From assembly GCF_001019715.1 (NCBI RefSeq), contig NZ_BBXJ01000001.1, positions 434,001 to 498,000 of the forward strand: DNA of 64,000 bases. The letters run 5' to 3'. The stretch is from Rodentibacter caecimuris. GTDB lineage: Bacteria; Pseudomonadota; Gammaproteobacteria; Enterobacterales; Pasteurellaceae. The notes under the pieces are model-generated. The model was not told the DNA's origin. It saw only the letters and a program-made list of their open reading frames with translations, and did not search any database. The translations under genes were made by a program, and so were the position numbers. This document shows positions 1 through 64,000 of the stretch, piece by piece (the first letter of the stretch is position 1; each line of letters begins with the position of its first letter).

Positions 1-496
1 TAGTAATACATAAAATACCCGAGGCTTTTGCTCCGATCGCCCGATCGGAAAAACTGGAATAAAGAGCAAGAATACCAAGATATAAAAAGAATAGAATTAA
101 TTCAGCAGTCAGACGGGCATCCCATACCCACCAAGTCCCCCACATCGGTTTGCCCCAAATCGCACCGGTAATCAGTGCGAGAAAGGTGAATAATGCGCCA
201 ATAGGTGCCATAGCAATCATTGCTAAATGAGCTTGTTTAATTTGCCATACCAGTGCGATCACAGCGGCTACCGCCATTGAACCATACACGCCCATTGACC
301 AAATCGCCGTTGGCACATGTACATACATGATTCTGAAACTGTTCCCCTGTTGATAATCTGCCGGCGCATAGGCCAAGCCCCATACAATACCGACACTTAA
401 CAATAACAAACTCAATAGAGCAAACACTGGACTCAATTTACCACAAATTCGATATTGGGTTTCTGGTTTAGCGTAGGGATGTAACCAGTTCCACAT
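1..496 (-). CDS. ccmC: Heme exporter CcmC, partial (C-terminus beyond window)
   Basis: CcmC is the inner membrane protein that holds periplasmic heme and passes it to the chaperone CcmE during cytochrome c maturation. About 165 N-terminal residues are present, starting MWNWLHPY; the frame runs off the left edge. Hydrophobic membrane segments alternate with the family's tryptophan-rich periplasmic motif (GTWWVWDARLTAEL, near residue 130), which is the heme-binding signature. The ATG at 496 lies about 60 bases after the ccmB stop, in the order ccmA-ccmB-ccmC, so the three are probably one operon. The call is firm although the gene is incomplete. Confidence 0.93.
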   Translation of the reverse strand, partial: MWNWLHPYAKPETQYRICGKLSPVFALLSLLLLSVGIVWGLAYAPADYQQGNSFRIMYVHVPTAIWSMGVYGSMAVAAVIALVWQIKQAHLAMIAMAPIGALFTFLALITGAIWGKPMWGTWWVWDARLTAELILFFLYLGILALYSSFSDRAIGAKASGILCIT

Positions 497-555
497 AACA
501 AAGCCTCACAAAAAAATAAAAAGAAAAACAACCGCACTTTCGCACAGTTGTCGAA

Positions 556-1221
556 TTAATTATCCAAACTAATACGCAATGCCGCAGCCACCGCAAAAGG
601 CGAAAGCGTCATCGCACCTACCATCATCGCACCTAAAATTGCAAGTTGCCCCGTATAAGGCAAATTCAAACCGGCTGCATCCAATACGGAAGATGCGAAA
701 ATCAACACGGGAATAAACAACGGCACTACAAGTAAACTGAGCAACACACCGCCCTTACGTAATCCTACGGTTAATGCAACACCAATCGCACCGATACAAC
801 TCAATACCGGCGTACCAAGAAGCAAGGTTAGCACTAGCGCCCACCAAAGATGTACTTCAAGAGAAAGTAATAATGCCGCAATTGGCGAAAGTAAAATCAG
901 TGGCAAACCGGTTAAAAGCCAATGTGCGATAACCTTGGACAACGCCGTTAATACGAGAGGTTGCTTGGTCAGCATTAATTGCTCAAGTGAACCGTCAATA
1001 AAATCATCACGGAACAAACGTTCAAAAGAAAGCAATGCAGAAAGTAAAGCCGCCACCCAAGCAATTCCGGGTGCAATGCGTGAAAGTAATTTAGGATCCG
1101 GCCCAATCACAAGTGGAAATAACGTGATAACAATCAAAAAAAACCACAGTGGATTTAAAATCTCTGACCGTTTACGCATTGCAATTTTTAATTCACGTTT
1201 AATTACTTCTAGAAAAATCAT
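556..1221 (-). CDS. ccmB: Heme exporter CcmB
   Basis: CcmB is the membrane subunit of the CcmABCDE heme handling complex; with the ATPase CcmA it releases holo-CcmE. The 221-residue length is normal for the family. The protein is hydrophobic throughout, with about six membrane segments, and begins MIFLEVIKRELKIAMRKRSE, a cationic N-terminus typical of CcmB. Its start lies 4 bases after the ccmA stop, so translation is likely coupled. A DNA uptake sequence (531-539) follows its stop. Confidence 0.95.
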   Translation of the reverse strand: MIFLEVIKRELKIAMRKRSEILNPLWFFLIVITLFPLVIGPDPKLLSRIAPGIAWVAALLSALLSFERLFRDDFIDGSLEQLMLTKQPLVLTALSKVIAHWLLTGLPLILLSPIAALLLSLEVHLWWALVLTLLLGTPVLSCIGAIGVALTVGLRKGGVLLSLLVVPLFIPVLIFASSVLDAAGLNLPYTGQLAILGAMMVGAMTLSPFAVAAALRISLDN

Positions 1222-1225
1222 TCAC

Positions 1226-1864
1226 TTATTCCGCTTTATACTGTACTAAATTAAGTTTCTGCAAACGCATACTCGGCACATCTTGATGGCTTGTCATTAA
1301 TACAATGCCACCTTGTTTTGCATGCTCATCAAAAAGTGCGGTCAAAATTTCCACGCCTTTTTTATCAATCGCCGTAAAAGGTTCATCTAAAATCCATAAC
1401 GGTGCATGAGAAAGCCATAATCTTGCTAATGCAATACGTCGTTGTTGCCCCGCTGAAAGTTGTGCGGCGGGTAGATCTTCACGCCCCAAAAGTCCGACTT
1501 TCGCTAATACGTCCCAAAGTGCGTCATCTCCCTGCTCCGCTTGGCTAATGCGTTGATAAAATTGCAGATTCTCTAACGCTGTCAGTTCTGGTTTTACGCC
1601 GGAAAAATGCCCTAGATAAAGTAAATCCTGATAGTAAATTTCCCGTTGTTTGGAAATAAGTTCAGAATTCCACCGCACTTCACCTTCTAAGGGTTGTGCA
1701 AGCCCGGCTAAAATACGCAATAAACTGGTTTTTCCGATACCATTATGTCCCTCAATCTGCACAAAATCACCACTGTTAAAATTGCACGATAAACCGGAAA
1801 AAAGCAAACTCTCACCACGTTGGCAGGCAAGCTCTTTGATAGATAAATTGTGAGACTTAGACAT
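1226..1864 (-). CDS. ccmA: Heme exporter ATPase CcmA
   Basis: This is the ATPase subunit of the cytochrome c maturation complex. The ABC motifs are complete: Walker [10 protein letters not shown] at residues 39-47, signature LSAGQ at 136-140, and Walker B WILDEP near 157-162. At 212 residues it has the family length. I chose the ATG at 1864; an in-frame GTG four codons upstream (1876) would add only FFF and has no better ribosome binding site. It is the first gene of the ccmABC run, with about 290 bases to the divergent sodA. Two DNA uptake sequences lie inside the gene (1334 and 1673). Confidence 0.95.
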
Positions 1865-2031
1865 AAAGAAAAACACGAATATTGAATTGCGGTCATTCTA
1901 TCACAAGTGAAAAATTTAACGAGATTTTAAGTAGTCAAAACAATTAACTATTTGGTAGTAGATTGTAGGTTTTATTGACTTAGAACAAGCTTCATTTGAA
2001 TACTCAATTTCTACAAAAGGGAAAACATTTA

Positions 2032-2060
2032 ATGATCTAAATCAACTTTTCTGCTAGTAT
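2032..2060 (+). promoter_or_regulatory. sodA promoter with FNR-like site
   Basis: ATGAT-CTAA-ATCAA (2032-2045) matches nine of ten bases of the FNR consensus TTGAT-N4-ATCAA. An extended -10 (TG, one base, TAGTAT; hexamer 2055-2060) follows, so the site covers the -35 region. That position suits anaerobic repression, which is known for E. coli sodA. The site is seen; the regulation is inferred. Confidence 0.5.
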
Positions 2061-2155
2061 TTTCCCCTTAGTACTTTTTGGTTAAAGCTTTTGCATTTTT
2101 AGCTGACAGCCAAATCGGCTCAAATGAAAACTCATTTTATAAGAAGGAATGAATT

Positions 2156-2803
2156 ATGGCTTACACTCTACCTGAATTAGGCTACGCTTATGATGCCTTA
2201 GAACCTCATTTTGATGCTCAAACGATGGAAATTCACCATAGTAAACATCACCAAGCCTACGTAAATAATGCCAATGCGGCACTAGAAGGCTTACCGGCTG
2301 AATTTACCGAAATTTGCGCAGGTCAATTAATTTCTCAACTTGACAAACTTCCGGCAGAAAAACGTGTCGCATTACGTAATAATGCCGGCGGTCACGCAAA
2401 TCATAGTTTATTCTGGAAATCCTTGAAAAAAGGAACTACATTACAAGGTGCATTGAAAGAAGCAATCTTACGCGATTTTGGTTCTGTCGAAGCCTTTCAA
2501 GCCGAATTCGAAAAAGCGGCGGCAACCCGCTTCGGTTCAGGTTGGGCATGGTTGGTGTTAACTACCGAAGGAAAACTCGCGGTTGTTTCCACAGCAAACC
2601 AAGATAATCCACTAATGGGTAAAGAAATTGCAGGTTGTGAAGGTTTCCCACTTTTAGGCTTAGACGTTTGGGAACACGCCTACTACTTGAAATTCCAAAA
2701 TCGTCGCCCGGATTACATTAAAGAATTTTGGAATGTTGTAAACTGGGATTATGTTGCAGAGCGTTTTGAAAAGAAAGCGGCTGATTGCAATCACGCCAAA
2801 TAA
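2156..2803 (+). CDS. sodA: Manganese superoxide dismutase SodA
   Basis: Cytoplasmic enzyme that turns superoxide into hydrogen peroxide and oxygen. The 215 residues hold both Mn/Fe superoxide dismutase domains. Metal ligands can be placed at His27 (in MEIHHSKHH), a second His in [10 protein letters not shown] near 82-86, and the Asp and His of the DVWEHAYY motif near 170. The GGHANH context favours manganese over iron. A good ribosome binding site (AAGGAATG) precedes the ATG. The gene is monocistronic: a divergent ccm operon lies on one side and a hairpin terminator on the other. Confidence 0.97.
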
Positions 2804-2815
2804 TCAATGAACGAC

Positions 2816-2845
2816 AAAAGTGCGGTCAATTTTGACCGCACTTTT
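2816..2845. terminator. Paired uptake-sequence terminator after sodA
   Basis: Two uptake sequences face each other with 14-base perfect arms (2816-2829 and 2832-2845) and a run of T on the plus strand. It lies between the convergent sodA and methyltransferase genes and can serve both. Confidence 0.85.
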
Positions 2846-3288
2846 TATATCCACCGCCTAACTTTCGATTTATACCGACGATATGTATCCCCAAATTTCT
2901 TTTCTAAATAGATTTCTTCTCGAGAAATTTGGAATCGATTCATTAAAAATATAAAGATAATGACCCCACTCCAAGCCAATAAATGCCCTAACCATAATGC
3001 CCATGATACAAGAATCAGTAATAGACTCAGGTACATTGGGTTACGCGTGATTTGAAAAATACCGGATGTGACAAGCCTTGTCGTTTTATCCAACTGTTTC
3101 GGATCAATAGATGTGTCATTGCGATAAAATTGCCATACACTCGCAGCAGCAACCAAAATAGAGACTAGAATAAAAAACCAAATCGCATAAAAAAATCTGG
3201 AATATCGCCCTATTTGAGGTAAAGCATACATCACCACACCAATGGAGAAACAAAGAATCGGGGGAGGAAGTGGAAATAAAAAGCGCAT
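2845..3288 (-). CDS. Isoprenylcysteine carboxyl methyltransferase-like membrane protein
   Basis: A 147-residue integral membrane protein of the ICMT/PEMT-like methyltransferase family. The C-terminal half carries the family pattern: RNPMYLS near residue 83, where the membrane helix starts, then EE-x2-L-x3-FG-x2-Y-x2-Y, ending VRRWI. Such proteins use S-adenosylmethionine; the bacterial substrate is usually unknown and I do not assign one. About four membrane segments are visible. The ATG at 3288 has no clear ribosome binding site and sits just after the yfgM terminator; an internal Met at about 3231 is an alternative. Confidence 0.7.
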   Translation of the reverse strand: MRFLFPLPPPILCFSIGVVMYALPQIGRYSRFFYAIWFFILVSILVAAASVWQFYRNDTSIDPKQLDKTTRLVTSGIFQITRNPMYLSLLLILVSWALWLGHLLAWSGVIIFIFLMNRFQISREEIYLEKKFGDTYRRYKSKVRRWI

Positions 3289-3295
3289 AAAACAA

Positions 3296-3311
3296 ACGCC
3301 CTCTCGGGCGC
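3296..3311 (-). terminator. Terminator after yfgM
   Basis: Hairpin CGCCC-TCTC-GGGCG at 3297-3310, followed on the minus strand by a T-rich run. It lies directly downstream of the yfgM stop and closes the rlmN-to-yfgM gene run. Confidence 0.75.
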
Positions 3312-3317
3312 TTTATA

Positions 3318-3932
3318 CTAAAGATTGTTTAACTTCATTTGAGCCATTTGCTGTTCTAACGAGCTACCCGTTTGAAGCACTTGCTCAAAACTATTTTTTG
3401 CCGCAACAGTGTCGCCTTTTGCCAACTGAATATCACCGACTAAAAGTATTTTGCGTGCATTAAAACCAGCACTCTTTACCTGTTCGAGTGTTGATAATGC
3501 ACTATCTAATTGACCTAACTGGAACTGCACGGCACTTAAACGTAACGCGGCAAGTGATGTCAATAAGTCATCTTGAGATTGTGTTAAAACCTGCTGTAAA
3601 GCAACTTCGGCACTCGCAAAATCTTGTTTTGCCACCGCATTTTTTGCTTCGTCAAACAAGGCAAAGACTGCATAACTGGTTTTACTATTCGCTTGAATGA
3701 ATTCCGTTAATTTCGCTTTCTGAGCGGTAGGATCTTGCTCGGCCGCATAAACTAAAGCATCATATCCTGCCGAGGCTTCAGCTATTTGATTTGCTTGATA
3801 AGTCTGCCAATAACGCCAGCCAAACACGCCGGCCACCCCCAAAATAAAAGCGACAATGATAGTTTTGCCGTTTTCTTTCCACCATTCTTTTAACTGGTTA
3901 ATCTCTTGTTCTTCTTCAATGGAGTATGCCAT
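3318..3932 (-). CDS. yfgM: SecYEG-associated TPR protein YfgM
   Basis: A 204-residue protein of the YfgM family, an inner membrane protein that in E. coli associates with the SecYEG translocon and PpiD and aids periplasmic protein folding. One membrane segment (TIIVAFILGVAGVFGWRYW, residues 23-41) follows a short acidic cytoplasmic N-terminus; the rest is helical and TPR-like. It lies 18 bases after hisS, as in other gamma-proteobacteria. ppiD, its known partner, is also in this window but in a separate unit. Confidence 0.9.
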   Translation of the reverse strand: MAYSIEEEQEINQLKEWWKENGKTIIVAFILGVAGVFGWRYWQTYQANQIAEASAGYDALVYAAEQDPTAQKAKLTEFIQANSKTSYAVFALFDEAKNAVAKQDFASAEVALQQVLTQSQDDLLTSLAALRLSAVQFQLGQLDSALSTLEQVKSAGFNARKILLVGDIQLAKGDTVAAKNSFEQVLQTGSSLEQQMAQMKLNNL

Positions 3933-3950
3933 ATCTTTTTCCTTTATAAA

Positions 3951-5222
3951 TTAAAATTGAGATTGAATATAATCAATAACTTGTTCAACTTCAAAGGTTT
4001 GTTGTTCAACCCCACCGTGTAAATGTTTCACAACTACCTGACTATTTTGCACTTCACTTTCACCAATGACTAAAGCTAAAGTCGCACCGGATTTATCCGC
4101 ACGTTTAAATTGTTTTTTAAAATTACCCCCCGAGCAATGTTGCATAACCCGTAAGTGCGGCAATGCTGAACGAATTTTTTCAGCAATTTGTAAAGCAGCT
4201 AAAGTCGTATCTTCCCCTTGATGAATTACATAAATATCGACCGCACTTTTTAATGGTATGGCTACATTAAGTTCTTGTACCAATAAAACTAAGCGCTCCA
4301 GTCCCATCGCAAAGCCTACACCGGACGTAGCGTGTCCGCCAAGCTGCTCAACCAAACCGTCATAGCGACCGCCGCCGCATACCGTGCCTTGCGCACCCAG
4401 TGCAGAAGTTACCCATTCAAACACCGTTTTATTGTAATAATCCAATCCCCGTACAAGCTTTGGATTAATTTCATATTGAATTCCCACTGCATCTAATAAA
4501 GCACATAATTGAGCAAAATGTACACGGCTTTCTTCATCCAAATAATCAAGGAGTTTCGGTGCATTATCTAATACTTTTTGTAATTCTTGATTTTTAGTAT
4601 CTAAAATACGCAGAGGGTTTTTCACTAAACGTTCTTTTTCTTCTTCGCTCATTAGATCTTGATATTTTTCCAAGAATTCTACCAATGCGGAGCGATAACT
4701 TGCTCTTGCTTCCAATGAACCGATTGAGTTTAGTTGCAGAGAAACCTGCTGATCAATACCTAATTTTTTCCAAAGTCTCGCCGTTAAAATAATTAGCTCG
4801 GCATCGATTTCCGGATTTGCAATACCAAAAACTTCTACTCCCGCTTGATGGAACTGGCGATAACGTCCCTTTTGCGGACGTTCATGGCGAAACATCGGGC
4901 CCATATACCACAAACGCTGTTCATTATTATAAATCCAACCATGTTCAATCGCTGCCCGCACACAACCTGCAGTCCCCTCAGGGCGAAGGGTTAATTGTTC
5001 ATCGTTATCCCAAAAAGTGTACATTTCCTTTGAAACAACATCCGTTACTTCGCCAATAGCACGGGCAAATAACGGTGTACTTTCAACAATCGGCATACGC
5101 ACTTCAGAGTAACCATAACTGTTTAATACTTCACGTACCTGCATTTCAACCCATTGCCATAATGGGGATTCTGTTGGTGGACAATCGTTCATACCACGAA
5201 TTGCTTGAATTGTTTTTGCCAC
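3951..5222 (-). CDS. hisS: Histidyl-tRNA synthetase
   Basis: Charges tRNA-His with histidine in the cytoplasm. The 423-residue protein has the class II motifs: [18 protein letters not shown] (motif 2 region, near 82), the two histidine-specific motifs LVRGLDYY and GGGRYDGL (near 260-290), and a C-terminal anticodon-binding domain. The start is GTG at 5222, backed by a ribosome binding site (AAGGAAAAC) and the expected [14 protein letters not shown]-terminus. It follows ispG by 9 bases. Confidence 0.97.
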
Positions 5223-5231
5223 AAGTTTTCC

Positions 5232-6338
5232 TTAAATAATACGATTTTTGGGATCTTGCAATGCGACTTTCGCACGGATCTTTGCTTCTAATTGATTGAT
5301 AATATCTTCGTTATCAAACCGCTCTTTTTGACGCTCGCCATCTATATAATAACCGCTTTTCTTATTCCCACCTGTTACGCCGAGATCAGAGACTAAGGCT
5401 TCACCCGGTCCATTTACGACACAGCCGATAATAGATACATCCATCGGTGTAATAATATCTTCAAGACGTTGTTCTAAAGCATTCACTGTACCGATCACAT
5501 CAAATTCTTGACGAGAACAGGTTGGACAGGCAATAAAATTAATTCCTCGGGAACGAATACGCAACGATTTTAAAATATCAAAACCTACTTTGATTTCTTC
5601 CACAGGATCTGCCGCCAAGGAAACTCGTAGGGTATCTCCTATTCCCTCAGCGAGTAGCATTCCTAAACCGATTGCCGATTTAACAGCTCCGGCACGCGCA
5701 CCACCGGCTTCGGTAATCCCTAGGTGTAACGGCTGTTTAATCGCTTTTGCCAGTAAACGATAAGATTCTACCGCCAAAGACACATCGGATGCTTTCACGC
5801 TTACTTTAAATTGATCAAAGTTAAAACGATCTAAAATCTCTACGTGACGCAATGCAGACTCAACAAGTGCTTCGGGAGTAGGCTCACCGTATTTCTCTTG
5901 AATGTCTTTCTCTAAAGAACCGGCATTCACACCAATGCGAATAGGGATATTTTTATCACGAGCACAATCCACTACTGCACGAATACGATCCTCTCGTCCG
6001 ATGTTACCGGGATTTATACGCAAACAATCTACACCATACTCAGCAACTTTTAATGCAATACGGTAGTCAAAATGGATGTCTGCTATCAATGGTATACTAA
6101 CTTGCTGTTTAATAATTTTAAACGCTTCAGCAGCATCCATGGTCGGCACCGAAACACGCACAATATCGGCGCCTACACGCTCTAAAGATTTAATCTGAGC
6201 AACCGTAGAATCAATATCCGTAGTGCGCGTATTTGTCATAGATTGCACGGCAATCGGTGCATCTCCACCAATCGGTACATTACCTACATAAATTTTTGTC
6301 GATTCACGACGCTTAATTATCGGTTGAAAAGCTGACAT
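5232..6338 (-). CDS. ispG: 4-hydroxy-3-methylbut-2-enyl diphosphate synthase IspG
   Basis: Penultimate enzyme of the non-mevalonate (MEP) isoprenoid pathway; it reduces the cyclic diphosphate to HMBPP using a [4Fe-4S] cluster. Cluster cysteines are seen in [10 protein letters not shown] (near 268-271) and in GCVVNGPGE (near 303). Length is about 368 residues, as usual. The first in-frame ATG (6344) touches the ribosome binding site AAGGA, so I prefer the next ATG (6338; [13 protein letters not shown]). It lies between rodZ and hisS, the conserved enterobacterial order. Confidence 0.96.
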
Positions 6339-6350
6339 TATCATTCCTTA

Positions 6351-7334
6351 TTAAGGTTGTGAAAGTTTAAATTTTGCGACACGCCCGTCCACTTTTAGAG
6401 GATAATCCTGCCCCTTATAAGTGATACGAACATTCCCCGGTGCCCCTACAATCAATGAAAATTCATTACCGCTAAAGGTTAAGACTTCACCTTGCTTATA
6501 TTCTTTTTGTGCAAGCACTTTTCGATTCTGATCTTTTATACTTAACCAACTGGTATTTTTTAATATTTCCACGACTAAATCACCTTGAGCAGCCGGCGGA
6601 GGTGGAGAAATAGTTGGATCTTCAACCGCACTTTGCGTATCAGGAATCGCAATTTCGTTCAACGTTGTGTCTTCGCCAGAAGTGATTGATTTAGGTAATA
6701 CATTTTGTTCAGTCTGAGCAGAAATAACCTCTTGGCTAGCTTTTACTTCAGCCATTTCCATACTATTAGCTTGAGTATTTTCCGGCTGGATCGGTTGAAC
6801 ACTTGGCAGTTCAGTAGGTGAAACGGAGGAACTTTCCGATACTGTTTGGGTAGTTTCTACATTTGACACATAACTTTGCACTAAGGTATCACGCTCTTCA
6901 TTAGATTTTTGATAGTTCTGCCACCACCACAAGCCCGTCATACTTAATGCGACTAAAAGCACTAATGCGGTTAAATAGCCAACCCAACGACTGTGAGAAG
7001 AATATTGATTTACCGAGCGAGTAGAACGAGCATTTTTTCCCAAATCATTTTGTTCGTCTTCCCCAAAAGAGAGATCGGCCCAAAGACTTTCAGGTAAACG
7101 CAGAAACTTCCCATAATTGCGTACATAGCCTTTCATGAAAGCCGCAGGCACATTTTTTTGGATAAATTCATTATTTTCGATTTGAGCTAAAATCGCGGGA
7201 CGTAATGTAATTTGCTTAGAGACATCTTCAAGAGATAGATTTAAGGCTTCGCGGGCCTCACGAAATTTATCTCCCAAAGATATAGGTTGATCTGCTTGCG
7301 TTTTCGTTTCCATTTGTTCAGCCTGGGCATCCAT
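6351..7334 (-). CDS. rodZ: Cell shape protein RodZ
   Basis: RodZ links the MreB cytoskeleton to the wall synthesis machinery. The protein has an N-terminal helix-turn-helix domain (starting LGDKFREAREALNLSLEDVSKQ), one membrane segment (VGYLTALVLLVALSMTGLWWW), a Ser/Pro/Gln/Glu-rich periplasmic linker, and a C-terminal DUF4115 beta domain. The start is uncertain. A TTG (7400) and ATGs at 7358, 7334 and 7313 share the frame. I chose 7334; 7313 (METKTQADQ) has a weak AGG eight bases upstream and resembles the E. coli N-terminus. It follows pilF closely. Confidence 0.88.
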   Translation of the reverse strand: MDAQAEQMETKTQADQPISLGDKFREAREALNLSLEDVSKQITLRPAILAQIENNEFIQKNVPAAFMKGYVRNYGKFLRLPESLWADLSFGEDEQNDLGKNARSTRSVNQYSSHSRWVGYLTALVLLVALSMTGLWWWQNYQKSNEERDTLVQSYVSNVETTQTVSESSSVSPTELPSVQPIQPENTQANSMEMAEVKASQEVISAQTEQNVLPKSITSGEDTTLNEIAIPDTQSAVEDPTISPPPPAAQGDLVVEILKNTSWLSIKDQNRKVLAQKEYKQGEVLTFSGNEFSLIVGAPGNVRITYKGQDYPLKVDGRVAKFKLSQP

Positions 7335-7404
7335 AATGTTTATTAATTTATGAGACATAATTAAAGGCTGAATTTTAAAGTCCAAAGCAATTTTTGGCAA
7401 TGTT

Positions 7405-7950
7405 TTATTTGATTAGACTTAGTTTTTCCGCACGATTCACATCTATTTGTCGTAATTTGTCGATTGCTTTTTGATAAGCCTCCGATTGATTTAGCGCCTG
7501 TGAGCAAAGTGCCATATTTTCATAAGTATCTGCCTGACGGTAATAATTAGGCGAAAGTAAGGCAAGTTCAAATTGCTTATTGGCTTGTTCAAACTCACCT
7601 TGACTACATAAAAACGCGCCAAAATTATTATGTACATCGCCTTGTTTTTCATCAAGTGTTATGGATTTTAGATAAGATTTTCTTGCTTCATTAACATCGC
7701 CTTGCAATTGATGAAAATGTGCAAAGGCAGAATGAACAAGATAATACTCTTGATCATGTGCTAACGCTTTATCAAGATTTTGTTTTGCTTGAATAAAATT
7801 ATTTTGCTGCAAATAACCGAGAGCCAGTTCGACTCGCGCTTTTGCCGCCTGTTGTTTATTAAAATCAGAAGAGGGTGCTTGCGAAACACAAGCTGAAAAA
7901 ACAAGAGGAAAAATGACCGCACTTAAAAATCGAATAAATAAAGATCTCAT
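7405..7950 (-). CDS. pilF: Type IV pilus biogenesis lipoprotein PilF
   Basis: An outer membrane lipoprotein that in other bacteria assists secretin assembly for type IV pili; in Pasteurellaceae these pili are tied to DNA uptake. The 181-residue protein has a lipobox ending at Cys21 (VFSAC) and then tandem TPR repeats, for example ARVELALGYLQQNNFIQAKQ and VHNNFGAFLCSQGEFEQANK. It lies between rlmN and rodZ as in E. coli. A DNA uptake sequence lies within its first codons (7918). Confidence 0.88.
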   Translation of the reverse strand: MRSLFIRFLSAVIFPLVFSACVSQAPSSDFNKQQAAKARVELALGYLQQNNFIQAKQNLDKALAHDQEYYLVHSAFAHFHQLQGDVNEARKSYLKSITLDEKQGDVHNNFGAFLCSQGEFEQANKQFELALLSPNYYRQADTYENMALCSQALNQSEAYQKAIDKLRQIDVNRAEKLSLIK

Positions 7951-7975
7951 TTTTCCTCCAATTACTATAGTTTCA

Positions 7976-9109
7976 CTAATTAACTTGGGTTATTCCTATA
8001 TTCTGCCCAAATTGACGTTTCATTGCTGTACGTTTAGTACGATCAATAACATCACCGGCCAGTTGCCCGCACGCAGCATCAATATCATCTCCCCGAGTTT
8101 TACGCACAATGACAGTAAAACCATATTCCATTAATGCTTTTTGGAATCGATCGATACGGGTATTTGAACTTTTGGCATAAGGGGCTTCAGGAAACGGATT
8201 CCACGGGATTAAATTAATTTTACAAGGTGTATTTTTCAACACTTCCGCAAGCTGATGAGCATGCTCCACACTGTCATTAACATGATCCAACATCACATAT
8301 TCAATCGTGACTTTGCCATGATTGGCATTGGAAACACTCAAATAACGATTCACAGAATCAATCAGCATTTTAATATTATATTTTTTATTAATCGGTACAA
8401 TTTCATCACGTAATTCATCATTCGGTGCATGTAAGGAGATAGCTAATGCAACATCAATCATCTTATTTAAATTATCCAATGCCGGCACAACTCCTGAAGT
8501 AGAAAGTGTCACACGGCGTTTAGATAAACCGTAAGCAAAATCGTCCAACATGATTTCCATTGCAGGAACAACATTTGCCACATTTAATAGCGGTTCCCCC
8601 ATCCCCATCATCACCACATTCGTTATTGGACGAACGCCGGTCACGCCAAAATTACCGATAATTTTTGAGGCTCGCCACACTTGCCCAATAATTTCAGATA
8701 CGGTCAAATTACGATTAAAGCCTTGTTGAGCGGTAGAACAAAAGGTACAGGCCAAGGCACAACCAACCTGAGAAGAAACACAAAGCGTGGCACGATCCGC
8801 TTCAGGAATATACACGGTTTCTACTTGTTGATCGCCCACCTGCATTGCCCATTTTATCGTGCCGTCTGCAGAACGTTGCTCTACCGCCACTTCAGGTGCT
8901 CTAATTTCAGCAACGGATTTTAACTTTTCTCGTAATTTCTTATTGATATTTGTCATATTGTCGAAATTATCTTCGCCAAAATGATAAATCCATTTTACTA
9001 ATTGATCGGCTCGAAACGGTTTTTCCCCAAGTTCTTGAAAAAATTCACGCATTTGTTGGCGCGTCAAATCCATTAAATTAATTTTTTTGTTTGATATTTG
9101 TTCTAACAT
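7976..9109 (-). CDS. rlmN: Dual-specificity RNA methyltransferase RlmN
   Basis: Radical SAM enzyme that methylates carbon 2 of A2503 in 23S rRNA and A37 of some tRNAs. The radical SAM cysteines lie in [15 protein letters not shown], followed by the SAM-binding [10 protein letters not shown]-terminal Cys in DIDAACGQL is the second catalytic cysteine. I chose the ATG at 9109 ([11 protein letters not shown]) because GAGG lies five bases upstream; the longer frame to 9130 lacks this. It heads the rlmN-pilF-rodZ-ispG-hisS-yfgM run. Confidence 0.95.
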
Positions 9110-9247
9110 TAAAGCCTCGTTGCTACACATTATGGCAATAAAAATTGTAGTGATTTACTACAAAAAAGCCTGATATAAAAATGAGCAGCGATTTTACAGA
9201 TTTGTTAGAAGATAAGCTAGCAGATTTCAAAAACAAGAACATTTCTG

Positions 9248-9306
9248 ACCGCACTTTTTACGATTCAGATCGCAAAAATAAGCAATCTTTTAGAAAAAAG
9301 TGCGGT
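9248..9306. repeat. Separated pair of inverted uptake sequences
   Basis: ACCGCACTT (9248-9256) and AAGTGCGGT (9298-9306) lie about 40 bases apart between the divergent rlmN and pbpG genes. The spacing is too wide for a typical terminator. They fall in the probable pbpG promoter or leader. Confidence 0.7.
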
Positions 9307-9341
9307 AGAATACGCCTCTGTTTTATTTATCGGTACTAAAA

Positions 9342-10226
9342 ATGTTTAAAAAATGCTTTTCAGTTTTGTGTCTATGTATCCCAGCCCCCTTAACCATGGC
9401 ACAATCCTATGTCGTTTACGATTTCACTCACGATAAAGTCTTGGAAAGCAGCTCACCAAACCATGTTCAACCTATTGCATCAGTAACAAAACTAATGACT
9501 GCAAATGTATTTTTAGAAAATAATAAAAATCCTCGTTGTGCCGCCTCCATTACAGATGATGATCATGACTATATCAAAGGTACCCGTACAAAATTACCGA
9601 CATATACGCCCATTCCTTGTAATGAACTACTAAAAGCAATGTTAGTTCATTCCGATAACTATGCAGCCCATGCCCTTTCCCGTTCAGCCGGAATGAGCCG
9701 CCTACAGTTTATTCAGAAAATGAATGAAAAGGCTCGTGAACTTGGTATGCGTTCCACCCGCTTCACTGATAGTTCAGGTTTATCGGATAGTAATATTTCC
9801 AGTGTGATGGATCTGGTTAAGCTGACTAAATATTCCTTGAATAAACCGCAAATTAAGGATTTTTCTAATATGCCAAGCGCTTATATTCAGGCCGGCGGAC
9901 GTCAGGTATTGGTGAGAAATACCAACAAACTGGTACGAGAAGCCGTATTCGATGCAGCAATTAATAAAACCGGCTATATTCGTGAATCAGGCTATAATCT
10001 GGTATTTGTTAATAAACATCTTTGCCGAAATTCAGCCATTGGGGTGATTAGTTTAAATAATAGCTCCTCCCAATTCCGCACTAATTTCACCAAAAACAAA
10101 TTAGAAAAATATGGTTGTATTGCCGGACACCGGCTCAATAATTTCACACCTGATGATGCACAATATGAAGAAGGTTACGATGAAGAAGGGCTAAGCAATC
10201 TGATTGAACAACTTTCAAAACAATAA
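9342..10226 (+). CDS. pbpG: D-alanyl-D-alanine endopeptidase PbpG (PBP7-like)
   Basis: A periplasmic penicillin-binding protein that cuts cross-links in peptidoglycan. A signal peptide (cleavage likely after MAQS, near residue 20) precedes the S11 peptidase domain. All three active-site motifs are present: SVTK at 47-50, SDN at 104-106, and KTG near 213 (in INKTGYIRESGYN). The 294-residue length fits PBP7. It stands alone between divergent rlmN and the metal transporter, with its own terminator. Confidence 0.93.
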   Translation: MFKKCFSVLCLCIPAPLTMAQSYVVYDFTHDKVLESSSPNHVQPIASVTKLMTANVFLENNKNPRCAASITDDDHDYIKGTRTKLPTYTPIPCNELLKAMLVHSDNYAAHALSRSAGMSRLQFIQKMNEKARELGMRSTRFTDSSGLSDSNISSVMDLVKLTKYSLNKPQIKDFSNMPSAYIQAGGRQVLVRNTNKLVREAVFDAAINKTGYIRESGYNLVFVNKHLCRNSAIGVISLNNSSSQFRTNFTKNKLEKYGCIAGHRLNNFTPDDAQYEEGYDEEGLSNLIEQLSKQ

Positions 10227-10238
10227 GTTTCGCTATTC

Positions 10239-10267
10239 TACCGGCAACACGCCGGTATATTTTTATT
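10239..10267 (+). terminator. Terminator after pbpG
   Basis: Stem TACCGGC (10239-10245) with GCCGGTA (10251-10257), then a T-rich tract. Confidence 0.85.
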
Positions 10268-10354
10268 CCTACAATCATCAACATTTAAAAGCATAGAAAA
10301 AATCTATCATCCTTTTTGATATGCTAACCGGCGTAAAATAAAATCTTTAGAATT

Positions 10355-10398
10355 TGATAATCATTTTTATTTGAAATCTCTACAAAAAGTAGTACTAT
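10355..10398 (+). promoter_or_regulatory. yfeABCD promoter with Fur-like box
   Basis: TGATAATCATTTTTA (10355-10369) matches 12 of 14 defined bases of the Fur 7-1-7 consensus. It abuts a promoter with -35 TTGAAA (10371-10376), a 16-base spacer and -10 TACTAT (10393-10398). Downstream, GTGAAT and ATTCAC (10407-10412 and 10427-10432) form an inverted repeat in the likely leader. Iron repression is the inference. Confidence 0.6.
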
Positions 10399-10475
10399 TG
10401 TCCCCAGTGAATGTAAACTGTACTGTATTCACCTATCATTCAAGTAAAACGAATTCTACTTTATAAGGAGATCTT

Positions 10476-11357
10476 ATGCGAATTTCATTAAAAATTATGA
10501 CCGCACTTACGTTAGGTTTATTTATGATGCAAGCCAATGCAAAATTTAAAGTTGTTACGACTTTTACCGTTATCCAAGATATTGCACAAAATGTAGCGGG
10601 CGATGCAGCAACGGTGGAATCTATCACGAAACCCGGCGCGGAAATTCATGAATACGAGCCGACCCCAAAAGACATTGTAAAGGCACAATCTGCCGATTTA
10701 ATTCTATGGAACGGTTTAAATTTAGAGCGTTGGTTTGAGCGTTTTTTCCAAAATATTAAAGATAAACCGGCCGTAGTGGTGACAGAAGGCATTACACCTC
10801 TTTCTATTTATGAAGGGCCTTACAAAGACGCGCCTAACCCACACGCTTGGATGTCGCCTTCTAATGCATTAATTTATATTGAAAATATTAAAAACGCACT
10901 GATTAAACATGATCCTCAAAATGCCGATGTATATGAAAAAAATGCAGCGGATTACACACAAAAAATTAAACAGTTAGATGAACCGCTTCGTGCTAAACTT
11001 GCACAAATTCCGGAGTCCAAACGTTGGCTGGTCACCAGCGAAGGAGCTTTCAGCTATTTGGCGAAAGATTACAACTTAAAAGAAGGTTACTTATGGCCAA
11101 TTAATGCCGAACAACAAGGAACGCCTCAACAAGTTCGTAAAGTCATTGATTTGGTTCGTAAAAATAATATTCCGGTAGTGTTCAGTGAAAGTACTATTTC
11201 ACCTAAGCCGGCACAACAAGTGGCGAAAGAAAGTGGGGCAAAATATGGGGGAGTATTATATGTAGATTCTCTTTCAACCAAAGAGGGCCCTGTACCAACC
11301 TATATCGACCTATTGAATACCACCGTTTCCACCATAGTTAAAGGATTTGAAAAATAA
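10476..11357 (+). CDS. yfeA: Iron/manganese-binding periplasmic protein YfeA (AfeA)
   Basis: Cluster A-I metal-binding protein of an ABC importer for chelated iron and manganese. After a signal peptide ending near QANA (residue 22), the four expected metal ligands can be placed: His58 (GAEIHEYEP), His123 (PNPHAWMSP), Glu189 (TSEGAF) and Asp264 (LYVDSLS). The ATG has a strong ribosome binding site (AAGGAG). Its stop overlaps the yfeB start by one base (TAATG). Homologues are called afeA in Aggregatibacter. Confidence 0.95.
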
Positions 11358-12262
11358 TGGAATCATTTTCGACATCAATTTGGGTGAATGACGTAACCGT
11401 TCGTTATAACAACGGACATACTGCTATTCACGATATGAGCTTTTCACTCAATGACGGTACGATTTGCGCACTGGTTGGCGTGAACGGTAGTGGAAAATCA
11501 ACCCTGTTTAGAAGTCTAATGGGGTTAGTAAAACCACAAAAAGGTGAAATAAAACTATGCAACCTACCGATTTCTCAAGCCCTAAAACGTAATCTGATTG
11601 CTTATGTTCCGCAATCGGAAGAAGTGGACTGGCAATTCCCCGTTTCCGTTTATGATGTCGTTATGATGGGACGTTATGGATACATGAACCTTTTACGTAT
11701 CCCAAAATCTATTGATAAACAAAAAGTGCAAGAGGCGATGCAACGTGTAAACATTGAGCATCTTGCACATCGCCAAATTGGCGAACTCTCCGGCGGGCAA
11801 AAGAAACGGGTATTTTTAGCTCGCGCATTGGCGCAACAAAGCCCAATAATTTTGTTGGATGAGCCTTTCACCGGCGTAGATGTTAAAACGGAAAACGCCA
11901 TTGTGGATTTGTTGCAGCAACTTCGTAGTGAAGGGCATCTAATTTTGGTTTCGACTCACAATCTAGGTTCTGTGCCTGATTTTTGTGATCAAGTGGTGAT
12001 GATCAACCGCACAGTTATTGCAGCCGGAAAAACAGAAGACACCTTTAATCAACATAATTTAGAGCTCGTCTTTGGTGGTGTGTTGCGCCATATCAGATTG
12101 CAAGGTGAAGACTTACATAATGATGAAGACAAACGCGCAGTAACGGTACTGACCGATGATGAAAAAGCGGTGGTATTCTACGGTGAAACCAAACAGGATC
12201 CCCCTGCCACAACACAAGATTGCAATTTTGACACGTCCGCGAATAAAAAAGAGAAGGAATAA
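11357..12262 (+). CDS. yfeB: Iron/manganese ABC transporter ATPase YfeB (AfeB)
   Basis: Cytoplasmic ATPase of the YfeABCD importer. Walker [10 protein letters not shown] lies at residues 41-49; the signature LSGGQ and Walker B IILLDEP follow in the second half of the core. After the ABC core a hydrophilic tail of about 50 residues, rich in Asp, Glu and Lys, extends to residue 301; such tails occur in this subfamily. The start overlaps the yfeA stop by one base and yfeC begins 3 bases after its stop, so it is the second gene of one operon. Confidence 0.95.
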
Positions 12263-12265
12263 CCT

Positions 12266-13114
12266 ATGCTGGATTTATTACTCGAGCCCTTCTCTTATGA
12301 CTACATGTTGAAAGCAATGATTTTGAGCACGGTTGTCGGAGGAATTTGCGCTTTTTTGTCTTCCTATTTAATGCTCAAGGGCTGGTCATTAATTGGTGAT
12401 GCCTTATCCCACTCCGTTGTACCGGGTGTCGCCATTGCTTATGCGTTTTCCTTACCTTATGCGCTCGGTGCATTTTTTTCAGGTATTTTAGCCGCAATTT
12501 CTATTTTATGGATTAAATCCATTTCTAAGCTAAAGGAAGATGCTGTTATCGGTTTTATTTTCAGTACATTTTTTGCGCTCGGATTATTGATTATTTCCTT
12601 AAATCCGACTGCCGTAAATGTGCAAAGTGTTATTTTAGGTAATATTTTGGGCATTGCAGATGAAGATATCTACCAAGTTTCGATCATTATCGGTATTTGT
12701 TTAGTCTTGCTTTTATTATTCTGGAAAGATCTACTACTGATTTTTTTCGACGAAACTCAAGCGATTACCGTAGGGCTTTCACCACTTTTCTATAAAACCT
12801 TATTTTTTACCTTATTAAGTGCTTGTGTAGTCGCTGCATTACAAACCGTAGGAGCAATTCTTGTAATCGCAATGGTCATTACACCGGGTGCTACGGCTTA
12901 TCTACTGACGGATAAGTTTAAAACCCTAGCGATCATTGCTGTGATATTAGGCTCAATCACCAGTTTTGTGGGCGTTTATATGAGCTATTATTTAGACGGT
13001 GCAAGCGGAGGAATCATAGTTACACTGCAAACTTTACTTTTCTTGCTCGCATTTTTGTTTTCCCCAAAATACGGCTTACTTACTCGCAACAAAAAGGCGG
13101 TACCCGATGTTTGA
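12266..13114 (+). CDS. yfeC: Iron/manganese ABC transporter permease YfeC (AfeC)
   Basis: Membrane permease of the importer, ABC-3 family, 282 residues with about eight to nine membrane segments. The conserved segment MLKGWSLIGDALSHSVVPGVA is seen near residues 37-57. It shares that segment with its paralogue yfeD and overlaps yfeD by 8 bases. The pair probably forms the heterodimeric channel. Confidence 0.95.
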   Translation: MLDLLLEPFSYDYMLKAMILSTVVGGICAFLSSYLMLKGWSLIGDALSHSVVPGVAIAYAFSLPYALGAFFSGILAAISILWIKSISKLKEDAVIGFIFSTFFALGLLIISLNPTAVNVQSVILGNILGIADEDIYQVSIIIGICLVLLLLFWKDLLLIFFDETQAITVGLSPLFYKTLFFTLLSACVVAALQTVGAILVIAMVITPGATAYLLTDKFKTLAIIAVILGSITSFVGVYMSYYLDGASGGIIVTLQTLLFLLAFLFSPKYGLLTRNKKAVPDV

Positions 13115-13919
13115 TTGGTTTTTAGAGCCTCTCCAATTTGCTTTTATGCAAAATGCGTTGCTCACAGCATTAATTGTCTCTACTATCTGTGCCTTACTTT
13201 CCTGTTATTTAGTATTAAAGGGTTGGTCATTAATGGGTGATGCGATTTCTCATGCCGTGCTACCGGGAATTGTATTAGCCTATCTGATAGGTATTCCTCT
13301 TGCTATCGGGGCATTCCTATCCGGCATTTTTTGTGCTTTCGGCGTGGGTTATTTAAAAGAAAACAGCCGAATTAAAGAAGATACCGCCATGGGGATTGTG
13401 TTTTCAGGCATGTTTGCCATCGGATTGGTGATGTTTACCAAAATTCAAACCGAGCAACATTTAACCCATATTTTGTTTGGCAACGTATTAGGGGTCAGCA
13501 ATATTGAATTAATACAAACTGCGGTCATTTCTACCTTTGTTTTTCTTGTTATTCTCTTTAAACGCCGTGATTTATTACTTTATTGTTTTGATGCAAGCCA
13601 TGCTCGGGTTGCCGGTCTCTCACCACAGGTTTTGCATTATAGCTTACTCATTCTAACTGCGCTCACTATTGTCAGCACCATGCAGGTAGTTGGCGTAATT
13701 TTAGTGGTTGCCATGTTGATAGCACCGGGAATTACTGCCCTTACATTGACAAAATCCTTTGATAAAATGCTATGGGTCTCTGTCATAACCTCAGTTATTT
13801 CAAGCCTTATGGGCGTGATTTTGAGCTATCACTTTGATGCCTCAACGGGTGCTTGTATTATTTTATTGCAGGCGGCAATTTTTATCCTTGCATTAGCCTA
13901 TAGCAAAATTAAACAATAA
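13107..13919 (+). CDS. yfeD: Iron/manganese ABC transporter permease YfeD (AfeD)
   Basis: Second permease of the importer, 270 residues, paralogous to YfeC: both have LKGWS-L-GDA-SH followed by VLPG or VVPG, and an ATMQVVGVILVVAM-like segment (here STMQVVGVILVVAM) near residue 190. It overlaps the yfeC end, so translation is likely coupled. It is the last gene of the operon; an inverted repeat follows the stop. Confidence 0.95.
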   Translation: MFDWFLEPLQFAFMQNALLTALIVSTICALLSCYLVLKGWSLMGDAISHAVLPGIVLAYLIGIPLAIGAFLSGIFCAFGVGYLKENSRIKEDTAMGIVFSGMFAIGLVMFTKIQTEQHLTHILFGNVLGVSNIELIQTAVISTFVFLVILFKRRDLLLYCFDASHARVAGLSPQVLHYSLLILTALTIVSTMQVVGVILVVAMLIAPGITALTLTKSFDKMLWVSVITSVISSLMGVILSYHFDASTGACIILLQAAIFILALAYSKIKQ

Positions 13920-13924
13920 TTCAA

Positions 13925-13943
13925 GGCGGATATATTATCCGCC
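13925..13943. terminator. Hairpin between yfeD and rlmC
   Basis: Perfect stem GGCGGATA (13925-13932) with TATCCGCC (13936-13943) and a three-base loop, between convergent genes. The T tract is weak, so termination is likely but not certain. Confidence 0.65.
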
Positions 13944-13950
13944 CGAATCG

Positions 13951-15126
13951 TTAATTTATGATACGCGCTAATAAGGTCAGCACTTCATAATGTGCCGTAT
14001 GCGGGAACATATCAAAAAGCTGAATTTTAACAGGCTGATAATGTGTCAGATCGCGTAAATCTTTCCCCATAGAAATGGCGTTACAACTGGAATATAAAAT
14101 AAAGTGCGGTCGGATTTGGTTGAGAAATTCGCTTACTGCCTTTCCGGTTCCACGACGTGGAGGGTTTACAATAACCAAATCCGGGCGTTCCTCATTGCCG
14201 TTCAACACAAAATTTGCCGCATCTAAAGACTGAAATGTCACATTCCGTAAAGCTAATTTTTGGGCGGACATTTTTGCCGCTAAAATTGCCGATGGCGAAA
14301 TTTCAATACCGGTCAGTTCAACGTTCTGCCCTTTTTCTCCTTGCAATCCATACGCACAATGCAAACCGAAACCGCCCACACCGCAAAATAGATCCCATAA
14401 TGTTGTTACAGGTAAATCTTTTACCCATTGTTGTGCCGTTTTATATAATCCTGCGGCAACCTGAGGATTCGTTTGGAAAAAACCTTGGGGACGAATAAAA
14501 AGTGGAATATCATTAAAACGTTCCGCTAAAAATTGTTGTTTCGTGAGAAAAATTTCTTGCTCCCCTTCTAAAATAGCGGCGTGTTGGGGTTGCAGATTTA
14601 CACTGACGACCTCCAGTTGAGGTAATTTAGCTATAAGTCCGGCCAACTCCCGACAAATTAACGCTAACTTATTTTCAGAACGCAGCACAAAGCGTAGCAT
14701 TAACTTTCCTGTTGATACGCTTTCCGTCAGTAAAATATATTTAAGTTCACCTTTCTTCTTGGCAACGTTGTACGGCACTAAGCCGGCACGCCCGATAAAA
14801 TCTTTTAGAATCGGGAAGATCGTTGCAAAATGCGTGGGATAAAGAGGGCAATCACACAAATCAACCGCACTATTCGGACCATTAGGATCTTGCAAAATAC
14901 CGAGAATCGGTCGTTCCACCGAGCCGCTCACAACCATTTTAGCTTTATTACGAAATGCCGACGGTTGTGATTGGAAAGGGGCTAACCAAACCAAATCATC
15001 ACAATTCAAATGAGAAAGCTGCGTTTTTAGATGAGTGATTTTCTCAGAAATTTGCCGTTCATAAGGCATTTTAAGCCATTGACATGAACGACAATTTCCC
15101 GCTTGATAATGGCGGCAATCCATCAT
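13951..15126 (-). CDS. rlmC: 23S rRNA (uracil-747-C5) methyltransferase RlmC
   Basis: SAM-dependent RNA m5U methyltransferase of the TrmA/RlmD family. N-terminal cysteines in [17 protein letters not shown] match the RlmC iron-sulfur motif. The C-terminal catalytic Cys is in YSSCNAISM, and the SAM region reads [14 protein letters not shown]. The start at 15126 gives an ATGA overlap with the nagZ stop (TGA, 15125-15123); an adjacent second ATG (15123) is equally possible. It is the last gene of the hinT-ycfL-nagZ-rlmC run. Confidence 0.92.
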
Positions 15127-16166
15127 GCTTTGCCTGCCAACCATGCTTGTTGAAGCGCCGACAATTTTTTATGGTTTTCCAACCAACGTGGTGTTTTGGT
15201 CAATTCAGACCAACTATATGATTTTTTCTTAAATAAACTATTTAAACGTGTTTGACGCTGAATAAAGTGCGGTTGATTTTCCGTGAGTTTTAACTGTTCC
15301 AACACTTGAATTACACCAGCCCGCTCATTACAAAGTAACAATAAATCGCAACCGGAATTCAATGCCTTTTCACTACGAGCGACAAAATCCCCCATAAACC
15401 CTGCACCTTTCATCCCCAGATCATCGGAGAAAATCGCTCCGCTAAAATTCAATTTTTCACGTAAAATTTGCTTTAACCAATATTCTGAGCCACTTGCTGG
15501 CTGACTATCGCATTGAGTATAAATCACATGGGCAGGCATAATAGCATCCAATTTTTGCTGAGCAATCAGTTGTTTGAAAGGTTGGAGATCCCGACTAAAA
15601 ATCGCCTCCTGAGGACGTTCATCATAAGGTGTTTCCAGATGGGAATCTGCCAATACGTGTCCGTGACCGGGAAAGTGTTTGCCCGTTGTTGCCATTCCTG
15701 CTTCACGCATTCCCTCAATAAAAACGCCTGCTAAATTGACCGCACTTTGCACATCACTACTAAAGCTGCGATCGCCAATAGCACGACATTCATGGCCTAA
15801 ATCCAACACCGGCGCAAAGCTGAGATCAATATCAAGCGCTGCCATTTCCGCCGCCATTTGCCAGCCTGATTCTCTCGCCCAATGTTGCTGCTGCAAAACA
15901 TCGGATAATGAGGCAAAGGCTTGCATTGCCGGCAACTGTGTAAAACCTTCACGGAAACGTTGCACACGACCACCTTCTTGATCCACCGTAATCAGTAACG
16001 GTTTTTTCACCCGCTTACGTACGGATTTCACCAATGCCTGAATCTGTTCTCTCTCATAAAAATTGCGGGTAAACAGAATTAAACCGGCAACTAAAGGATG
16101 CTCCAACAATTCAACTTCTTCTTGAGTTAGCTCGTAACCTTCAAGATCAATTAATAAAGTAGACAT
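15123..16166 (-). CDS. nagZ: Beta-N-acetylhexosaminidase NagZ
   Basis: Cytoplasmic glycoside hydrolase family 3 enzyme that removes N-acetylglucosamine from anhydromuropeptides during wall recycling. The hallmark [18 protein letters not shown] (near residues 164-181) holds the mobile catalytic loop histidine, and [10 protein letters not shown] near 248 holds the Asp nucleophile. The 347-residue length is normal. It begins 3 bases after the ycfL stop and overlaps rlmC. Confidence 0.95.
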
Positions 16167-16169
16167 AAT

Positions 16170-16520
16170 TTACTGTAAATAAAGACGATAGTTGGTACTT
16201 TCCAACGTTGGTTTAATCAGCTCAACAGACTGTCGTGCTTGAGGTTGTAAACGCAAATTGCCGACAACGCTTTCACGCTGATCCGCCCAAACTTGGGTTA
16301 CGCCCTGTGCGTTATACCAAAAAAGATGATAATTCACATTAACCGGTTGGCTAGTTTTATTTTTTACCCACGCAGAATCCGCTGACACGTTTGCCTCAAC
16401 AACCGAAGCAAGTTCCGCCGTTATATTCAAAATAGGGGTATTCGTGTGAACCAAATTCGGCCCTGAAACGGAACACGCCGAAAGCACCAAGCCCGCAAAA
16501 ATAATCAATAATTTTTTCAT
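16170..16520 (-). CDS. ycfL: YcfL-family lipoprotein (DUF1425)
   Basis: A small lipoprotein, 116 residues, with a lipobox ending at Cys16 (LVLSACSV). The mature part matches the YcfL/DUF1425 family pattern, including the VNVNYHLFWYNAQG segment. Its function is not established; in E. coli it lies between hinT and genes for peptidoglycan control and recycling, the same setting as here. Its start overlaps the hinT stop by one base. Confidence 0.8.
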   Translation of the reverse strand: MKKLLIIFAGLVLSACSVSGPNLVHTNTPILNITAELASVVEANVSADSAWVKNKTSQPVNVNYHLFWYNAQGVTQVWADQRESVVGNLRLQPQARQSVELIKPTLESTNYRLYLQ

Positions 16521-16870
16521 TATTTACCCAACATTTTGCCAAGCGGTTCGCCCCCTAGAAGGTGCATATGAATATGAAACACTTCCTGACCGCCATGTTT
16601 GTTGCAATTGACAATTAAGCGGTAACCGTCTTCCGCAATCCCCTCCTGTTTCGCCAATTTTGCTGCGACTGTGAACAGGCGTCCAAGCGAGGTTTCATCT
16701 TGTTCGGTTACCTCATTGGCTGTTGGAATCAATTTATTTGGGATAATTAAAATATGGGTTTTAGCTTGTGGCGCAATATCGCGAAAGGCGGTCACCAATT
16801 CGTCTTGATAAACAATATCGGCGGGGATTTCTTTACGAATAATTTTGCTGAAAATGGTTTCTTCTGCCAT
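16520..16870 (-). CDS. hinT: HIT-family purine nucleoside phosphoramidase HinT
   Basis: Cytoplasmic hydrolase of the histidine triad superfamily, acting on adenosine 5'-phosphoramidates. The triad HIHMHLLGG places His99, His101 and His103; the N-terminal [19 protein letters not shown] is typical of HinT. Length 116 residues is usual. It heads the hinT-ycfL-nagZ-rlmC run, with a ribosome binding site (AAGGAAAATCC) ahead of the ATG. Confidence 0.94.
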
Positions 16871-16892
16871 AGGATTTTCCTTCTATCAATGA

Positions 16893-16924
16893 AAAAAGTG
16901 CGGTTGAAAACTACCGCACTTTTT
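16893..16924. terminator. Paired uptake-sequence hairpin between ppiD and hinT
   Basis: Arms AAAAAGTGCGGT (16893-16904) and ACCGCACTTTTT (16913-16924), 8-base loop. It sits beyond the main ppiD terminator and before hinT. Confidence 0.75.
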
Positions 16925-16968
16925 ATCAGAAATCAGTTCTGATTGCAATTTACCGTTATTCTTTCAAG

Positions 16969-16995
16969 AAAAAAGCCTATGTTCTCATAGGCCTT
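16969..16995 (-). terminator. Terminator after ppiD
   Basis: Stem GCCTATG (16975-16981) with CATAGGC (16986-16992), a four-base loop, and a six-base T run on the minus strand. Confidence 0.85.
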
Positions 16996-17012
16996 TACTC
17001 AAAACTTATTAA

Positions 17013-18875
17013 TTAGTTCTCATCTTCTTGTTTGATAAAAGCTTCATTAATTTCAATTTGTGCTTTATCACGTAATGCTTGTAGCAGTTGTGCACGTAAT
17101 TCAAGTTGCTGTGTTTGACGTAATTGTTCGCCAAATTGAGCTAATTCCTGCTCATTCAGCTCACCTTGTTCCACTTTATTAAGTGCCACAATAATCACAT
17201 CGCCTTTCGCATTACGCACTACTTTATACACGGTTGTACCATTTGTCGGTTTTTCCATGGAGAAAATACCATTGGTTAAAATCGGATCTTGATTTTCAGT
17301 AAAAGCGAAAGTTTGCTCAGCACCGAAAGAAATACCCGCCGGTAATTTATTTGGAGCCGTCGGCAGATCATTGATTATCTGTGTTGCCGATGTGATCAAT
17401 GTTTTTTCCGCTTTGTCACGTTTTAAAAAGTTTTCAATATCCGATTTTGCTTCATCTAATGTTTTTACGCCTTCTGCTTTATGCTCTAACACGCGTACCA
17501 AAACGATATTTTGTTCCCCTACGTTTAATGGTTCGGAATTTGCCCCGCCATTTGAAATATCGGAATCAAACATTGCAGAAATCACATTAGGTGAATTTAA
17601 CGCGGTCGGTACATTTTCACGAGAAAAATAACCGCTTTCCTGTACTTTTACACCGGCTGCGTTTGCCGCACTCTCTAAAGATTTACTGTCTTCAAAGGCT
17701 TTTTCACGTACATTTTTTTCAATCGTGTAGAAACGGTTTTCCAATAAGCTTTTACGTACTAAATCTGTGATTTGCGCTTTTACTTCATTTAATGATTTTT
17801 CTTTACGCTCTTCCACCAGGATAAGGTGAAAATTACCGTCAACATTAACAGGTTCACTGAATTTTCCGACCTCAAGTCTTGTTGTCGCCTCTTCAAAAGC
17901 TTTTGGTAATTCATTAGCATTTACCCAACCCAATTCACCGCCATTCTCACCTGAAATTTTATCTAACGAACGTGTTTTGGCTAATTCGGCAAAAGTTGCA
18001 CCATTTTGTAATTCTTGATAAGCCGTTTGCGCATCTTGCTCATTTGCAAATTGTATATGCGCTACTCGCTGTGTCATAAACTGTGCTTTATTATCTTGAT
18101 AATATTGTGCAATTTCGATATCGCTTACTTGAATATCCTTCGCCACATCTGCTCCTGAAACTTGAATATATTGCACTTTTACTTGTTCAGGTTGCACAAA
18201 CGTTTTTTGGTTGGCTTCATAGTAGGTTTTCACTTCATCTTCAGTGATACTTTGTTTTGCCATTTCATCGGCAAGGGATAACGTCGCTAAACGGGCAAGA
18301 CGTTTTTGAAAGAAAAGTTGAGCACTGTCTTTTACCTGAACCGGCACCACAAATTCACTATCCGCAATACCGTTTTGCATTTGCTCAAGGGTCAGTGCGC
18401 CACGCAAAATATTCGCATAAGCATCAGAGCTTAAACCGTTTTGTGCAAGAATTTGTTGGTATAATCCATTATCAAATTTCCCATTTGATTGAAAATTCGG
18501 ATCAAGCACAATGGCACGTTTAATCATTTCATCGCTCACACCCAATTTTAATTCTTTAGCGTATTGGCGAAGTAATTCTTGATCAACCAAACGATTAATA
18601 ATCCCTTGACGCAAAGCATTAACAAATTCCGGTGAATCGGACTGAGTTAAAAATGCCTCACCTTCTTGTGCCGCACGTGCTTCAAATTCTTGGTTATAAC
18701 GATTCATAAAATCTTGCTGGGAAATGGTTTCACCATTGACCTTTGCAGCATAAGAATCGTAGTTGCTAAATAAATAACCAGACATCCCCCCTACTAAGAA
18801 TGAAATGGTAATCAACCCGAGAATAAATTTAGCAATTTTGGTATTCGCCATACCGTTCATTTTTTCGATAAACAT
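17013..18875 (-). CDS. ppiD: Periplasmic folding chaperone PpiD
   Basis: A membrane-anchored chaperone with a parvulin-like domain, acting on proteins leaving the Sec translocon. The 620-residue protein has a cytoplasmic N-terminus, one membrane segment (residues 15-35), a SurA-type N-terminal chaperone region, and a parvulin domain near 265-355 with the family pattern ELGWVNANELPKAFEEA. PpiD homologues often have weak or no isomerase activity. It is transcribed alone, with a terminator behind it. Confidence 0.94.
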   Translation of the reverse strand: MFIEKMNGMANTKIAKFILGLITISFLVGGMSGYLFSNYDSYAAKVNGETISQQDFMNRYNQEFEARAAQEGEAFLTQSDSPEFVNALRQGIINRLVDQELLRQYAKELKLGVSDEMIKRAIVLDPNFQSNGKFDNGLYQQILAQNGLSSDAYANILRGALTLEQMQNGIADSEFVVPVQVKDSAQLFFQKRLARLATLSLADEMAKQSITEDEVKTYYEANQKTFVQPEQVKVQYIQVSGADVAKDIQVSDIEIAQYYQDNKAQFMTQRVAHIQFANEQDAQTAYQELQNGATFAELAKTRSLDKISGENGGELGWVNANELPKAFEEATTRLEVGKFSEPVNVDGNFHLILVEERKEKSLNEVKAQITDLVRKSLLENRFYTIEKNVREKAFEDSKSLESAANAAGVKVQESGYFSRENVPTALNSPNVISAMFDSDISNGGANSEPLNVGEQNIVLVRVLEHKAEGVKTLDEAKSDIENFLKRDKAEKTLITSATQIINDLPTAPNKLPAGISFGAEQTFAFTENQDPILTNGIFSMEKPTNGTTVYKVVRNAKGDVIIVALNKVEQGELNEQELAQFGEQLRQTQQLELRAQLLQALRDKAQIEINEAFIKQEDEN

Positions 18876-18937
18876 ATTTACCCTTTTTAAAAGACAAAAT
18901 TTTTGGAATTATAATCGAAAGTGAGGAAATTCGCACC

Positions 18938-19504
18938 TTAAAATACCAAAGCATCATGCTCAAATAAAATTTTAATCCCCATAATAATAATGACTAAACC
19001 ACCGAAAATTTCGGCTTTACTTTTAAATTTTCTTCCTAAAAAATGACCGCTTTTTACACCGATAAAAGAAATTACAAACGTTGTAATACCAATAATGCAT
19101 ACTGCCTGAATAATATTCACATGCAAAAAAGCAAATGAAATACCGACAGCCAGTGCATCAACACTGGTCGCCAAGCCCAAACTAAGTAGCCGTTTAACAT
19201 TGATTATCTCTGAAACCGGCTCCTTTTCCTCCTCGGTGAAGCCTTCACGAATCATATTTGCACCGATCAATAATAAAAGGATAAAGGCAAACCAGTGATC
19301 CCATTCTTGAATAATTTTGCTAAATTGCGAACCCAATACATAACCTATAAGTGGCATGATTGCTTGGAAACAACCAAAGCAAAGGGCTATCATCACTGCC
19401 TGTTTCCATCGAAAAGATCGCATAGCGAGTCCTTTCGAAATCGAAACGGCAAAGGCATCCATCGACAATCCCAGTGCAATAATCCACAATATATAAAATG
19501 CCAT
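18938..19504 (-). CDS. mntP: Manganese efflux pump MntP
   Basis: Inner membrane exporter of Mn(II). The 188-residue protein has six membrane segments in two repeats, each with the key Asp: GLSMDAFAVSISKG near residue 16 and GLATSVDALAVGISF near 117. The start lies 11 bases after the mnmE stop, so it is probably cotranscribed with mnmE. That leaves no room for the yybP-ykoY manganese riboswitch that controls mntP in E. coli. Confidence 0.95.
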   Translation of the reverse strand: MAFYILWIIALGLSMDAFAVSISKGLAMRSFRWKQAVMIALCFGCFQAIMPLIGYVLGSQFSKIIQEWDHWFAFILLLLIGANMIREGFTEEEKEPVSEIINVKRLLSLGLATSVDALAVGISFAFLHVNIIQAVCIIGITTFVISFIGVKSGHFLGRKFKSKAEIFGGLVIIIMGIKILFEHDALVF

Positions 19505-19515
19505 TATTTCTGTCT

Positions 19516-20874
19516 TTATTTACCAATACAAAATGAGCTGAAAATATTACTGAGTAAATCATCCGAGGTAAATTGACCGGTAATTTCACTTAATTGTGCC
19601 TGTACCAGGCGTAATTCTTCCGCCAATAATTCTCCTGCATGAAATTCCGTTAATTGAACTAAACCGATTTGCAAATGCTCCGCCGCTTTTTCTAATGCTT
19701 CTAAATGGCGACGACGGGCTAAGAATCCGCCTTCAATACCGGTTTGGAACCCCATGGTTTGTTTTAAATGCTCACGCAATAACTGTACCCCTTTGTGTGT
19801 TTGAGCTGACAAGCTAATGATTTGATAGCCTTTTTCTTCACTCAATCCTTCTTCTTCATCAGTTAAATCAATTTTATTACGCACAATCGTCACTGGAATA
19901 TTTGTCGGTAATTTCGCTAAAAATTCTAACCGCACTTTTTCAAGATTTTGGATCTCTGTATCGCTACTGTCGAGCATTAAAATGATACGATCCGATTGTT
20001 CTATTTCAGTCCAAGCTCGGGAAATTCCAATTCGTTCCACTTCATCGGTGGCTTCACGCAGTCCCGCCGTATCAATAATATGGAGTGGCATACCATCAAT
20101 GTGAATATGTTCACGCAAAACATCACGTGTCGTTCCTGCAATATCGGTCACAATCGCCGCATCACGTCCGGCAAGAGCATTCAATAGACTGGATTTCCCT
20201 GCATTCGGGCGACCGGCAATCACGACCTTCATTCCTTCACGTAAAATCGCACCTTGTTTTGCTTCACAGCGTACATCGTCCAGCTGAGTGATAATACCCC
20301 GTAAATTCGCTTCAATTTTGCCATCCGCCAAGAAATCAATTTCCTCATCGGGAAAATCAATGGAGGCTTCTACATAAGTTCGTAAATAAATAACCGCCTC
20401 GACTAATGCATTGACTTTATGTGAAAATTCACCTTGCAATGATTTTAACGCTGAGCGGGCAGCCTGTTCGGAGGTCGCGTCAATTAAATCTGCGATAGCC
20501 TCTGCTTGAGCCAAGTCTAATTTATCATTCAAAAAAGCTTGTTCAGAAAACTCGCCCGGTCGTGCTAAACGAACACCCTCAATTTGCAAAATACGTTTCA
20601 GCAATAAATCAAGGACAACTTGTCCACCATGCCCTTGCAATTCCAATACATCTTCACCCGTAAAAGAATTCGGTGCTTTAAAATAAAGGGCAATACCTTG
20701 ATCCAATACCGTTCCATCAACATCTTTAAAAGGTAAGTAGTCCGCCATACGAGGTTTGGGACATTTCCCCAAGACGTTGTTCGCAACTTCACCCGCTAAA
20801 GGTCCGGAAATCCTTAAAATACCAATGCCACCCCGTCCCGGTGCGGTGGCTTGTGCAACGATTGTTTCTTTCAT
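19516..20874 (-). CDS. mnmE: tRNA modification GTPase MnmE
   Basis: GTPase that, with MnmG, modifies the wobble uridine of several tRNAs. N-terminal tetrahydrofolate-binding domain ([22 protein letters not shown]), helical domain, and an inserted G domain with P-loop GRPNAGKSS, then DIAGTTRD and DTAGLR. The C-terminus is CIGK, the conserved cysteine motif. The ATG at 20874 gives the standard [12 protein letters not shown] start; the frame is open nine codons further upstream. The result is 452 residues. mntP follows at 11 bases. Confidence 0.96.
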
Positions 20875-20972
20875 AAAAAACTCTCTAAAAAATGACCGCA
20901 CTTTTATGCGGCTTAAAATACGATAGGGCGTATGCTATACAGCCTTAGAGACATCATCAACACCCAATGATG

Positions 20973-21000
20973 GAAAAAGGCACCTTTCGATGCCTTTTTC
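20973..21000 (-). terminator. Terminator after yidC
   Basis: Perfect 10-base stem GAAAAAGGCA (20973-20982) with TGCCTTTTTC (20991-21000), giving a minus-strand T run right after the yidC stop. Confidence 0.88.
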
Positions 21001-21013
21001 ATATAATTAGGGA

Positions 21014-22633
21014 TTATTTTTTACGGGAATGTAACCCTTTTTTCTCTAATCCACGGTAAATCAGTTGCTGCTGTACAATAGTGATTAGGTTAGACACTAA
21101 CCAGTATAATACCAAGCCTGACGGGAACCAGAGGAAAAAGAACATAAAGATTAGCGGCATAAAATTCATCACTTTTTGCTGCATTGGATCAGCCACCGGT
21201 GTCGGAGACATTTTTTGCAGCAAATACATAGAAATACCCATCAAAATCGGCAAAATGTAATATGGATCTTGCGCGGATAAATCTTGAATCCAGCCGAAGA
21301 ATGGCGCGTGACGAAGTTCAACAGCTTCCATAAATGTCCAATATAGTGCAATGAAAATCGGCATTTGCAGAAGAATCGGTAAACAACCGCCCAAAGGATT
21401 GACCTTTTCCTCTTTATAGAGTTTCATCATTTCTTGGCTCATACGCTGACGATCATCACCAAAACGCTCACGCATTTCTTGCATTTTTGGTTGTAACATA
21501 CGCATTTTTGCCATTGAGGTATATTGTGCTTTTGTGAGTGGATATAGAATCGCTTTAACAACAATAGTTACACAAATAATTGCCAGACCCCAGTTAGAAA
21601 CAATTCCTTGGATGAAAGTGAGTAACCAAAACAACGGTTTTGCAATAAACCATGCCCAACCATAATCAACGGTTAAGTCTAAGTTATTTGCCACTTTTGC
21701 CATATCATTTTGAAGTTTAGGCCCAGTCCACAGTGAGCTGGAAATCGTTTCTTGCGCTCCCGCCGGAATTGTCACGATTGGCCCGCGATAACCAATTGAA
21801 GCCACATTATTTTTTGTATCAGTGAGAGTATAAAGTTGATTATCCACATCTTGATTCGGAATCCATGCAGAAACAAAGTAATGTTGTAATACAGCAACCC
21901 AACCTGCTTTGGTATTGATAGAAAGATTCGCATCTTTCATATCAGAGAAACTGTATTTTTTATAATTGGTTTCTGATGAAGAATAAGCACCACCGGTATA
22001 AGTTGGCATTGCTACATTGCCACTACTTTCCACTAATGTATGTTTTAATTGCCCATAAGGCTCTACTTCAATAGTTTCACCGCTTTGATTATTAATCTTG
22101 TAATCAACATCAAGGGCATAACTGCCACGTTTTAAAACAAAGATTTTTTGATAAGTAATGCCGTCTTTTTCAAAGGTCAATGGTACTGAAAGTGAATCTT
22201 GCCCTTCAGACAGTTTAAAATTATCGCCTTCAATTTGATATTGTGCACGACCCGATTTAGTATCAATGCCATTTTTTCCAATCAAACCGCTTTGCGCAAC
22301 ATAAATATGTTTGGAAGAATCTTGTAAAAGCACAAAAGGGGTTTGAGAGTTTAATTCCGCATCATATTTTAATAATTCGGAACTCACTATATCACCGCCT
22401 AATGTATCCACTTTTAAACGGAAAACATCATTTTCTAAAGTGATAAGACGACCTTTAGCCGATGAATCTACTGAAATTTGGTTTGATGAAGCAGAACTTG
22501 CCGGCACATCAGATGCCATTGAAGTTATTTGTTCAGGTACCGGAGGCGGATTTTTATCCATTTGCCACTGCTGATAAACAAGGAAAGAAATAAAAATTAG
22601 TGCTAAGACTAATAGGCTACGTCTTGAGTCCAT
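21014..22633 (-). CDS. yidC: Membrane protein insertase YidC
   Basis: Inserts and folds inner membrane proteins, alone or with SecYEG. The 539-residue protein has an N-terminal membrane segment ([18 protein letters not shown]), a large periplasmic beta domain (about 60-330), and a C-terminal five-helix core ending in a basic tail. Its ATG overlaps the yidD stop by one base (TAATG). It is the last gene of the rpmH-rnpA-yidD-yidC cluster. Confidence 0.96.
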
Positions 22634-22893
22634 TACTTTTTCTCATGGTTATTATTAATTTTTGGCGGAACAGGATCGAATCCGCCCGTGTTCAGGGGGT
22701 GACATTTTAATACACGTTTTAACGTAAGCCAACCACCTTTTAGTGCTCCATGTGTTTTTAATGCTTCAATACCATAGCATGAACAAGTAGGAACAAATCG
22801 ACAACGCGGCCCGATTAACGGACTAATCGCCACTTGATAAAGCCGAATTAAAACAATCAGAATTTTTGAGCCAAACGAATGTGCCGTTGCCAT
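22633..22893 (-). CDS. yidD: Membrane protein insertion efficiency factor YidD
   Basis: Small membrane-associated protein, 86 residues, that helps YidC-dependent insertion. The family pattern is complete: [20 protein letters not shown], then [15 protein letters not shown], and [13 protein letters not shown]. Its start lies inside rnpA: the two genes overlap by 37 bases in different frames, and the conserved YidD N-terminus supports the long form. Confidence 0.93.
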
Positions 22894-23216
22894 AATTTTT
22901 CCAACATCTGATGAAATGTTTTGTTATCAAGCTTACCAATTCCGCTTTTTGCCACCACAACAAAATCACACGCTGGTAATTGATATTGAGATAAACGAAA
23001 ACTTTCACGCACTAAGCGTTTAATGCGGTTACGATCATGCGCACGCGCCAAACACTTTTTAGGCACAGCTAACCCTAGGCGGGGATGATCAAGATTGTTT
23101 TTACGAGCAAGAATAGTGATTTCAGGGGTGCTAGCCCGGAACGGTTGTTCGAAAACATTTTTGAATTGAATGGGAGTCAACAAACGTAACTCCCTAGAAA
23201 AGTTAAACCTAACCAC
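22857..23216 (-). CDS. rnpA: Ribonuclease P protein component
   Basis: Protein subunit of RNase P, which trims the 5' ends of precursor tRNAs with the catalytic RNA. The 119-residue basic protein carries the hallmark [13 protein letters not shown] (near 61-73) and the N-terminal [19 protein letters not shown]. It begins 11 bases after rpmH, the near-universal order. Its 3' end overlaps yidD by 37 bases. Confidence 0.95.
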
Positions 23217-23227
23217 TCAAAACGCGA

Positions 23228-23362
23228 TTATGCAGATAAACTTTTACGACCTTTAGCGCGACGACGAGCTAAAACTTGGCGACCGTTTTTGGTTGCCATG
23301 CGAGCACGAAAACCGTGGGTACGGCTACGTTTTAATACAGAAGGTTGAAATGTACGTTTCAT
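23228..23362 (-). CDS. rpmH: 50S ribosomal protein L34
   Basis: A 44-residue, highly basic ribosomal protein. Reading the minus strand from the ATG at 23362 gives [20 protein letters not shown] and ends [10 protein letters not shown], a near-identical match to L34 of other gamma-proteobacteria. A ribosome binding site (AGGTAAGTTAC region) precedes it. It is divergent from dnaA, with the shared promoter region between. Confidence 0.97.
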
Positions 23363-23688
23363 TGTAACTTACCTAAATCTCAATGTTTACTGTTTTGAAT
23401 CCAAAACAAATAAGGGTTATAAAAAATAGGACGCAATTCTAATCATAAATCAGACGTTCGTCAAACTAAGAAAGGGAATTTTTGCAAAACAATCTGCTAG
23501 CCCTTCCCAAATCTTCGCAATCATACGTAATTCAAATAAAATATCAAGTCACCTTTTTCGTTTTTTCCTTTTTCGGGAGAAGATTTTTTCTTGAGATTAT
23601 TGTAGAATCTCTAAAAATTTTTTTGATTGTACTTACCGTATCGCCAATTCATTGTAAGTAGAAAACGTAGCATTAAGGATAGTCTATC
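23363..23688. promoter_or_regulatory. Divergent rpmH/dnaA intergenic region
   Basis: These 326 bases separate divergent rpmH and dnaA and must hold both promoters. I looked for DnaA boxes (TTATNCACA, either strand) and saw none, so it does not look like the replication origin. A short inverted repeat, GAGATT and AATCTC near 23594-23612, is followed by a T run, 75 bases before dnaA. No other clear structure was seen. Confidence 0.5.
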
Positions 23689-25053
23689 GTGAGTCTCTCT
23701 AACCTTTGGCAAGATTGCCTTTCTCAATTACAAGATCAAGTTTCCGCTACCGATTTAAGCACTTGGCTTCGTCCACTACAAGCTGATACTGTCTCTCAAG
23801 ATAAAATGGTACTTTATGCTTCAAATATGTTTGTAAAAGGCTGGGTTGAAACACATTACCTCAAGCTGATTCACCAAATTTGCCAAGCGCTTTCACAAAA
23901 TCCAAACCTACAAATTATCCTGAAAGAGGGGGTAAAACCTACACCTAAAGCCGTTATTAAGCCGGTAGTGCAACCGACAGAAAGTGCGGTCAATTCCGAT
24001 GCTAAATCCGAAGTAGAAAAACCACTAAAATTTGATTCGCATCTTAACACCAAGCATGTATTTGAAAATTTTGTCGAAGGTAAATCAAACCAATTAGCTC
24101 GAGCAGTCGGACAAAAGTTGGCACAAGCGCCCGGTGAAGCAACCGCCAATCCATTCTTTTTGTATGGCGGAACGGGGCTCGGAAAAACTCACTTATTACA
24201 CGCTATTGGCAATGGTATATTGGCGAATAAACCCAATGCACGGGTACTTTATATTCACGCCAACAATTTTATGCAGCATATGGTGAAAGCCATGCGTGAT
24301 AACAATATGGATCAATTCAAAAAGTTTTATCGTTCTTTGGATGCACTATTAGTCGATGATATTCAATTTTTTGCTGAGAAAGAGAAAACCCAAGAAGAAT
24401 TTTTTCATATTTTCAATAATTTATTTGAAACCGGTCGCCAAATTATTTTAACGTCCGATCGCTATCCAAAAGAAATTGAAAAAATTGAAGAACGTTTAAA
24501 ATCCCGTTTTGGCTGGGGATTAACAACTGCGATTGAGCCTCCCGATCTAGAAACCCGCGTGGCAATCTTGTTAAAAAAGGCAGAGGAACATCAGATTCAT
24601 TTACCTGAAGAAGTCGCGTTTTTTATTGCCCAACGCTTACGCACCAATGTTCGAGAGCTTGAGGGAGCATTAAATCGCGTAAAAGCCATGCAAGATTTCA
24701 AAGGCGGAGAAATTGATATTGATTTTGTGCGTGAAACCCTAAAAGATATTCTTGCATTGCAAGAACGTTTAGTCACAATTGATAACATTCAAAAAACCGT
24801 GGCGGAGTACTATCGAATTAAAGTATCCGATTTAAAATCAAAAAGTCGCCAACGTTCTGTTACACGTCCACGTCAAATTGCGATGGCATTGGCAAAAGAA
24901 TTAACAAATCGTAGTTTACCGGAAATCGGTCGGGCCTTTGATCGGGATCACACTACTGTGCTGAACGCTTGCCGTGAAGTGCCAAAATTTCGTGAAAAAG
25001 ATAACAGCATTCAAGAAGATTGGGCGAATTTAATTCGTACCTTATCAGCATAA
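23689..25053 (+). CDS. dnaA: Chromosomal replication initiator DnaA
   Basis: AAA+ protein that opens the replication origin and acts as a transcription factor. Domain I (residues 1-80, [21 protein letters not shown]), a linker, then the AAA+ core with Walker [10 protein letters not shown] (160-168) and Walker [10 protein letters not shown], and a C-terminal DNA-binding domain with the signature [15 protein letters not shown]. The start codon is GTG (23689), common for dnaA. It is followed after 9 bases by dnaN and then recF. Confidence 0.97.
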
Positions 25054-25062
25054 GGAGCCACT

Positions 25063-26163
25063 ATGCAATTCAGTATTTCTAGAGAAAACCTTTTAAAACC
25101 GTTACAACAAGTTTGTGGCGTATTGAGCAGTCGCCCAAATATTCCCGTATTAAATAATGTTTTGCTACAGATTAAAGACAATCGTTTAACCATTACCGGT
25201 ACTGATTTAGAAGTTGAGCTTTCAACTCAAACTCAGCTTTCCTCTTCTTCCGCTAACGGTAACTTCACGATTCCGGCAAAAAAATTCTTAGATATTTGCC
25301 GTACTTTATCCGATGAATTTGAAATTACCGTCACATTTGAAGAAGATCGCGCCATCGTACAATCAGGAAGAAGTAAATTTAACCTTGCTACGCTCCCGGC
25401 AGAAGAATATCCCAATCTCACAGACTGGCAATCAGAAGTGGATTTTGCTTTACCACAAAATACCTTACGCCGTTTAATCGAAGCAACACAATTTTCTATG
25501 GCAAACCAAGATGCCCGCTATTTCTTAAACGGGATGAAATTTGAAACGGAAGGTAATTTACTCCGCACCGTTGCAACCGATGGTCATCGCCTTGCAGTTT
25601 GTACTATTGCCCTAGAACAAGAACTACAAAATCACTCAGTAATTTTGCCACGAAAAGGGGTATTAGAACTCAATCGACTGTTGGAAAACACAGAGGAAAC
25701 AGCTCGTTTACAAATAGGTACGAATAACCTGCGTATCCATTTAAATCATATTATCTTTACATCAAAATTGATTGATGGGCGTTTCCCTGATTACCGTCGC
25801 GTGCTACCACGCAATGCGGATAAAATTGTAGAAGGTAGCTGGGAAGCCTTAAAACAGGCTTTTGTTCGTGCCTCAATTCTTTCTAATGAACGTGTACGTA
25901 GCGTACGTTTGAATTTAACCGAAAATCAACTCAAAATTACCGCCTCCAATCCGGAACACGAAGTCGCGGAGGAAATTGTGGATGTCGTGTATTCCGGAGA
26001 AGAATTGGAGGTTGGTTTCAATGTCACCTATATTTTGGACGTATTAAATACCCTAAAATGTCAACAAGTCCGTATCCGCTTAACGGATGCTTCATCCAGC
26101 TGTCTTATTGAAAATTGTGAAGACAACAGTAGTGAATATGTGATTATGCCGATGCGTCTGTAA
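25063..26163 (+). CDS. dnaN: DNA polymerase III sliding clamp DnaN
   Basis: The beta clamp, a ring that tethers DNA polymerase III to DNA. The 366 residues form three repeated clamp domains; the start MQFSISRENLLKPLQQVCGVLSSRP and the C-terminus EYVIMPMRL are diagnostic. The C-terminal MPMRL belongs to the peptide-binding pocket. It lies between dnaA and recF with one base to the recF ATG, so translation of the two is likely coupled. Confidence 0.97.
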   Translation: MQFSISRENLLKPLQQVCGVLSSRPNIPVLNNVLLQIKDNRLTITGTDLEVELSTQTQLSSSSANGNFTIPAKKFLDICRTLSDEFEITVTFEEDRAIVQSGRSKFNLATLPAEEYPNLTDWQSEVDFALPQNTLRRLIEATQFSMANQDARYFLNGMKFETEGNLLRTVATDGHRLAVCTIALEQELQNHSVILPRKGVLELNRLLENTEETARLQIGTNNLRIHLNHIIFTSKLIDGRFPDYRRVLPRNADKIVEGSWEALKQAFVRASILSNERVRSVRLNLTENQLKITASNPEHEVAEEIVDVVYSGEELEVGFNVTYILDVLNTLKCQQVRIRLTDASSSCLIENCEDNSSEYVIMPMRL

Positions 26164-26164
26164 G

Positions 26165-27265
26165 ATGGCTATTTCTCGCTTACTCATTGAAAAATTTAGA
26201 AATTTAAATGCCGTGGATCTGGAATTTGATCACGGCTTTAACTTTTTGGTCGGTAATAACGGCAGTGGAAAAACCAGTCTTTTAGAAGCAATATTCTATC
26301 TTGGTCACGGGCGATCCTTTAAAAGTGCGGTCACAAATCGTATTATTTTTTACGACGAACCACATTTCACTCTTTTCGGACAAATTAAAGAAAGCCAGCA
26401 TCAATGGTCGGTAGGACTACAAAAATTTCGACAAGGTAATACCCTTGTTAAAATCAATGGTGAAGATGGAAACAAAATTTCAGACTTGGCTCATTTACTC
26501 CCAATGCAACTCATTACACCGGAAGGATTAACTTTGCTAAATGGCGGTCCAAGTTATCGTCGGGCATTTTTAGATTGGGGATTATTTCATCATCACCTTC
26601 ACTTTCATTCCGCTTGGAGCAATCTGAACCGCCTACTAAAACAGCGTAATGCGGCACTCACCCAACAGCAATCTTATACAGCAATAAAAGCCTGGGATAT
26701 TGAGCTTGCAAAACTTGCTCATCAAGTAAGCGATTGGCGTGCAGAATATGCCGAAGCACTACGGCCGGAAATTGAACAAACCTGCCAACTTTTTTTACCG
26801 GAATTAGATATTAATGTGAGTTTTCATCAGGGGTGGGACAAAAATACCGAATATAGCGATTTGCTGCGACAAAATTTTGAACGGGATAAATTGTTAGGCT
26901 ATACTTTTTCAGGCCCACAAAAAGCAGATTTTCGTTTTAAAGCAAACGGATTACCGGTTGAAGACGTGCTTTCACGCGGTCAATTAAAACTACTTATGTG
27001 TGCCTTACGTCTTGCTCAGGGTGAACATTTGATGAAAGAAAAACAACGTCCTTGTATTTTCTTAATTGATGATTTTGCTTCAGAACTGGATCAATTCAAA
27101 CGTGAACTACTTGCCGAACGGTTACAACAAAGCGGTTCACAGGTATTTGTAACGGCAATTACACAGAGACAGCTAAAAGAAATGGAAGCCGAAAAAGGAA
27201 GATTATTTGAAGTAGAAAACGGTGTGATATCTCCACTTGAAAAAACAAATCAATTGATGATTTAG
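26165..27265 (+). CDS. recF: DNA replication and repair protein RecF
   Basis: SMC-like ATPase that loads RecA at gaps with RecO and RecR. Walker A GNNGSGKTS is at residues 30-38, the ABC-type signature LSRGQLKLLMCALRLAQ near 276, and Walker B IFLIDDFASELD near 299. The 366-residue length is normal. It ends the dnaA-dnaN-recF run; gyrB does not follow, in contrast to E. coli. A DNA uptake sequence (26324) lies in the gene. Confidence 0.96.
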   Translation: MAISRLLIEKFRNLNAVDLEFDHGFNFLVGNNGSGKTSLLEAIFYLGHGRSFKSAVTNRIIFYDEPHFTLFGQIKESQHQWSVGLQKFRQGNTLVKINGEDGNKISDLAHLLPMQLITPEGLTLLNGGPSYRRAFLDWGLFHHHLHFHSAWSNLNRLLKQRNAALTQQQSYTAIKAWDIELAKLAHQVSDWRAEYAEALRPEIEQTCQLFLPELDINVSFHQGWDKNTEYSDLLRQNFERDKLLGYTFSGPQKADFRFKANGLPVEDVLSRGQLKLLMCALRLAQGEHLMKEKQRPCIFLIDDFASELDQFKRELLAERLQQSGSQVFVTAITQRQLKEMEAEKGRLFEVENGVISPLEKTNQLMI

Positions 27266-27340
27266 GAAAAACTCAATAAGTGATACTTGAATTACTAGCC
27301 AGATCAAAAAATTAAGCAAAAAAGACCTTAACCTTGATTA

Positions 27341-27368
27341 AAAAACCCGCAAAAGTGCGGGTGTTTTT
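27341..27368. terminator. Terminator between recF and iscX
   Basis: Stem ACCCGCA (27345-27351) with TGCGGGT (27356-27362) flanked by A and T runs, suited to both convergent genes. The loop and arm form an imperfect uptake sequence. Confidence 0.85.
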
Positions 27369-27562
27369 TACTCAAATTCGTCTAACCATTTCAACAAAAT
27401 CGCTTCAAGAATCGCCTCGTTAGATTTTTGCGGATCATCATCAAAATCCTCTAGCTCGCAAATCCATTGATGTAAGTCTGTAAAACGTACTGTTTTGGGA
27501 TCAAGCTCCGGGTTGCGATCATACAATTCTTCTGCAATGAGTTGTGAATCTGTCCATTTCAT
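27368..27562 (-). CDS. iscX: Iron-sulfur assembly protein IscX
   Basis: Small acidic protein, 64 residues, that binds IscS and iron and modulates cluster assembly, much like CyaY. The family pattern is plain: [20 protein letters not shown], then [18 protein letters not shown], ending LKWLDEFE. Its start overlaps the fdx stop by one base. It is the last gene of the isc operon. Confidence 0.95.
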
Positions 27563-27903
27563 TAGTGAGCAGCCTCATTTGCATGATTAAGATTATATTT
27601 TGGAATTTCCACTACTAAATCTTTATCCCCCACGATACATTGACAAGAAAGGCGACTATCCATTTCCAAGCCCCATGCTTTATCTAACATATCTTCTTCT
27701 TGATCGCTGGTTTCATTTAAAGAATCAAACCCTTCACGAATAATTACATGGCAGGTTGTGCAAGCACAAGAACCATCACAAGCGTGATGAATCTCTACCC
27801 CTGCATTATGTGCCACTTCTAATAAGTTATCACCGGCAGCCGCATCCACGACCATTCCTTCCGGACAAAATTCTTCATTAGGTAAAAAAATCACTTTTGG
27901 CAT
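27562..27903 (-). CDS. fdx: [2Fe-2S] ferredoxin Fdx of the Isc system
   Basis: Adrenodoxin-type ferredoxin that supplies electrons during cluster assembly. The 113 residues hold the ligands Cys42, Cys48, Cys51 (in [10 protein letters not shown]) and Cys87 (SCQC). It lies about 80 bases after hscA and overlaps iscX by one base, the usual operon position. A DNA uptake sequence (27974-27982) sits in the gap ahead of it. Confidence 0.95.
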
Positions 27904-27982
27904 AATACTTTCCTCAACTCACAATGATTAAAAAAACAACTTCCTTTAAACTTTAAAAACTCGGCTAAATCTTACCGCACTT

Positions 27983-29842
27983 TTATAGCGTTTCCATCTC
28001 CGATACATTCTTACCGGTTAAGGCTCGATTAATACTGGCATTCATTCGTCTTGCGGCAAATTCTTGCGTTGCGGCATCTAAGGCTTTAATACCCTGTGCG
28101 ATGGCATTACGATCAACACCTTGTTTGACCTCCACTAATTGCTTCAACACCGCTTCAATATGATGAAATTCTTCAGTACTCAGCAATTCCGAGCCGTCTG
28201 CCTGTAATGCAACGATCACACTCTCAATCACACGATCTGCTTCTACGCGTTGCTCCGCTAGTTCACGTGCCTGCAAATCCTCTTGTGCATGGTCAAAAGA
28301 AGATTTAATCATTGCCGTCACTTCTTCATCAGTTAAACCATAAGAAGGTTTAATTTGAATAGATGCCTGCACTTTGGTGGATTTTTCCATCGCAGTTACA
28401 CTTAACAACCCATCGGCATCCACTTGATACGTCACACGAATATGTGCTGCACCTGCCGCTATTGGCGGAATACCACGTAAAGTAAAACGCCCGAGTGAAC
28501 GACAATCCGCCACTAATTCACGTTCACCTTGTACCACATGCACTGTCATTGCCGTTTGCCCATCTTTAAAAGTGGTAAATTCTTGTGCACGGGCGACAGG
28601 AATGGTTGTGTTACGTGGAATAATTTTTTCTACCAATCCGCCCATAGTTTCAATACCAAGCGAAAGCGGTACCACATCAAGCAATAACATATTAGTATCA
28701 GTTTTATTACCGACTAAAATATCCGCCTGAATCGCCGCCCCTAGTGCAACCACTTTATCCGGGTCAATGGACGTTAATGGTGTTTTGCCAAAAAATTCGC
28801 CCACTTGCTCACGAACATAAGGCACTCGTGTTGAACCACCAACCATCACCACATTTTGAATCTCATCTGCCGCCACATTGGCATCTTTTAATGCACGCCG
28901 ACAAGCGAGCAAAGAACGTTTTACCAGCGGGTGAATTACTTCGTTAAATTGTTCACGCGTTATTGTAATGGAAAAATCTTGCCAAGAAATGACCGCACTT
29001 TCAGCCTTGCTCAAGGCAATTTTAGCTTGACCGACAAGGGTTAATAGCTCACGTTGTTGATTAACATTCTGTGGTTGGAATTGTGTTTGTTTTATCACCC
29101 AATCGACAATGCAATGATCAAAGTCATCACCACCCAATGCCGTATCGCCACCGGTCGCTAGTACCTCAAACACGCCTTTAGACAAACGTAAGATAGAAAT
29201 ATCAAAAGTACCGCCACCTAAATCATAAACGGCAATAATGCCTTCTTGCCCACTATCCAAACCGTACGCCACCGCTGCAGCAGTGGGTTCGTTCAGTAAA
29301 CGCAATACATTCAGACCCGCCAAACGTGCCGCATCTTTTGTACTTTGGCGTTGGGCATCGTCAAAATAGGCGGGAACGGTAATCACCACTCCTGAAAGCG
29401 CGTTATCAAAACGCTGTTCTGCGATACAGTTTAAATGCGCCAAAATATCCGCAGAAACTTCTACCGGACTTTTTTTTCCTTGATTTGTAATGATTAATGG
29501 CAAGCCATTTTCACTCGCCACAAAATCATAAGGCATATTCGGATAACGTGTCTGTACATCTGTCAGGCTGCGTCCAATCAAGCGTTTCGCAGAAATTATA
29601 GTATTTTTAGGATCGCTTGATGCTTGAGCAAAGGCTTCCACACCCACTTGTTTTTCATTTTTACCATAATGAACCACTGAAGGAACCAAACTACGCTCTT
29701 GCTCATCATTTAAAATCACGGCTTGACCGCTTCTAACCGTCGCAATCAAAGAGTTGGTTGTACCTAAATCAATCCCTACCGCTAAACGATGTTGATGGGG
29801 TGCTTGTGTTTGCCCAGGTTCTGCAATTTGTAATAATGCCAT
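27983..29842 (-). CDS. hscA: Hsp70-type chaperone HscA
   Basis: Specialised Hsp70 that works with HscB to release iron-sulfur clusters from IscU. The ATPase domain begins [20 protein letters not shown] and includes [14 protein letters not shown] and the GGSTRVP motif; the substrate domain follows from about residue 390. The 619 residues match HscA rather than DnaK, which is longer with a different tail. It is separated from hscB by a DUF2625 gene. Confidence 0.95.
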
Positions 29843-29868
29843 AATATTTCTTTCTATTTTTTTATTCG

Positions 29869-30555
29869 TTATGTCACAGAGTATGCCATGTCAAATTTTT
29901 CTTTTTCAGCAAAACAAGCATTGTAGTGGGTTTCAATATTCACTTCACGTTTTTGGCGTAATCCGATTGCAGTTGTTTTGTCTTCACTTAGATCCGGTGT
30001 AAATACAACCACTTGATTACCATCAAGCTGTTTCACATCTTCTTGCCAATTTTGCCAAAATAGATCTTGGTAGAATGCCTCTACATTGCCATTTAACGCC
30101 CAAGCTAAAAATTCGGTATAAGTAAAATTCAGATTATGCCAAGTTAAATCTTTTGGTGAAAAATAATAAATTTTGCCGAGCGCATCACCCAAAGATCCAC
30201 CGTTTAAAGCAAAATAACCGCCAATGACATCATCTGCCACTAATAAATATTTAGGTTTTTCACCTGATTTTTGGAATGATTTGCTGAAATTCCAATCCAT
30301 TAAACCGCGTGGCAATGTAAAGCTACCGGATCCCAAAATTCGTAACCAACCGTAATGAATGAGAATACCGCCTGTTTCATAAATTACTGCTCCTATTGGG
30401 GAGGAAATCGGCATTTGCATCATAAACAGTTCTCGCTCAGCACTGGTTTGCTCTTTTTTGATCACCTGGCAATCATTGCGTGCCTGAGCGATCCATTGGG
30501 AAAGGATTGGCCAAGCGGAATTTTCCTGAGAAGTCAATTGTTCAATGGTTTGCAT
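29869..30555 (-). CDS. DUF2625 protein inside the isc operon
   Basis: A 228-residue soluble protein, with no signal peptide or membrane segment. I recognise it as DUF2625-like from the pattern [27 protein letters not shown] and [20 protein letters not shown]. The fold resembles SMI1/KNR4-type or immunity-like small proteins only loosely, and I assign no function. It lies between hscB (45-base gap) and hscA (26-base gap) on the same strand, so it is very likely cotranscribed with the cluster assembly genes. Base composition looks like its neighbours. Confidence 0.75.
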
Positions 30556-30599
30556 AATTTATGGATATATCGCTAAGTTCGAGCAATTTTCATTGTACT

Positions 30600-31121
30600 T
30601 TAAAACGTAAATAGGTGTTCTTCTACACGTTCAATTTCTTCGGTTAGTTTCCGCGTAAAACGTAATTTATCACATAACTGTGAGGCTTTTTCCCATTGTT
30701 GGGAGCGCAATGTATCGGAAAGAGCGGTTAATAATTGCAATGTTTCTTGCTTAATTTCCTTTGCAAAATTATCTAACGCCGCTTCATCTTTTTGATTTTC
30801 TAGGTTTTCCAATCGTTCACGCCACTGTAACTGTTGCATTAAAAACGCCACATCTTGCACACTTTTCTGTTCAAGATCTTTTTGTTCTCCAGTATTCATT
30901 GAGATAATTGCTTCGGCTCGTAAAATAGGATCTTTTAACGTTTTTAAGGCATCATTCACTTCTGTTGATTTTTGCATTGCAATGCGTTGCTCAACGGCAG
31001 TTGAAGAGACAAAATTATCTGGATGCAAGGTTTTTTGCATCTCTAAATAACGTGTATTTAAACTTTGCATATCAAGTTGAAAATCAACCGGTAAATTAAA
31101 AATTTCAAAGGGATTTAACAT
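30600..31121 (-). CDS. hscB: Co-chaperone HscB
   Basis: J-domain protein that brings IscU to HscA and stimulates its ATPase. The 173-residue protein starts MLNPFEIFNLPVDFQLD, and the J-domain motif HPD is at residues 33-35. The C-terminal helical domain that binds IscU follows from about residue 80. It lies 19 bases after iscA. Confidence 0.95.
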   Translation of the reverse strand: MLNPFEIFNLPVDFQLDMQSLNTRYLEMQKTLHPDNFVSSTAVEQRIAMQKSTEVNDALKTLKDPILRAEAIISMNTGEQKDLEQKSVQDVAFLMQQLQWRERLENLENQKDEAALDNFAKEIKQETLQLLTALSDTLRSQQWEKASQLCDKLRFTRKLTEEIERVEEHLFTF

Positions 31122-31140
31122 TATTCTTTAACCTAAAGTG

Positions 31141-31464
31141 TTAAACGTGGAAACTTTCACCACAACCACAGGATTCTTTCACATTTGGATTATTATATTT
31201 AAAGCCTTCATTTAGCCCTTCTTTTACATAATCCAACTCAATACCATTGAGATATACCAAACTTTTCGGATCCACAATCAATTTCACGCCATTTTGTTCA
31301 AAAACCTGATCTTCATCATTTAATACATCGACAAATTCCAGCACGTATGCCAAACCTGAACAACCGGATGTTTTCACACCTAAGCGTAAACCAATCCCCT
31401 TACCTCGATTATCCAAAAAAGCCTTAACACGTTGTGCCGCTTTTTCTGTTAATGTTATGCTCAT
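31141..31464 (-). CDS. iscA: Iron-sulfur carrier IscA
   Basis: A-type carrier that passes clusters to apoproteins. The ligands are Cys35 (SGCSG), Cys99 and Cys101 (SCGCGESF). I chose the ATG at 31464 ([13 protein letters not shown], 107 residues) because it gives the standard N-terminus and GGGG lies upstream; the frame is open 15 codons further but those codons do not match the family. An inverted uptake-sequence pair lies between it and iscU. Confidence 0.96.
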
Positions 31465-31484
31465 GATTTTCCCCAAAATCAGTA

Positions 31485-31512
31485 AAAGTGCGGTCAAAAT
31501 CAACCGCACTTT
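31485..31512. repeat. Paired uptake sequences between iscU and iscA
   Basis: AAAGTGCGGT (31485-31494) faces ACCGCACTTT (31503-31512) with an 8-base loop, inside the isc operon just after the iscU stop. It could attenuate expression of the downstream genes. Confidence 0.75.
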
Positions 31513-31515
31513 CCA

Positions 31516-31899
31516 TTATTTGCCTTGTTTTGCTTTATAATCGGCAATCGCCGCTTTAATAGCGTCTTCAGCTAAAATCGAACAGTGAACTTTCACCGGA
31601 GGAAGCTCTAACTCTTCAGCAATTTGGCTATTTTTAATCGCTCCGGCCTCCTCTAGAGATTTACCTTTCACCCATTCCGTAATGAGTGAACTTGAGGCAA
31701 TAGCAGAACCACAGCCATAAGTTTTAAATTTTGCATCTTCAATGATGTTGTTATCATTTACTTTGATTTGCAACTGCATCACGTCACCACAGGCCGGTGC
31801 ACCGACCATACCGGTACCGACCGAGCTGTCTTTCTTATCCATAGAACCTACATTACGCGGGTTTTCATAATGATCGATTACTTTTTCACTATAAGCCAT
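31516..31899 (-). CDS. iscU: Iron-sulfur cluster scaffold IscU
   Basis: Scaffold on which clusters are built from iron and IscS-delivered sulfur. The three conserved cysteines are Cys37 (APACGD), Cys63 (YGCGSA) and Cys106 (VHCSILAEDA), and the HscA recognition motif LPPVK is at 99-103. Length 127 residues is usual. It lies 71 bases after iscS. Confidence 0.97.
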   Translation of the reverse strand: MAYSEKVIDHYENPRNVGSMDKKDSSVGTGMVGAPACGDVMQLQIKVNDNNIIEDAKFKTYGCGSAIASSSLITEWVKGKSLEEAGAIKNSQIAEELELPPVKVHCSILAEDAIKAAIADYKAKQGK

Positions 31900-31970
31900 T
31901 TTAACTTTCCTTTTTTAAATTGAGATAAATGCCGTTTTGATCCGAAACATCACGAACGGCAAGTGAAGTC

Positions 31971-33185
31971 CTAGTGAGCTGACCACTCAATCGTGTTGAG
32001 GTCAATTCCTTCTTTAAACATATCCCATAATGGGGATAATGCGCGTAATTTTTCAACCGCACCTTTTACTAAATTAATGGTGTAATCAATTTCTTCTTCG
32101 GTAGTATAACGCCCTAGTGTGAAACGAATCGAACTATGAGCCAATTCATCATTCAAACCCAATGCACGTAATACATAAGACGGTTCAAGACTTGCAGAAG
32201 TACAAGCAGAACCTGATGATACCGCGATATCACGCAATGCCATCATTAAAGATTCTCCTTCTACATAGTTAAAGCTAATGTTTAAATTATTATCTAAACG
32301 ATGTTCCATTGAGCCATTTACATAGGTTTCTTCGATATCTTTTAAACCGTTATATAAGCGATCACGAAGTGCTTTTAAACGCGGCATTTCAGTTGCCATT
32401 TGCTCTTTTGCAATTTGATAGGCTTCGCCCATCCCCACAATTTGATGAACTGGTAACGTACCGGAACGCATACCTCGCTCATGGCCACCACCATGGATAA
32501 TCGCTTCTAAACGCACTCGCGGTTTACGACGAACATACAACGCCCCAATACCTTTAGGTCCATACAATTTATGGCTGGACATAGACATCAAATCCACCGG
32601 TAATTCGGCAAGATTAATTGCTATCTTACCGACACTTTGGGTCGCATCTACATGAAAAATGGTTTTATTTGCACGACAAAGTTCCCCAATCGCTTTGATA
32701 TCCTGCAACACACCAATTTCATTATTTGCATGCATAATGGAAACTAAAATCGTATCCGGACGAAGTACGGCCTTGAATTTTTCTAAATCAATTATCCCAT
32801 CGGATTCCGGCGATAAATATGTTACTTCAAAACCTTCACGCTCTAACTGGCGGCAAGTATCCAATACCGCTTTATGTTCTGTTTTACAGGTAATAATATG
32901 CTTACCTTTGGTTTGGTAGAAATGAGCCGCCCCTTTAATTGCTAAGTTATCAGATTCCGTTGCACCGGATGTAAATACGATTTCGCGAGAATCCGCACCG
33001 ATTAAATCGGCAATTTGGTTACGAGCAATATCCACGGCTTCTTCCGCTTGCCAACCAAATTTATGTGAGCGCGAAGCCGGATTTCCGAAGGTGCCATCAA
33101 TGGTTAAAAATTCCATCATTTTTTTTGCAACACGCTCATCTACCGGACAGGTTGCTGCATAATCTAAATAAATAGGTAAATTCAT
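31971..33185 (-). CDS. iscS: Cysteine desulfurase IscS
   Basis: PLP enzyme that takes sulfur from cysteine for iron-sulfur clusters and thiolated tRNA. The lysine motif [10 protein letters not shown] and the mobile catalytic cysteine loop [16 protein letters not shown] are present. I chose the ATG at 33185 ([14 protein letters not shown], 404 residues) with the ribosome binding site TAGGAG; the frame is open six codons further. Its length and ending (IEWSAH) match E. coli IscS. Confidence 0.97.
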
Positions 33186-33244
33186 TTTCACTCCTAAAAA
33201 CATTCCAAATTTGACCGCACTTTAAAACGTGCGACTACTTTCCT

Positions 33245-33700
33245 TTATGGATTCATTAATATTAAATTTTCAAAATCATGATGCGATTGGCGCTTTTGTT
33301 CACGCTTACTAACAAGTTCCGCTAAAGTAATTTCATTCAAAAAACTTTCAATACGATTACTTAAGTCTTCCCAAAGAGCATGAGTTAAACATTCTTTCCC
33401 GTTTTGGCAATTTCCTCTACCTAGACATTTTGTCACGTGGATATTTTCATTTACTGCAGAAATAATCATGCCTACAGAAATGCTATCACTTGGTAATCCA
33501 AGCTGATACCCCCCACCAGGTCCACGGACGCTTTTCACTAATCCGTCACGACGCAATTTAGCAAAAAGTTGTTCTAGATAAGATAATGAAATATTTTGAC
33601 GTTCAGAAATATCAGCAAGACTCACCGGACCAGATTCTGCATTTAGTGCGATATCTAGCACTGCGGTCACCGCATAGCGTCCTTTTGAGGTAAGTTTCAT
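33245..33700 (-). CDS. iscR: Iron-sulfur cluster regulator IscR
   Basis: Rrf2-family regulator that senses cellular iron-sulfur status and represses its own operon when holding a [2Fe-2S] cluster. The winged helix is at residues 1-70, and the cluster cysteines are Cys92, Cys98 and Cys104 ([13 protein letters not shown]). At 151 residues it is slightly shorter than the E. coli protein (162). A near-consensus IscR type 1 site lies just upstream. It heads the isc operon, 59 bases before iscS. Confidence 0.96.
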
Positions 33701-33733
33701 AAAGTTTCCTTAAAAAATTGCGCCAATGTTTAC

Positions 33734-33758
33734 ATATCTGACCAAAATAATCAACTAT
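33734..33758 (-). promoter_or_regulatory. IscR type 1 binding site before iscR
   Basis: On the minus strand these 25 bases match 22 of 25 positions of the E. coli type 1 IscR consensus (ATASYYGAC...AGTCRRSTAT). They lie 34-58 bases before the iscR ATG and overlap the 3' end of trmJ and a candidate -35 (TTGATT). Autorepression by [2Fe-2S]-IscR is the likely role. Confidence 0.75.
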
Positions 33759-34485
33759 CTATCTTGGGCAAATTTAACCGTTTTTCAACCGCACTTAGCA
33801 TACCTTGCAGAATATTTAGCTCATTTTTTTCTATATTTGCACGATTGTATAAACGTCTTAATTTCTGCATCACCCCTTGATTTTGAATAAATCCAAGAGA
33901 TTGATACAGCTGTTCGGTATGATTAAAAAAATACTCCATATCTTGAAGCGTCACCGATTGGCTTTCTGTCGAATTTTTTGAGACAAGCGACGAGAAATCC
34001 TGCTCCTTGGCTAAATACGCCATACGCAATTCATAACTAACCAACTGAACAGCCATTGCTAAATTCAATGAAGAATAATCAGGATTAGCCGGAATCGTTA
34101 AGTGATAATGGCATTTCAATAATTCATCATTGTACAATCCCACACGCTCTCGCCCAAAAACAATGGCGACTTTACCCTGATGCTTTGCCACTTTTTCTGC
34201 ACATGCCCTTGGTTCGATTAATGTGTTTTGTAAATGACGTAAGCGTGCACTTGTTCCAATTACTAAAGAGCAATCAGCCACCGCTTCGTCAAAACTTGAC
34301 ACTATCTTTGCATTATTAACGATATCATCCGCACCTGCGGCAAGTGCAATAGATTGCTCATCAATAGATTTAGGCGAAACAAGATACAACTGAGACAGCC
34401 CCATTGTTTTCATCGCTCTTGCTGCAGATCCAATATTCCCGCTATGTGAGGTTTCGATGAGAACAATTCGAACACGATCAAACAT
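33751..34485 (-). CDS. trmJ: tRNA (cytidine/uridine-2'-O) methyltransferase TrmJ
   Basis: SPOUT-class enzyme that 2'-O-methylates position 32 of tRNAs. The start MFDRVRIVLIETSHSGNIGSAARAMKTMG and the SAM-binding knot (VAIVFGRERVGL, then YSSLNLAMAVQLVSYEL) are diagnostic. At 244 residues the length fits. It lies just upstream of iscR, as in E. coli; the iscR operator overlaps its last codons. Confidence 0.94.
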   Translation of the reverse strand: MFDRVRIVLIETSHSGNIGSAARAMKTMGLSQLYLVSPKSIDEQSIALAAGADDIVNNAKIVSSFDEAVADCSLVIGTSARLRHLQNTLIEPRACAEKVAKHQGKVAIVFGRERVGLYNDELLKCHYHLTIPANPDYSSLNLAMAVQLVSYELRMAYLAKEQDFSSLVSKNSTESQSVTLQDMEYFFNHTEQLYQSLGFIQNQGVMQKLRRLYNRANIEKNELNILQGMLSAVEKRLNLPKIDS

Positions 34486-34678
34486 TACGCCTCATTATCT
34501 GATTAAAAACTCGGGGCATTCTATCATAATAACCTTGAATTTAGGTCAAGAATTTCCTTATTTTAAAAATAAGGATTACTTATCAATAAAACGAAAAGTC
34601 AGACTTAGTTAGAAAGAGATTAGATACCTAAGTACAAGCACTAATTAGTAATGACTAGAGGAGAAGTATAAAATTAGA

Positions 34679-34754
34679 TGGTGGGTCGTGAAGGATTCGA
34701 ACCTTCGACCAACGGATTAAAAGTCCGCTGCTCTACCGACTGAGCTAACGACCC
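34679..34754 (-). tRNA. tRNA-Lys (anticodon TTT), copy 2
   Basis: A 76-base cloverleaf with encoded CCA. Acceptor GGGTCGT pairs with ACGACCC; the anticodon loop is CTTTTAA; the T arm has GGTTCGAATCC. It is identical to the neighbouring copy and 21 bases from it, so both come from one transcript. Confidence 0.97.
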
Positions 34755-34775
34755 ATAATGAGATCTGTACGATAG

Positions 34776-34851
34776 TGGTGGGTCGTGAAGGATTCGAACC
34801 TTCGACCAACGGATTAAAAGTCCGCTGCTCTACCGACTGAGCTAACGACCC
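34776..34851 (-). tRNA. tRNA-Lys (anticodon TTT), copy 1
   Basis: Identical 76-base tRNA-Lys with encoded CCA and anticodon TTT. It is the promoter-proximal copy; a strong stable-RNA-type promoter lies about 20 bases upstream. Confidence 0.97.
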
Positions 34852-34873
34852 ACATCATTTGTGACAGACGCGT

Positions 34874-34901
34874 ATAATACTGATTTTATTTTTCTACGCA
34901 A
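34874..34901 (-). promoter_or_regulatory. Promoter of the tRNA-Lys pair
   Basis: Minus strand -35 TTGCGT (34901-34896), 16-base spacer, -10 TATTAT (34879-34874), then the GC-rich discriminator ACGCGTC, which is typical of stable RNA promoters under stringent control. Confidence 0.7.
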
Positions 34902-34971
34902 GAAAATTTTTCTATTTTTTATTTAATTGATGGAATAGTCACCAATTTTCTAAATATAGGGATAAAAACTA

Positions 34972-34999
34972 AAAGGTAGAGATCTAAATCTCTACCCTT
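34972..34999 (-). terminator. Terminator after pal
   Basis: Stem GGTAGAGAT (34975-34983) with ATCTCTACC (34988-34996), four-base loop, T-rich on the minus strand. It ends the tol-pal transcript. Confidence 0.85.
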
Positions 35000-35021
35000 A
35001 GAAAATCAAACTTATCTAAAA

Positions 35022-35489
35022 TTAGTATGCTAATACAGCACGACGGTTTTTAGAATATGCCGCTTCGTCATGACCTAATACTGCAGGTTTTTCTTCACCA
35101 TAAGAAACTGTTGAAACTTTGCTACCTTCCACACCTTTACCGGCTAGGAAAGATTTAACAGCGTCCGCACGACGTTGACCTAAAGCAATATTGTACTCAG
35201 GTGTACCACGCTCATCAGTATTACCTTCAACAATCACTTTTGATGCCGGAGTTGCATTTAAGTATGCAGCATGCGCATCTAAGATTTGAACGTACTCACC
35301 TTCGATATTATATTTGTCAAAACCAAAATATACTGTGTTGTAACGTTGTTGAAGATCTTCAACAGAATAACCACCGAAAGTTTGACCGTTTGTTGCACCG
35401 TTGCCAGCTGCATCGTTGCTAGAAGAACTACATGCTGCTAATGCTGCTACAGAACCTGCAACTAATAATGATTTAATAAATTTGTTCAT
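35022..35489 (-). CDS. pal: Peptidoglycan-associated lipoprotein Pal (P6-like)
   Basis: Outer membrane lipoprotein that binds peptidoglycan and TolB. The lipobox ends at Cys20 (AALAAC). The OmpA-like domain reads [25 protein letters not shown], then [26 protein letters not shown], with the peptidoglycan-contacting Asp and Arg. The 155-residue sequence is very close to Haemophilus P6, a major surface antigen. It is the last gene of the tol-pal operon. Confidence 0.97.
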
Positions 35490-35510
35490 TAGATTCTCCT
35501 AATCACATTT

Positions 35511-36794
35511 TTATTTAGTTAAATATGGAGACCAAGCTGGGAATTTTACTTGGCCATTACTTCCTGGAAGACTCGCCTTAAAGCGACCATCAGCAGAAAC
35601 CAATTGTAGCACCTTTCCTAATCCTTGGGTAGAACTATAGATAATCATAATACCATTAGGAGAAATACTCGGGCTTTCACCTAGGAAAGATGTACTTAAA
35701 ACTTCAGAAGCACCGGTTGCAAGATCTTGCTTAACCACATTGTTATTACCATTGATCATAACAAGCGTTTTACCATCAGCACTAATTTGAGCACTACCGC
35801 GACCACCTACTAAGGTTACTCCACTACCACTTGCGCTCATACGATAAACTTGAGGTGAACCGCCTCTATCTGAAGTAAACAAAATTGAGCTGCCATCTGG
35901 TGACCATGATGGCTCTGTATTATTACCAGATCCACGTGTTAATTGTGTTGGCGTTCCACCATTTGAACTCATCACATAAATATTTAGGGTTCCGTCTTGT
36001 GACGAAGCAAAAGCTAAACGAGAACCATCCGGTGAAAATGCCGGAGCACCATTATGACCTGAAAATGAAGCGACAACTTTGCGAGCACCGGAACCTAGAT
36101 CCTGAACAACTAACTGTGATTTTCTATTTTCAAATGATACATACGCCAAACGTTTACCATCCGGAGACCATGCCGGAGACATAATTGGTTGGGAGCTACG
36201 ATTTACTACAAACTGATTATAACCATCATAATCCGCTACACGTACTTCATAAGGTTGTGAACCACCATTTTTTTGTACCACATAGGCAATACGTGTTCTG
36301 AAAGCACCGCGAATAGCTGTCAATTTCTCAAATACTTCGTCACTTACAGTATGCGCACCATAACGTAACCATTTGTTCGTTACAGTATAGCTGTTTTGAG
36401 CAAGCACCCCCCCCGCATTACCGGATGCGCCAACCGTATCAACAAGCTGATAAGAAATGTTATAACCGCTACCTGTTGCTGTTACTTGTCCTACCACAAC
36501 GGCATCAATACCTAAAGCACTCCAAGCCTCCGGATTAACTTCAGACGCGGAAGTCGGCTTTTGCGGCATTTGAGCCACAGGGATTGGATTAAATTTACCA
36601 CTATTACGTAAATCGTCCGCAACAATTTTACCAATATCTTCCGCTGCGGATCCTGCAAATGGCACAACTGCAATTGGACGAGCCCCATCAACACCTTCAT
36701 CAATCACAATACGAACTTCATCTTCTGCAACAGCATTGCCTACAACAGCAAGAACGATTGTAAACACGCCTACAAGCTTTTTAATTAATTTCAT
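35511..36794 (-). CDS. tolB: Tol-Pal system beta-propeller protein TolB
   Basis: Periplasmic protein linking Pal to the inner membrane Tol complex. I chose the ATG at 36794 ([15 protein letters not shown]) with ribosome binding site AAGGG; the frame is open ten codons further. A signal peptide ends near AVAE; an N-terminal alpha/beta domain is followed by a six-bladed propeller with repeats of the form [28 protein letters not shown] and [14 protein letters not shown]. Length is 427 residues. Confidence 0.96.
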
Positions 36795-36838
36795 TTTGTT
36801 ACCCTTGAGTAAACTGATTAACACTTTCCAAAAATTAA

Positions 36839-38005
36839 TTATTTAATATCAAAATCAATAATTGGTGCTTTATACTTATTGTACACTGCATCAGACGGCG
36901 CAGCAGGAACTTTTTTTGTTCTTGCAACAGCACTCAACGCAGCTGTACAAATATCTTCCAGGCCTGATACTTTTTGATAACCCAAAATCGTACCATCTCT
37001 GCCTAACTGAATTTTGATACGGCAAACTTTGCCGGCAAAACTAGGATCTTTCAAGAATCGACGCTGAATTTCTCTCTTAATTACACCGGCATATTGATCA
37101 CCAACCTTGCCTCCGTCACCAGCGCCTAATCCGGCTCCACTACCTTGAATTCCCCCTTTATTGGCACTGCCTCCTTTAGAAGCACTACCGCCACCAATAT
37201 TACCGCCATTCATAAAATCATCTAAAGCAGCTTGATCTGCCTTACGTTTCGCAGCAGCCTCAGCGGCAGCTTTCTCTTTAGCTTCTGCTGCGGCCTTAGC
37301 TTTTGCTTCGGCATCAGCTTTAGCCTTTGCCTCAGCTTTTATTTTTGCCTCGGCGGCAGCTCTAGCTTTAGCTTCTAATTCAGCTTTTTGTTTTTCTTCT
37401 GCTTGTTTTTTAGCTTTTTCTTCTGCCTGTTTTTTTGCTCTTTCCGCAGCAGCTTCTGCTGCTGCTTTTTCTTTCGCCTCTTCCGCCTGTTTTGCCGCTG
37501 CTGCTAAACGTTTTGCCTCAGCCTCTGCTTTTAGTTTAGCGGCTTCAGCCATCTGTTTTACCTTCGCTTCTTCAGCCTGTTTTTTTAAGGTTTCCTGACG
37601 AGCTATTTCTAGCTGTTTCTGTTTTTCCGCAGCCTCTTGTTTCTGACGTTCAATTTCCCTTTGACGCTGAATTTCCTGTTGGCGTTTTAGTTCTTCCTGT
37701 TTCGCAATTTCTTGTTGACGAACATCCTCTTGTTCTATTGTCGGTTTCTCTTCAACAACAGGTTCAGGCTTTTTCTGCTTATCGGCTTGACCTTTTTTCT
37801 GCTGTTGGATTCGTCCCCATTCCTGCGCAGCACTTCCGGTATCAACCATAACAGCACCTAATGCATCGCCATCACCTTCTCCGCCGCCCATAATCTCAAC
37901 GGTTTGATAGAAAGAACTCCAAATTAACAATCCGAACATGACAAGGTGCATTAGGATCGAAATAACAAACGCATTCGCCCCCTTTTTCTGTCGATTATTC
38001 TGCAC
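36839..38005 (-). CDS. tolA: Cell envelope integrity protein TolA
   Basis: Inner membrane protein that spans the periplasm and transmits force from TolQR to TolB and Pal. One membrane segment lies near residues 16-34. A long helical domain follows (about 75-255), rich in Ala, Lys, Glu and Gln ([20 protein letters not shown] type), then a Gly-rich hinge, and the folded domain III ([22 protein letters not shown]). The 388 residues are near the usual length; the repeat region varies among strains. Confidence 0.95.
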
Positions 38006-38021
38006 GTGTTACCTACTTTTA

Positions 38022-38441
38022 TTAAATTGGGTTTGTCATTAAACCAACCGATTTAATTCCTGCCAGATGAAGTAAATTCAACGCTTTAATGACTTCTTCA
38101 TAAGGCACTTCTTTTGCACCTCCAACGAGGAACATTGTATTATTGTCTTTATCAAATTCCTGCTTTGATAACTGAGTCACCATTTCTTCCGTTAAACCTT
38201 CTTGACGATCACCCGCAATAGAAAGTGTATATTGACCAACACCGGATACCTCTAGGATAACAGGGGTTTTATCTTCGTTCGATACATTTTGACTTTGCAC
38301 TGAATCGGGAAGTTCAACTTGAACACTTTGGCTAATGATCGGCGCAGTTGCCATAAAAATCAACACCAATACAAGTAAAACATCTAAAAACGGGACAATA
38401 TTAATTTCAGATTTAATTTCTTTACGTGAGCGACGAGCCAT
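38022..38441 (-). CDS. tolR: Tol-Pal system protein TolR
   Basis: Inner membrane protein of the ExbD/TolR family that forms the proton channel with TolQ. The 139 residues hold one membrane segment (INIVPFLDVLLVLVLIFMAT) in which the conserved Asp of PFLDVLLVL is the proton-carrying residue; the periplasmic domain follows. It lies 16 bases before tolA, and a perfect uptake-sequence palindrome separates it from tolQ. Confidence 0.96.
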   Translation of the reverse strand: MARRSRKEIKSEINIVPFLDVLLVLVLIFMATAPIISQSVQVELPDSVQSQNVSNEDKTPVILEVSGVGQYTLSIAGDRQEGLTEEMVTQLSKQEFDKDNNTMFLVGGAKEVPYEEVIKALNLLHLAGIKSVGLMTNPI

Positions 38442-38469
38442 ATTTTCCTCTAAAACTTCGCTAAAAATG

Positions 38470-38489
38470 ACCGCACTTTAAAGTGCGGT
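38470..38489. repeat. Perfect 20-base uptake-sequence palindrome
   Basis: ACCGCACTTTAAAGTGCGGT, two uptake sequences joined tail to tail, in the opposite order to the usual terminator pair. It fills most of the tolQ-tolR gap within the operon. Confidence 0.9.
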
Positions 38490-38508
38490 TGATTTTTCTG
38501 TTATTTTT

Positions 38509-39201
38509 TTAATGGGAATGTGGTGCTTTACCAAAGGCTTGGCGGTGTAAAATTGTAGTAAATTCATCAATAAAGTTACCATAATTTTGCTCAATTGCAT
38601 TTACACGCAAACTTAAACGGTTATAAGCCATTACAGCAGGAATCGCTGCAAATAAACCAATCGCCGTAGCAATCAATGCTTCTGCAATACCCGGAGCAAC
38701 CATTTGTAATGTAGCTTGTTTCGCACCACTTAACGCCATAAATGCATGCATAATCCCCCAAACCGTGCCGAATAAGCCGATATAAGGACTGACGGAAGCA
38801 ACGGTCGCTAAAAACGGAACCCGACTTTCAAGACCTTCAATTTCACGATTCATAGCCAAATTCATCGCTCGAGTCGTTCCTTTAATAATCGCTTCCGGCG
38901 CATCAGCATTGACTTGTTTTAAACGTGAAAATTCTTTAAATCCTACAAAGAAAATTTGTTCACTGCCGCTTAATACGTCTCGGCGGTTTGATAGCCCCTC
39001 GTATAATTTATTAAGATCTTCACCGGACCAAAAACGATCTTCAAATGTGTTTGCCTCTTTCAACGCGCTAGCTAATACACGGCTACGTTGAATAATAATT
39101 GCCCACGAAATAATTGAGAATAAAATCAAAATTACAATTACAAGTTGAACAACAATACTTGCTTTTAGAAAAAGATCTAAAAAGTTCAATTCTGCAGTCA
39201 T
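38509..39201 (-). CDS. tolQ: Tol-Pal system protein TolQ
   Basis: Inner membrane motor protein of the ExbB/MotA family; it uses the proton gradient with TolR. The 230 residues have three membrane segments: near 15-35, then 130-150 ([21 protein letters not shown]) and 165-190 ([26 protein letters not shown]). It follows ybgC by 18 bases and opens the tolQRAB-pal part of the operon. Confidence 0.96.
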
Positions 39202-39219
39202 TACCTACTCCGAGAAAGG

Positions 39220-39630
39220 TTATATATTATCTGAAAAGGCAGCTTTTATTTCCGCTGGAATAGCTACCGGTTTCATTTTACCTAGATCAACATAGGCTAC
39301 CTTAACAGTAGCCGTTGACAAAATTACTGTATCTCTCATTAGTCGTTGCTCAAAGAGGATTGTTGCCCCTTTTATTGTGACGACCTCTGTTTCAACAATA
39401 AGAAAATCATCCAGTTTTGCCGGAACACAGTAATCAATTGCCATCGATTTGACAACAAATGCGCCTCGTTGTTCCTGCAATAATTTTTGCTGAGAAAAAC
39501 GTTGTTTTCTTAAATACTCCGTTCGTGCTCGTTCAAAGAAATGCAAATAACGAGCATGATAAACCACACCGCCGGCATCAGTATCTTCATAGTAAACACG
39601 CACAGAGAAACGAAAAACTTTTGAATCCAT
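39220..39630 (-). CDS. ybgC: Acyl-CoA thioesterase YbgC
   Basis: Hotdog-fold thioesterase that hydrolyses acyl-CoA; it is the standard first gene of tol-pal operons and is linked to envelope lipids. The motif VYYEDTDAGGVVYHARYLHFFERARTEYLR holds the catalytic Asp of DTDAGG. I chose the ATG at 39630 (MDSKVFRFSVRVYYEDTD) with a GAGG ribosome binding site. It gives 136 residues, and the longer open frame does not match the family. Confidence 0.95.
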   Translation of the reverse strand: MDSKVFRFSVRVYYEDTDAGGVVYHARYLHFFERARTEYLRKQRFSQQKLLQEQRGAFVVKSMAIDYCVPAKLDDFLIVETEVVTIKGATILFEQRLMRDTVILSTATVKVAYVDLGKMKPVAIPAEIKAAFSDNI

Positions 39631-39719
39631 TTTGTTTTCCTCATTCAACAGCTTGAAATCGGCTATTCTAGAGTCAGTTTTCACTCTGCGCAAGTACTTT
39701 CAAATGGCTAGAGTATGAT

Positions 39720-40004
39720 TTATGTATAATGTACAACTATTGCAAGTAAAAACGCAAAATAGCCAAAATAAGGAAAAAAAACTATCTGCCAAAAAGTGCG
39801 GTTAATTTCAAAGCCAATTCCATGAATCCATGCACAAACTACTCCCCATAGAATGAAAAGAACCCAAAATGGATTAGTTGTTCTTAATTGAGTGGAAAAC
39901 AGATCGAAGTTAAATAAAAAGGCAAGCGTTAATAGAATCGCCAAGATAAATGAAAGGGTTCTTAACGAACCCTTATTAACATATTGATAGAGAAATTGAA
40001 TCAT
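39720..40004 (-). CDS. ybgE: Cyd operon protein YbgE
   Basis: Small membrane protein, 94 residues, of the YbgE family, linked to cytochrome bd operons; its exact role is unknown. About three membrane segments are visible (SFILAILLTLAFLFNFDLF, WVLFILWGVVCAWIHGIGF, VFFPYFGYFAFLLAIVVHY). The order cydA-cydB-cydX-ybgE-ybgC-tolQ is the same as in E. coli. Its ATG overlaps the cydX stop by one base. Confidence 0.88.
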   Translation of the reverse strand: MIQFLYQYVNKGSLRTLSFILAILLTLAFLFNFDLFSTQLRTTNPFWVLFILWGVVCAWIHGIGFEINRTFWQIVFFPYFGYFAFLLAIVVHYT

Positions 40005-40102
40005 TATTCGTCAAATTGCCCTAAATTTTCTTTGTTTTTTGTGACTTTTACACTAGCAAAAATTGCCGCTAAAATACCCACTACCCAAATTACATATAAC
40101 AT
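40004..40102 (-). CDS. cydX: Cytochrome bd small subunit CydX
   Basis: A 32-residue membrane peptide, MLYVIWVVGILAAIFASVKV followed by a polar tail ending GQFDE. CydX stabilises the heme pocket of cytochrome bd oxidase. One membrane segment takes up the first 18 residues. A strong ribosome binding site (AGGAG) precedes the ATG at 40102, 12 bases after the cydB stop, and the stop overlaps the ybgE ATG. It is short enough to be missed by ordinary gene calling. Confidence 0.92.
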   Translation of the reverse strand: MLYVIWVVGILAAIFASVKVTKNKENLGQFDE

Positions 40103-40114
40103 CTCATATCTCCT

Positions 40115-41251
40115 TTAGTATAATGAGTTTGTGTTTTCTTCCACAAAGCCTTCATCCAAACGACCAAACATTTTGAAGTATGACCAAACGGTATAAGCAA
40201 GGGAAATAACCACAAATACCAGCGCTAAGAAAAGCATCCAAGTTAGCGTTAATTCGCTTGATGTTGCATCCCACATTAATAAACTCTGTTCAGGATGTGA
40301 GCTTGAAGGCATCACAAATGGGAACATAGAAACTGCTGCAGTAATAATCACACCAGCCATAGTTAATGAAGAAAATAAAAATGCAAAACCACAACGATTC
40401 GCTTTTGAGAAAATCACATTCAATAATGCGCTCACCACTGCTAGGGCTGGGAAAATCCACAAAATAGGCATCTCATTGAAGTTTCTGAACCATGCTCCGG
40501 TTTCAACTGCCACTTCTTTACCCATAGGTGAAGATGGCGCAAAGTGATCGATAGTACTGGTAACAACATAGCCATCTTTGAAGTATAACCATACACCTGC
40601 AAGGATAAAGGCGATTAAAGTTACAAATGCACCAACTTGAGTTATTGCACGGACTCTATCTCTTAATTCGGAGGTCGTTTTCATTTGTAACCAATTTGCG
40701 CCGTGTGTTACAAGCATTGCTAAGCTAATCACACCACATAGCAAAGCAAATGGATTTAACAATGCAAAGAACGAACCGGTATAAGTCACCTGTGCGATTT
40801 CATTAAATTCAAATGGAACACCTTGTAATAAGTTACCAAATGCCACACCGAAAACTAATGCAGGAACAAAACCACCGGTAAATAAGCCCCAATCCCATAC
40901 AGCACGCCACGTCGGGTTATCAATTTTTGCACGATACTCAAAACCGATTGGACGGAAGAATAGTGCGGCTAATACTAACACAAGTGCAATATAGAAACCT
41001 GAGAACGATACAGCATATACAATTGGCCATGCCGCAAACACTGCACCACCGGCAGTTAATAACCAAACTTGGTTACCATCCCAGTGAGGAGCAATTGAGT
41101 TAATCATAATACGGCGTTCCACTTCTTTTTTACCCGCAACAGGTAAAAGTGCGGTCACGCCCATATCAAATCCGTCGGTTACAGAAAAACCGATTAGCAA
41201 TACAACGACTAACACCCACCAAATAAAACGTAGAAATTCATAATCAATCAT
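40115..41251 (-). CDS. cydB: Cytochrome bd ubiquinol oxidase subunit II CydB
   Basis: Second main subunit of the high-affinity terminal oxidase. The 378-residue protein has about eight to nine membrane segments and the diagnostic N-terminus MIDYEFLRFIWWVLVVVLLIGFSVTDGFDMGVTALLP. HWDGNQVWLLTAGGAVFAAWP follows near residue 57. It lies 14 bases after cydA and before cydX, clearly one operon. Confidence 0.97.
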   Translation of the reverse strand: MIDYEFLRFIWWVLVVVLLIGFSVTDGFDMGVTALLPVAGKKEVERRIMINSIAPHWDGNQVWLLTAGGAVFAAWPIVYAVSFSGFYIALVLVLAALFFRPIGFEYRAKIDNPTWRAVWDWGLFTGGFVPALVFGVAFGNLLQGVPFEFNEIAQVTYTGSFFALLNPFALLCGVISLAMLVTHGANWLQMKTTSELRDRVRAITQVGAFVTLIAFILAGVWLYFKDGYVVTSTIDHFAPSSPMGKEVAVETGAWFRNFNEMPILWIFPALAVVSALLNVIFSKANRCGFAFLFSSLTMAGVIITAAVSMFPFVMPSSSHPEQSLLMWDATSSELTLTWMLFLALVFVVISLAYTVWSYFKMFGRLDEGFVEENTNSLY

Positions 41252-41265
41252 AATTCGTCTCCTGC

Positions 41266-42831
41266 TTATTTAGATGATTGTTCAAAGTAGTATTTGCCGG
41301 TTTTCAATGCACTCGGACCTAAACGTGCATATTTAAACATTAAATACATTTCAACAATGATAAACGCTAAGTAAAGTGCACAAATTAAACCAATAGAGAA
41401 CCAAAGATCACCTACAGCTAAATTTGAAGCGGATACACCGACCGGTAACACTTCATAAATAGCCCATGGCTGACGACCATACTCAGCTAAGAACCAACCA
41501 CATTCAATAGCAATCCAAGGTAAAGGCAAACTCCATAATAATGCTTTTAACAATAATGGACTTTGAGTCACTTTATTACGTAAGTTTTGAACAAAAGCAC
41601 CCAGTGCTAATAGTGCAAGTAAACCGCCTACAGCAAGCATTGCGCGGAATGCCCAAAAGTTAGGGCCTACATTTGGAATAGTGTCGCGTGCAGCTTGTTT
41701 AATTTGTTCTTCTGTCGCATCCACTACTTTATCCGTATAGCGTTTTAACAATAAACCGAAACCAAGATCTTTTTTCACATCTTCAAATTTTGCTTTCGTT
41801 TCCGGATTAACTTGACCTGATGCTTTTTTCTCTGCTTTCAATTGAGTGAAAAGATCATAAGCAACAATACCATTGCGCACTCTTTGCTCATTTAAAGCTT
41901 GAAGTTCTTTCAAACCTGTAATTTCAGTATCAAAAGAACGGGTTGCAACTATACCTCCAACCATCGGTACGCTGATTTCAAAATCATTTTTCATTTCAGC
42001 AGTATTAGGAATTGCAGCTATATGAAATGATGCCGGAGCTGGTTGGGTTTCGAATTCTGCCTCCATCGCTGCTAATTTTACCGGTTGAGCTTTACCAATA
42101 TCGTAACCTGATTCATCACCAAGAATTAATACTGAGATAGAAGCAATAAAACCAAAGGTTGCAGCTATAGAGAAAGAACGTTTTGCAAATCCAAGATCAC
42201 GACCTTTTAATAAATAGTATGCACTGATCCCCAATACGAAGAATGCCCCCGTTACATAACCGGCAGAAAGCGTATGTAAGAATTTACTTTGTGCAACCGG
42301 ATTTAACCATAAATCCATGAAGCTGGTCATTTCCATACGTACAGTTTCAAAGTTGAATTCTGATGCGACCGGATTTTGCATCCAACCATTTGCAACAAGG
42401 ATCCACATTGCGGAGAGATTTGAACCAAACGCAACACAGTATGTGGTCAGTAAATGTTTACCTTTCGATAAACGCTCCCAACCGAAGAAAAATAAACCAA
42501 CAAATGTTGATTCTAAGAAAAATGCAAGCAATGCTTCAATCGCCAACGGCGCACCGAAAATATCACCTACATAATGAGAATAGTAAGACCAGTTAGTACC
42601 AAATTGGAATTCCATAATGATACCGGTAGTCACCCCAAGGGCAAAGTTAATACCAAATAACTTACCCCAGAATTTTGTCATATCTTTATAGACTTCTTTG
42701 CCTGTTACAACATAGGTGGTTTCCATAATTACTAATACGAAAGTCAAACCTAATGTTAAAGGGACAAAAATGAAGTGATATAACGCAGTCAAGGCAAACT
42801 GTAAGCGAGAAAGTTCAACAACGTCTAACAT
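41266..42831 (-). CDS. cydA: Cytochrome bd ubiquinol oxidase subunit I CydA
   Basis: Heme-bearing subunit that oxidises quinol and reduces oxygen at low oxygen tension. I chose the ATG at 42831 because it gives [20 protein letters not shown], which puts the heme b595 ligand at His19 as in E. coli, and GAGG lies upstream; the frame is open 11 codons further. The protein is 521 residues, the long Q-loop form. Low-oxygen control by ArcA or FNR is expected, but I see no clear site. Confidence 0.96.
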
Positions 42832-43241
42832 CCCAACCTCTTGTAAAAATGACAAGTCACTCACTATGATTAATAAAGACTATTCTTTAAATAACCACCC
42901 CAAATACCTAATTAAACCACTAGATCCAATTAAGCAAACACTAAATCACTACACATAATAAACCTTTTTAAGAATTACAATAAAATAAAACGATGAATTA
43001 TGAAGCAGACAACTCAGAATAGGTAGTATTCTACAACTAATCATAAGGATAAAAAACAGCTAAAATGTTATCTCGCTCACATTTTTGATATAAACTGGAA
43101 AAAATTTTGCCTATTTTCTAATAAAAATTAATCATCTACAAAAATATTGATTAATATCTAGACATTCACTGCATATTTTGCTATTTTCACCGACGGCTAA
43201 ATTTAGAGATATTTGGATAATTTTTGTTAAAGGATTTCACA
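42832..43241. promoter_or_regulatory. Divergent cydA/43242 gene region
   Basis: About 410 AT-rich bases hold the promoters of cydA (minus) and the small exported protein (plus). A perfect inverted repeat, ATTAATCA (43127-43134) with TGATTAAT (43148-43155), 13-base spacer, could be a regulator site. The long cydA leader suggests several promoters. No open frame was convincing. Confidence 0.4.
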
Positions 43242-43547
43242 ATGAAGAAAATTTCAATGATTTTGACCGCACTTTTTTCACTCGGGTCATTTTCAACAAT
43301 TGCCGCACCGCAGAAATCTAATGAAATGCTACCGCAATGTGCTCAATTATTTAAAGAAGCAGAAAATTTAATCATTCAAGCGGAAAAACAGCCCGGTACA
43401 CATACTCAGGTTAGTAAAATTAAAAATAAACTCAATCAAAGTAAAAAACAAATTCTCGAAATGGAACTTGCTACCCAACTAAAAAGTTGTAATGTAGGAC
43501 TGGCGAAACTAAATAGTATGAAAGATAGTTCCGAACAAACTAATTAA
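43242..43547 (+). CDS. Small exported protein, DUF5339-like
   Basis: A 101-residue protein from the ATG at 43242 (ribosome binding site AAAGGA), starting MKKISMILTALFSLGSFSTIAA, a clear signal peptide with cleavage after IAA. The mature 80 residues are helical and charged, with two cysteines (QCAQLF and KSCNVG) that could form a disulfide. It resembles the DUF5339 family of Pasteurellaceae. No function is known. An uptake sequence lies within the signal peptide codons, and a terminator follows. Confidence 0.72.
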   Translation: MKKISMILTALFSLGSFSTIAAPQKSNEMLPQCAQLFKEAENLIIQAEKQPGTHTQVSKIKNKLNQSKKQILEMELATQLKSCNVGLAKLNSMKDSSEQTN

Positions 43548-43562
43548 CCTAAGTATTAAATC

Positions 43563-43599
43563 AAAAAAGACTTATTGAAAATTTCAGTAAGTCTTTTTT
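43563..43599. terminator. Terminator after the 43242 gene
   Basis: Long stem AAAAAAGACTTA (43563-43574) with TAAGTCTTTTTT (43588-43599), extended inward by TTGAAA with TTTCAG. It works for both the plus-strand gene and ruvB, which ends nearby on the minus strand. Confidence 0.9.
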
Positions 43600-43612
43600 G
43601 TTATTCGTTTGT

Positions 43613-44620
43613 TTAAGATGCCAGTTTTTGCAAACCAAAATGGCGATAAGTTTGTGCTGTTGCAATCCTTCCACGTGGAGTACGCTGTAAAAAGCCTTGT
43701 TGAATTAAGTAAGGTTCCAATACATCTTCAATAGTATCACGCTCCTCACCTATCGCTGCAGCCAAGTTATCCAATCCAACCGGCCCGCCATCAAAACGCT
43801 CAATTACGGCACTCAATAATTTTCGGTCTAAATAATCAAAGCCGGCATCATCAACATCTAACATAGAAAGCGCTTGCTTCGCTATATCCAAAGAAATCAC
43901 CCCTCCATTTCTTACATCAGCATAATCACGTACACGGCGTAATAAACGATTAGCAATACGTGGAGTGCCGCGAGAACGGCGGGCAACTTCAAAAGCAGCC
44001 TGTTGTTCTAATTCAAGGTTTAAACAAACCGCACTTCGAGCAACAATTGAGGTTAAATCTTCTACCGAATAAAATTCTAAACGCTGTACGATACCAAAAC
44101 GATCGCGTAAAGGCGAAGTCAAAGAGCCGGCTCGCGTTGTTGCTCCTACTAAAGTAAAGGGAGGTAACTCCAATTTTATGGAACGTGCCGCCGGCCCTTC
44201 CCCAATCATAATATCCAATTGGTAATCTTCCATTGCCGGATAAAGCACTTCTTCAATAGCCGGTGAAAGGCGATGAATTTCATCAATAAACAGCACATCA
44301 TAGGGTTCGAGATTCGTTAGCATTGCTGCCAAATCACCGGCTTTTTCTAAAACAGGGCCTGAGGTTGTACGAATATTCACGCCCATTTCATTCGCTACAA
44401 TATTGGCAAGCGTCGTTTTACCCAACCCGGGAGGGCCGAAAATCAACAAATGGTCTAAAGCATCTTTGCGTAATTTTGCGGCTTTAATAAAAATATCCAT
44501 TTGTTCGCATACTTGTGCCTGCCCAACATAATCAGCCAGTAATTTGGGACGAATTGCACGGTCGATCACGTCTTCATCAAGTTTCGCTTGACTACTAATA
44601 ATTCTATCTGCTTCAATCAT
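43613..44620 (-). CDS. ruvB: Holliday junction helicase ATPase RuvB
   Basis: AAA+ motor that drives branch migration at Holliday junctions with RuvA. Walker [10 protein letters not shown] lies at 62-70, Walker [10 protein letters not shown] near 109, and the arginine-rich sensor region [18 protein letters not shown] near 162. The 335 residues include the C-terminal winged helix. It follows ruvA by 10 bases and ends the transcript. Confidence 0.97.
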
Positions 44621-44630
44621 CCGTTTTCCC

Positions 44631-45245
44631 TTATAACGCCGCTTTTAAGGCTTCACGAATTAGTTGTTCGCTATTTAATTCCGGTTTTATCACGCTTTTA
44701 ACCATTTTTGCAGCATCCGCTGGTTTATACCCTAATGCGATCAATGCCGAAACGGCTTCATTTTCTGAGTTTTCTTGATATGAAATAGCCGCAGGCTCGC
44801 TAGATATATGCTTACTTTCTATAAAGAATTCATTTTGTTTCACACCTTTAAATTTTCCTTTTAATTCAACCAATAGACGCTCTGCGGTTTTTTTGCCTAC
44901 GCCCGGAATTTTAACGAGTTTGGAAAGCTCTTCATGTTCAATTGCATAAGCAAATTGCTCAACAGACATTGCTGATAAAATTGCCAGTGCCAATTTTGGT
45001 CCAACACCATTGGTTTTAATTAATTCACGAAATAAAGTGCGGTCAGTTTTTTGTGCAAATCCAAAAAGTAAATGGGCGTCTTCTCGAATAGCAAGATGAG
45101 TAAACAAGGTTGTTTCCTGTCCGAGCTCAGGCAAGTCATAAAAGCTCGTCATCGGCAAAAGTAACTCATACCCAACGCCTTGCACATCAATTAAAATTTC
45201 AGGAGGTTGTTTTTCTAATAGAATACCTGTTAAACGACCAATCAT
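44631..45245 (-). CDS. ruvA: Holliday junction binding protein RuvA
   Basis: Tetrameric protein that holds the four-way junction flat and recruits RuvB. The N-terminal OB domain starts [28 protein letters not shown]. Two helix-hairpin-helix motifs follow: [14 protein letters not shown] and [17 protein letters not shown]. The C-terminal UBA-like domain ([20 protein letters not shown]) binds RuvB. It sits between ruvC (60-base gap) and ruvB. Confidence 0.97.
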
Positions 45246-45305
45246 AATTTATCCATAAGCATAAAAGTTTTGCATAGAATAAAATAAAACTGGACGAACA
45301 TCCAG

Positions 45306-45878
45306 TTATTTCTTTAACCGAAAACGCCCTCGGCTATAACGAGTTTTTAAAAGTGCGGTGATTTTTTCTTGGGTTTCCACTATTTTTGCAGAACCCGCAA
45401 TATGCAAAGAATGATTCATAGTATGGGCGTGGGTAATCGCAATTGCTAAGGCATCTGCCGCATCCGATTGCGGTTTATCGGAAAGTTTCAGAATACGCGT
45501 AACCATATCCTGAACCTGAATCTTATCTGCTGCCCCCACACCAACAACGGTTTGTTTCACTAATCTCGCCGCATACTCAAATACCGGCAAGTCGTGATTT
45601 ACCGCAGCGACAATCGCTGTGCCCCTTGCCTGCCCCAATTTCAGTGCTGAATCTGCATTTTTTGCCATAAAGACTTGTTCAATCGCAAACATATCCGGCT
45701 GAAACTGCTGAATAATTTCACTGACTCCGGCATAGATGCGTTTTAAACGGCTGGGGAGATCGTCCACCACCGTACGAATTGCGCCGCTGCCGAGGTAATC
45801 TAATTGTCGCCCTGTTTGCTTAATGACACCGTAACCAGTCACTCTTGATCCTGGATCGATACCTAAAATTATTGTCAT
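45306..45878 (-). CDS. ruvC: Holliday junction resolvase RuvC
   Basis: Endonuclease that cuts Holliday junctions. The acidic catalytic residues are visible: Asp8 ([13 protein letters not shown]), Glu67 (FAIEQVF), and Asp139 and Asp142 ([14 protein letters not shown]). Length 190 residues. It lies downstream of a lipoprotein gene with a terminator between them, so it probably has its own promoter near 45880-45941. Confidence 0.97.
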
Positions 45879-45898
45879 TTACGCTCAACCTAAAAAAT

Positions 45899-45919
45899 AG
45901 GGACACACTGGGTGTCCCT
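45899..45919 (-). terminator. Terminator between the 46469 lipoprotein and ruvC
   Basis: Perfect stem AGGGACAC (45899-45906) with GTGTCCCT (45912-45919), five-base loop, followed on the minus strand by a run of six T. Confidence 0.88.
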
Positions 45920-45941
45920 TAAAACAAATTGAAATACTTAC

Positions 45942-46469
45942 TTATTCATTATTCATTTTAGCGGTAGCCAATTCATCAATTTTACAGTTTTTCACTAAAA
46001 TTTGATCGGTTTGTTTACCTAATTTGGTCAACATTACTGAAGACGATTTATCAAATGTTTCAAGTGAGAAATCTACATCAGCATTCCAACGGTAAGATTT
46101 AGATTCAAAGGTTACTGGGTTTGGGGCTTTTTCATTGACTTTTAAGTCTTTGATCGCTTTTTTACCAAAAGCAATATTTACATTTTTCGCTTTACCGGCC
46201 TCAAAACCATAAGTGGCAATAACCAATGTGTTATCTTTACAAAGATACACAGCCGATTTTGTTGCAGTATCTAATTTATCCGTTACGGTTTTCACTGTGC
46301 TAGATACACCATCTTTCACGCTAGTTACCGCTTGTGAAGCACCGCCTACAACCGCATTAGTTGTTTTGCTGATAGCATCTGTGGTGTTTGAGACAACATC
46401 AGATGCGGTTGAACAGGCAGATAATACGAGTGCCGCTGCAAGTGCCGGGGCAAATTTCATCAATTTCAT
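45942..46469 (-). CDS. Lipoprotein of unknown function
   Basis: A 175-residue lipoprotein, lipobox ending at Cys19 (ALVLSAC). Residues 20-75 form an amphipathic stretch rich in Thr, Ser, Val and Asp (SDVVSNTTDAISKTTNAVV type), like a long surface helix. A compact domain with two cysteines follows (AVYLCKDNTLVIATYGF and VKNCKIDE), loosely like MliC-type lysozyme inhibitor folds. I do not recognise the family. The ATG at 46469 has a strong ribosome binding site (AAGGAG). It lies between yebC and ruvC and has its own terminator. Confidence 0.75.
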   Translation of the reverse strand: MKLMKFAPALAAALVLSACSTASDVVSNTTDAISKTTNAVVGGASQAVTSVKDGVSSTVKTVTDKLDTATKSAVYLCKDNTLVIATYGFEAGKAKNVNIAFGKKAIKDLKVNEKAPNPVTFESKSYRWNADVDFSLETFDKSSSVMLTKLGKQTDQILVKNCKIDELATAKMNNE

Positions 46470-46490
46470 TCGAACTCCTTCGAGCAAAAA

Positions 46491-47231
46491 CTAAAGTAGT
46501 GCAGCAACCTCATCGCTGATCTCACCGTTGTGATAGACATTCTGGACATCATCACACTCTTCCAGCATATCGATCAATTTTAATAATTTCGGTGCGGTTT
46601 CTGCGTCTAAATCAACAGTAGTTGAAGGAATCATTGTTACTTCAGCAGATTCCACTTTAAAACCGGCTCCTTCAATACCGTCACGCACTGTCCCTAATTC
46701 TTCCCAAGCGGTATAAATCTCAAAGCTACCGTCTTCTTGCTGCTGAATATCGTCTGCGCCCGCTTCAATCGCCGCTTCCGTTAAAGCGTCTTCATCTGCG
46801 GCTCCAATCAAAATCAAGCCTTTTTTACTAAAGAGATAGCCGACCGAGCCTTCCGTACCCAAATTTCCACCACATTTGGTAAAACTTGGACGAACTTGAG
46901 AGATTGTCCGGTTTGCGTTGTCGCTTAGACACTCAACCATCACAGCAGTTCCACCCGGACCGTAACCTTCGTACACTTTTGTTTCCATATTGGTGTCATC
47001 GCCACCGCCGACGCCCCGCTCAATCGCGCGGTTAATCGTATCCCGTGTCATATTGCTGGATAAGGCTTTATCCACCGCTGCACGCAGACGTGGGTTTGCC
47101 GACACATCGCCACCACCTAATTTTGCGGCAGTCACCAATTCACGAATTAATTTTGTAAAAATTTTCCCACGCTGCGCATCTTGTGCCGCTTTGCGGTGTT
47201 TAATGTTAGCCCACTTACTATGACCTGCCAT
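46491..47231 (-). CDS. yebC: YebC-family translation/transcription factor
   Basis: Cytoplasmic protein of the YebC/PmpR/TACO1 family; members act in transcription control or help ribosomes through difficult sequences. The 246 residues begin [32 protein letters not shown], the diagnostic start. It keeps its common neighbours nudB and ruvC, although a lipoprotein gene separates it from ruvC here. Confidence 0.95.
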
Positions 47232-47258
47232 TTTGTTTTCCTTCTTAAAATTATTTTG

Positions 47259-47729
47259 TTAAAACGGATAATTTTTCGTTTCAACAAATGTATCATTTAA
47301 TAAATATTTTCTGATCGCTTCAGCATTATTCGGGGATTTTGTCATTCTAACGGCTTGTTCCGCCGAGACCCATTGATACGCCAAATGTTCCGATAATTGT
47401 GGGATAAATTCCCGTTCCACTGCCAACAAAAACCAATGTTCCCGGCAATGGGTAACATTCGGTGCGTATTTATAGCGGAAATGTGGAAAAATTTCAAATT
47501 CTATGCTCTTATTGCAATCAAAAAGTGCGGTAGAATTTTCCGTTATTTTTAACCGCACTTCTTCCCACAACTCCCGAATTACCGCTTGACGTGGCGTTTC
47601 ATTTTCTTCTAAAGAACCGGTAACGGATTGCCAAAAAGTCGGATCATCTTGACGTTGAAGCATTAGCACTCGCCCGCTACTTTGGGCATAGATCAGCACT
47701 AAAACGGAATAGGGATTTTTATACTTCAT
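47259..47729 (-). CDS. nudB: Dihydroneopterin triphosphate diphosphatase NudB
   Basis: Nudix hydrolase that acts in folate synthesis on dihydroneopterin triphosphate. The Nudix box is complete at residues 38-58 (GSLEENETPRQAVIRELWEEV). The 156-residue length and the C-terminal KSPNNAEAIRKYLL fit NudB. The start abuts the stop of the LOG gene. It lies between the LOG gene and yebC; in E. coli it follows aspS directly. Two uptake sequences lie in the gene. Confidence 0.92.
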   Translation of the reverse strand: MKYKNPYSVLVLIYAQSSGRVLMLQRQDDPTFWQSVTGSLEENETPRQAVIRELWEEVRLKITENSTALFDCNKSIEFEIFPHFRYKYAPNVTHCREHWFLLAVEREFIPQLSEHLAYQWVSAEQAVRMTKSPNNAEAIRKYLLNDTFVETKNYPF

Positions 47730-48290
47730 TTAATAACGTCTAATCTCAGGCGCTTGATAGGTGGCAATAAAGCGGGCGATTTCCTCTAAATCATCGGAAA
47801 ATAAAATTTTTTGGTAATCCTCTGTTGTGAGAAATGCTGATTTCACCATTTGCTCAAACAACATTTTGAGGGAATTGTAATAGCCACTTTGATTAAACAG
47901 AATACACGGGTTCGGGTTTTGCCCGATTCTCGCCCACGAAATCACCTCGCTAATTTCCTCTAGCGTCCCCGGCCCGCCGGCTAAGGCAATATAAGCATCG
48001 CCCAGCTCAATCATCTTTTTCTTACGCGCCTGCATCGTCTCTACGGTGATCAGCTGAGTTAAGCCGCCATGAGCCAATTCCCTCGCTTGCAAAAAAGTTG
48101 GGATAACGCCGATAACCTTACCGCCTTCAGCCAGTACGGTGTCGGCAATCACGCCCATCAGCCCCGCTCGTCCGCCACCGTAAATTAACGTATGCCGATT
48201 AGCGGCGATCCATTTACCCAAACTTACCGCCGAAGCCTGATAAACCGGATCATTGCCCAAACTTGCACCGCAATAAACGGTAATATTCAT
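47730..48290 (-). CDS. LOG-family nucleotide phosphoribohydrolase (TIGR00730)
   Basis: A 186-residue LOG-family protein. Both family motifs are present: GGGRAGLMG (near residue 39) and AGGPGTLEE (near 110), the latter being PGGxGTxxE-like. LOG proteins remove the base from nucleoside 5'-monophosphates, either cytokinin types or AMP; the substrate here is not known. It overlaps the MazG-like gene by 4 bases and abuts nudB, so all three form one unit of nucleotide-cleaning enzymes. Confidence 0.88.
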   Translation of the reverse strand: MNITVYCGASLGNDPVYQASAVSLGKWIAANRHTLIYGGGRAGLMGVIADTVLAEGGKVIGVIPTFLQARELAHGGLTQLITVETMQARKKKMIELGDAYIALAGGPGTLEEISEVISWARIGQNPNPCILFNQSGYYNSLKMLFEQMVKSAFLTTEDYQKILFSDDLEEIARFIATYQAPEIRRY

Positions 48291-48610
48291 TCTGTCTCCT
48301 CCAAACGCCGTTGTAATTTTTGTTGATTGTCTTGCATTATCCCCGCCAGCTCAAGTTGGTATTTGTCCGCTAAAATCGGCACATTATTTAGCACATCGCC
48401 TAACTCTTCCCGAATATGTGCCAAACGGGCTTGCCGAGATAATTGCGACTCATCAGCTCTATCCCGCCCGATTTCATACGCCCGCACCGCTTGTGCTAAT
48501 TCCCCGACTTCCTCCGTTAAAAAATTCAAACGAATAAAGGGATTATAGTCATACCACTGCCGACGTTTATAATATTTTACTAGCCAGTGTTGATAAGTTT
48601 GTAGTGTCAT
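48287..48610 (-). CDS. MazG-like nucleotide pyrophosphohydrolase
   Basis: A 107-residue all-helical protein with the MazG metal-binding motifs: EEVGELAQAV near residue 33 and REELGDVLNNV near 67 (the ExxE and ExxD pattern). Such proteins cleave nucleoside triphosphates to monophosphates. It is a single-domain form, unlike the two-domain E. coli MazG. Its stop overlaps the LOG gene start by 4 bases (ATGA). Substrate unknown. Confidence 0.82.
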   Translation of the reverse strand: MTLQTYQHWLVKYYKRRQWYDYNPFIRLNFLTEEVGELAQAVRAYEIGRDRADESQLSRQARLAHIREELGDVLNNVPILADKYQLELAGIMQDNQQKLQRRLEETE

Positions 48611-48658
48611 TTTATTTTTTGCATCATTTCAAGGAAATGTAACCCCTTGCGCTTAACA

Positions 48659-48693
48659 AAAGCCCCTTAAATCCGTGAGTTAAAGGGCTTTGT
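48659..48693 (-). terminator. Terminator after aspS
   Basis: Stem AAAGCCC (48659-48665) with GGGCTTT (48685-48691), extended inward by TTAA pairs, between aspS and the MazG-like gene. Confidence 0.75.
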
Positions 48694-48695
48694 GA

Positions 48696-50462
48696 TTATT
48701 CTTTAGCAGTAACGCTAATTGCCAGCTCATTCAACGCCTGCGGATTCGCAAAGCTCGGCGCTTCTGTCATCAAACACGCTGCTGCGGTGGTTTTCGGGAA
48801 AGCGATTACGTCTCGGATATTTTCCGTGCCGGTAAGCAGCATCGCTAAGCGATCTAAACCGAAGGCAAGGCCTGCGTGCGGCGGTGTACCAAATTTTAAA
48901 GCGTCAAGTAGGAAACCGAATTTTTCTTGCTGTTCCTGCTCGTTAATACCAAGAATACGGAATACGGTTTGTTGCATTTTCGGATCGAAAATTCGCACAG
49001 AACCACCGCCGACTTCATAGCCGTTAATCACCATATCGTAGGCATTGGCAACAGCATTAGTCGGATTGGCTTCCAATTCTTCTGGGGTAAAATCACGCGG
49101 TGAAGTGAACGGATGATGCATTGCGGCAAGACAGCCTTCTTCATCACGTTCAAACATTGGGAAATCAATAACCCAAAGCGGTTGCCATTCGTCTAAACGG
49201 GTTAAACCGAGATCACGCCCTAACTTCAAACGTAATGCGCCCATTGCATCGGTAGTAACATTCCATTTATCCGCACCAAAGAATAGAATGTCTCCAGTTT
49301 GCGGGCCAACTTTGGCAAACAAGGCTTTTAGCACGTCTTCATTTAAAAACTTAGCGATCGGGCTTTGCACACCGTCAAGACCGGTATTCACATCGTTCAC
49401 TTTTAACCACGCCAAGCCTTTTGCGCCGTAAATGCCGACAAATTGGGTGTATTCGTCAATCTGCTTACGTGTCATTTCATTACCGTTCGGCACACGAATC
49501 ACGGCAACACGGCCATTCGGATCATTCGCAGGTCCCTGGAATACTTTGAAATCCACATCTTTAACAATCTCTGCGACATCGACCAACTCTAGCGGATTAC
49601 GTAAATCCGGTTTATCGGAACCAAAACGACTCATCGCTTCATGCCACGTCATGATCGGGAATTTGCCGAGATCGACATTGAGAATATGTTTCCATAAGAC
49701 ATGGATCATATTTTCCATAATTTCACGTACTTCCGGCGCGGTTAAGAAAGAGGTTTCCACATCGATTTGGGTAAATTCCGGTTGGCGGTCGGCACGTAAA
49801 TCTTCATCACGGAAACATTTGACGATTTGGTAATAACGGTCAAACCCCGACATCATCAAAAGCTGTTTGAAAAGCTGCGGCGATTGTGGCAGGGCATAAA
49901 ATTTGCCTTTATGCACACGGCTCGGCACTAAATAATCCCGCGCGCCTTCCGGTGTGGCTTTAGTGAGCATTGGGGTTTCAATATCAAGGAAGCCGTTATC
50001 GTCCATAAATCGGCGCACAAAACTGGTGATTTTGGCACGGGTTTTCAAACGCTCCGCCATTTCCGGACGGCGTAAATCTAAATAACGGTATTTTAAACGC
50101 TGCTCTTCGGTATTATTTTGGTTGAAATCGAGCGGTAATACGTCGGAAGCATTATAAATTTTGAGTTCTTTGGCAAGCACTTCCACTTCACCCGTTGCCA
50201 TATTTTGATTAATTTGATTGTCTGGACGCGGGATTACTTCCCCTTTGATTTGAATACAAAATTCGTTACGCAACGTACTTGCGGCAGTAAGGGCATCTTG
50301 AAATTTCGGATCAAAATAGACTTGTACGATCCCTTCGCGATCTCTCATATCAATAAAAATCAAACCGCCTAAATCACGACGACGATGAACCCAACCGCTT
50401 AATATCACTTCTTGTCCGACATGGCTACGGTTTAGAGAACCGCAATAATGTGTACGCATCAT
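48696..50462 (-). CDS. aspS: Aspartyl-tRNA synthetase
   Basis: Class II synthetase that charges tRNA-Asp. The 588 residues have the N-terminal OB domain ([42 protein letters not shown]), the catalytic core with the motif 2 residues [18 protein letters not shown], the bacterial GAD insertion, and motif 3 ([13 protein letters not shown]). The start is ATG at 50462; a second ATG lies one codon in. It heads the minus-strand run to ruvB. Confidence 0.97.
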
Positions 50463-50572
50463 TTTTTATATTCCTTTTATATTCTGAAATTAACGGGCTG
50501 ATTATACGGAAATTGATGTTGCTTTTAAATTGGAAACGGAAATTTATTTGCGCCTGATAAAACTTTCTCTAA

Positions 50573-51331
<759 letters not shown>

Positions 51332-51338
51332 TGAAATA

Positions 51339-51382
51339 AAAAAGCGCTCAATGTTACATAGGCTTTAAAATGAGCGCTTTTT
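51339..51382. terminator. Bidirectional terminator between cmoA and glpT
   Basis: Stem AAAAAGCGCTCA (51339-51350) with TGAGCGCTTTTT (51371-51382) and a 20-base loop, flanked by A and T runs, between convergent genes. Confidence 0.88.
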
Positions 51383-51398
51383 ATAGAAAAACTAAGAA

Positions 51399-52730
51399 TT
51401 AGTTCGATACATTTGGTTTATGAAATAAAGTGAATGCAATAAAGAGGAATCCTAAGAAACAAGACACAATCAGTGCATAAAAACCACCGTCCCATCCAAA
51501 TAAATCAACCAGTTTACCCATTACATAGCCTGCACTTGCCGATCCTAATAAATAACCGAACAAACCGGTTAAACCTGTTGCCGTACCTGTTGCGATACGC
51601 GGAACTAGATCGGCTGCCTGTAACCCAATCATCATCACCGGTCCATAAATTAAGAAACCGATTGCAACAAGACAAACATTATCAACTAACGGGTTACCCG
51701 CCGGGTTTTTCCAATAAACAATAATTGCGATTAATACACCGACTAAAAATAATAACATTGGCGGCGCCCGATGCCCTTTGAAGACTTTATCACTTAAATA
51801 ACCACTGGCTAACATACCGAAAATACCCGCATATTCATATAAGAAATATGCCCAACTCTGCTTATCCACAGAAAAATGTTTCACTTCTTTTAAGTATGTT
51901 GGCGCCCAGTCAATAATGCCGTAACGAATGAAATACACAAAAACGTTTGCAATAGCAATTGACCATAAAAACTTGTTATTGATGATATATTTTTTGAAAA
52001 TGTCTTTAGAAGAAAGCGTATGCGCAGACTCAACATGCTGCACGATTTTTTCGCCTTTCCATTCATCAACCGGCGGTAGTCCTTTAGATTCCGGTGTGTC
52101 ATGCATTAGCCCAAACATAATAAAAGCTAACACTATGGCTATTAATGCAGGCAAATAAAATAGCGATTGCCATGAACCGAAAATGGCTAATCCAAGGATC
52201 GCCAACGGCCCAATTAAACCGCCGCCCAAATTGTGAGATATATTCCACCAACTCCACCAAACACCACGCTCAGACACAGAAAACCAGTTAGTCATCGTTT
52301 TTGCACCCGGTGGATATCCCATCCCCTGAAACCAACCATTTAAGGCAGCTAAAATGATCATTAACGGAATAGAAGCCAACACAGCCGGCACTAAACCAAA
52401 AATCAAGCTCACCACGGCAGAACCAAGTAAACCAATAGTAATAAAATATTTTGGATTACTCCGGTCAGATACATTCCCCATAATGAACTTACTAAAACCA
52501 TAAGCAAGTGATAATGCAACCCCGACAGTACCTAAGTCGGCTTTGGTAAAACCATATTCATCAATTAAATAAGGAATTGCGAGAGAAAAGTTTTTGCGAA
52601 TAAGATAATACGCAGCATAACCGATGAACACTCCTGCAAAAACCTGCCAACGTAATTTTTTATATTCAGAATCGGTTCTAGAACGATCAATTCGTGGAGC
52701 CGGTGGAGAGGCCTTTAAAAAAGAAAACAT
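51399..52730 (-). CDS. glpT: Glycerol-3-phosphate transporter GlpT
   Basis: Inner membrane antiporter that exchanges glycerol 3-phosphate for phosphate, of the major facilitator family. The 443 residues have 12 membrane segments. The region QVFAGVFIGYAAYYLIRKNFSLAIPYL holds the conserved substrate arginine, and GFSKFIMGNVSDRSNP the loop 2-3 motif. Long identical runs with E. coli GlpT (ANVFVYFIRYG, PTYLKEVKHF) exclude UhpT. It stands alone, divergent from gloA. Confidence 0.93.
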   Translation of the reverse strand: MFSFLKASPPAPRIDRSRTDSEYKKLRWQVFAGVFIGYAAYYLIRKNFSLAIPYLIDEYGFTKADLGTVGVALSLAYGFSKFIMGNVSDRSNPKYFITIGLLGSAVVSLIFGLVPAVLASIPLMIILAALNGWFQGMGYPPGAKTMTNWFSVSERGVWWSWWNISHNLGGGLIGPLAILGLAIFGSWQSLFYLPALIAIVLAFIMFGLMHDTPESKGLPPVDEWKGEKIVQHVESAHTLSSKDIFKKYIINNKFLWSIAIANVFVYFIRYGIIDWAPTYLKEVKHFSVDKQSWAYFLYEYAGIFGMLASGYLSDKVFKGHRAPPMLLFLVGVLIAIIVYWKNPAGNPLVDNVCLVAIGFLIYGPVMMIGLQAADLVPRIATGTATGLTGLFGYLLGSASAGYVMGKLVDLFGWDGGFYALIVSCFLGFLFIAFTLFHKPNVSN

Positions 52731-52780
52731 ACAAACCCCTTATAGGTAAGATTTAAACACACTGATTGAAACAAAAGATT

Positions 52781-52800
52781 TGTGTTTTGTTACTAACACA
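52781..52800. promoter_or_regulatory. Candidate operator before glpT
   Basis: TGTGTT-N8-AACACA, a perfect inverted repeat about 50 bases before the glpT ATG. The size resembles a GlpR operator, but the arms do not match the E. coli consensus and the spacing is too long for CRP. The role is a guess. Confidence 0.35.
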
Positions 52801-53001
52801 TTTGAAATGAACATCAGCACAAAATAGGGGGTGAAGTGTAGCATTTGTACTGTTTAACAATTTTGTTTTAAATCAAATAATGTCACTTTCATCCCAATAA
52901 TTTCAAAAAGATAATGCTTTATTAATCGCTTTTACTGATTTATTACTCAATTTATGACATAATCAGCCCGTTTCTTTCCCTGTTCAAAAAGGATTAGACC
53001 C

Positions 53002-53409
53002 ATGCGAATTTTACACACTATGTTACGAGTAAGTGATTTAGAGCGCTCAATTAAATTTTATCAAGATGTATTAGGAATGCGTTTATTGCGTACCAGTGAA
53101 AATCCCGAATATAAATATTCCTTAGCATTTTTAGGCTATGACGATGAAGATAAATCCTCGGTTATTGAACTGACTTATAATTGGGGCGTCACGGAATATG
53201 AACTCGGTACGGCATACGGACATATTGCGATTGGCGTGGATGATATCTATGCAACCTGCGAATCAGTGCGTTCAAACGGCGGTAAAGTTACCCGTGAGCC
53301 TGGTCCGGTGAAAGGCGGTAGCACGGTAATTGCCTTCGTAGAAGATCCTGATGGTTACAAAATCGAATTTATTGAAAATAAAAACGCAAAAGCCGGACTG
53401 GGTAATTAA
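53002..53409 (+). CDS. gloA: Lactoylglutathione lyase GloA (glyoxalase I)
   Basis: Nickel-type glyoxalase I, which converts the methylglyoxal-glutathione adduct to lactoylglutathione. All four metal ligands fit the E. coli positions: His5, Glu56, His74 and Glu122. At 135 residues the length is the same. The gene has its own promoter region divergent from glpT, and a terminator follows. Confidence 0.97.
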
Positions 53410-53437
53410 AAAGTGCGGTCATTTTCTACAATGTTTT

Positions 53438-53470
53438 AATAACGTAGGTTCACCTGCGTTATTTTATTTT
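53438..53470 (+). terminator. Terminator after gloA
   Basis: Stem AATAACG (53438-53444) with CGTTATT (53457-53463), continued inward by AGG with CCT, four-base loop, then a T-rich run just before rnt. Confidence 0.82.
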
Positions 53471-53483
53471 TTAAGGATAAATA

Positions 53484-54134
53484 ATGCCCGATTCTCCAGA
53501 AATTCCTTATCACAATCAATTAAAAAATCGTTTTCGCGGTTATTTTCCTGTCATCATTGATGTGGAAACCGCAGGTTTTGACGCCAAAAAAGATGCCTTA
53601 TTAGAACTAGCGGCAATTACGTTAAAAATGGATGAAAACGGCTATTTACAGCCGGATCAAAAATGCCATTTTCATATTGAGCCTTTTACAGGCGCAAATA
53701 TCAATCCGGAATCATTAAAATTTAACGGCATCGATATTCATAACCCGTTGCGCTGTGCCGTATCAGAGTTAGATGCAATTACCGGACTGTTTCAAATGGT
53801 ACGCCGAGGGCAAAAAGAGGCTGAATGCCAGCGTTCCATCATCGTAGCCCATAATGCGACCTTTGATCAAAGTTTCGTGATGGCAGCGGCAGAACGCACC
53901 GGTGTAAAACGCAATCCGTTTCACCCTTTCGGCATGTTTGATACGGCAAGTCTGGCAGGCTTAATGTTTGGTCAAACAGTATTAGTAAAAGCCTGTCAAG
54001 CCGCCAATATTCCTTTTGATGGAAAACAAGCCCATTCAGCCCTCTATGATACGGAACGTACTGCTGAATTATTTTGCTATATGGTAAATCATTTAAAAAA
54101 TTTAGGTGGTTTTCCGCATATTGCCGCACAATGA
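53484..54134 (+). CDS. rnt: Ribonuclease T
   Basis: DEDD-family 3'-5' exonuclease that trims the 3' ends of tRNAs and other stable RNAs. The catalytic acids are Asp and Glu in [10 protein letters not shown] (residues 23 and 25), the Asp in HNATFDQSF, and His and Asp in [13 protein letters not shown]. The 216 residues match RNase T. It starts just after the gloA terminator, with ribosome binding site AAGGAT. Confidence 0.96.
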
Positions 54135-54237
54135 AAAACGGAATAAAAAATAACCGCACTTTATTTTTAAAAATTAGGTTGCAATTTTTCTCATTTTACA
54201 GTAGCTTAGACAGCAATTCTTATTTGGAGATTTAAAA

Positions 54238-54282
54238 ATGAACCTAATCCGTCGCCATCATCGCCACCATTTAACTGAATAA
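54238..54282 (+). CDS. His/Arg-rich leader peptide of the YuiF attenuator
   Basis: A 14-residue peptide, MNLIRRHHRHHLTE, with ribosome binding site GGAGA eight bases upstream. It has four His codons (54256-54261 and 54265-54270) and three Arg codons close together, the mark of a control peptide in ribosome-mediated attenuation. The stop (54280-54282) lies 18 bases before the first strong hairpin. The reading is direct; the sensing of His-tRNA is inferred from E. coli hisL, which has seven His codons in a row. Confidence 0.88.
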   Translation: MNLIRRHHRHHLTE

Positions 54283-54381
54283 TCTTTCAGGTTTTTGGTG
54301 TGCTTGGAAGATTTCTTCCGAGCAGACAGGATAATAAAAAATCTTACCCCTCGGAAGGCAACTTTCGAGGGGTTATTTTAT
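54264..54381 (+). promoter_or_regulatory. Histidine-type transcription attenuator
   Basis: Mutually exclusive hairpins can be drawn. C:D is 54301-54310 with 54315-54324, ten pairs with one G-U. D:E, the antiterminator, is CTTCCGAG (54315-54322) with CTCGGAAG (54350-54357), eight perfect pairs. E:F, the terminator, is ACCCCTCG (54346-54353) with CGAGGGGT (54366-54373), extended three pairs inward and followed by a T-rich tract. Upstream, CACCA (54265-54269, on the His codons) can pair with TGGTG (54296-54300), and 54283-54288 can pair with 54306-54311. This is the logic of the enterobacterial his leader. Confidence 0.85.
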
Positions 54382-54469
54382 GATTAGAGGAGTGCAAACC
54401 ATCAATATTACACATTCAATAAAATTATAACCAATTCAATTTACACATTAATTTATAAGGAAAAACACA

Positions 54470-55822
54470 ATGTTATCAAACCCCGTTGTTATCTCAATTA
54501 TCGTTTTGCTGACGCTCAGCTTACTGCGTATTAATGTCATTATCGCGCTAGTCATTGCCGCACTTACAGCCGGTTTATGCGGTGGTCTTGGTTTAACTAA
54601 AACCATTGAAACCTTCACCGGTGGACTGGGAGGCGGAGCGGAAGTCGCAATGAACTATGCCATGCTCGGCGCTTTTGCTATCGCGATTTCTAAATCCGGT
54701 ATTACTGATTTAATCGCCTATAAAATCATCACAAAAATAAATAGAACACCGACAAGTAACAATCTTGCATGGTTAAAATATTTAATTTTCGGCATTTTAG
54801 TCTTATTTTCTATTTCATCCCAGAACCTACTACCCGTTCACATTGCCTTTATCCCAATTGTCGTGCCGCCATTGCTTTCAATCTTTAATCGCTTAAACAT
54901 TGACCGCCGTGCTATTGCTTGCGTGCTCACTTTCGGTTTAACCGCCACTTATATGTTGCTACCGGTGGGATTCGGTAAAATTTTTATTGAAAGTATCTTG
55001 GTAAAAAATATCAATCAAGCAGGGGCAAATCTTGGCTTGCAAACGGATATCGCCCAAGTTTCTCTTGCAATGTTACTACCGGTAATCGGTATGATCTTAG
55101 GTTTATTAACCGCCGTATTTATCACCTATCGCAAACCTCGTACATACAACGTTCTTGTTGAAGAACCAACAACAAAAGAAATTGAAGCACATATTGCCAA
55201 TATTAAACCAAAACAAATTACAGCAAGCCTGATTGCAATTTTTGCAACTTTTGCAACGCAACTTGTTACCAGTTCGACAATTATTGGCGGTTTAGTCGGT
55301 TTAACGGTCTTTGCCCTATTCGGTATTTTCAAACTCAAAGAAAGTAATGATATTTTCCAACAAGGCTTGCGTTTAATGGCTATGATCGGCTTTGTGATGA
55401 TTGCCGCCTCAGGTTTTGCAAATGTAATTAATGCCACCACTGGCGTAACGGATTTGGTGCAGAGCCTCAGTAATGGCGCAATTCAAAGTAAGGGCTTAGC
55501 CGCGTTTCTGATGTTGATTGTCGGTTTATTAATCACGATGGGAATCGGCTCGTCTTTCTCTACCGTACCAATTATAACCTCAATTTACGTACCGCTTTGT
55601 CTCTCCTTTGGTTTCTCACCACTGGCAACCGTATCAATAGTGGGCGTAGCTGCGGCACTTGGTGACGCAGGTTCTCCGGCCTCCGACTCCACCTTAGGGC
55701 CGACCTCAGGATTGAATATAGATGGTAAACATGATCACATTTGGGATTCTGTTGTGCCAACCTTCATTCACTACAATATTCCATTATTGGTATTCGGTTG
55801 GATTGCAGCAATGTATCTTTAA
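54470..55822 (+). CDS. YuiF-type transporter, probable histidine transporter
   Basis: A 450-residue integral membrane protein with about 11-12 segments. It belongs to the family often labelled Na+/H+ antiporter (NhaC-like, YuiF group). Conserved features include GGLGGGAEVAMNYAMLGAFA near residue 51 and GDAGSPASDSTLGPTSGLN near 404. The His-rich leader and attenuator directly upstream, with nothing between, point to amino acid transport, most likely histidine import; to my memory, comparative genomics has proposed the same for YuiF. Expression should rise when charged His-tRNA is low. The transport role is inferred. Confidence 0.8.
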   Translation: MLSNPVVISIIVLLTLSLLRINVIIALVIAALTAGLCGGLGLTKTIETFTGGLGGGAEVAMNYAMLGAFAIAISKSGITDLIAYKIITKINRTPTSNNLAWLKYLIFGILVLFSISSQNLLPVHIAFIPIVVPPLLSIFNRLNIDRRAIACVLTFGLTATYMLLPVGFGKIFIESILVKNINQAGANLGLQTDIAQVSLAMLLPVIGMILGLLTAVFITYRKPRTYNVLVEEPTTKEIEAHIANIKPKQITASLIAIFATFATQLVTSSTIIGGLVGLTVFALFGIFKLKESNDIFQQGLRLMAMIGFVMIAASGFANVINATTGVTDLVQSLSNGAIQSKGLAAFLMLIVGLLITMGIGSSFSTVPIITSIYVPLCLSFGFSPLATVSIVGVAAALGDAGSPASDSTLGPTSGLNIDGKHDHIWDSVVPTFIHYNIPLLVFGWIAAMYL

Positions 55823-55830
55823 CGATTATA

Positions 55831-55857
55831 ATCCCCCACTCATCGGGGGATTTTTTT
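55831..55857 (+). terminator. Terminator that carries the priC ribosome binding site
   Basis: Perfect stem ATCCCCC (55831-55837) with GGGGGAT (55845-55851), seven-base loop, and a seven-base T run ending at the priC ATG. The 3' arm GGGGGA is the only ribosome binding site in range for priC, so the hairpin may both end the transporter transcript and hide the priC start. Confidence 0.85.
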
Positions 55858-56442
55858 ATGCTCATTCAACAACTCATTGAAAAGCTGGAACAAAAGGTTC
55901 AACAGCTTTATCAAATCCATTCAGCCCAACTTGAAGAAAAAATATTCACGAAATTTGACCGCACTTTATTTAGTGAAAACGGGCAAACCCTGTCATTTTA
56001 TTTTGCTGAAATTAACCAAACGCTGATAAGAATAAAATCGCTTAATTCTAATGATGCAAATCATTACCGCTTTATGACAGAACATTTGTTCAAGCAATGT
56101 AACGCATTGTCCGAAACGCTAAATCGAAACAATACGGTTTTTACCCGACAAAAACGGCAACCAAATCCGGCTGTAAAAAAAGCACAGCATAGTATCCATA
56201 AATTACCTCCTCGCGAACGTTTAGAGAAATACTACGAAGCACTTGAGCAGCTGAATAATTTGTATCAACAGTATCGAGATTCCGCTCAAACAAAAAATGA
56301 TCCTATAGAACAAAAAAGAATGGAGGAGCTAGCCAATAGCTATAAATGTCGTCGTCAAAAATGCCAAGAAGCAATTGATTTATTAGAAGAATATTTAAGC
56401 TTTAAAGACGAACAAAAAAGCAACAATAAAACAGATAAATAG
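55858..56442 (+). CDS. priC: Primosomal replication protein PriC
   Basis: Restart protein that reloads the replicative helicase at stalled forks. A 194-residue helical, charged protein of the PriC family: MLIQQLIEKLEQKVQQLYQIHSAQLEEKIFTKFDRTLF at the start, then PPRERLEKYYEALEQLNNLY near 122 and YKCRRQKCQEAIDLLEEYL near 162. I chose the ATG at 55858, whose ribosome binding site lies in the preceding terminator. The frame is open into the transporter gene but that part does not match PriC. Confidence 0.85.
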   Translation: MLIQQLIEKLEQKVQQLYQIHSAQLEEKIFTKFDRTLFSENGQTLSFYFAEINQTLIRIKSLNSNDANHYRFMTEHLFKQCNALSETLNRNNTVFTRQKRQPNPAVKKAQHSIHKLPPRERLEKYYEALEQLNNLYQQYRDSAQTKNDPIEQKRMEELANSYKCRRQKCQEAIDLLEEYLSFKDEQKSNNKTDK

Positions 56443-56449
56443 CAAAGAA

Positions 56450-56482
56450 AAATCCCTTAACCAAAAGATTAAGGGATTTTTT
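56450..56482 (+). terminator. Terminator after priC
   Basis: Perfect stem AAATCCCTTAA (56450-56460) with TTAAGGGATTT (56469-56479), eight-base loop, then T. It stands before the tRNA-Ser gene on the other strand. Confidence 0.9.
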
Positions 56483-56490
56483 GAATTTGA

Positions 56491-56580
56491 TGGCGGAGGA
56501 AGTGAGATTCGAACTCACGGAGGGCGTAAACCCTCGCCGGTTTTCAAGACCGGTGCCTTCAACCACTCGACCATTCCTCC
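56491..56580 (-). tRNA. tRNA-Ser (anticodon TGA)
   Basis: A 90-base type II tRNA with a long variable arm (GAGGG/CCCTC stem) and encoded CCA. Acceptor GGAGGAA pairs with TTCCTCC; the anticodon loop in CGGTCTTGAAAACCGG gives TGA, read as serine. It is a single copy in the window. Confidence 0.97.
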
Positions 56581-56686
56581 GTGATTTAAGCGAGGGGAAT
56601 AATACGTTTTTTCCCCAATCTCGTCAAGAATAAAAAGGCCTCTTTTTCTTGAGTGCTTATTTTTAGTTCAATTTTAAACGCAAAAA

Positions 56687-56710
56687 AAATTGGTACTTTC
56701 GTACCAATTT
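56687..56710 (-). terminator. Terminator after rne
   Basis: Perfect stem AAATTGGTAC (56687-56696) with GTACCAATTT (56701-56710), four-base loop, and a minus-strand run of eight T. Confidence 0.92.
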
Positions 56711-56719
56711 AATTTTTAT

Positions 56720-59521
56720 CTATTCCGCTTTTGCATGAGTTGGCTCGGAATACACATGACTAATCGCACTATGATGCCCCGCCGCCCCTTTTCCGTAGAA
56801 GTAGTAACGCGACTCCGACCATTCCACAATCGGGAAAGGATCGGCTATTTCTTCGCCGGCTTTTGCAAGTGTCATCTCAGCCTTAGTGTGAGTAACCGAA
56901 GAAATCGTGCCTAAACGGCCTGAAAATTCATAAGTGCGGTCAAATTTAGCCGAGTTTTCGACTTCAGCAATCTCATTGGGAACAACTTCATCTTGCTCTT
57001 GCCCTTTCTCTGCATTAAGACGCTCCAATGACTCCTGAACTTTTTTCTGTACCGATTCATTTGCCGGTTGCGTAATAAAATCTAAAGCAGGTTTTACTTC
57101 GACTGAAGTATTTTCAATCACAATACCGGTAGCCGGCGTGATAAATCCTTTCTTCGTTTTTTCTTGCTCAAGCAATTCATCAACAGACAAGAAACTATTT
57201 TCTTTTGTCGCCGCATTCAATGTCGAATAATCCACCCATACTTTCCCGCTTGCCAATTCAGGAGAAAAAACAGCGAAAGACAACGGCATTGGCGATTTAG
57301 GCTCTTGACGGCGACGACGTTGATTATTTGCACGCAAATGACGTGGCGTACGACGCTGACGATCATGACGATTTTGTTTCTCCTCAACCTCTACTACTTG
57401 GGTAACTTCAGTTGGTGTTGTTTCTACCGTCTCCTCAACAACTTCAACGTTTGACACCGGTGCAGGAGAGACATTAACAGTAGGCTCATCAATGCGCACA
57501 CGTTTCTGTAAATCACGGCGTTGACGACGTTGTTGCGCCGGCTGCTCTGCTTTATCAGCTTTATTATCAGAATGATCGGAAACAAGCGTAGAATTGACCG
57601 CACTTTCATTTGGATTTTCATTTGCAACGGAATGACGACGTAAGCGACGTTGATTACGCTCACGCGTAGAAGGTGCATTTTCCTGCTCTGTTTTCTCTGC
57701 CGCATTCTCGGATTTAGAACGATGCGACGCATTACGGCGATCTTGAGAACGACGTTGGTGACGATTGCTATTACGATTGTGTTTTGGTTTTTCCTCAACA
57801 ACCGGTTCAGGGGTAAATAACGCTTTAATTTTTGCAATAATTTTTGCCAATAACGACAACTCGTTCGATTTACGTTCTAACGGTGTCGGAGCGGCTTCGG
57901 AAATAGAAAGTGAGAGTGCCGCACTTTCTACTGCCGGTTGCTCGGAAACAACCGTCGTTTCAATGCTTCGTAAAACCGATGATTCATCAGCAACATCATC
58001 CTGCGCGCAATGGATTTTTGCTAAATTGTAACTGAGCTCATTCAGTTCTTCCCCCTCACGCATACGGCATACGCTAAAATTCGGCGTTTCCATGGCTTCA
58101 TTTGGAACGACAATCACATCAACGTCATGACGTTTCTCAATACTACTGATTGCTTTACGTTTTTCATTTAACAGATAAGAGGCAATTTGCACCGGCACAA
58201 TGGTATGAACCTGCTTAGTATTTTCTTTCAGAGCCTCTTCTTCAATTAAACGCAAAATTGATAAAGAAAGGGACTCATTATCACGCACTTTGCCCGTTCC
58301 TTGACAACGTGGGCAAATATGGTGGGAAGATTCGCCAAGTGACGGGCTCAACCGCTGACGAGACATTTCCAACAAGCCAAAACGTGAAATACGGCTAATT
58401 TGAATACGAGCACGATCTTGGCGTACCGCATCACGAATTCGGTTTTCTACTTCGCGTTGATGACGAATTGGCGTCATATCAATAAAGTCGATAACCACTA
58501 ATCCGCCTAAATCGCGTAAACGTAGTTGGCGTGCAATTTCATCCGCGGCCTCAAGGTTTGTATTCAGTGCGGTTTCTTCAATATCGCCGCCACGGGTTGA
58601 ACGCGCAGAGTTAATATCAATCGCAGTTAAGGCTTCCGTTACATCAATCACGATTGAACCGCCTGACGGCAAACGGACTTCGCGTCGAAAGGCAGATTCA
58701 ATTTGAGATTCAATTTGATAATGACTGAAGAGAGGAACTTCGCCTTGATATAATTTCACACGGTTCACAAAATCCGGACGAACCAACTTGATATGTTCTT
58801 TCGCCTTTTCAAAGATCTTCGGACTATCAATTAAAATTTCCCCGATATCACGACGTAAATAATCACGAATTGCACGTACTATCACATCACTTTCTTGATG
58901 AATCAAAAACGGTGCCGGACGGCTTTGCGAGGCTTGTTTAATCGCTTCCCAGTGATGTAATAGCACTTTTAAGTCCCATTGTAATTCTTCCGGCGACTTA
59001 CCTACGCCCGCAGTACGAACGATGAGGCCCACACCTTCCGGCACATCTAATGAACTTAGTGCTTCTTTTAATTCTACGCGTTCATCGCCTTCAATACGGC
59101 GAGAAATCCCACCCGCACGCGGGTTATTCGGCATAATCACCAAATAACTGCCGGCAAGGGAAACAAAGGTTGTCAGCGCAGCACCTTTATTACCGCGCTC
59201 TTCTTTATTTACTTGAACAATAACTTCTTGTCCTTCGCTCAAAATATCACGAATATTAGGACGCCCCTGGAATACATAATCAGCCGGGAAATATTCTCGT
59301 GCAATTTCTTTCAAAGGTAAAAAACCATGGCGTTCCGCACCATAATCCACAAAAGCCGCTTCAAGGCTTGGTTCTACTCGGGTAATTTTCCCTTTGTAGA
59401 TATTGGCTTTTTTTTGTTCATGTCCCGGACTTTCAATATCCAAGTCAAAAAGGCGTTGTCCGTCAACAAGCGCCACGCGCAACTCTTCTTTTTGAGTCGC
59501 ATTGATTAACATTCTTTTCAT
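56720..59521 (-). CDS. rne: Ribonuclease E
   Basis: Endoribonuclease that starts mRNA decay and processes rRNA and tRNA, and scaffolds the degradosome. I chose the ATG at 59521 ([33 protein letters not shown]); 933 residues. The S1 domain (about 35-125) and DNase I-like domain include [22 protein letters not shown] and VVIDFIDM, and the zinc link is CPRCQGTG (near 406). The C-terminal half is unstructured, rich in Arg and acidic residues, with Arg-rich segments (QRRRRQEPK) that bind RNA. A long untranslated leader precedes it. Confidence 0.96.
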
Positions 59522-59923
59522 TGTCGATTCTCTTTTTAAAATTTTTAAAAGTACCTCAAAATAAACCGCACCTTGCTTCGTTATCGACCTCGTGTTTCTC
59601 GCGCCAATCAATCTCACGATTGTATGTTGCTGGGTGCATTGATAACGTTATGAAACGATAAAAGGATTGTTTAATAAAATAACGCGATGTTTCACACGCG
59701 TTACAAGCAGCTTGTTTATTTTCAAGAAAAATGTTGATTATCAATGTCTTATGCCAAATGCCGCATTGAGTTTCCACCAACCTGATTTGTCATTTTTTAC
59801 GCCCAATTTTATACGTAAAAAGACGCTCTATTATCCATAGAAACCGATAAATTAGCAAGGTCATAATTACCTTAGATAAGGCTTTTATGATATGATTTAT
59901 GCCAATTTTCAAAAGGTGAAAAA
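59522..59923. promoter_or_regulatory. rne 5' leader and divergent rluC promoter region
   Basis: About 400 bases between rne (minus) and rluC (plus). E. coli rne has a 361-base leader whose stem-loops let RNase E cut and control its own mRNA; the same divergent layout suggests the same here. One firm hairpin is TAACGCG with CGCGTTA (59680-59686 and 59697-59703), ten-base loop. A 74-codon open frame on the minus strand (59556-59780) is probably chance. A candidate rluC -10 (TATGAT) lies near 59890. Structure beyond this is not proven. Confidence 0.5.
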
Positions 59924-60892
59924 ATGACAGAACAAAAAGAAAATATCATCAATTCCTCCGTAAAAATGCTCACAATTAATGAAGACGAAGCCGGTCAGCG
60001 CATTGATAATTATCTGTTGGCAAAGTTAAAAGGTGTGCCGAAAAGTTTGATTTATCGCATTGTACGTAAGGGTGAAGTACGGGTAAATAAAGGGCGGATT
60101 AAGCCGGAATATAAATTGCAGAGCGGTGATGTAGTGCGCTTACCGCCTGTGCGTACAACAGAAAAAAATAATCCGCCGGTCTCTAAGAATTTAAATAAAG
60201 TTGCGGATCTTGAACATAAAATTTTATTTGAGGACGATCAGTTAATCATATTAAATAAACCTTCAGGTATTGCTGTGCACGGCGGTAGCGGCTTGAACTT
60301 CGGCGTAATTGAAGCCTTACGGGCATTACGCCCCGAAGCACGTTTTTTAGAACTCGTTCATCGTTTAGATCGCGATACTTCGGGCATTTTGTTAATCGCT
60401 AAAAAACGATCGGCATTACGCAATCTACACGAGCAACTCCGCCTTAAAACTGTGCAAAAGGATTATTTGGCACTAGTAAGAGGACAATGGCAATCGCATG
60501 TTAAAGTGGTAAAAGCTCCGTTGCTAAAAAATGAGCTTGCCGGCGGAGAACGTATCGTGCGTGTGAGTGAACAAGGTAAACCTTCCGAAACACGTTTTTC
60601 TATTGAGGAACGTTATTCTAACGCAACCTTAATAAAGGCGTCACCGATCACCGGACGAACCCATCAAATCCGCGTGCATACTCAGTATGCCGGTCATCCC
60701 ATTGCATTAGATGCCAAATACGGAGATAAGGATTTTGATGCACAAATACAAGTATTTGGCTTAAACCGCTTGTTTTTACACGCTTTTTCGATTCGCTTTG
60801 AACATCCCAAAACAGGCGAAACCTTACGCTTCAATGCACCGCTTGATGAAAAAATAAAAGCCGTATTGAAAAAGTTACGGGAAAGCAAATAG
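59924..60892 (+). CDS. rluC: 23S rRNA pseudouridine synthase RluC
   Basis: Makes pseudouridine at positions 955, 2504 and 2580 of 23S rRNA. The 322 residues have an N-terminal S4 RNA-binding domain (GQRIDNYLLAKLKGVPKSLIYRIVRKGEVRVN) and the catalytic motif HRLDRDTSGILLIAKK with the nucleophilic Asp, then GRTHQIRVH. It is divergent from rne, as in E. coli. hfq follows after a 90-base gap. Confidence 0.95.
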   Translation: MTEQKENIINSSVKMLTINEDEAGQRIDNYLLAKLKGVPKSLIYRIVRKGEVRVNKGRIKPEYKLQSGDVVRLPPVRTTEKNNPPVSKNLNKVADLEHKILFEDDQLIILNKPSGIAVHGGSGLNFGVIEALRALRPEARFLELVHRLDRDTSGILLIAKKRSALRNLHEQLRLKTVQKDYLALVRGQWQSHVKVVKAPLLKNELAGGERIVRVSEQGKPSETRFSIEERYSNATLIKASPITGRTHQIRVHTQYAGHPIALDAKYGDKDFDAQIQVFGLNRLFLHAFSIRFEHPKTGETLRFNAPLDEKIKAVLKKLRESK

Positions 60893-60982
60893 ACAAATTT
60901 GGCATTTATTGTTATATTTGGACCCGGAGACAACTCGTTTCTATCATGATTTCATAATAACGACAACACAAAGGATAGCAAA

Positions 60983-61261
60983 ATGGCAAAAGGACAATCT
61001 TTACAAGATCCTTATTTAAATGCGCTACGTCGCGAGCGTATTCCCGTATCAATTTATCTGGTAAACGGGATTAAATTACAAGGGCAAATTGAATCATTCG
61101 ATCAGTTTGTAATTTTGTTAAAAAACACCGTAAACCAAATGGTGTACAAGCATGCAATTTCTACTGTTGTGCCGGCGCGTTCTGTTTCTCATCACAATAA
61201 TAATCACCATAATGTGCAGCCTGTAGAAGCTACGGAAGAAACCGGAACACAATCAGAATAA
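60983..61261 (+). CDS. hfq: RNA chaperone Hfq
   Basis: Hexameric Sm-like protein that pairs small RNAs with their targets. The Sm1 motif ([27 protein letters not shown]) and Sm2 ([16 protein letters not shown]) are intact; the 92-residue protein ends in a His/Asn-rich tail (SHHNNNHHN). A ribosome binding site (AAGGATAGC) precedes the ATG. hflX begins 8 bases after its stop; miaA, the usual upstream neighbour in E. coli, is absent. Confidence 0.97.
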
Positions 61262-61269
61262 TTGATTCA

Positions 61270-62626
61270 ATGGATTGTAAAAAAACACTCAGTGCGGTTG
61301 AAAATTTACCTGAAATTTCAACCGCACTTTCTTTGCCCCAAGCTCATCAAGACTCGGTTTCTCAGTGTGATACCGCTATCGTTGTACATGTTTTCTTTTC
61401 GCAAAATAAAAATCTTGACGATCTCAAAGAATTTCTCTTGCTTGCTAAATCAGCCAATGTGAATACTTTGGAAGTAATAACAACCAGTCGTAGTACGCCC
61501 CAAGCTAAATATTTTGTGGGAGAAGGAAAAGCCCAAGAAATTGCCGATACGGTAAAAATATACAATGCGGATGTGATATTGGTTAATCATCAACTTACGC
61601 CCGCCCAAACACGTAATTTAGAAAATTTATGTCACTGTCGTGTTGTCGATCGAACGGGTGTCATATTAGATATTTTTGCCCAACGGGCAAGATCTCACGA
61701 AGGGAAATTACAAGTAGAACTGGCACAATTAAAACATTTAGCAACGCGTTTGGTTCGCCGTAAAACCGGTTTAGATCAACAAAAAGGTGCGGTTGGGCTA
61801 AGAGGGCCGGGGGAAACACAGCTTAGAGACAGATCGCCGTCTCATCAAAGTGCGTATTGGTCAGTTACAAAATCGTTTAGCAAAAGTCGAAAAACAACGT
61901 CATCAAAATCGTCAAACAAGACAAAAGGCAGATATTCCGACTATTTCACTGGTGGGTTATACCAACGCAGGAAAATCAACCCTTTTTAATGCAATCACAC
62001 AAGCTAAGGTCTATGCGGCGGATCAGCTCTTTGCCACACTCGATCCCACTTTACGCCGTTTACACATTCAAGATGTCGGCACAACCATTCTTGCCGACAC
62101 GGTAGGTTTTGTACGCCAACTGCCGCACGATTTGGTTTCCGCATTCAAATCCACTTTACAAGAAACCGTCGAAGCCGACCTTTTATTACATATCATTGAT
62201 GCAACTGATCCTCGAATGTCGGAAAATATAGAAGCGGTAGTTTCAGTATTGGAAGAAATCAAAGCGGATAATGTTCCCGCCTTGTTGGTTTACAATAAAA
62301 TTGATTTACTAAATGGCGTGTTACCCCATATTGAATATGATGATGACAATAAACCCATCGCAGTTTATCTTTCTGCACATAACGGGGAAGGCATTGATTT
62401 ATTATTGGAAGCCATCAAACTGCGGTTAAAAAATGAAATACTTTCGCTAAATCTTATTCTTCAACCTTATGAAGGAAAACTTCGTCATACCCTTTATCAA
62501 CAAGATACAATCCGCAACGAACAAATTACAGAACAAGGCGAATTTGCCTTAGATGTGCAAATCAATCGAGTGGAATGGCTAAAATTATGTAAGCAATTTC
62601 CAACTTTAATGCGGATAAAGATTTAG
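61270..62626 (+). pseudogene. hflX: GTPase HflX with one-base frameshift
   Basis: HflX is a ribosome-associated GTPase that splits stalled ribosomes. The first part (to about residue 184) ends in the conserved GPGETQL. The next expected residues, ETDRR, are found one base out of frame, so there is one extra base in 61822-61825 (within CTTA). The second frame (from about 61826) then reads normally through RIGQLQNRL and the G domain [19 protein letters not shown] and NKIDL to the end. Removing one base gives about 451 residues, the family size. The gene may be broken, or the base may be a sequencing error; a programmed shift is unlikely. Codon quality is good on both sides. Confidence 0.9.
61291..61328. 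repeat. Inverted uptake-sequence pair inside hflX
   Basis: AGTGCGGTTGAAA (61291-61303) and TTTCAACCGCACT (61316-61328) form 13 perfect pairs around codons 8-20 of hflX. Only the second copy is an exact 9-base uptake sequence. It is terminator-like, just after hfq. Confidence 0.85.
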
Positions 62627-62651
62627 TCGGCAATTTTTATACCAAGCAATA

Positions 62652-63605
62652 CTATTTTCCAATCTCATATTGCTTTAGCTTATTTGCAATCGCGGTATGC
62701 GATACGCCCAAGCGTTGCGCCAGTTTGCGGGTACTCGGATATTCTTTGTAAAAAGCCTGCAAAACCTTCGCTTCATATTGCCCGATAATATCCTCTAATG
62801 TTTGATTTTCAAATTCATCAACAGAAATGACCGCACTTTGCGGCAAGGTAAGATTTAAACTTTCCACACTCAACTGATTGTCTTTCGATAAAGAACAAGC
62901 ACGATATAAGGTGTTATAAAGTTCCCGAACATTTCCCTGCCAATCATATTGCTGCAAATAAACAAGAAAATCCTGATTAAAGGTAGGTAATTTTATTTTC
63001 AATTCATCACTTATTTCTTGTAAAAAGCCTTCTGCCAAGGGTTGAATGTCCGCAATACGCTCCCGTAACGGCGGTATGTTAATGACCAACACATTCAAAC
63101 GATGAAATAAATCGGCACGTACTTTACCTTGTTCAACTAAAAGGTTGAGAGGAACTTGAGAAGTGCAGATAACCCGCACGTTCGCATAATGTTCCTGTTC
63201 TTCCCCTACTCGGCGGAATGAACCGTCCGTTAAAAAACGCAATAATTTAGCTTGAAGATTGAGCGATAATTCCGCAATCCCATCCAACAATACCGTCCCT
63301 TCATTAGCATATTCAAAAAAACCGATCGTCTCACTGTTTCCCCGTTTCCGCCCAAACATTTCGCTTTCCGCATCTTCATCTGGCAAACCAGCACAATTTA
63401 CCGCAATGAATTTTTTATCTCGGCGTAAACTTTGGTAGTGGCATGCTTTTGCCAATAAATCTTTTCCCGTTCCGGTTTCACCTTGAATCAATAACGGCAC
63501 GTCAAACATCGCAAAACGTTGGGCATTTTCTACCGCACTTTTCATGGTTTCACTGTGGGTAACAAAGCAAGCGAAAGGATGTTGAGGATCAAATTTAGAA
63601 GTCAT
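62652..63605 (-). CDS. tyrR: Aromatic amino acid regulator TyrR (short form)
   Basis: Regulator of aromatic amino acid synthesis and transport genes. The 317 residues hold only the AAA+ domain (Walker A GETGTGKD at 42-49, Walker B TVLLDGIAEL) and a C-terminal helix-turn-helix (STRKLAQRLGVSHTAIANKLKQY). The N-terminal ACT and PAS domains of the 513-residue E. coli protein are missing. The GAFTGA loop needed to contact sigma-54 is replaced by GRKRGNSE, so it should work on sigma-70 promoters, as TyrR does. This short form is like Haemophilus TyrR. A perfect TyrR box lies in its own promoter. Confidence 0.92.
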   Translation of the reverse strand: MTSKFDPQHPFACFVTHSETMKSAVENAQRFAMFDVPLLIQGETGTGKDLLAKACHYQSLRRDKKFIAVNCAGLPDEDAESEMFGRKRGNSETIGFFEYANEGTVLLDGIAELSLNLQAKLLRFLTDGSFRRVGEEQEHYANVRVICTSQVPLNLLVEQGKVRADLFHRLNVLVINIPPLRERIADIQPLAEGFLQEISDELKIKLPTFNQDFLVYLQQYDWQGNVRELYNTLYRACSLSKDNQLSVESLNLTLPQSAVISVDEFENQTLEDIIGQYEAKVLQAFYKEYPSTRKLAQRLGVSHTAIANKLKQYEIGK

Positions 63606-63638
63606 GTTGAACAGTCCGAATAAATGGAAATCGAACCT

Positions 63639-63679
63639 ATAATAAGTGGTTTACACAAGCCTGTAAAGATTATTTTACA
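63639..63679 (-). promoter_or_regulatory. tyrR promoter with perfect TyrR box
   Basis: TGTAAA-N6-TTTACA (63662-63679) is an exact match to the strong TyrR box. Read on the minus strand, the half TTTACA (63667-63662) is also a -35; a 17-base spacer leads to -10 TATTAT (63644-63639). A further TTTACA half site lies at 63650-63655, six bases away. TyrR should therefore repress its own gene. Confidence 0.85.
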
Positions 63680-63681
63680 GA

Positions 63682-63712
63682 TAAACAAAAACCCCGTAAA
63701 AGGGGCTTTTAT
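63682..63712. terminator. Short terminator-like hairpin
   Basis: CCCC-GTAAAA-GGGG (63692-63705) with A and T runs on both sides. It is upstream of the tyrR promoter and downstream of the possible gene remnant at 63718-63852, so may end minus-strand transcription from there. Confidence 0.6.
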
Positions 63713-63717
63713 TAAAC

Positions 63718-63852
63718 TTATTTCTGTACTGTATTATTCAGTTCTTTTGAGATGATCTCCATAAATTCTAAACCGCTAAAGGCGAGATACCAATTTACCG
63801 AATCCCAAAAATGATATGTTCGTTTTGATAAGCTTTCGTCTGCTTGATGATG
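63718..63852 (-). pseudogene. Possible gene remnant
   Basis: An open stretch without a start codon reads HHQADESLSKRTYHFWDSVNW and ends EIISKELNNTVQK. An overlapping frame (VPDNDIIKQTKAYQNEH) looks protein-like just upstream, as if one gene had suffered frameshifts. A terminator-like hairpin follows. I recognise no family, and chance is possible. Confidence 0.25.
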
Positions 63853-63908
63853 TCATTATCCGGCACTTTTTAGGTATGGTACAACGGCTACATAATATCG
63901 AGAAACTC

Positions 63909-63936
63909 AAAGTGCGGTTAAATTAACCGCACTTTT
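63909..63936. terminator. Paired uptake-sequence hairpin near right edge
   Basis: AAAGTGCGGTTAA and TTAACCGCACTTT face each other (63909-63936) with a one- or two-base loop, then T on the plus strand. It lies just downstream of the minus-strand gene that ends at 63953. Confidence 0.78.
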
Positions 63937-63952
63937 TTCCATTAAATCTAAA

Positions 63953-64000
63953 TTATATTTTTAACATTCGCTCCGCTTCTTTTGCCCTTCTCAGGAATTG
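63953..64000 (-). CDS. C-terminal end of an unidentified gene (partial)
   Basis: The minus strand reads QFLRRAKEAERMLKI and a TAA stop (63955-63953), entering from the right edge. The charged helical character and the uptake-sequence terminator just after it suggest a real gene end. Fifteen residues are too few to name it. Confidence 0.35.
   Translation of the reverse strand, partial: QFLRRAKEAERMLKI

Follow-up and report, generated by a model that had tools for sequence, protein, structure and literature searches.

A histidine attenuator of the His_leader family before a probable histidine permease gene in Rodentibacter caecimuris, and its relatives in Pasteurellaceae

Positions 54238-54381 of the window (the whole analysed stretch of 64,000 nucleotides, C1:434001-498000 of the Rodentibacter caecimuris genome) very probably form a histidine attenuator, a member of the Rfam family His_leader, with the adjacent downstream gene, for a probable histidine permease, under its control in this rodent-associated bacterium. 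Both the attenuation mechanism and the RNA family have long been known, and the element is a familiar type of switch in front of a less common target. An earlier sequence-only reading had proposed a complete ribosome-mediated His attenuator before a transporter at this place, to be scanned with the Rfam model of the his leader. We found that RF00514 matches 54258-54380 with 78 bits against a gathering score of 49, over model positions 1-126 of 126 (E-value 1.2e-10, with the whole window scanned against 4227 families). The proposal is further supported by mutually exclusive pairings that are conserved with compensating changes, by His codons kept in relatives, and by folding of the RNA around a stalled ribosome. 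With regard to membership in RF00514, the score, a His-codon leader peptide lying over the first pairing strand, and conserved exclusive pairings were all found. The title of the family implies a position before the his biosynthesis operon, and here the next gene is a transporter; because RF00514 is defined by model score and not by target, this mismatch affects the sense of the title only.

The leader element and its conservation

The features of the locus are collected in Table 1. The 14-residue leader peptide MNLIRRHHRHHLTE was recovered as the sequence-only reading had given it, with four His codons at 54256, 54259, 54265, and 54268, and three Arg codons at 54250, 54253, and 54262; a block resembling GGAG precedes most leaders among relatives. 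The ten-pair C:D hairpin and the eight perfect pairs of the D:E antiterminator that had been described were likewise present, D:E with a further U-G pair. Of the proposed E:F terminator of eight pairs with a T tract, the terminator and the tract stood and the count did not: 12 pairs were counted, directly followed by a T tract, TATTTTAT (TATTTTA), which is modest. Weaker pairings over the His codons had also been described, and these correspond to A:B, the A strand of which (54265-54269) overlaps the codons for His10 and His11. The fold of the leader has a z-score of -6.56, and equal stability was reached by none of 200 dinucleotide shuffles.

Table 1. Features of the leader locus, in window positions
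Feature	Position	Strand	Details
rnt (RNase T), upstream gene	53484..54134	+	NCBIfam TIGR01298, 346.3 bits, cut-off 246.2
ACCGCACTT, reverse complement of the presumed Pasteurellaceae DNA uptake signal core	54153..54161	+	Pattern count, flank comparison
TTGCAA-N17-TAGCTT conserved block, possible leader promoter	54179..54207	+	Read by eye from a 13-sequence alignment; weak
GGAG, likely ribosome-binding site of leader peptide	54226..54229	+	Sequence
Leader peptide MNLIRRHHRHHLTE and stop	54238..54282	+	ATG 54238, TAA 54280-54282, 14 codons
A:B pause hairpin	54265..54300	+	CACCA/UGGUG and CUGAA/UUCAG; overlaps last two His codons
B:C, first half of antiterminated form	54283-54291 with 54303-54311	+	9 pairs, two G-U, no mismatch
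C:D hairpin	54301-54310 with 54315-54324	+	10 pairs
D:E antiterminator	54315-54322 with 54350-54357	+	8 perfect pairs, one U-G pair besides
E:F intrinsic terminator	54346-54357 with 54362-54373 (element to 54380)	+	12 pairs, one G-U
AAGGA, likely ribosome-binding site of transporter	54457..54461	+	Sequence
Transporter, 450 aa, probable YuiF-type histidine permease	54470..55822	+	Pfam PF03553 and N-terminal PF13726

The 9-mer ACCGCACTT, which we take to be the motif named as the DNA uptake signal, occurs in 48 copies in the window, both strands counted, and the copy at 54153 marks the upstream border of the module. A promoter consensus scan upstream of the leader gave no match on the + strand. 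Before the transporter, positions 54451-54469 are on average 92% identical in 11 relatives. The statement that the window holds no his biosynthesis gene is correct for hisD, the sole his gene examined, whose only match lies at C1:2577833. Elsewhere in the window, Rfam CpoB_ybgF_thermometer matched 34970-35121 on the - strand with 56.3 bits (cut-off 51).

Every element of the switch, its conservation, and its covariation were established by computation. In an alignment of 32 leaders, of which 18 belong to the transporter, 12 to his genes, and 2 to a DppA-like gene, pairs of the terminator form were standard in 92.3% of cells and those of the antiterminator in 99.4%, with 98.8% for B:C, a figure that rests on 8 scored pairs, and 100% for D:E; at one position of B:C, 19 of the 32 leaders have A-U and 12 have G-C. 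C:D was paired in 94.0% of cells and E:F in 96.4%, the latter with changes on both sides at four pairs. A:B was paired in 78.1% of cells in its outer helix and 93.1% in its inner helix, the outer helix being weak because one of its pairs is broken in 16 of the 32 leaders. For both forms, the pairing percentages, the covariation score, and the numbers of cells changed on both sides (24 in the terminator form, 14 in the antiterminator) lay above all 500 shuffles and the slid controls, in a test that is inflated by related rows and takes its structure from the window row. Pairs with changes on both sides numbered 7 and 2, respectively, values reached by 52 and 117 of the 500 shuffles, with 7 also seen in one slid control version; therefore, the covariation is carried by few pairs. 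The compensating changes that had been sought by alignment across Pasteurellaceae were thus observed, with C:D, D:E, and E:F all conserved. In 11 close relatives, mean identity is 0.96-0.97 for the hairpins, 0.84 for the leader frame, 0.75 for the rnt-leader spacer, and 0.66 for the DNA after the terminator. A peptide with at least three His codons was present in 90 of 91 leaders, as located by a finder that required at least two.

Predicted operation of the switch and the downstream transporter

The E. coli his attenuator forms the same mutually exclusive pairings, and its leader hisL (RF00514) likewise has a His-rich leader peptide, segments A to F, and an intrinsic terminator. The window element differs from it in controlling a transporter instead of hisG, in its D/E core (CTTCCGAG/CTCGGAAG), and in having four His codons broken by Arg, whereas hisL of E. 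coli K-12 has seven in a row. A second His_leader of the R. caecimuris genome stands before hisG (C1:2576033-2576155, 65 bits to RF00514; hisG was named by eye, with hisD downstream at 2577833). The two leaders of this genome are 74.4% identical over 121 aligned positions, and the hisG leader peptide, MTFIRMKHHHHHFPE, has five uninterrupted His codons, in contrast to the four interrupted ones of the window. Because the his operon has its own His_leader in the same genome, synthesis and uptake would answer one signal.

With charged His-tRNA plentiful, the ribosome would reach the leader stop codon and cover B, whereupon C:D would form, E:F would pair, and transcription would stop short of the transporter. 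With His-tRNA scarce, the ribosome would stall at the His codons and cover A; B:C would then pair, the freed D would pair with E, and in place of termination the transporter would be made. It is from this arrangement that we infer an actual response to histidine.

Folding with ribosomes stalled on the His codons, a form of the masked folding that had been suggested with the original reading, was carried out with the RNA under the ribosome masked to 14 nt beyond the first A-site base (an assumed length), and came out in its favor. For stalls at His7, His8, or His10, B:C was the lowest-energy form once C was complete, and B:C (9 pairs) together with D:E (8 pairs) was lowest once E was complete; with D made and E pending (3' ends 54322 or 54326 to 54345), C:D was lowest. 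A stall at His11 gave B:C early, and C:D won at the end of E. When the ribosome was placed at the stop codon, C:D formed and B:C never did, and naked RNA adopted A:B and C:D. In full-length RNA, E:F was part of the lowest form in every scenario (-36.9 kcal/mol for C:D with E:F vs. -18.1 kcal/mol for B:C with D:E), and the switch must therefore be kinetic, that is, dependent on the order of synthesis, as known attenuators are held to be.

The next gene does encode a transporter, as had been claimed, with Pfam scores of 264.2 bits for Na_H_antiporter (PF03553) and 113.6 bits for Na_H_antiport_2 (PF13726). It shares 98% identity with its counterparts in R. genomosp. 2 and R. mrazii. PF13726 has four matches in the R. 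caecimuris genome, the window protein being the strongest; among 14 control genomes, B. subtilis and E. coli gave matches, with one of the two over the cut-off. No NCBIfam model exceeded its cut-off in a scan of the transporter. Na_H_antiporter with an N-terminal PF13726 is presumably the domain make-up of YuiF. The protein is an NhaC-type transporter and probably a YuiF-type histidine permease, the name YuiF being drawn from domain make-up and context, and we infer that histidine is its substrate. A survey of proteobacterial attenuators by Vitreschak et al. in 2004 reportedly predicted yuiF as a histidine transporter on grounds of this kind. YuiF is also listed as a histidine permease under histidine control in Firmicutes, where yuiF is controlled by HisR or a T-box (PMC9413887), in contrast to the ribosome-mediated attenuator of the window.

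Distribution of the leader and its other targets

Among 140 Pasteurellaceae genomes, a match to RF00514 was found in 133 (131 over the cut-off), the transporter in 138, and a match to hisD in 103. The leader lies at most 1 kb upstream of the transporter in 50 genomes, by coordinates among the best 150 leader matches. For 87 further transporters, the upstream DNA was searched with a model built here, R1; the genome with the 138th transporter was left out because that gene starts at a contig edge. This search detected the leader in 7 of the 87 loci (lowest score 79.6 bits; five of the seven also over the Rfam cut-off). Other R1 matches up to E 1 numbered eight, seven of them opposite-strand echoes in leader-bearing loci (at most 32 bits) and the last, at 20.7 bits, in a locus counted as leaderless (L229). 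On the named contigs, Rfam finds the leader in 32 of 40 loci scanned and R1 in the same 32 of 80, some of these 32 rows having been used to build R1. In total, the leader precedes the transporter in 57 of the 137 testable genomes. Relatives that keep the transporter and lose the leader codons or, without compensation, the D:E pairing had been named as the finding that would speak against a switch; in the 80 other genomes the searches detected no module, and no half-decayed leader copy beside the transporter was detected across the family loci searched (137 genomes).

In a tree of 81 transporter proteins, which is unrooted and was made by a quick method with many forks open, the leader label changes four times. 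Two clades carry the leader, one of Haemophilus, Aggregatibacter, and Rodentibacter and another that includes Ursidibacter, Glaesserella, and Bibersteinia; Nicoletella in the latter, and R. heidelbergensis and R. trehalosifermentans in the former, are without it. Which changes would be gains and which losses is our own reading of this unrooted tree. Both borders of the module are preserved in R. heidelbergensis and R. trehalosifermentans, with ACCGCACTTTAA before and ACACATTAA..TATAAGGAAAAACACAATG after it, and the gap between rnt and the transporter is 51 nt and 48 nt, respectively, compared with 335 nt in the window. The whole module is cleanly missing in these two species, which resembles a natural deletion.

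No hisD match was found in 37 of the 140 genomes (20 listed and 17 by subtraction, with hisD standing for the whole operon), and 36 of these have the transporter. The leader stands at the transporter in 26 of these 36, vs. 31 of the 101 testable genomes with hisD, in a comparison of genomes that are not independent. Outside the family, the leader was seen beside the transporter in none of 40 transporter-bearing genomes from other families of the order, as judged by eye from coordinates; 37 of the 40 have a match to RF00514 at E up to 0.001, 29 of them over the cut-off.

Three further observations concern individual loci or records. In the leaderless loci L090, L091, L098, L110, and L125, a shared TAGACAAA-like block followed by AGTAAATT lies between rnt and the transporter, perhaps another promoter or operator. 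A record titled Pseudomonas stutzeri NCTC11607 (L075) carries a transporter that is 91% identical and nests in the Haemophilus-Rodentibacter clade, and is probably a mislabelled member of Pasteurellaceae. A record titled Rodentibacter caecimuris (L125) has a transporter that is only 77% identical and falls outside Rodentibacter, so its label or assembly is doubtful.

The least expected result is a DppA-like target, seen in nine other genomes. Inspection of the listed leaders near neither the transporter nor hisD, plus some weaker matches, placed a leader 20-75 nt before a DppA-like protein in at least nine genomes of six genera (loci L148, L155, L157, L158, L163, L165, L253, L254, and L256), a lower bound because the inspection covered part of the family's leader matches. 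All nine proteins match that of L148 at 60-100% identity, and the SBP_bac_5 domain was scanned in three of them. Two targets scored 799 and 704 bits with the NCBIfam DppA model; because these scores fall below the cut-off of 1005, the targets are called DppA-like and not DppA. In a tree of 11 of 12 rows, L157 being left out, five of six full leader-bearing proteins form a clade (99/97) apart from neighbouring leaderless copies, and L155, the remaining one, stands on a long branch. A single DppA-like match (55%) was found in the window's genome, which has no extra copy of the leader-target type. No report of a His attenuator before a DppA-like gene was found, by title or passage, in a literature search that made little use of peptide terms and took in few subscription papers. 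Two of the nine genomes are without a hisD match, and the reading frame of the gene in L254 looks broken. In another genome without a hisD match (G137, L265), leader, transporter, and DppA-like gene follow one another.

Genera g17 and g29 also have leaders in front of genes identified by eye as hisC-hisB, sometimes with small genes between (loci L146, L147, L150-L154, and L160); with this further His_leader, the his genes of these genera seem to be divided into units that are each attenuated on their own. In two genomes that gave no hisD match (L149 in G086, L161 in G015), a His_leader is retained, and its target lies past the contig end. His_leader-like matches with no plausible same-strand gene nearby downstream occur in L255 (G096) and L257 (G001), and are perhaps relics.

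A tree of 91 leaders, built from 75 different rows and 138 retained columns and leaving many forks unresolved, has a branch (support 81/86) with all 27 transporter leaders of clade a on the same side. A single group of all 42 transporter leaders was rejected (AU p 0.033), as was a single group of all nine DppA leaders (AU p 0.013). Taken alone, the well-supported branches require that the DppA leaders arose twice; within the other transporter leaders, they require no second origin. More than one capture of the leader, by the transporter and by the DppA-like gene, is weakly favored, on modest evidence from short sequences aligned to a model.

Alternative explanations and biological meaning

The hairpins might be read as an ordinary rnt terminator with chance pairings and no translation-dependent switch, given that rnt is the upstream gene, with the same orientation, and that there is an intrinsic terminator. 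That reading is scarcely credible in view of the His codons, the two conserved antiterminator helices with compensating changes, and the full-length Rfam match. Among 80 named loci, moreover, the rnt-transporter gap spans 15-221 nt in 38 leaderless loci with rnt adjoining, in which the module model gave no match, and 261-738 nt in 23 loci with the leader (the 221-nt gap was measured to a match starting at residue 22; in 19 of the 80 there is no rnt within 1500 nt). A plain rnt terminator was thus rejected, by the antiterminator pairing and by these gaps. A different alternative keeps the switch as described and holds that the transporter exchanges ions or carries another solute instead of importing histidine. 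Its Pfam label is indeed Na+/H+ antiporter, and solved-structure relatives were not found except for one background match (E 0.018). We take HI0325 to be the H. influenzae ortholog of the window transporter. HI0325 is annotated as a sodium:proton antiporter (PMC3877243). However, the same module precedes his biosynthesis and DppA-like peptide-binding genes, nearly every genome without a hisD match has the transporter (36 of 37), and a YuiF-type protein imports histidine in S. aureus: SAUSA300_0846, annotated as NhaC-type and YuiF-type, is the main histidine transporter of that species by 3H-histidine uptake (PMC10817146). A substrate other than histidine is hence considered unlikely.

The signal itself might also be broader. 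Three Arg codons stand alongside the four His codons, and Arg9 (54262) sits between His8 and His10, the positions for which folds were computed, so that the switch could sense arginine too, with a shortage of either charged tRNA stalling the ribosome in HHRHH and releasing the gene; on geometric grounds, a ribosome halted at Arg9 would release the gene all the same in the window species. We regard arginine sensing as very unlikely. An Arg codon lies within the His block in 8 of the 27 transporter leaders of clade a and in 4 of the 15 others, and its place is taken by Cys in R. pneumotropicus (HHCHH) and by His in H. influenzae and H. haemolyticus. The clade-a leaders have three to five His codons, with one in-block Arg in 8 and none in 19; since it is absent from 19 of 27, arginine sensing is not a conserved trait. 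Arg codons outside the block mark no special signal because they are common in his-operon leaders also (22 of 26 with at least one). Arginine as a second signal, which the sequence-only reading had considered, was therefore rejected as a conserved function, the Arg codons not being conserved among the 90 leader peptides counted.

For the histidine attenuator as a whole, we tentatively put forward, with a little under even confidence, that in Pasteurellaceae it is a portable module. It would have spread from the his operon by copying, possibly together with its promoter, into the gap between rnt and yuiF in an ancestor of Haemophilus, Aggregatibacter, and Rodentibacter, independently into the yuiF locus of another lineage, and at least two times before a duplicated DppA-like gene. 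The outcome would be a dispersed, protein-free histidine regulon of synthesis, free-histidine uptake, and probably peptide uptake, in which the module outlives the loss of the biosynthetic operon and can be cleanly excised.

The type of switch is well known from histidine synthesis in E. coli, and its spread between genes in this family is of some interest. Natural comparisons are offered by the two Rodentibacter species that are without exactly the switch and keep the flanking genes, as well as by the many genomes without hisD in which uptake remains under the switch. Peptides are suggested as a source of histidine by the DppA-like targets, which are a testable addition to the known targets of the attenuator. 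With leaders at both the his operon and the transporter, synthesis and uptake in one cell would be coupled through a single histidine signal, and no protein regulator would be involved.
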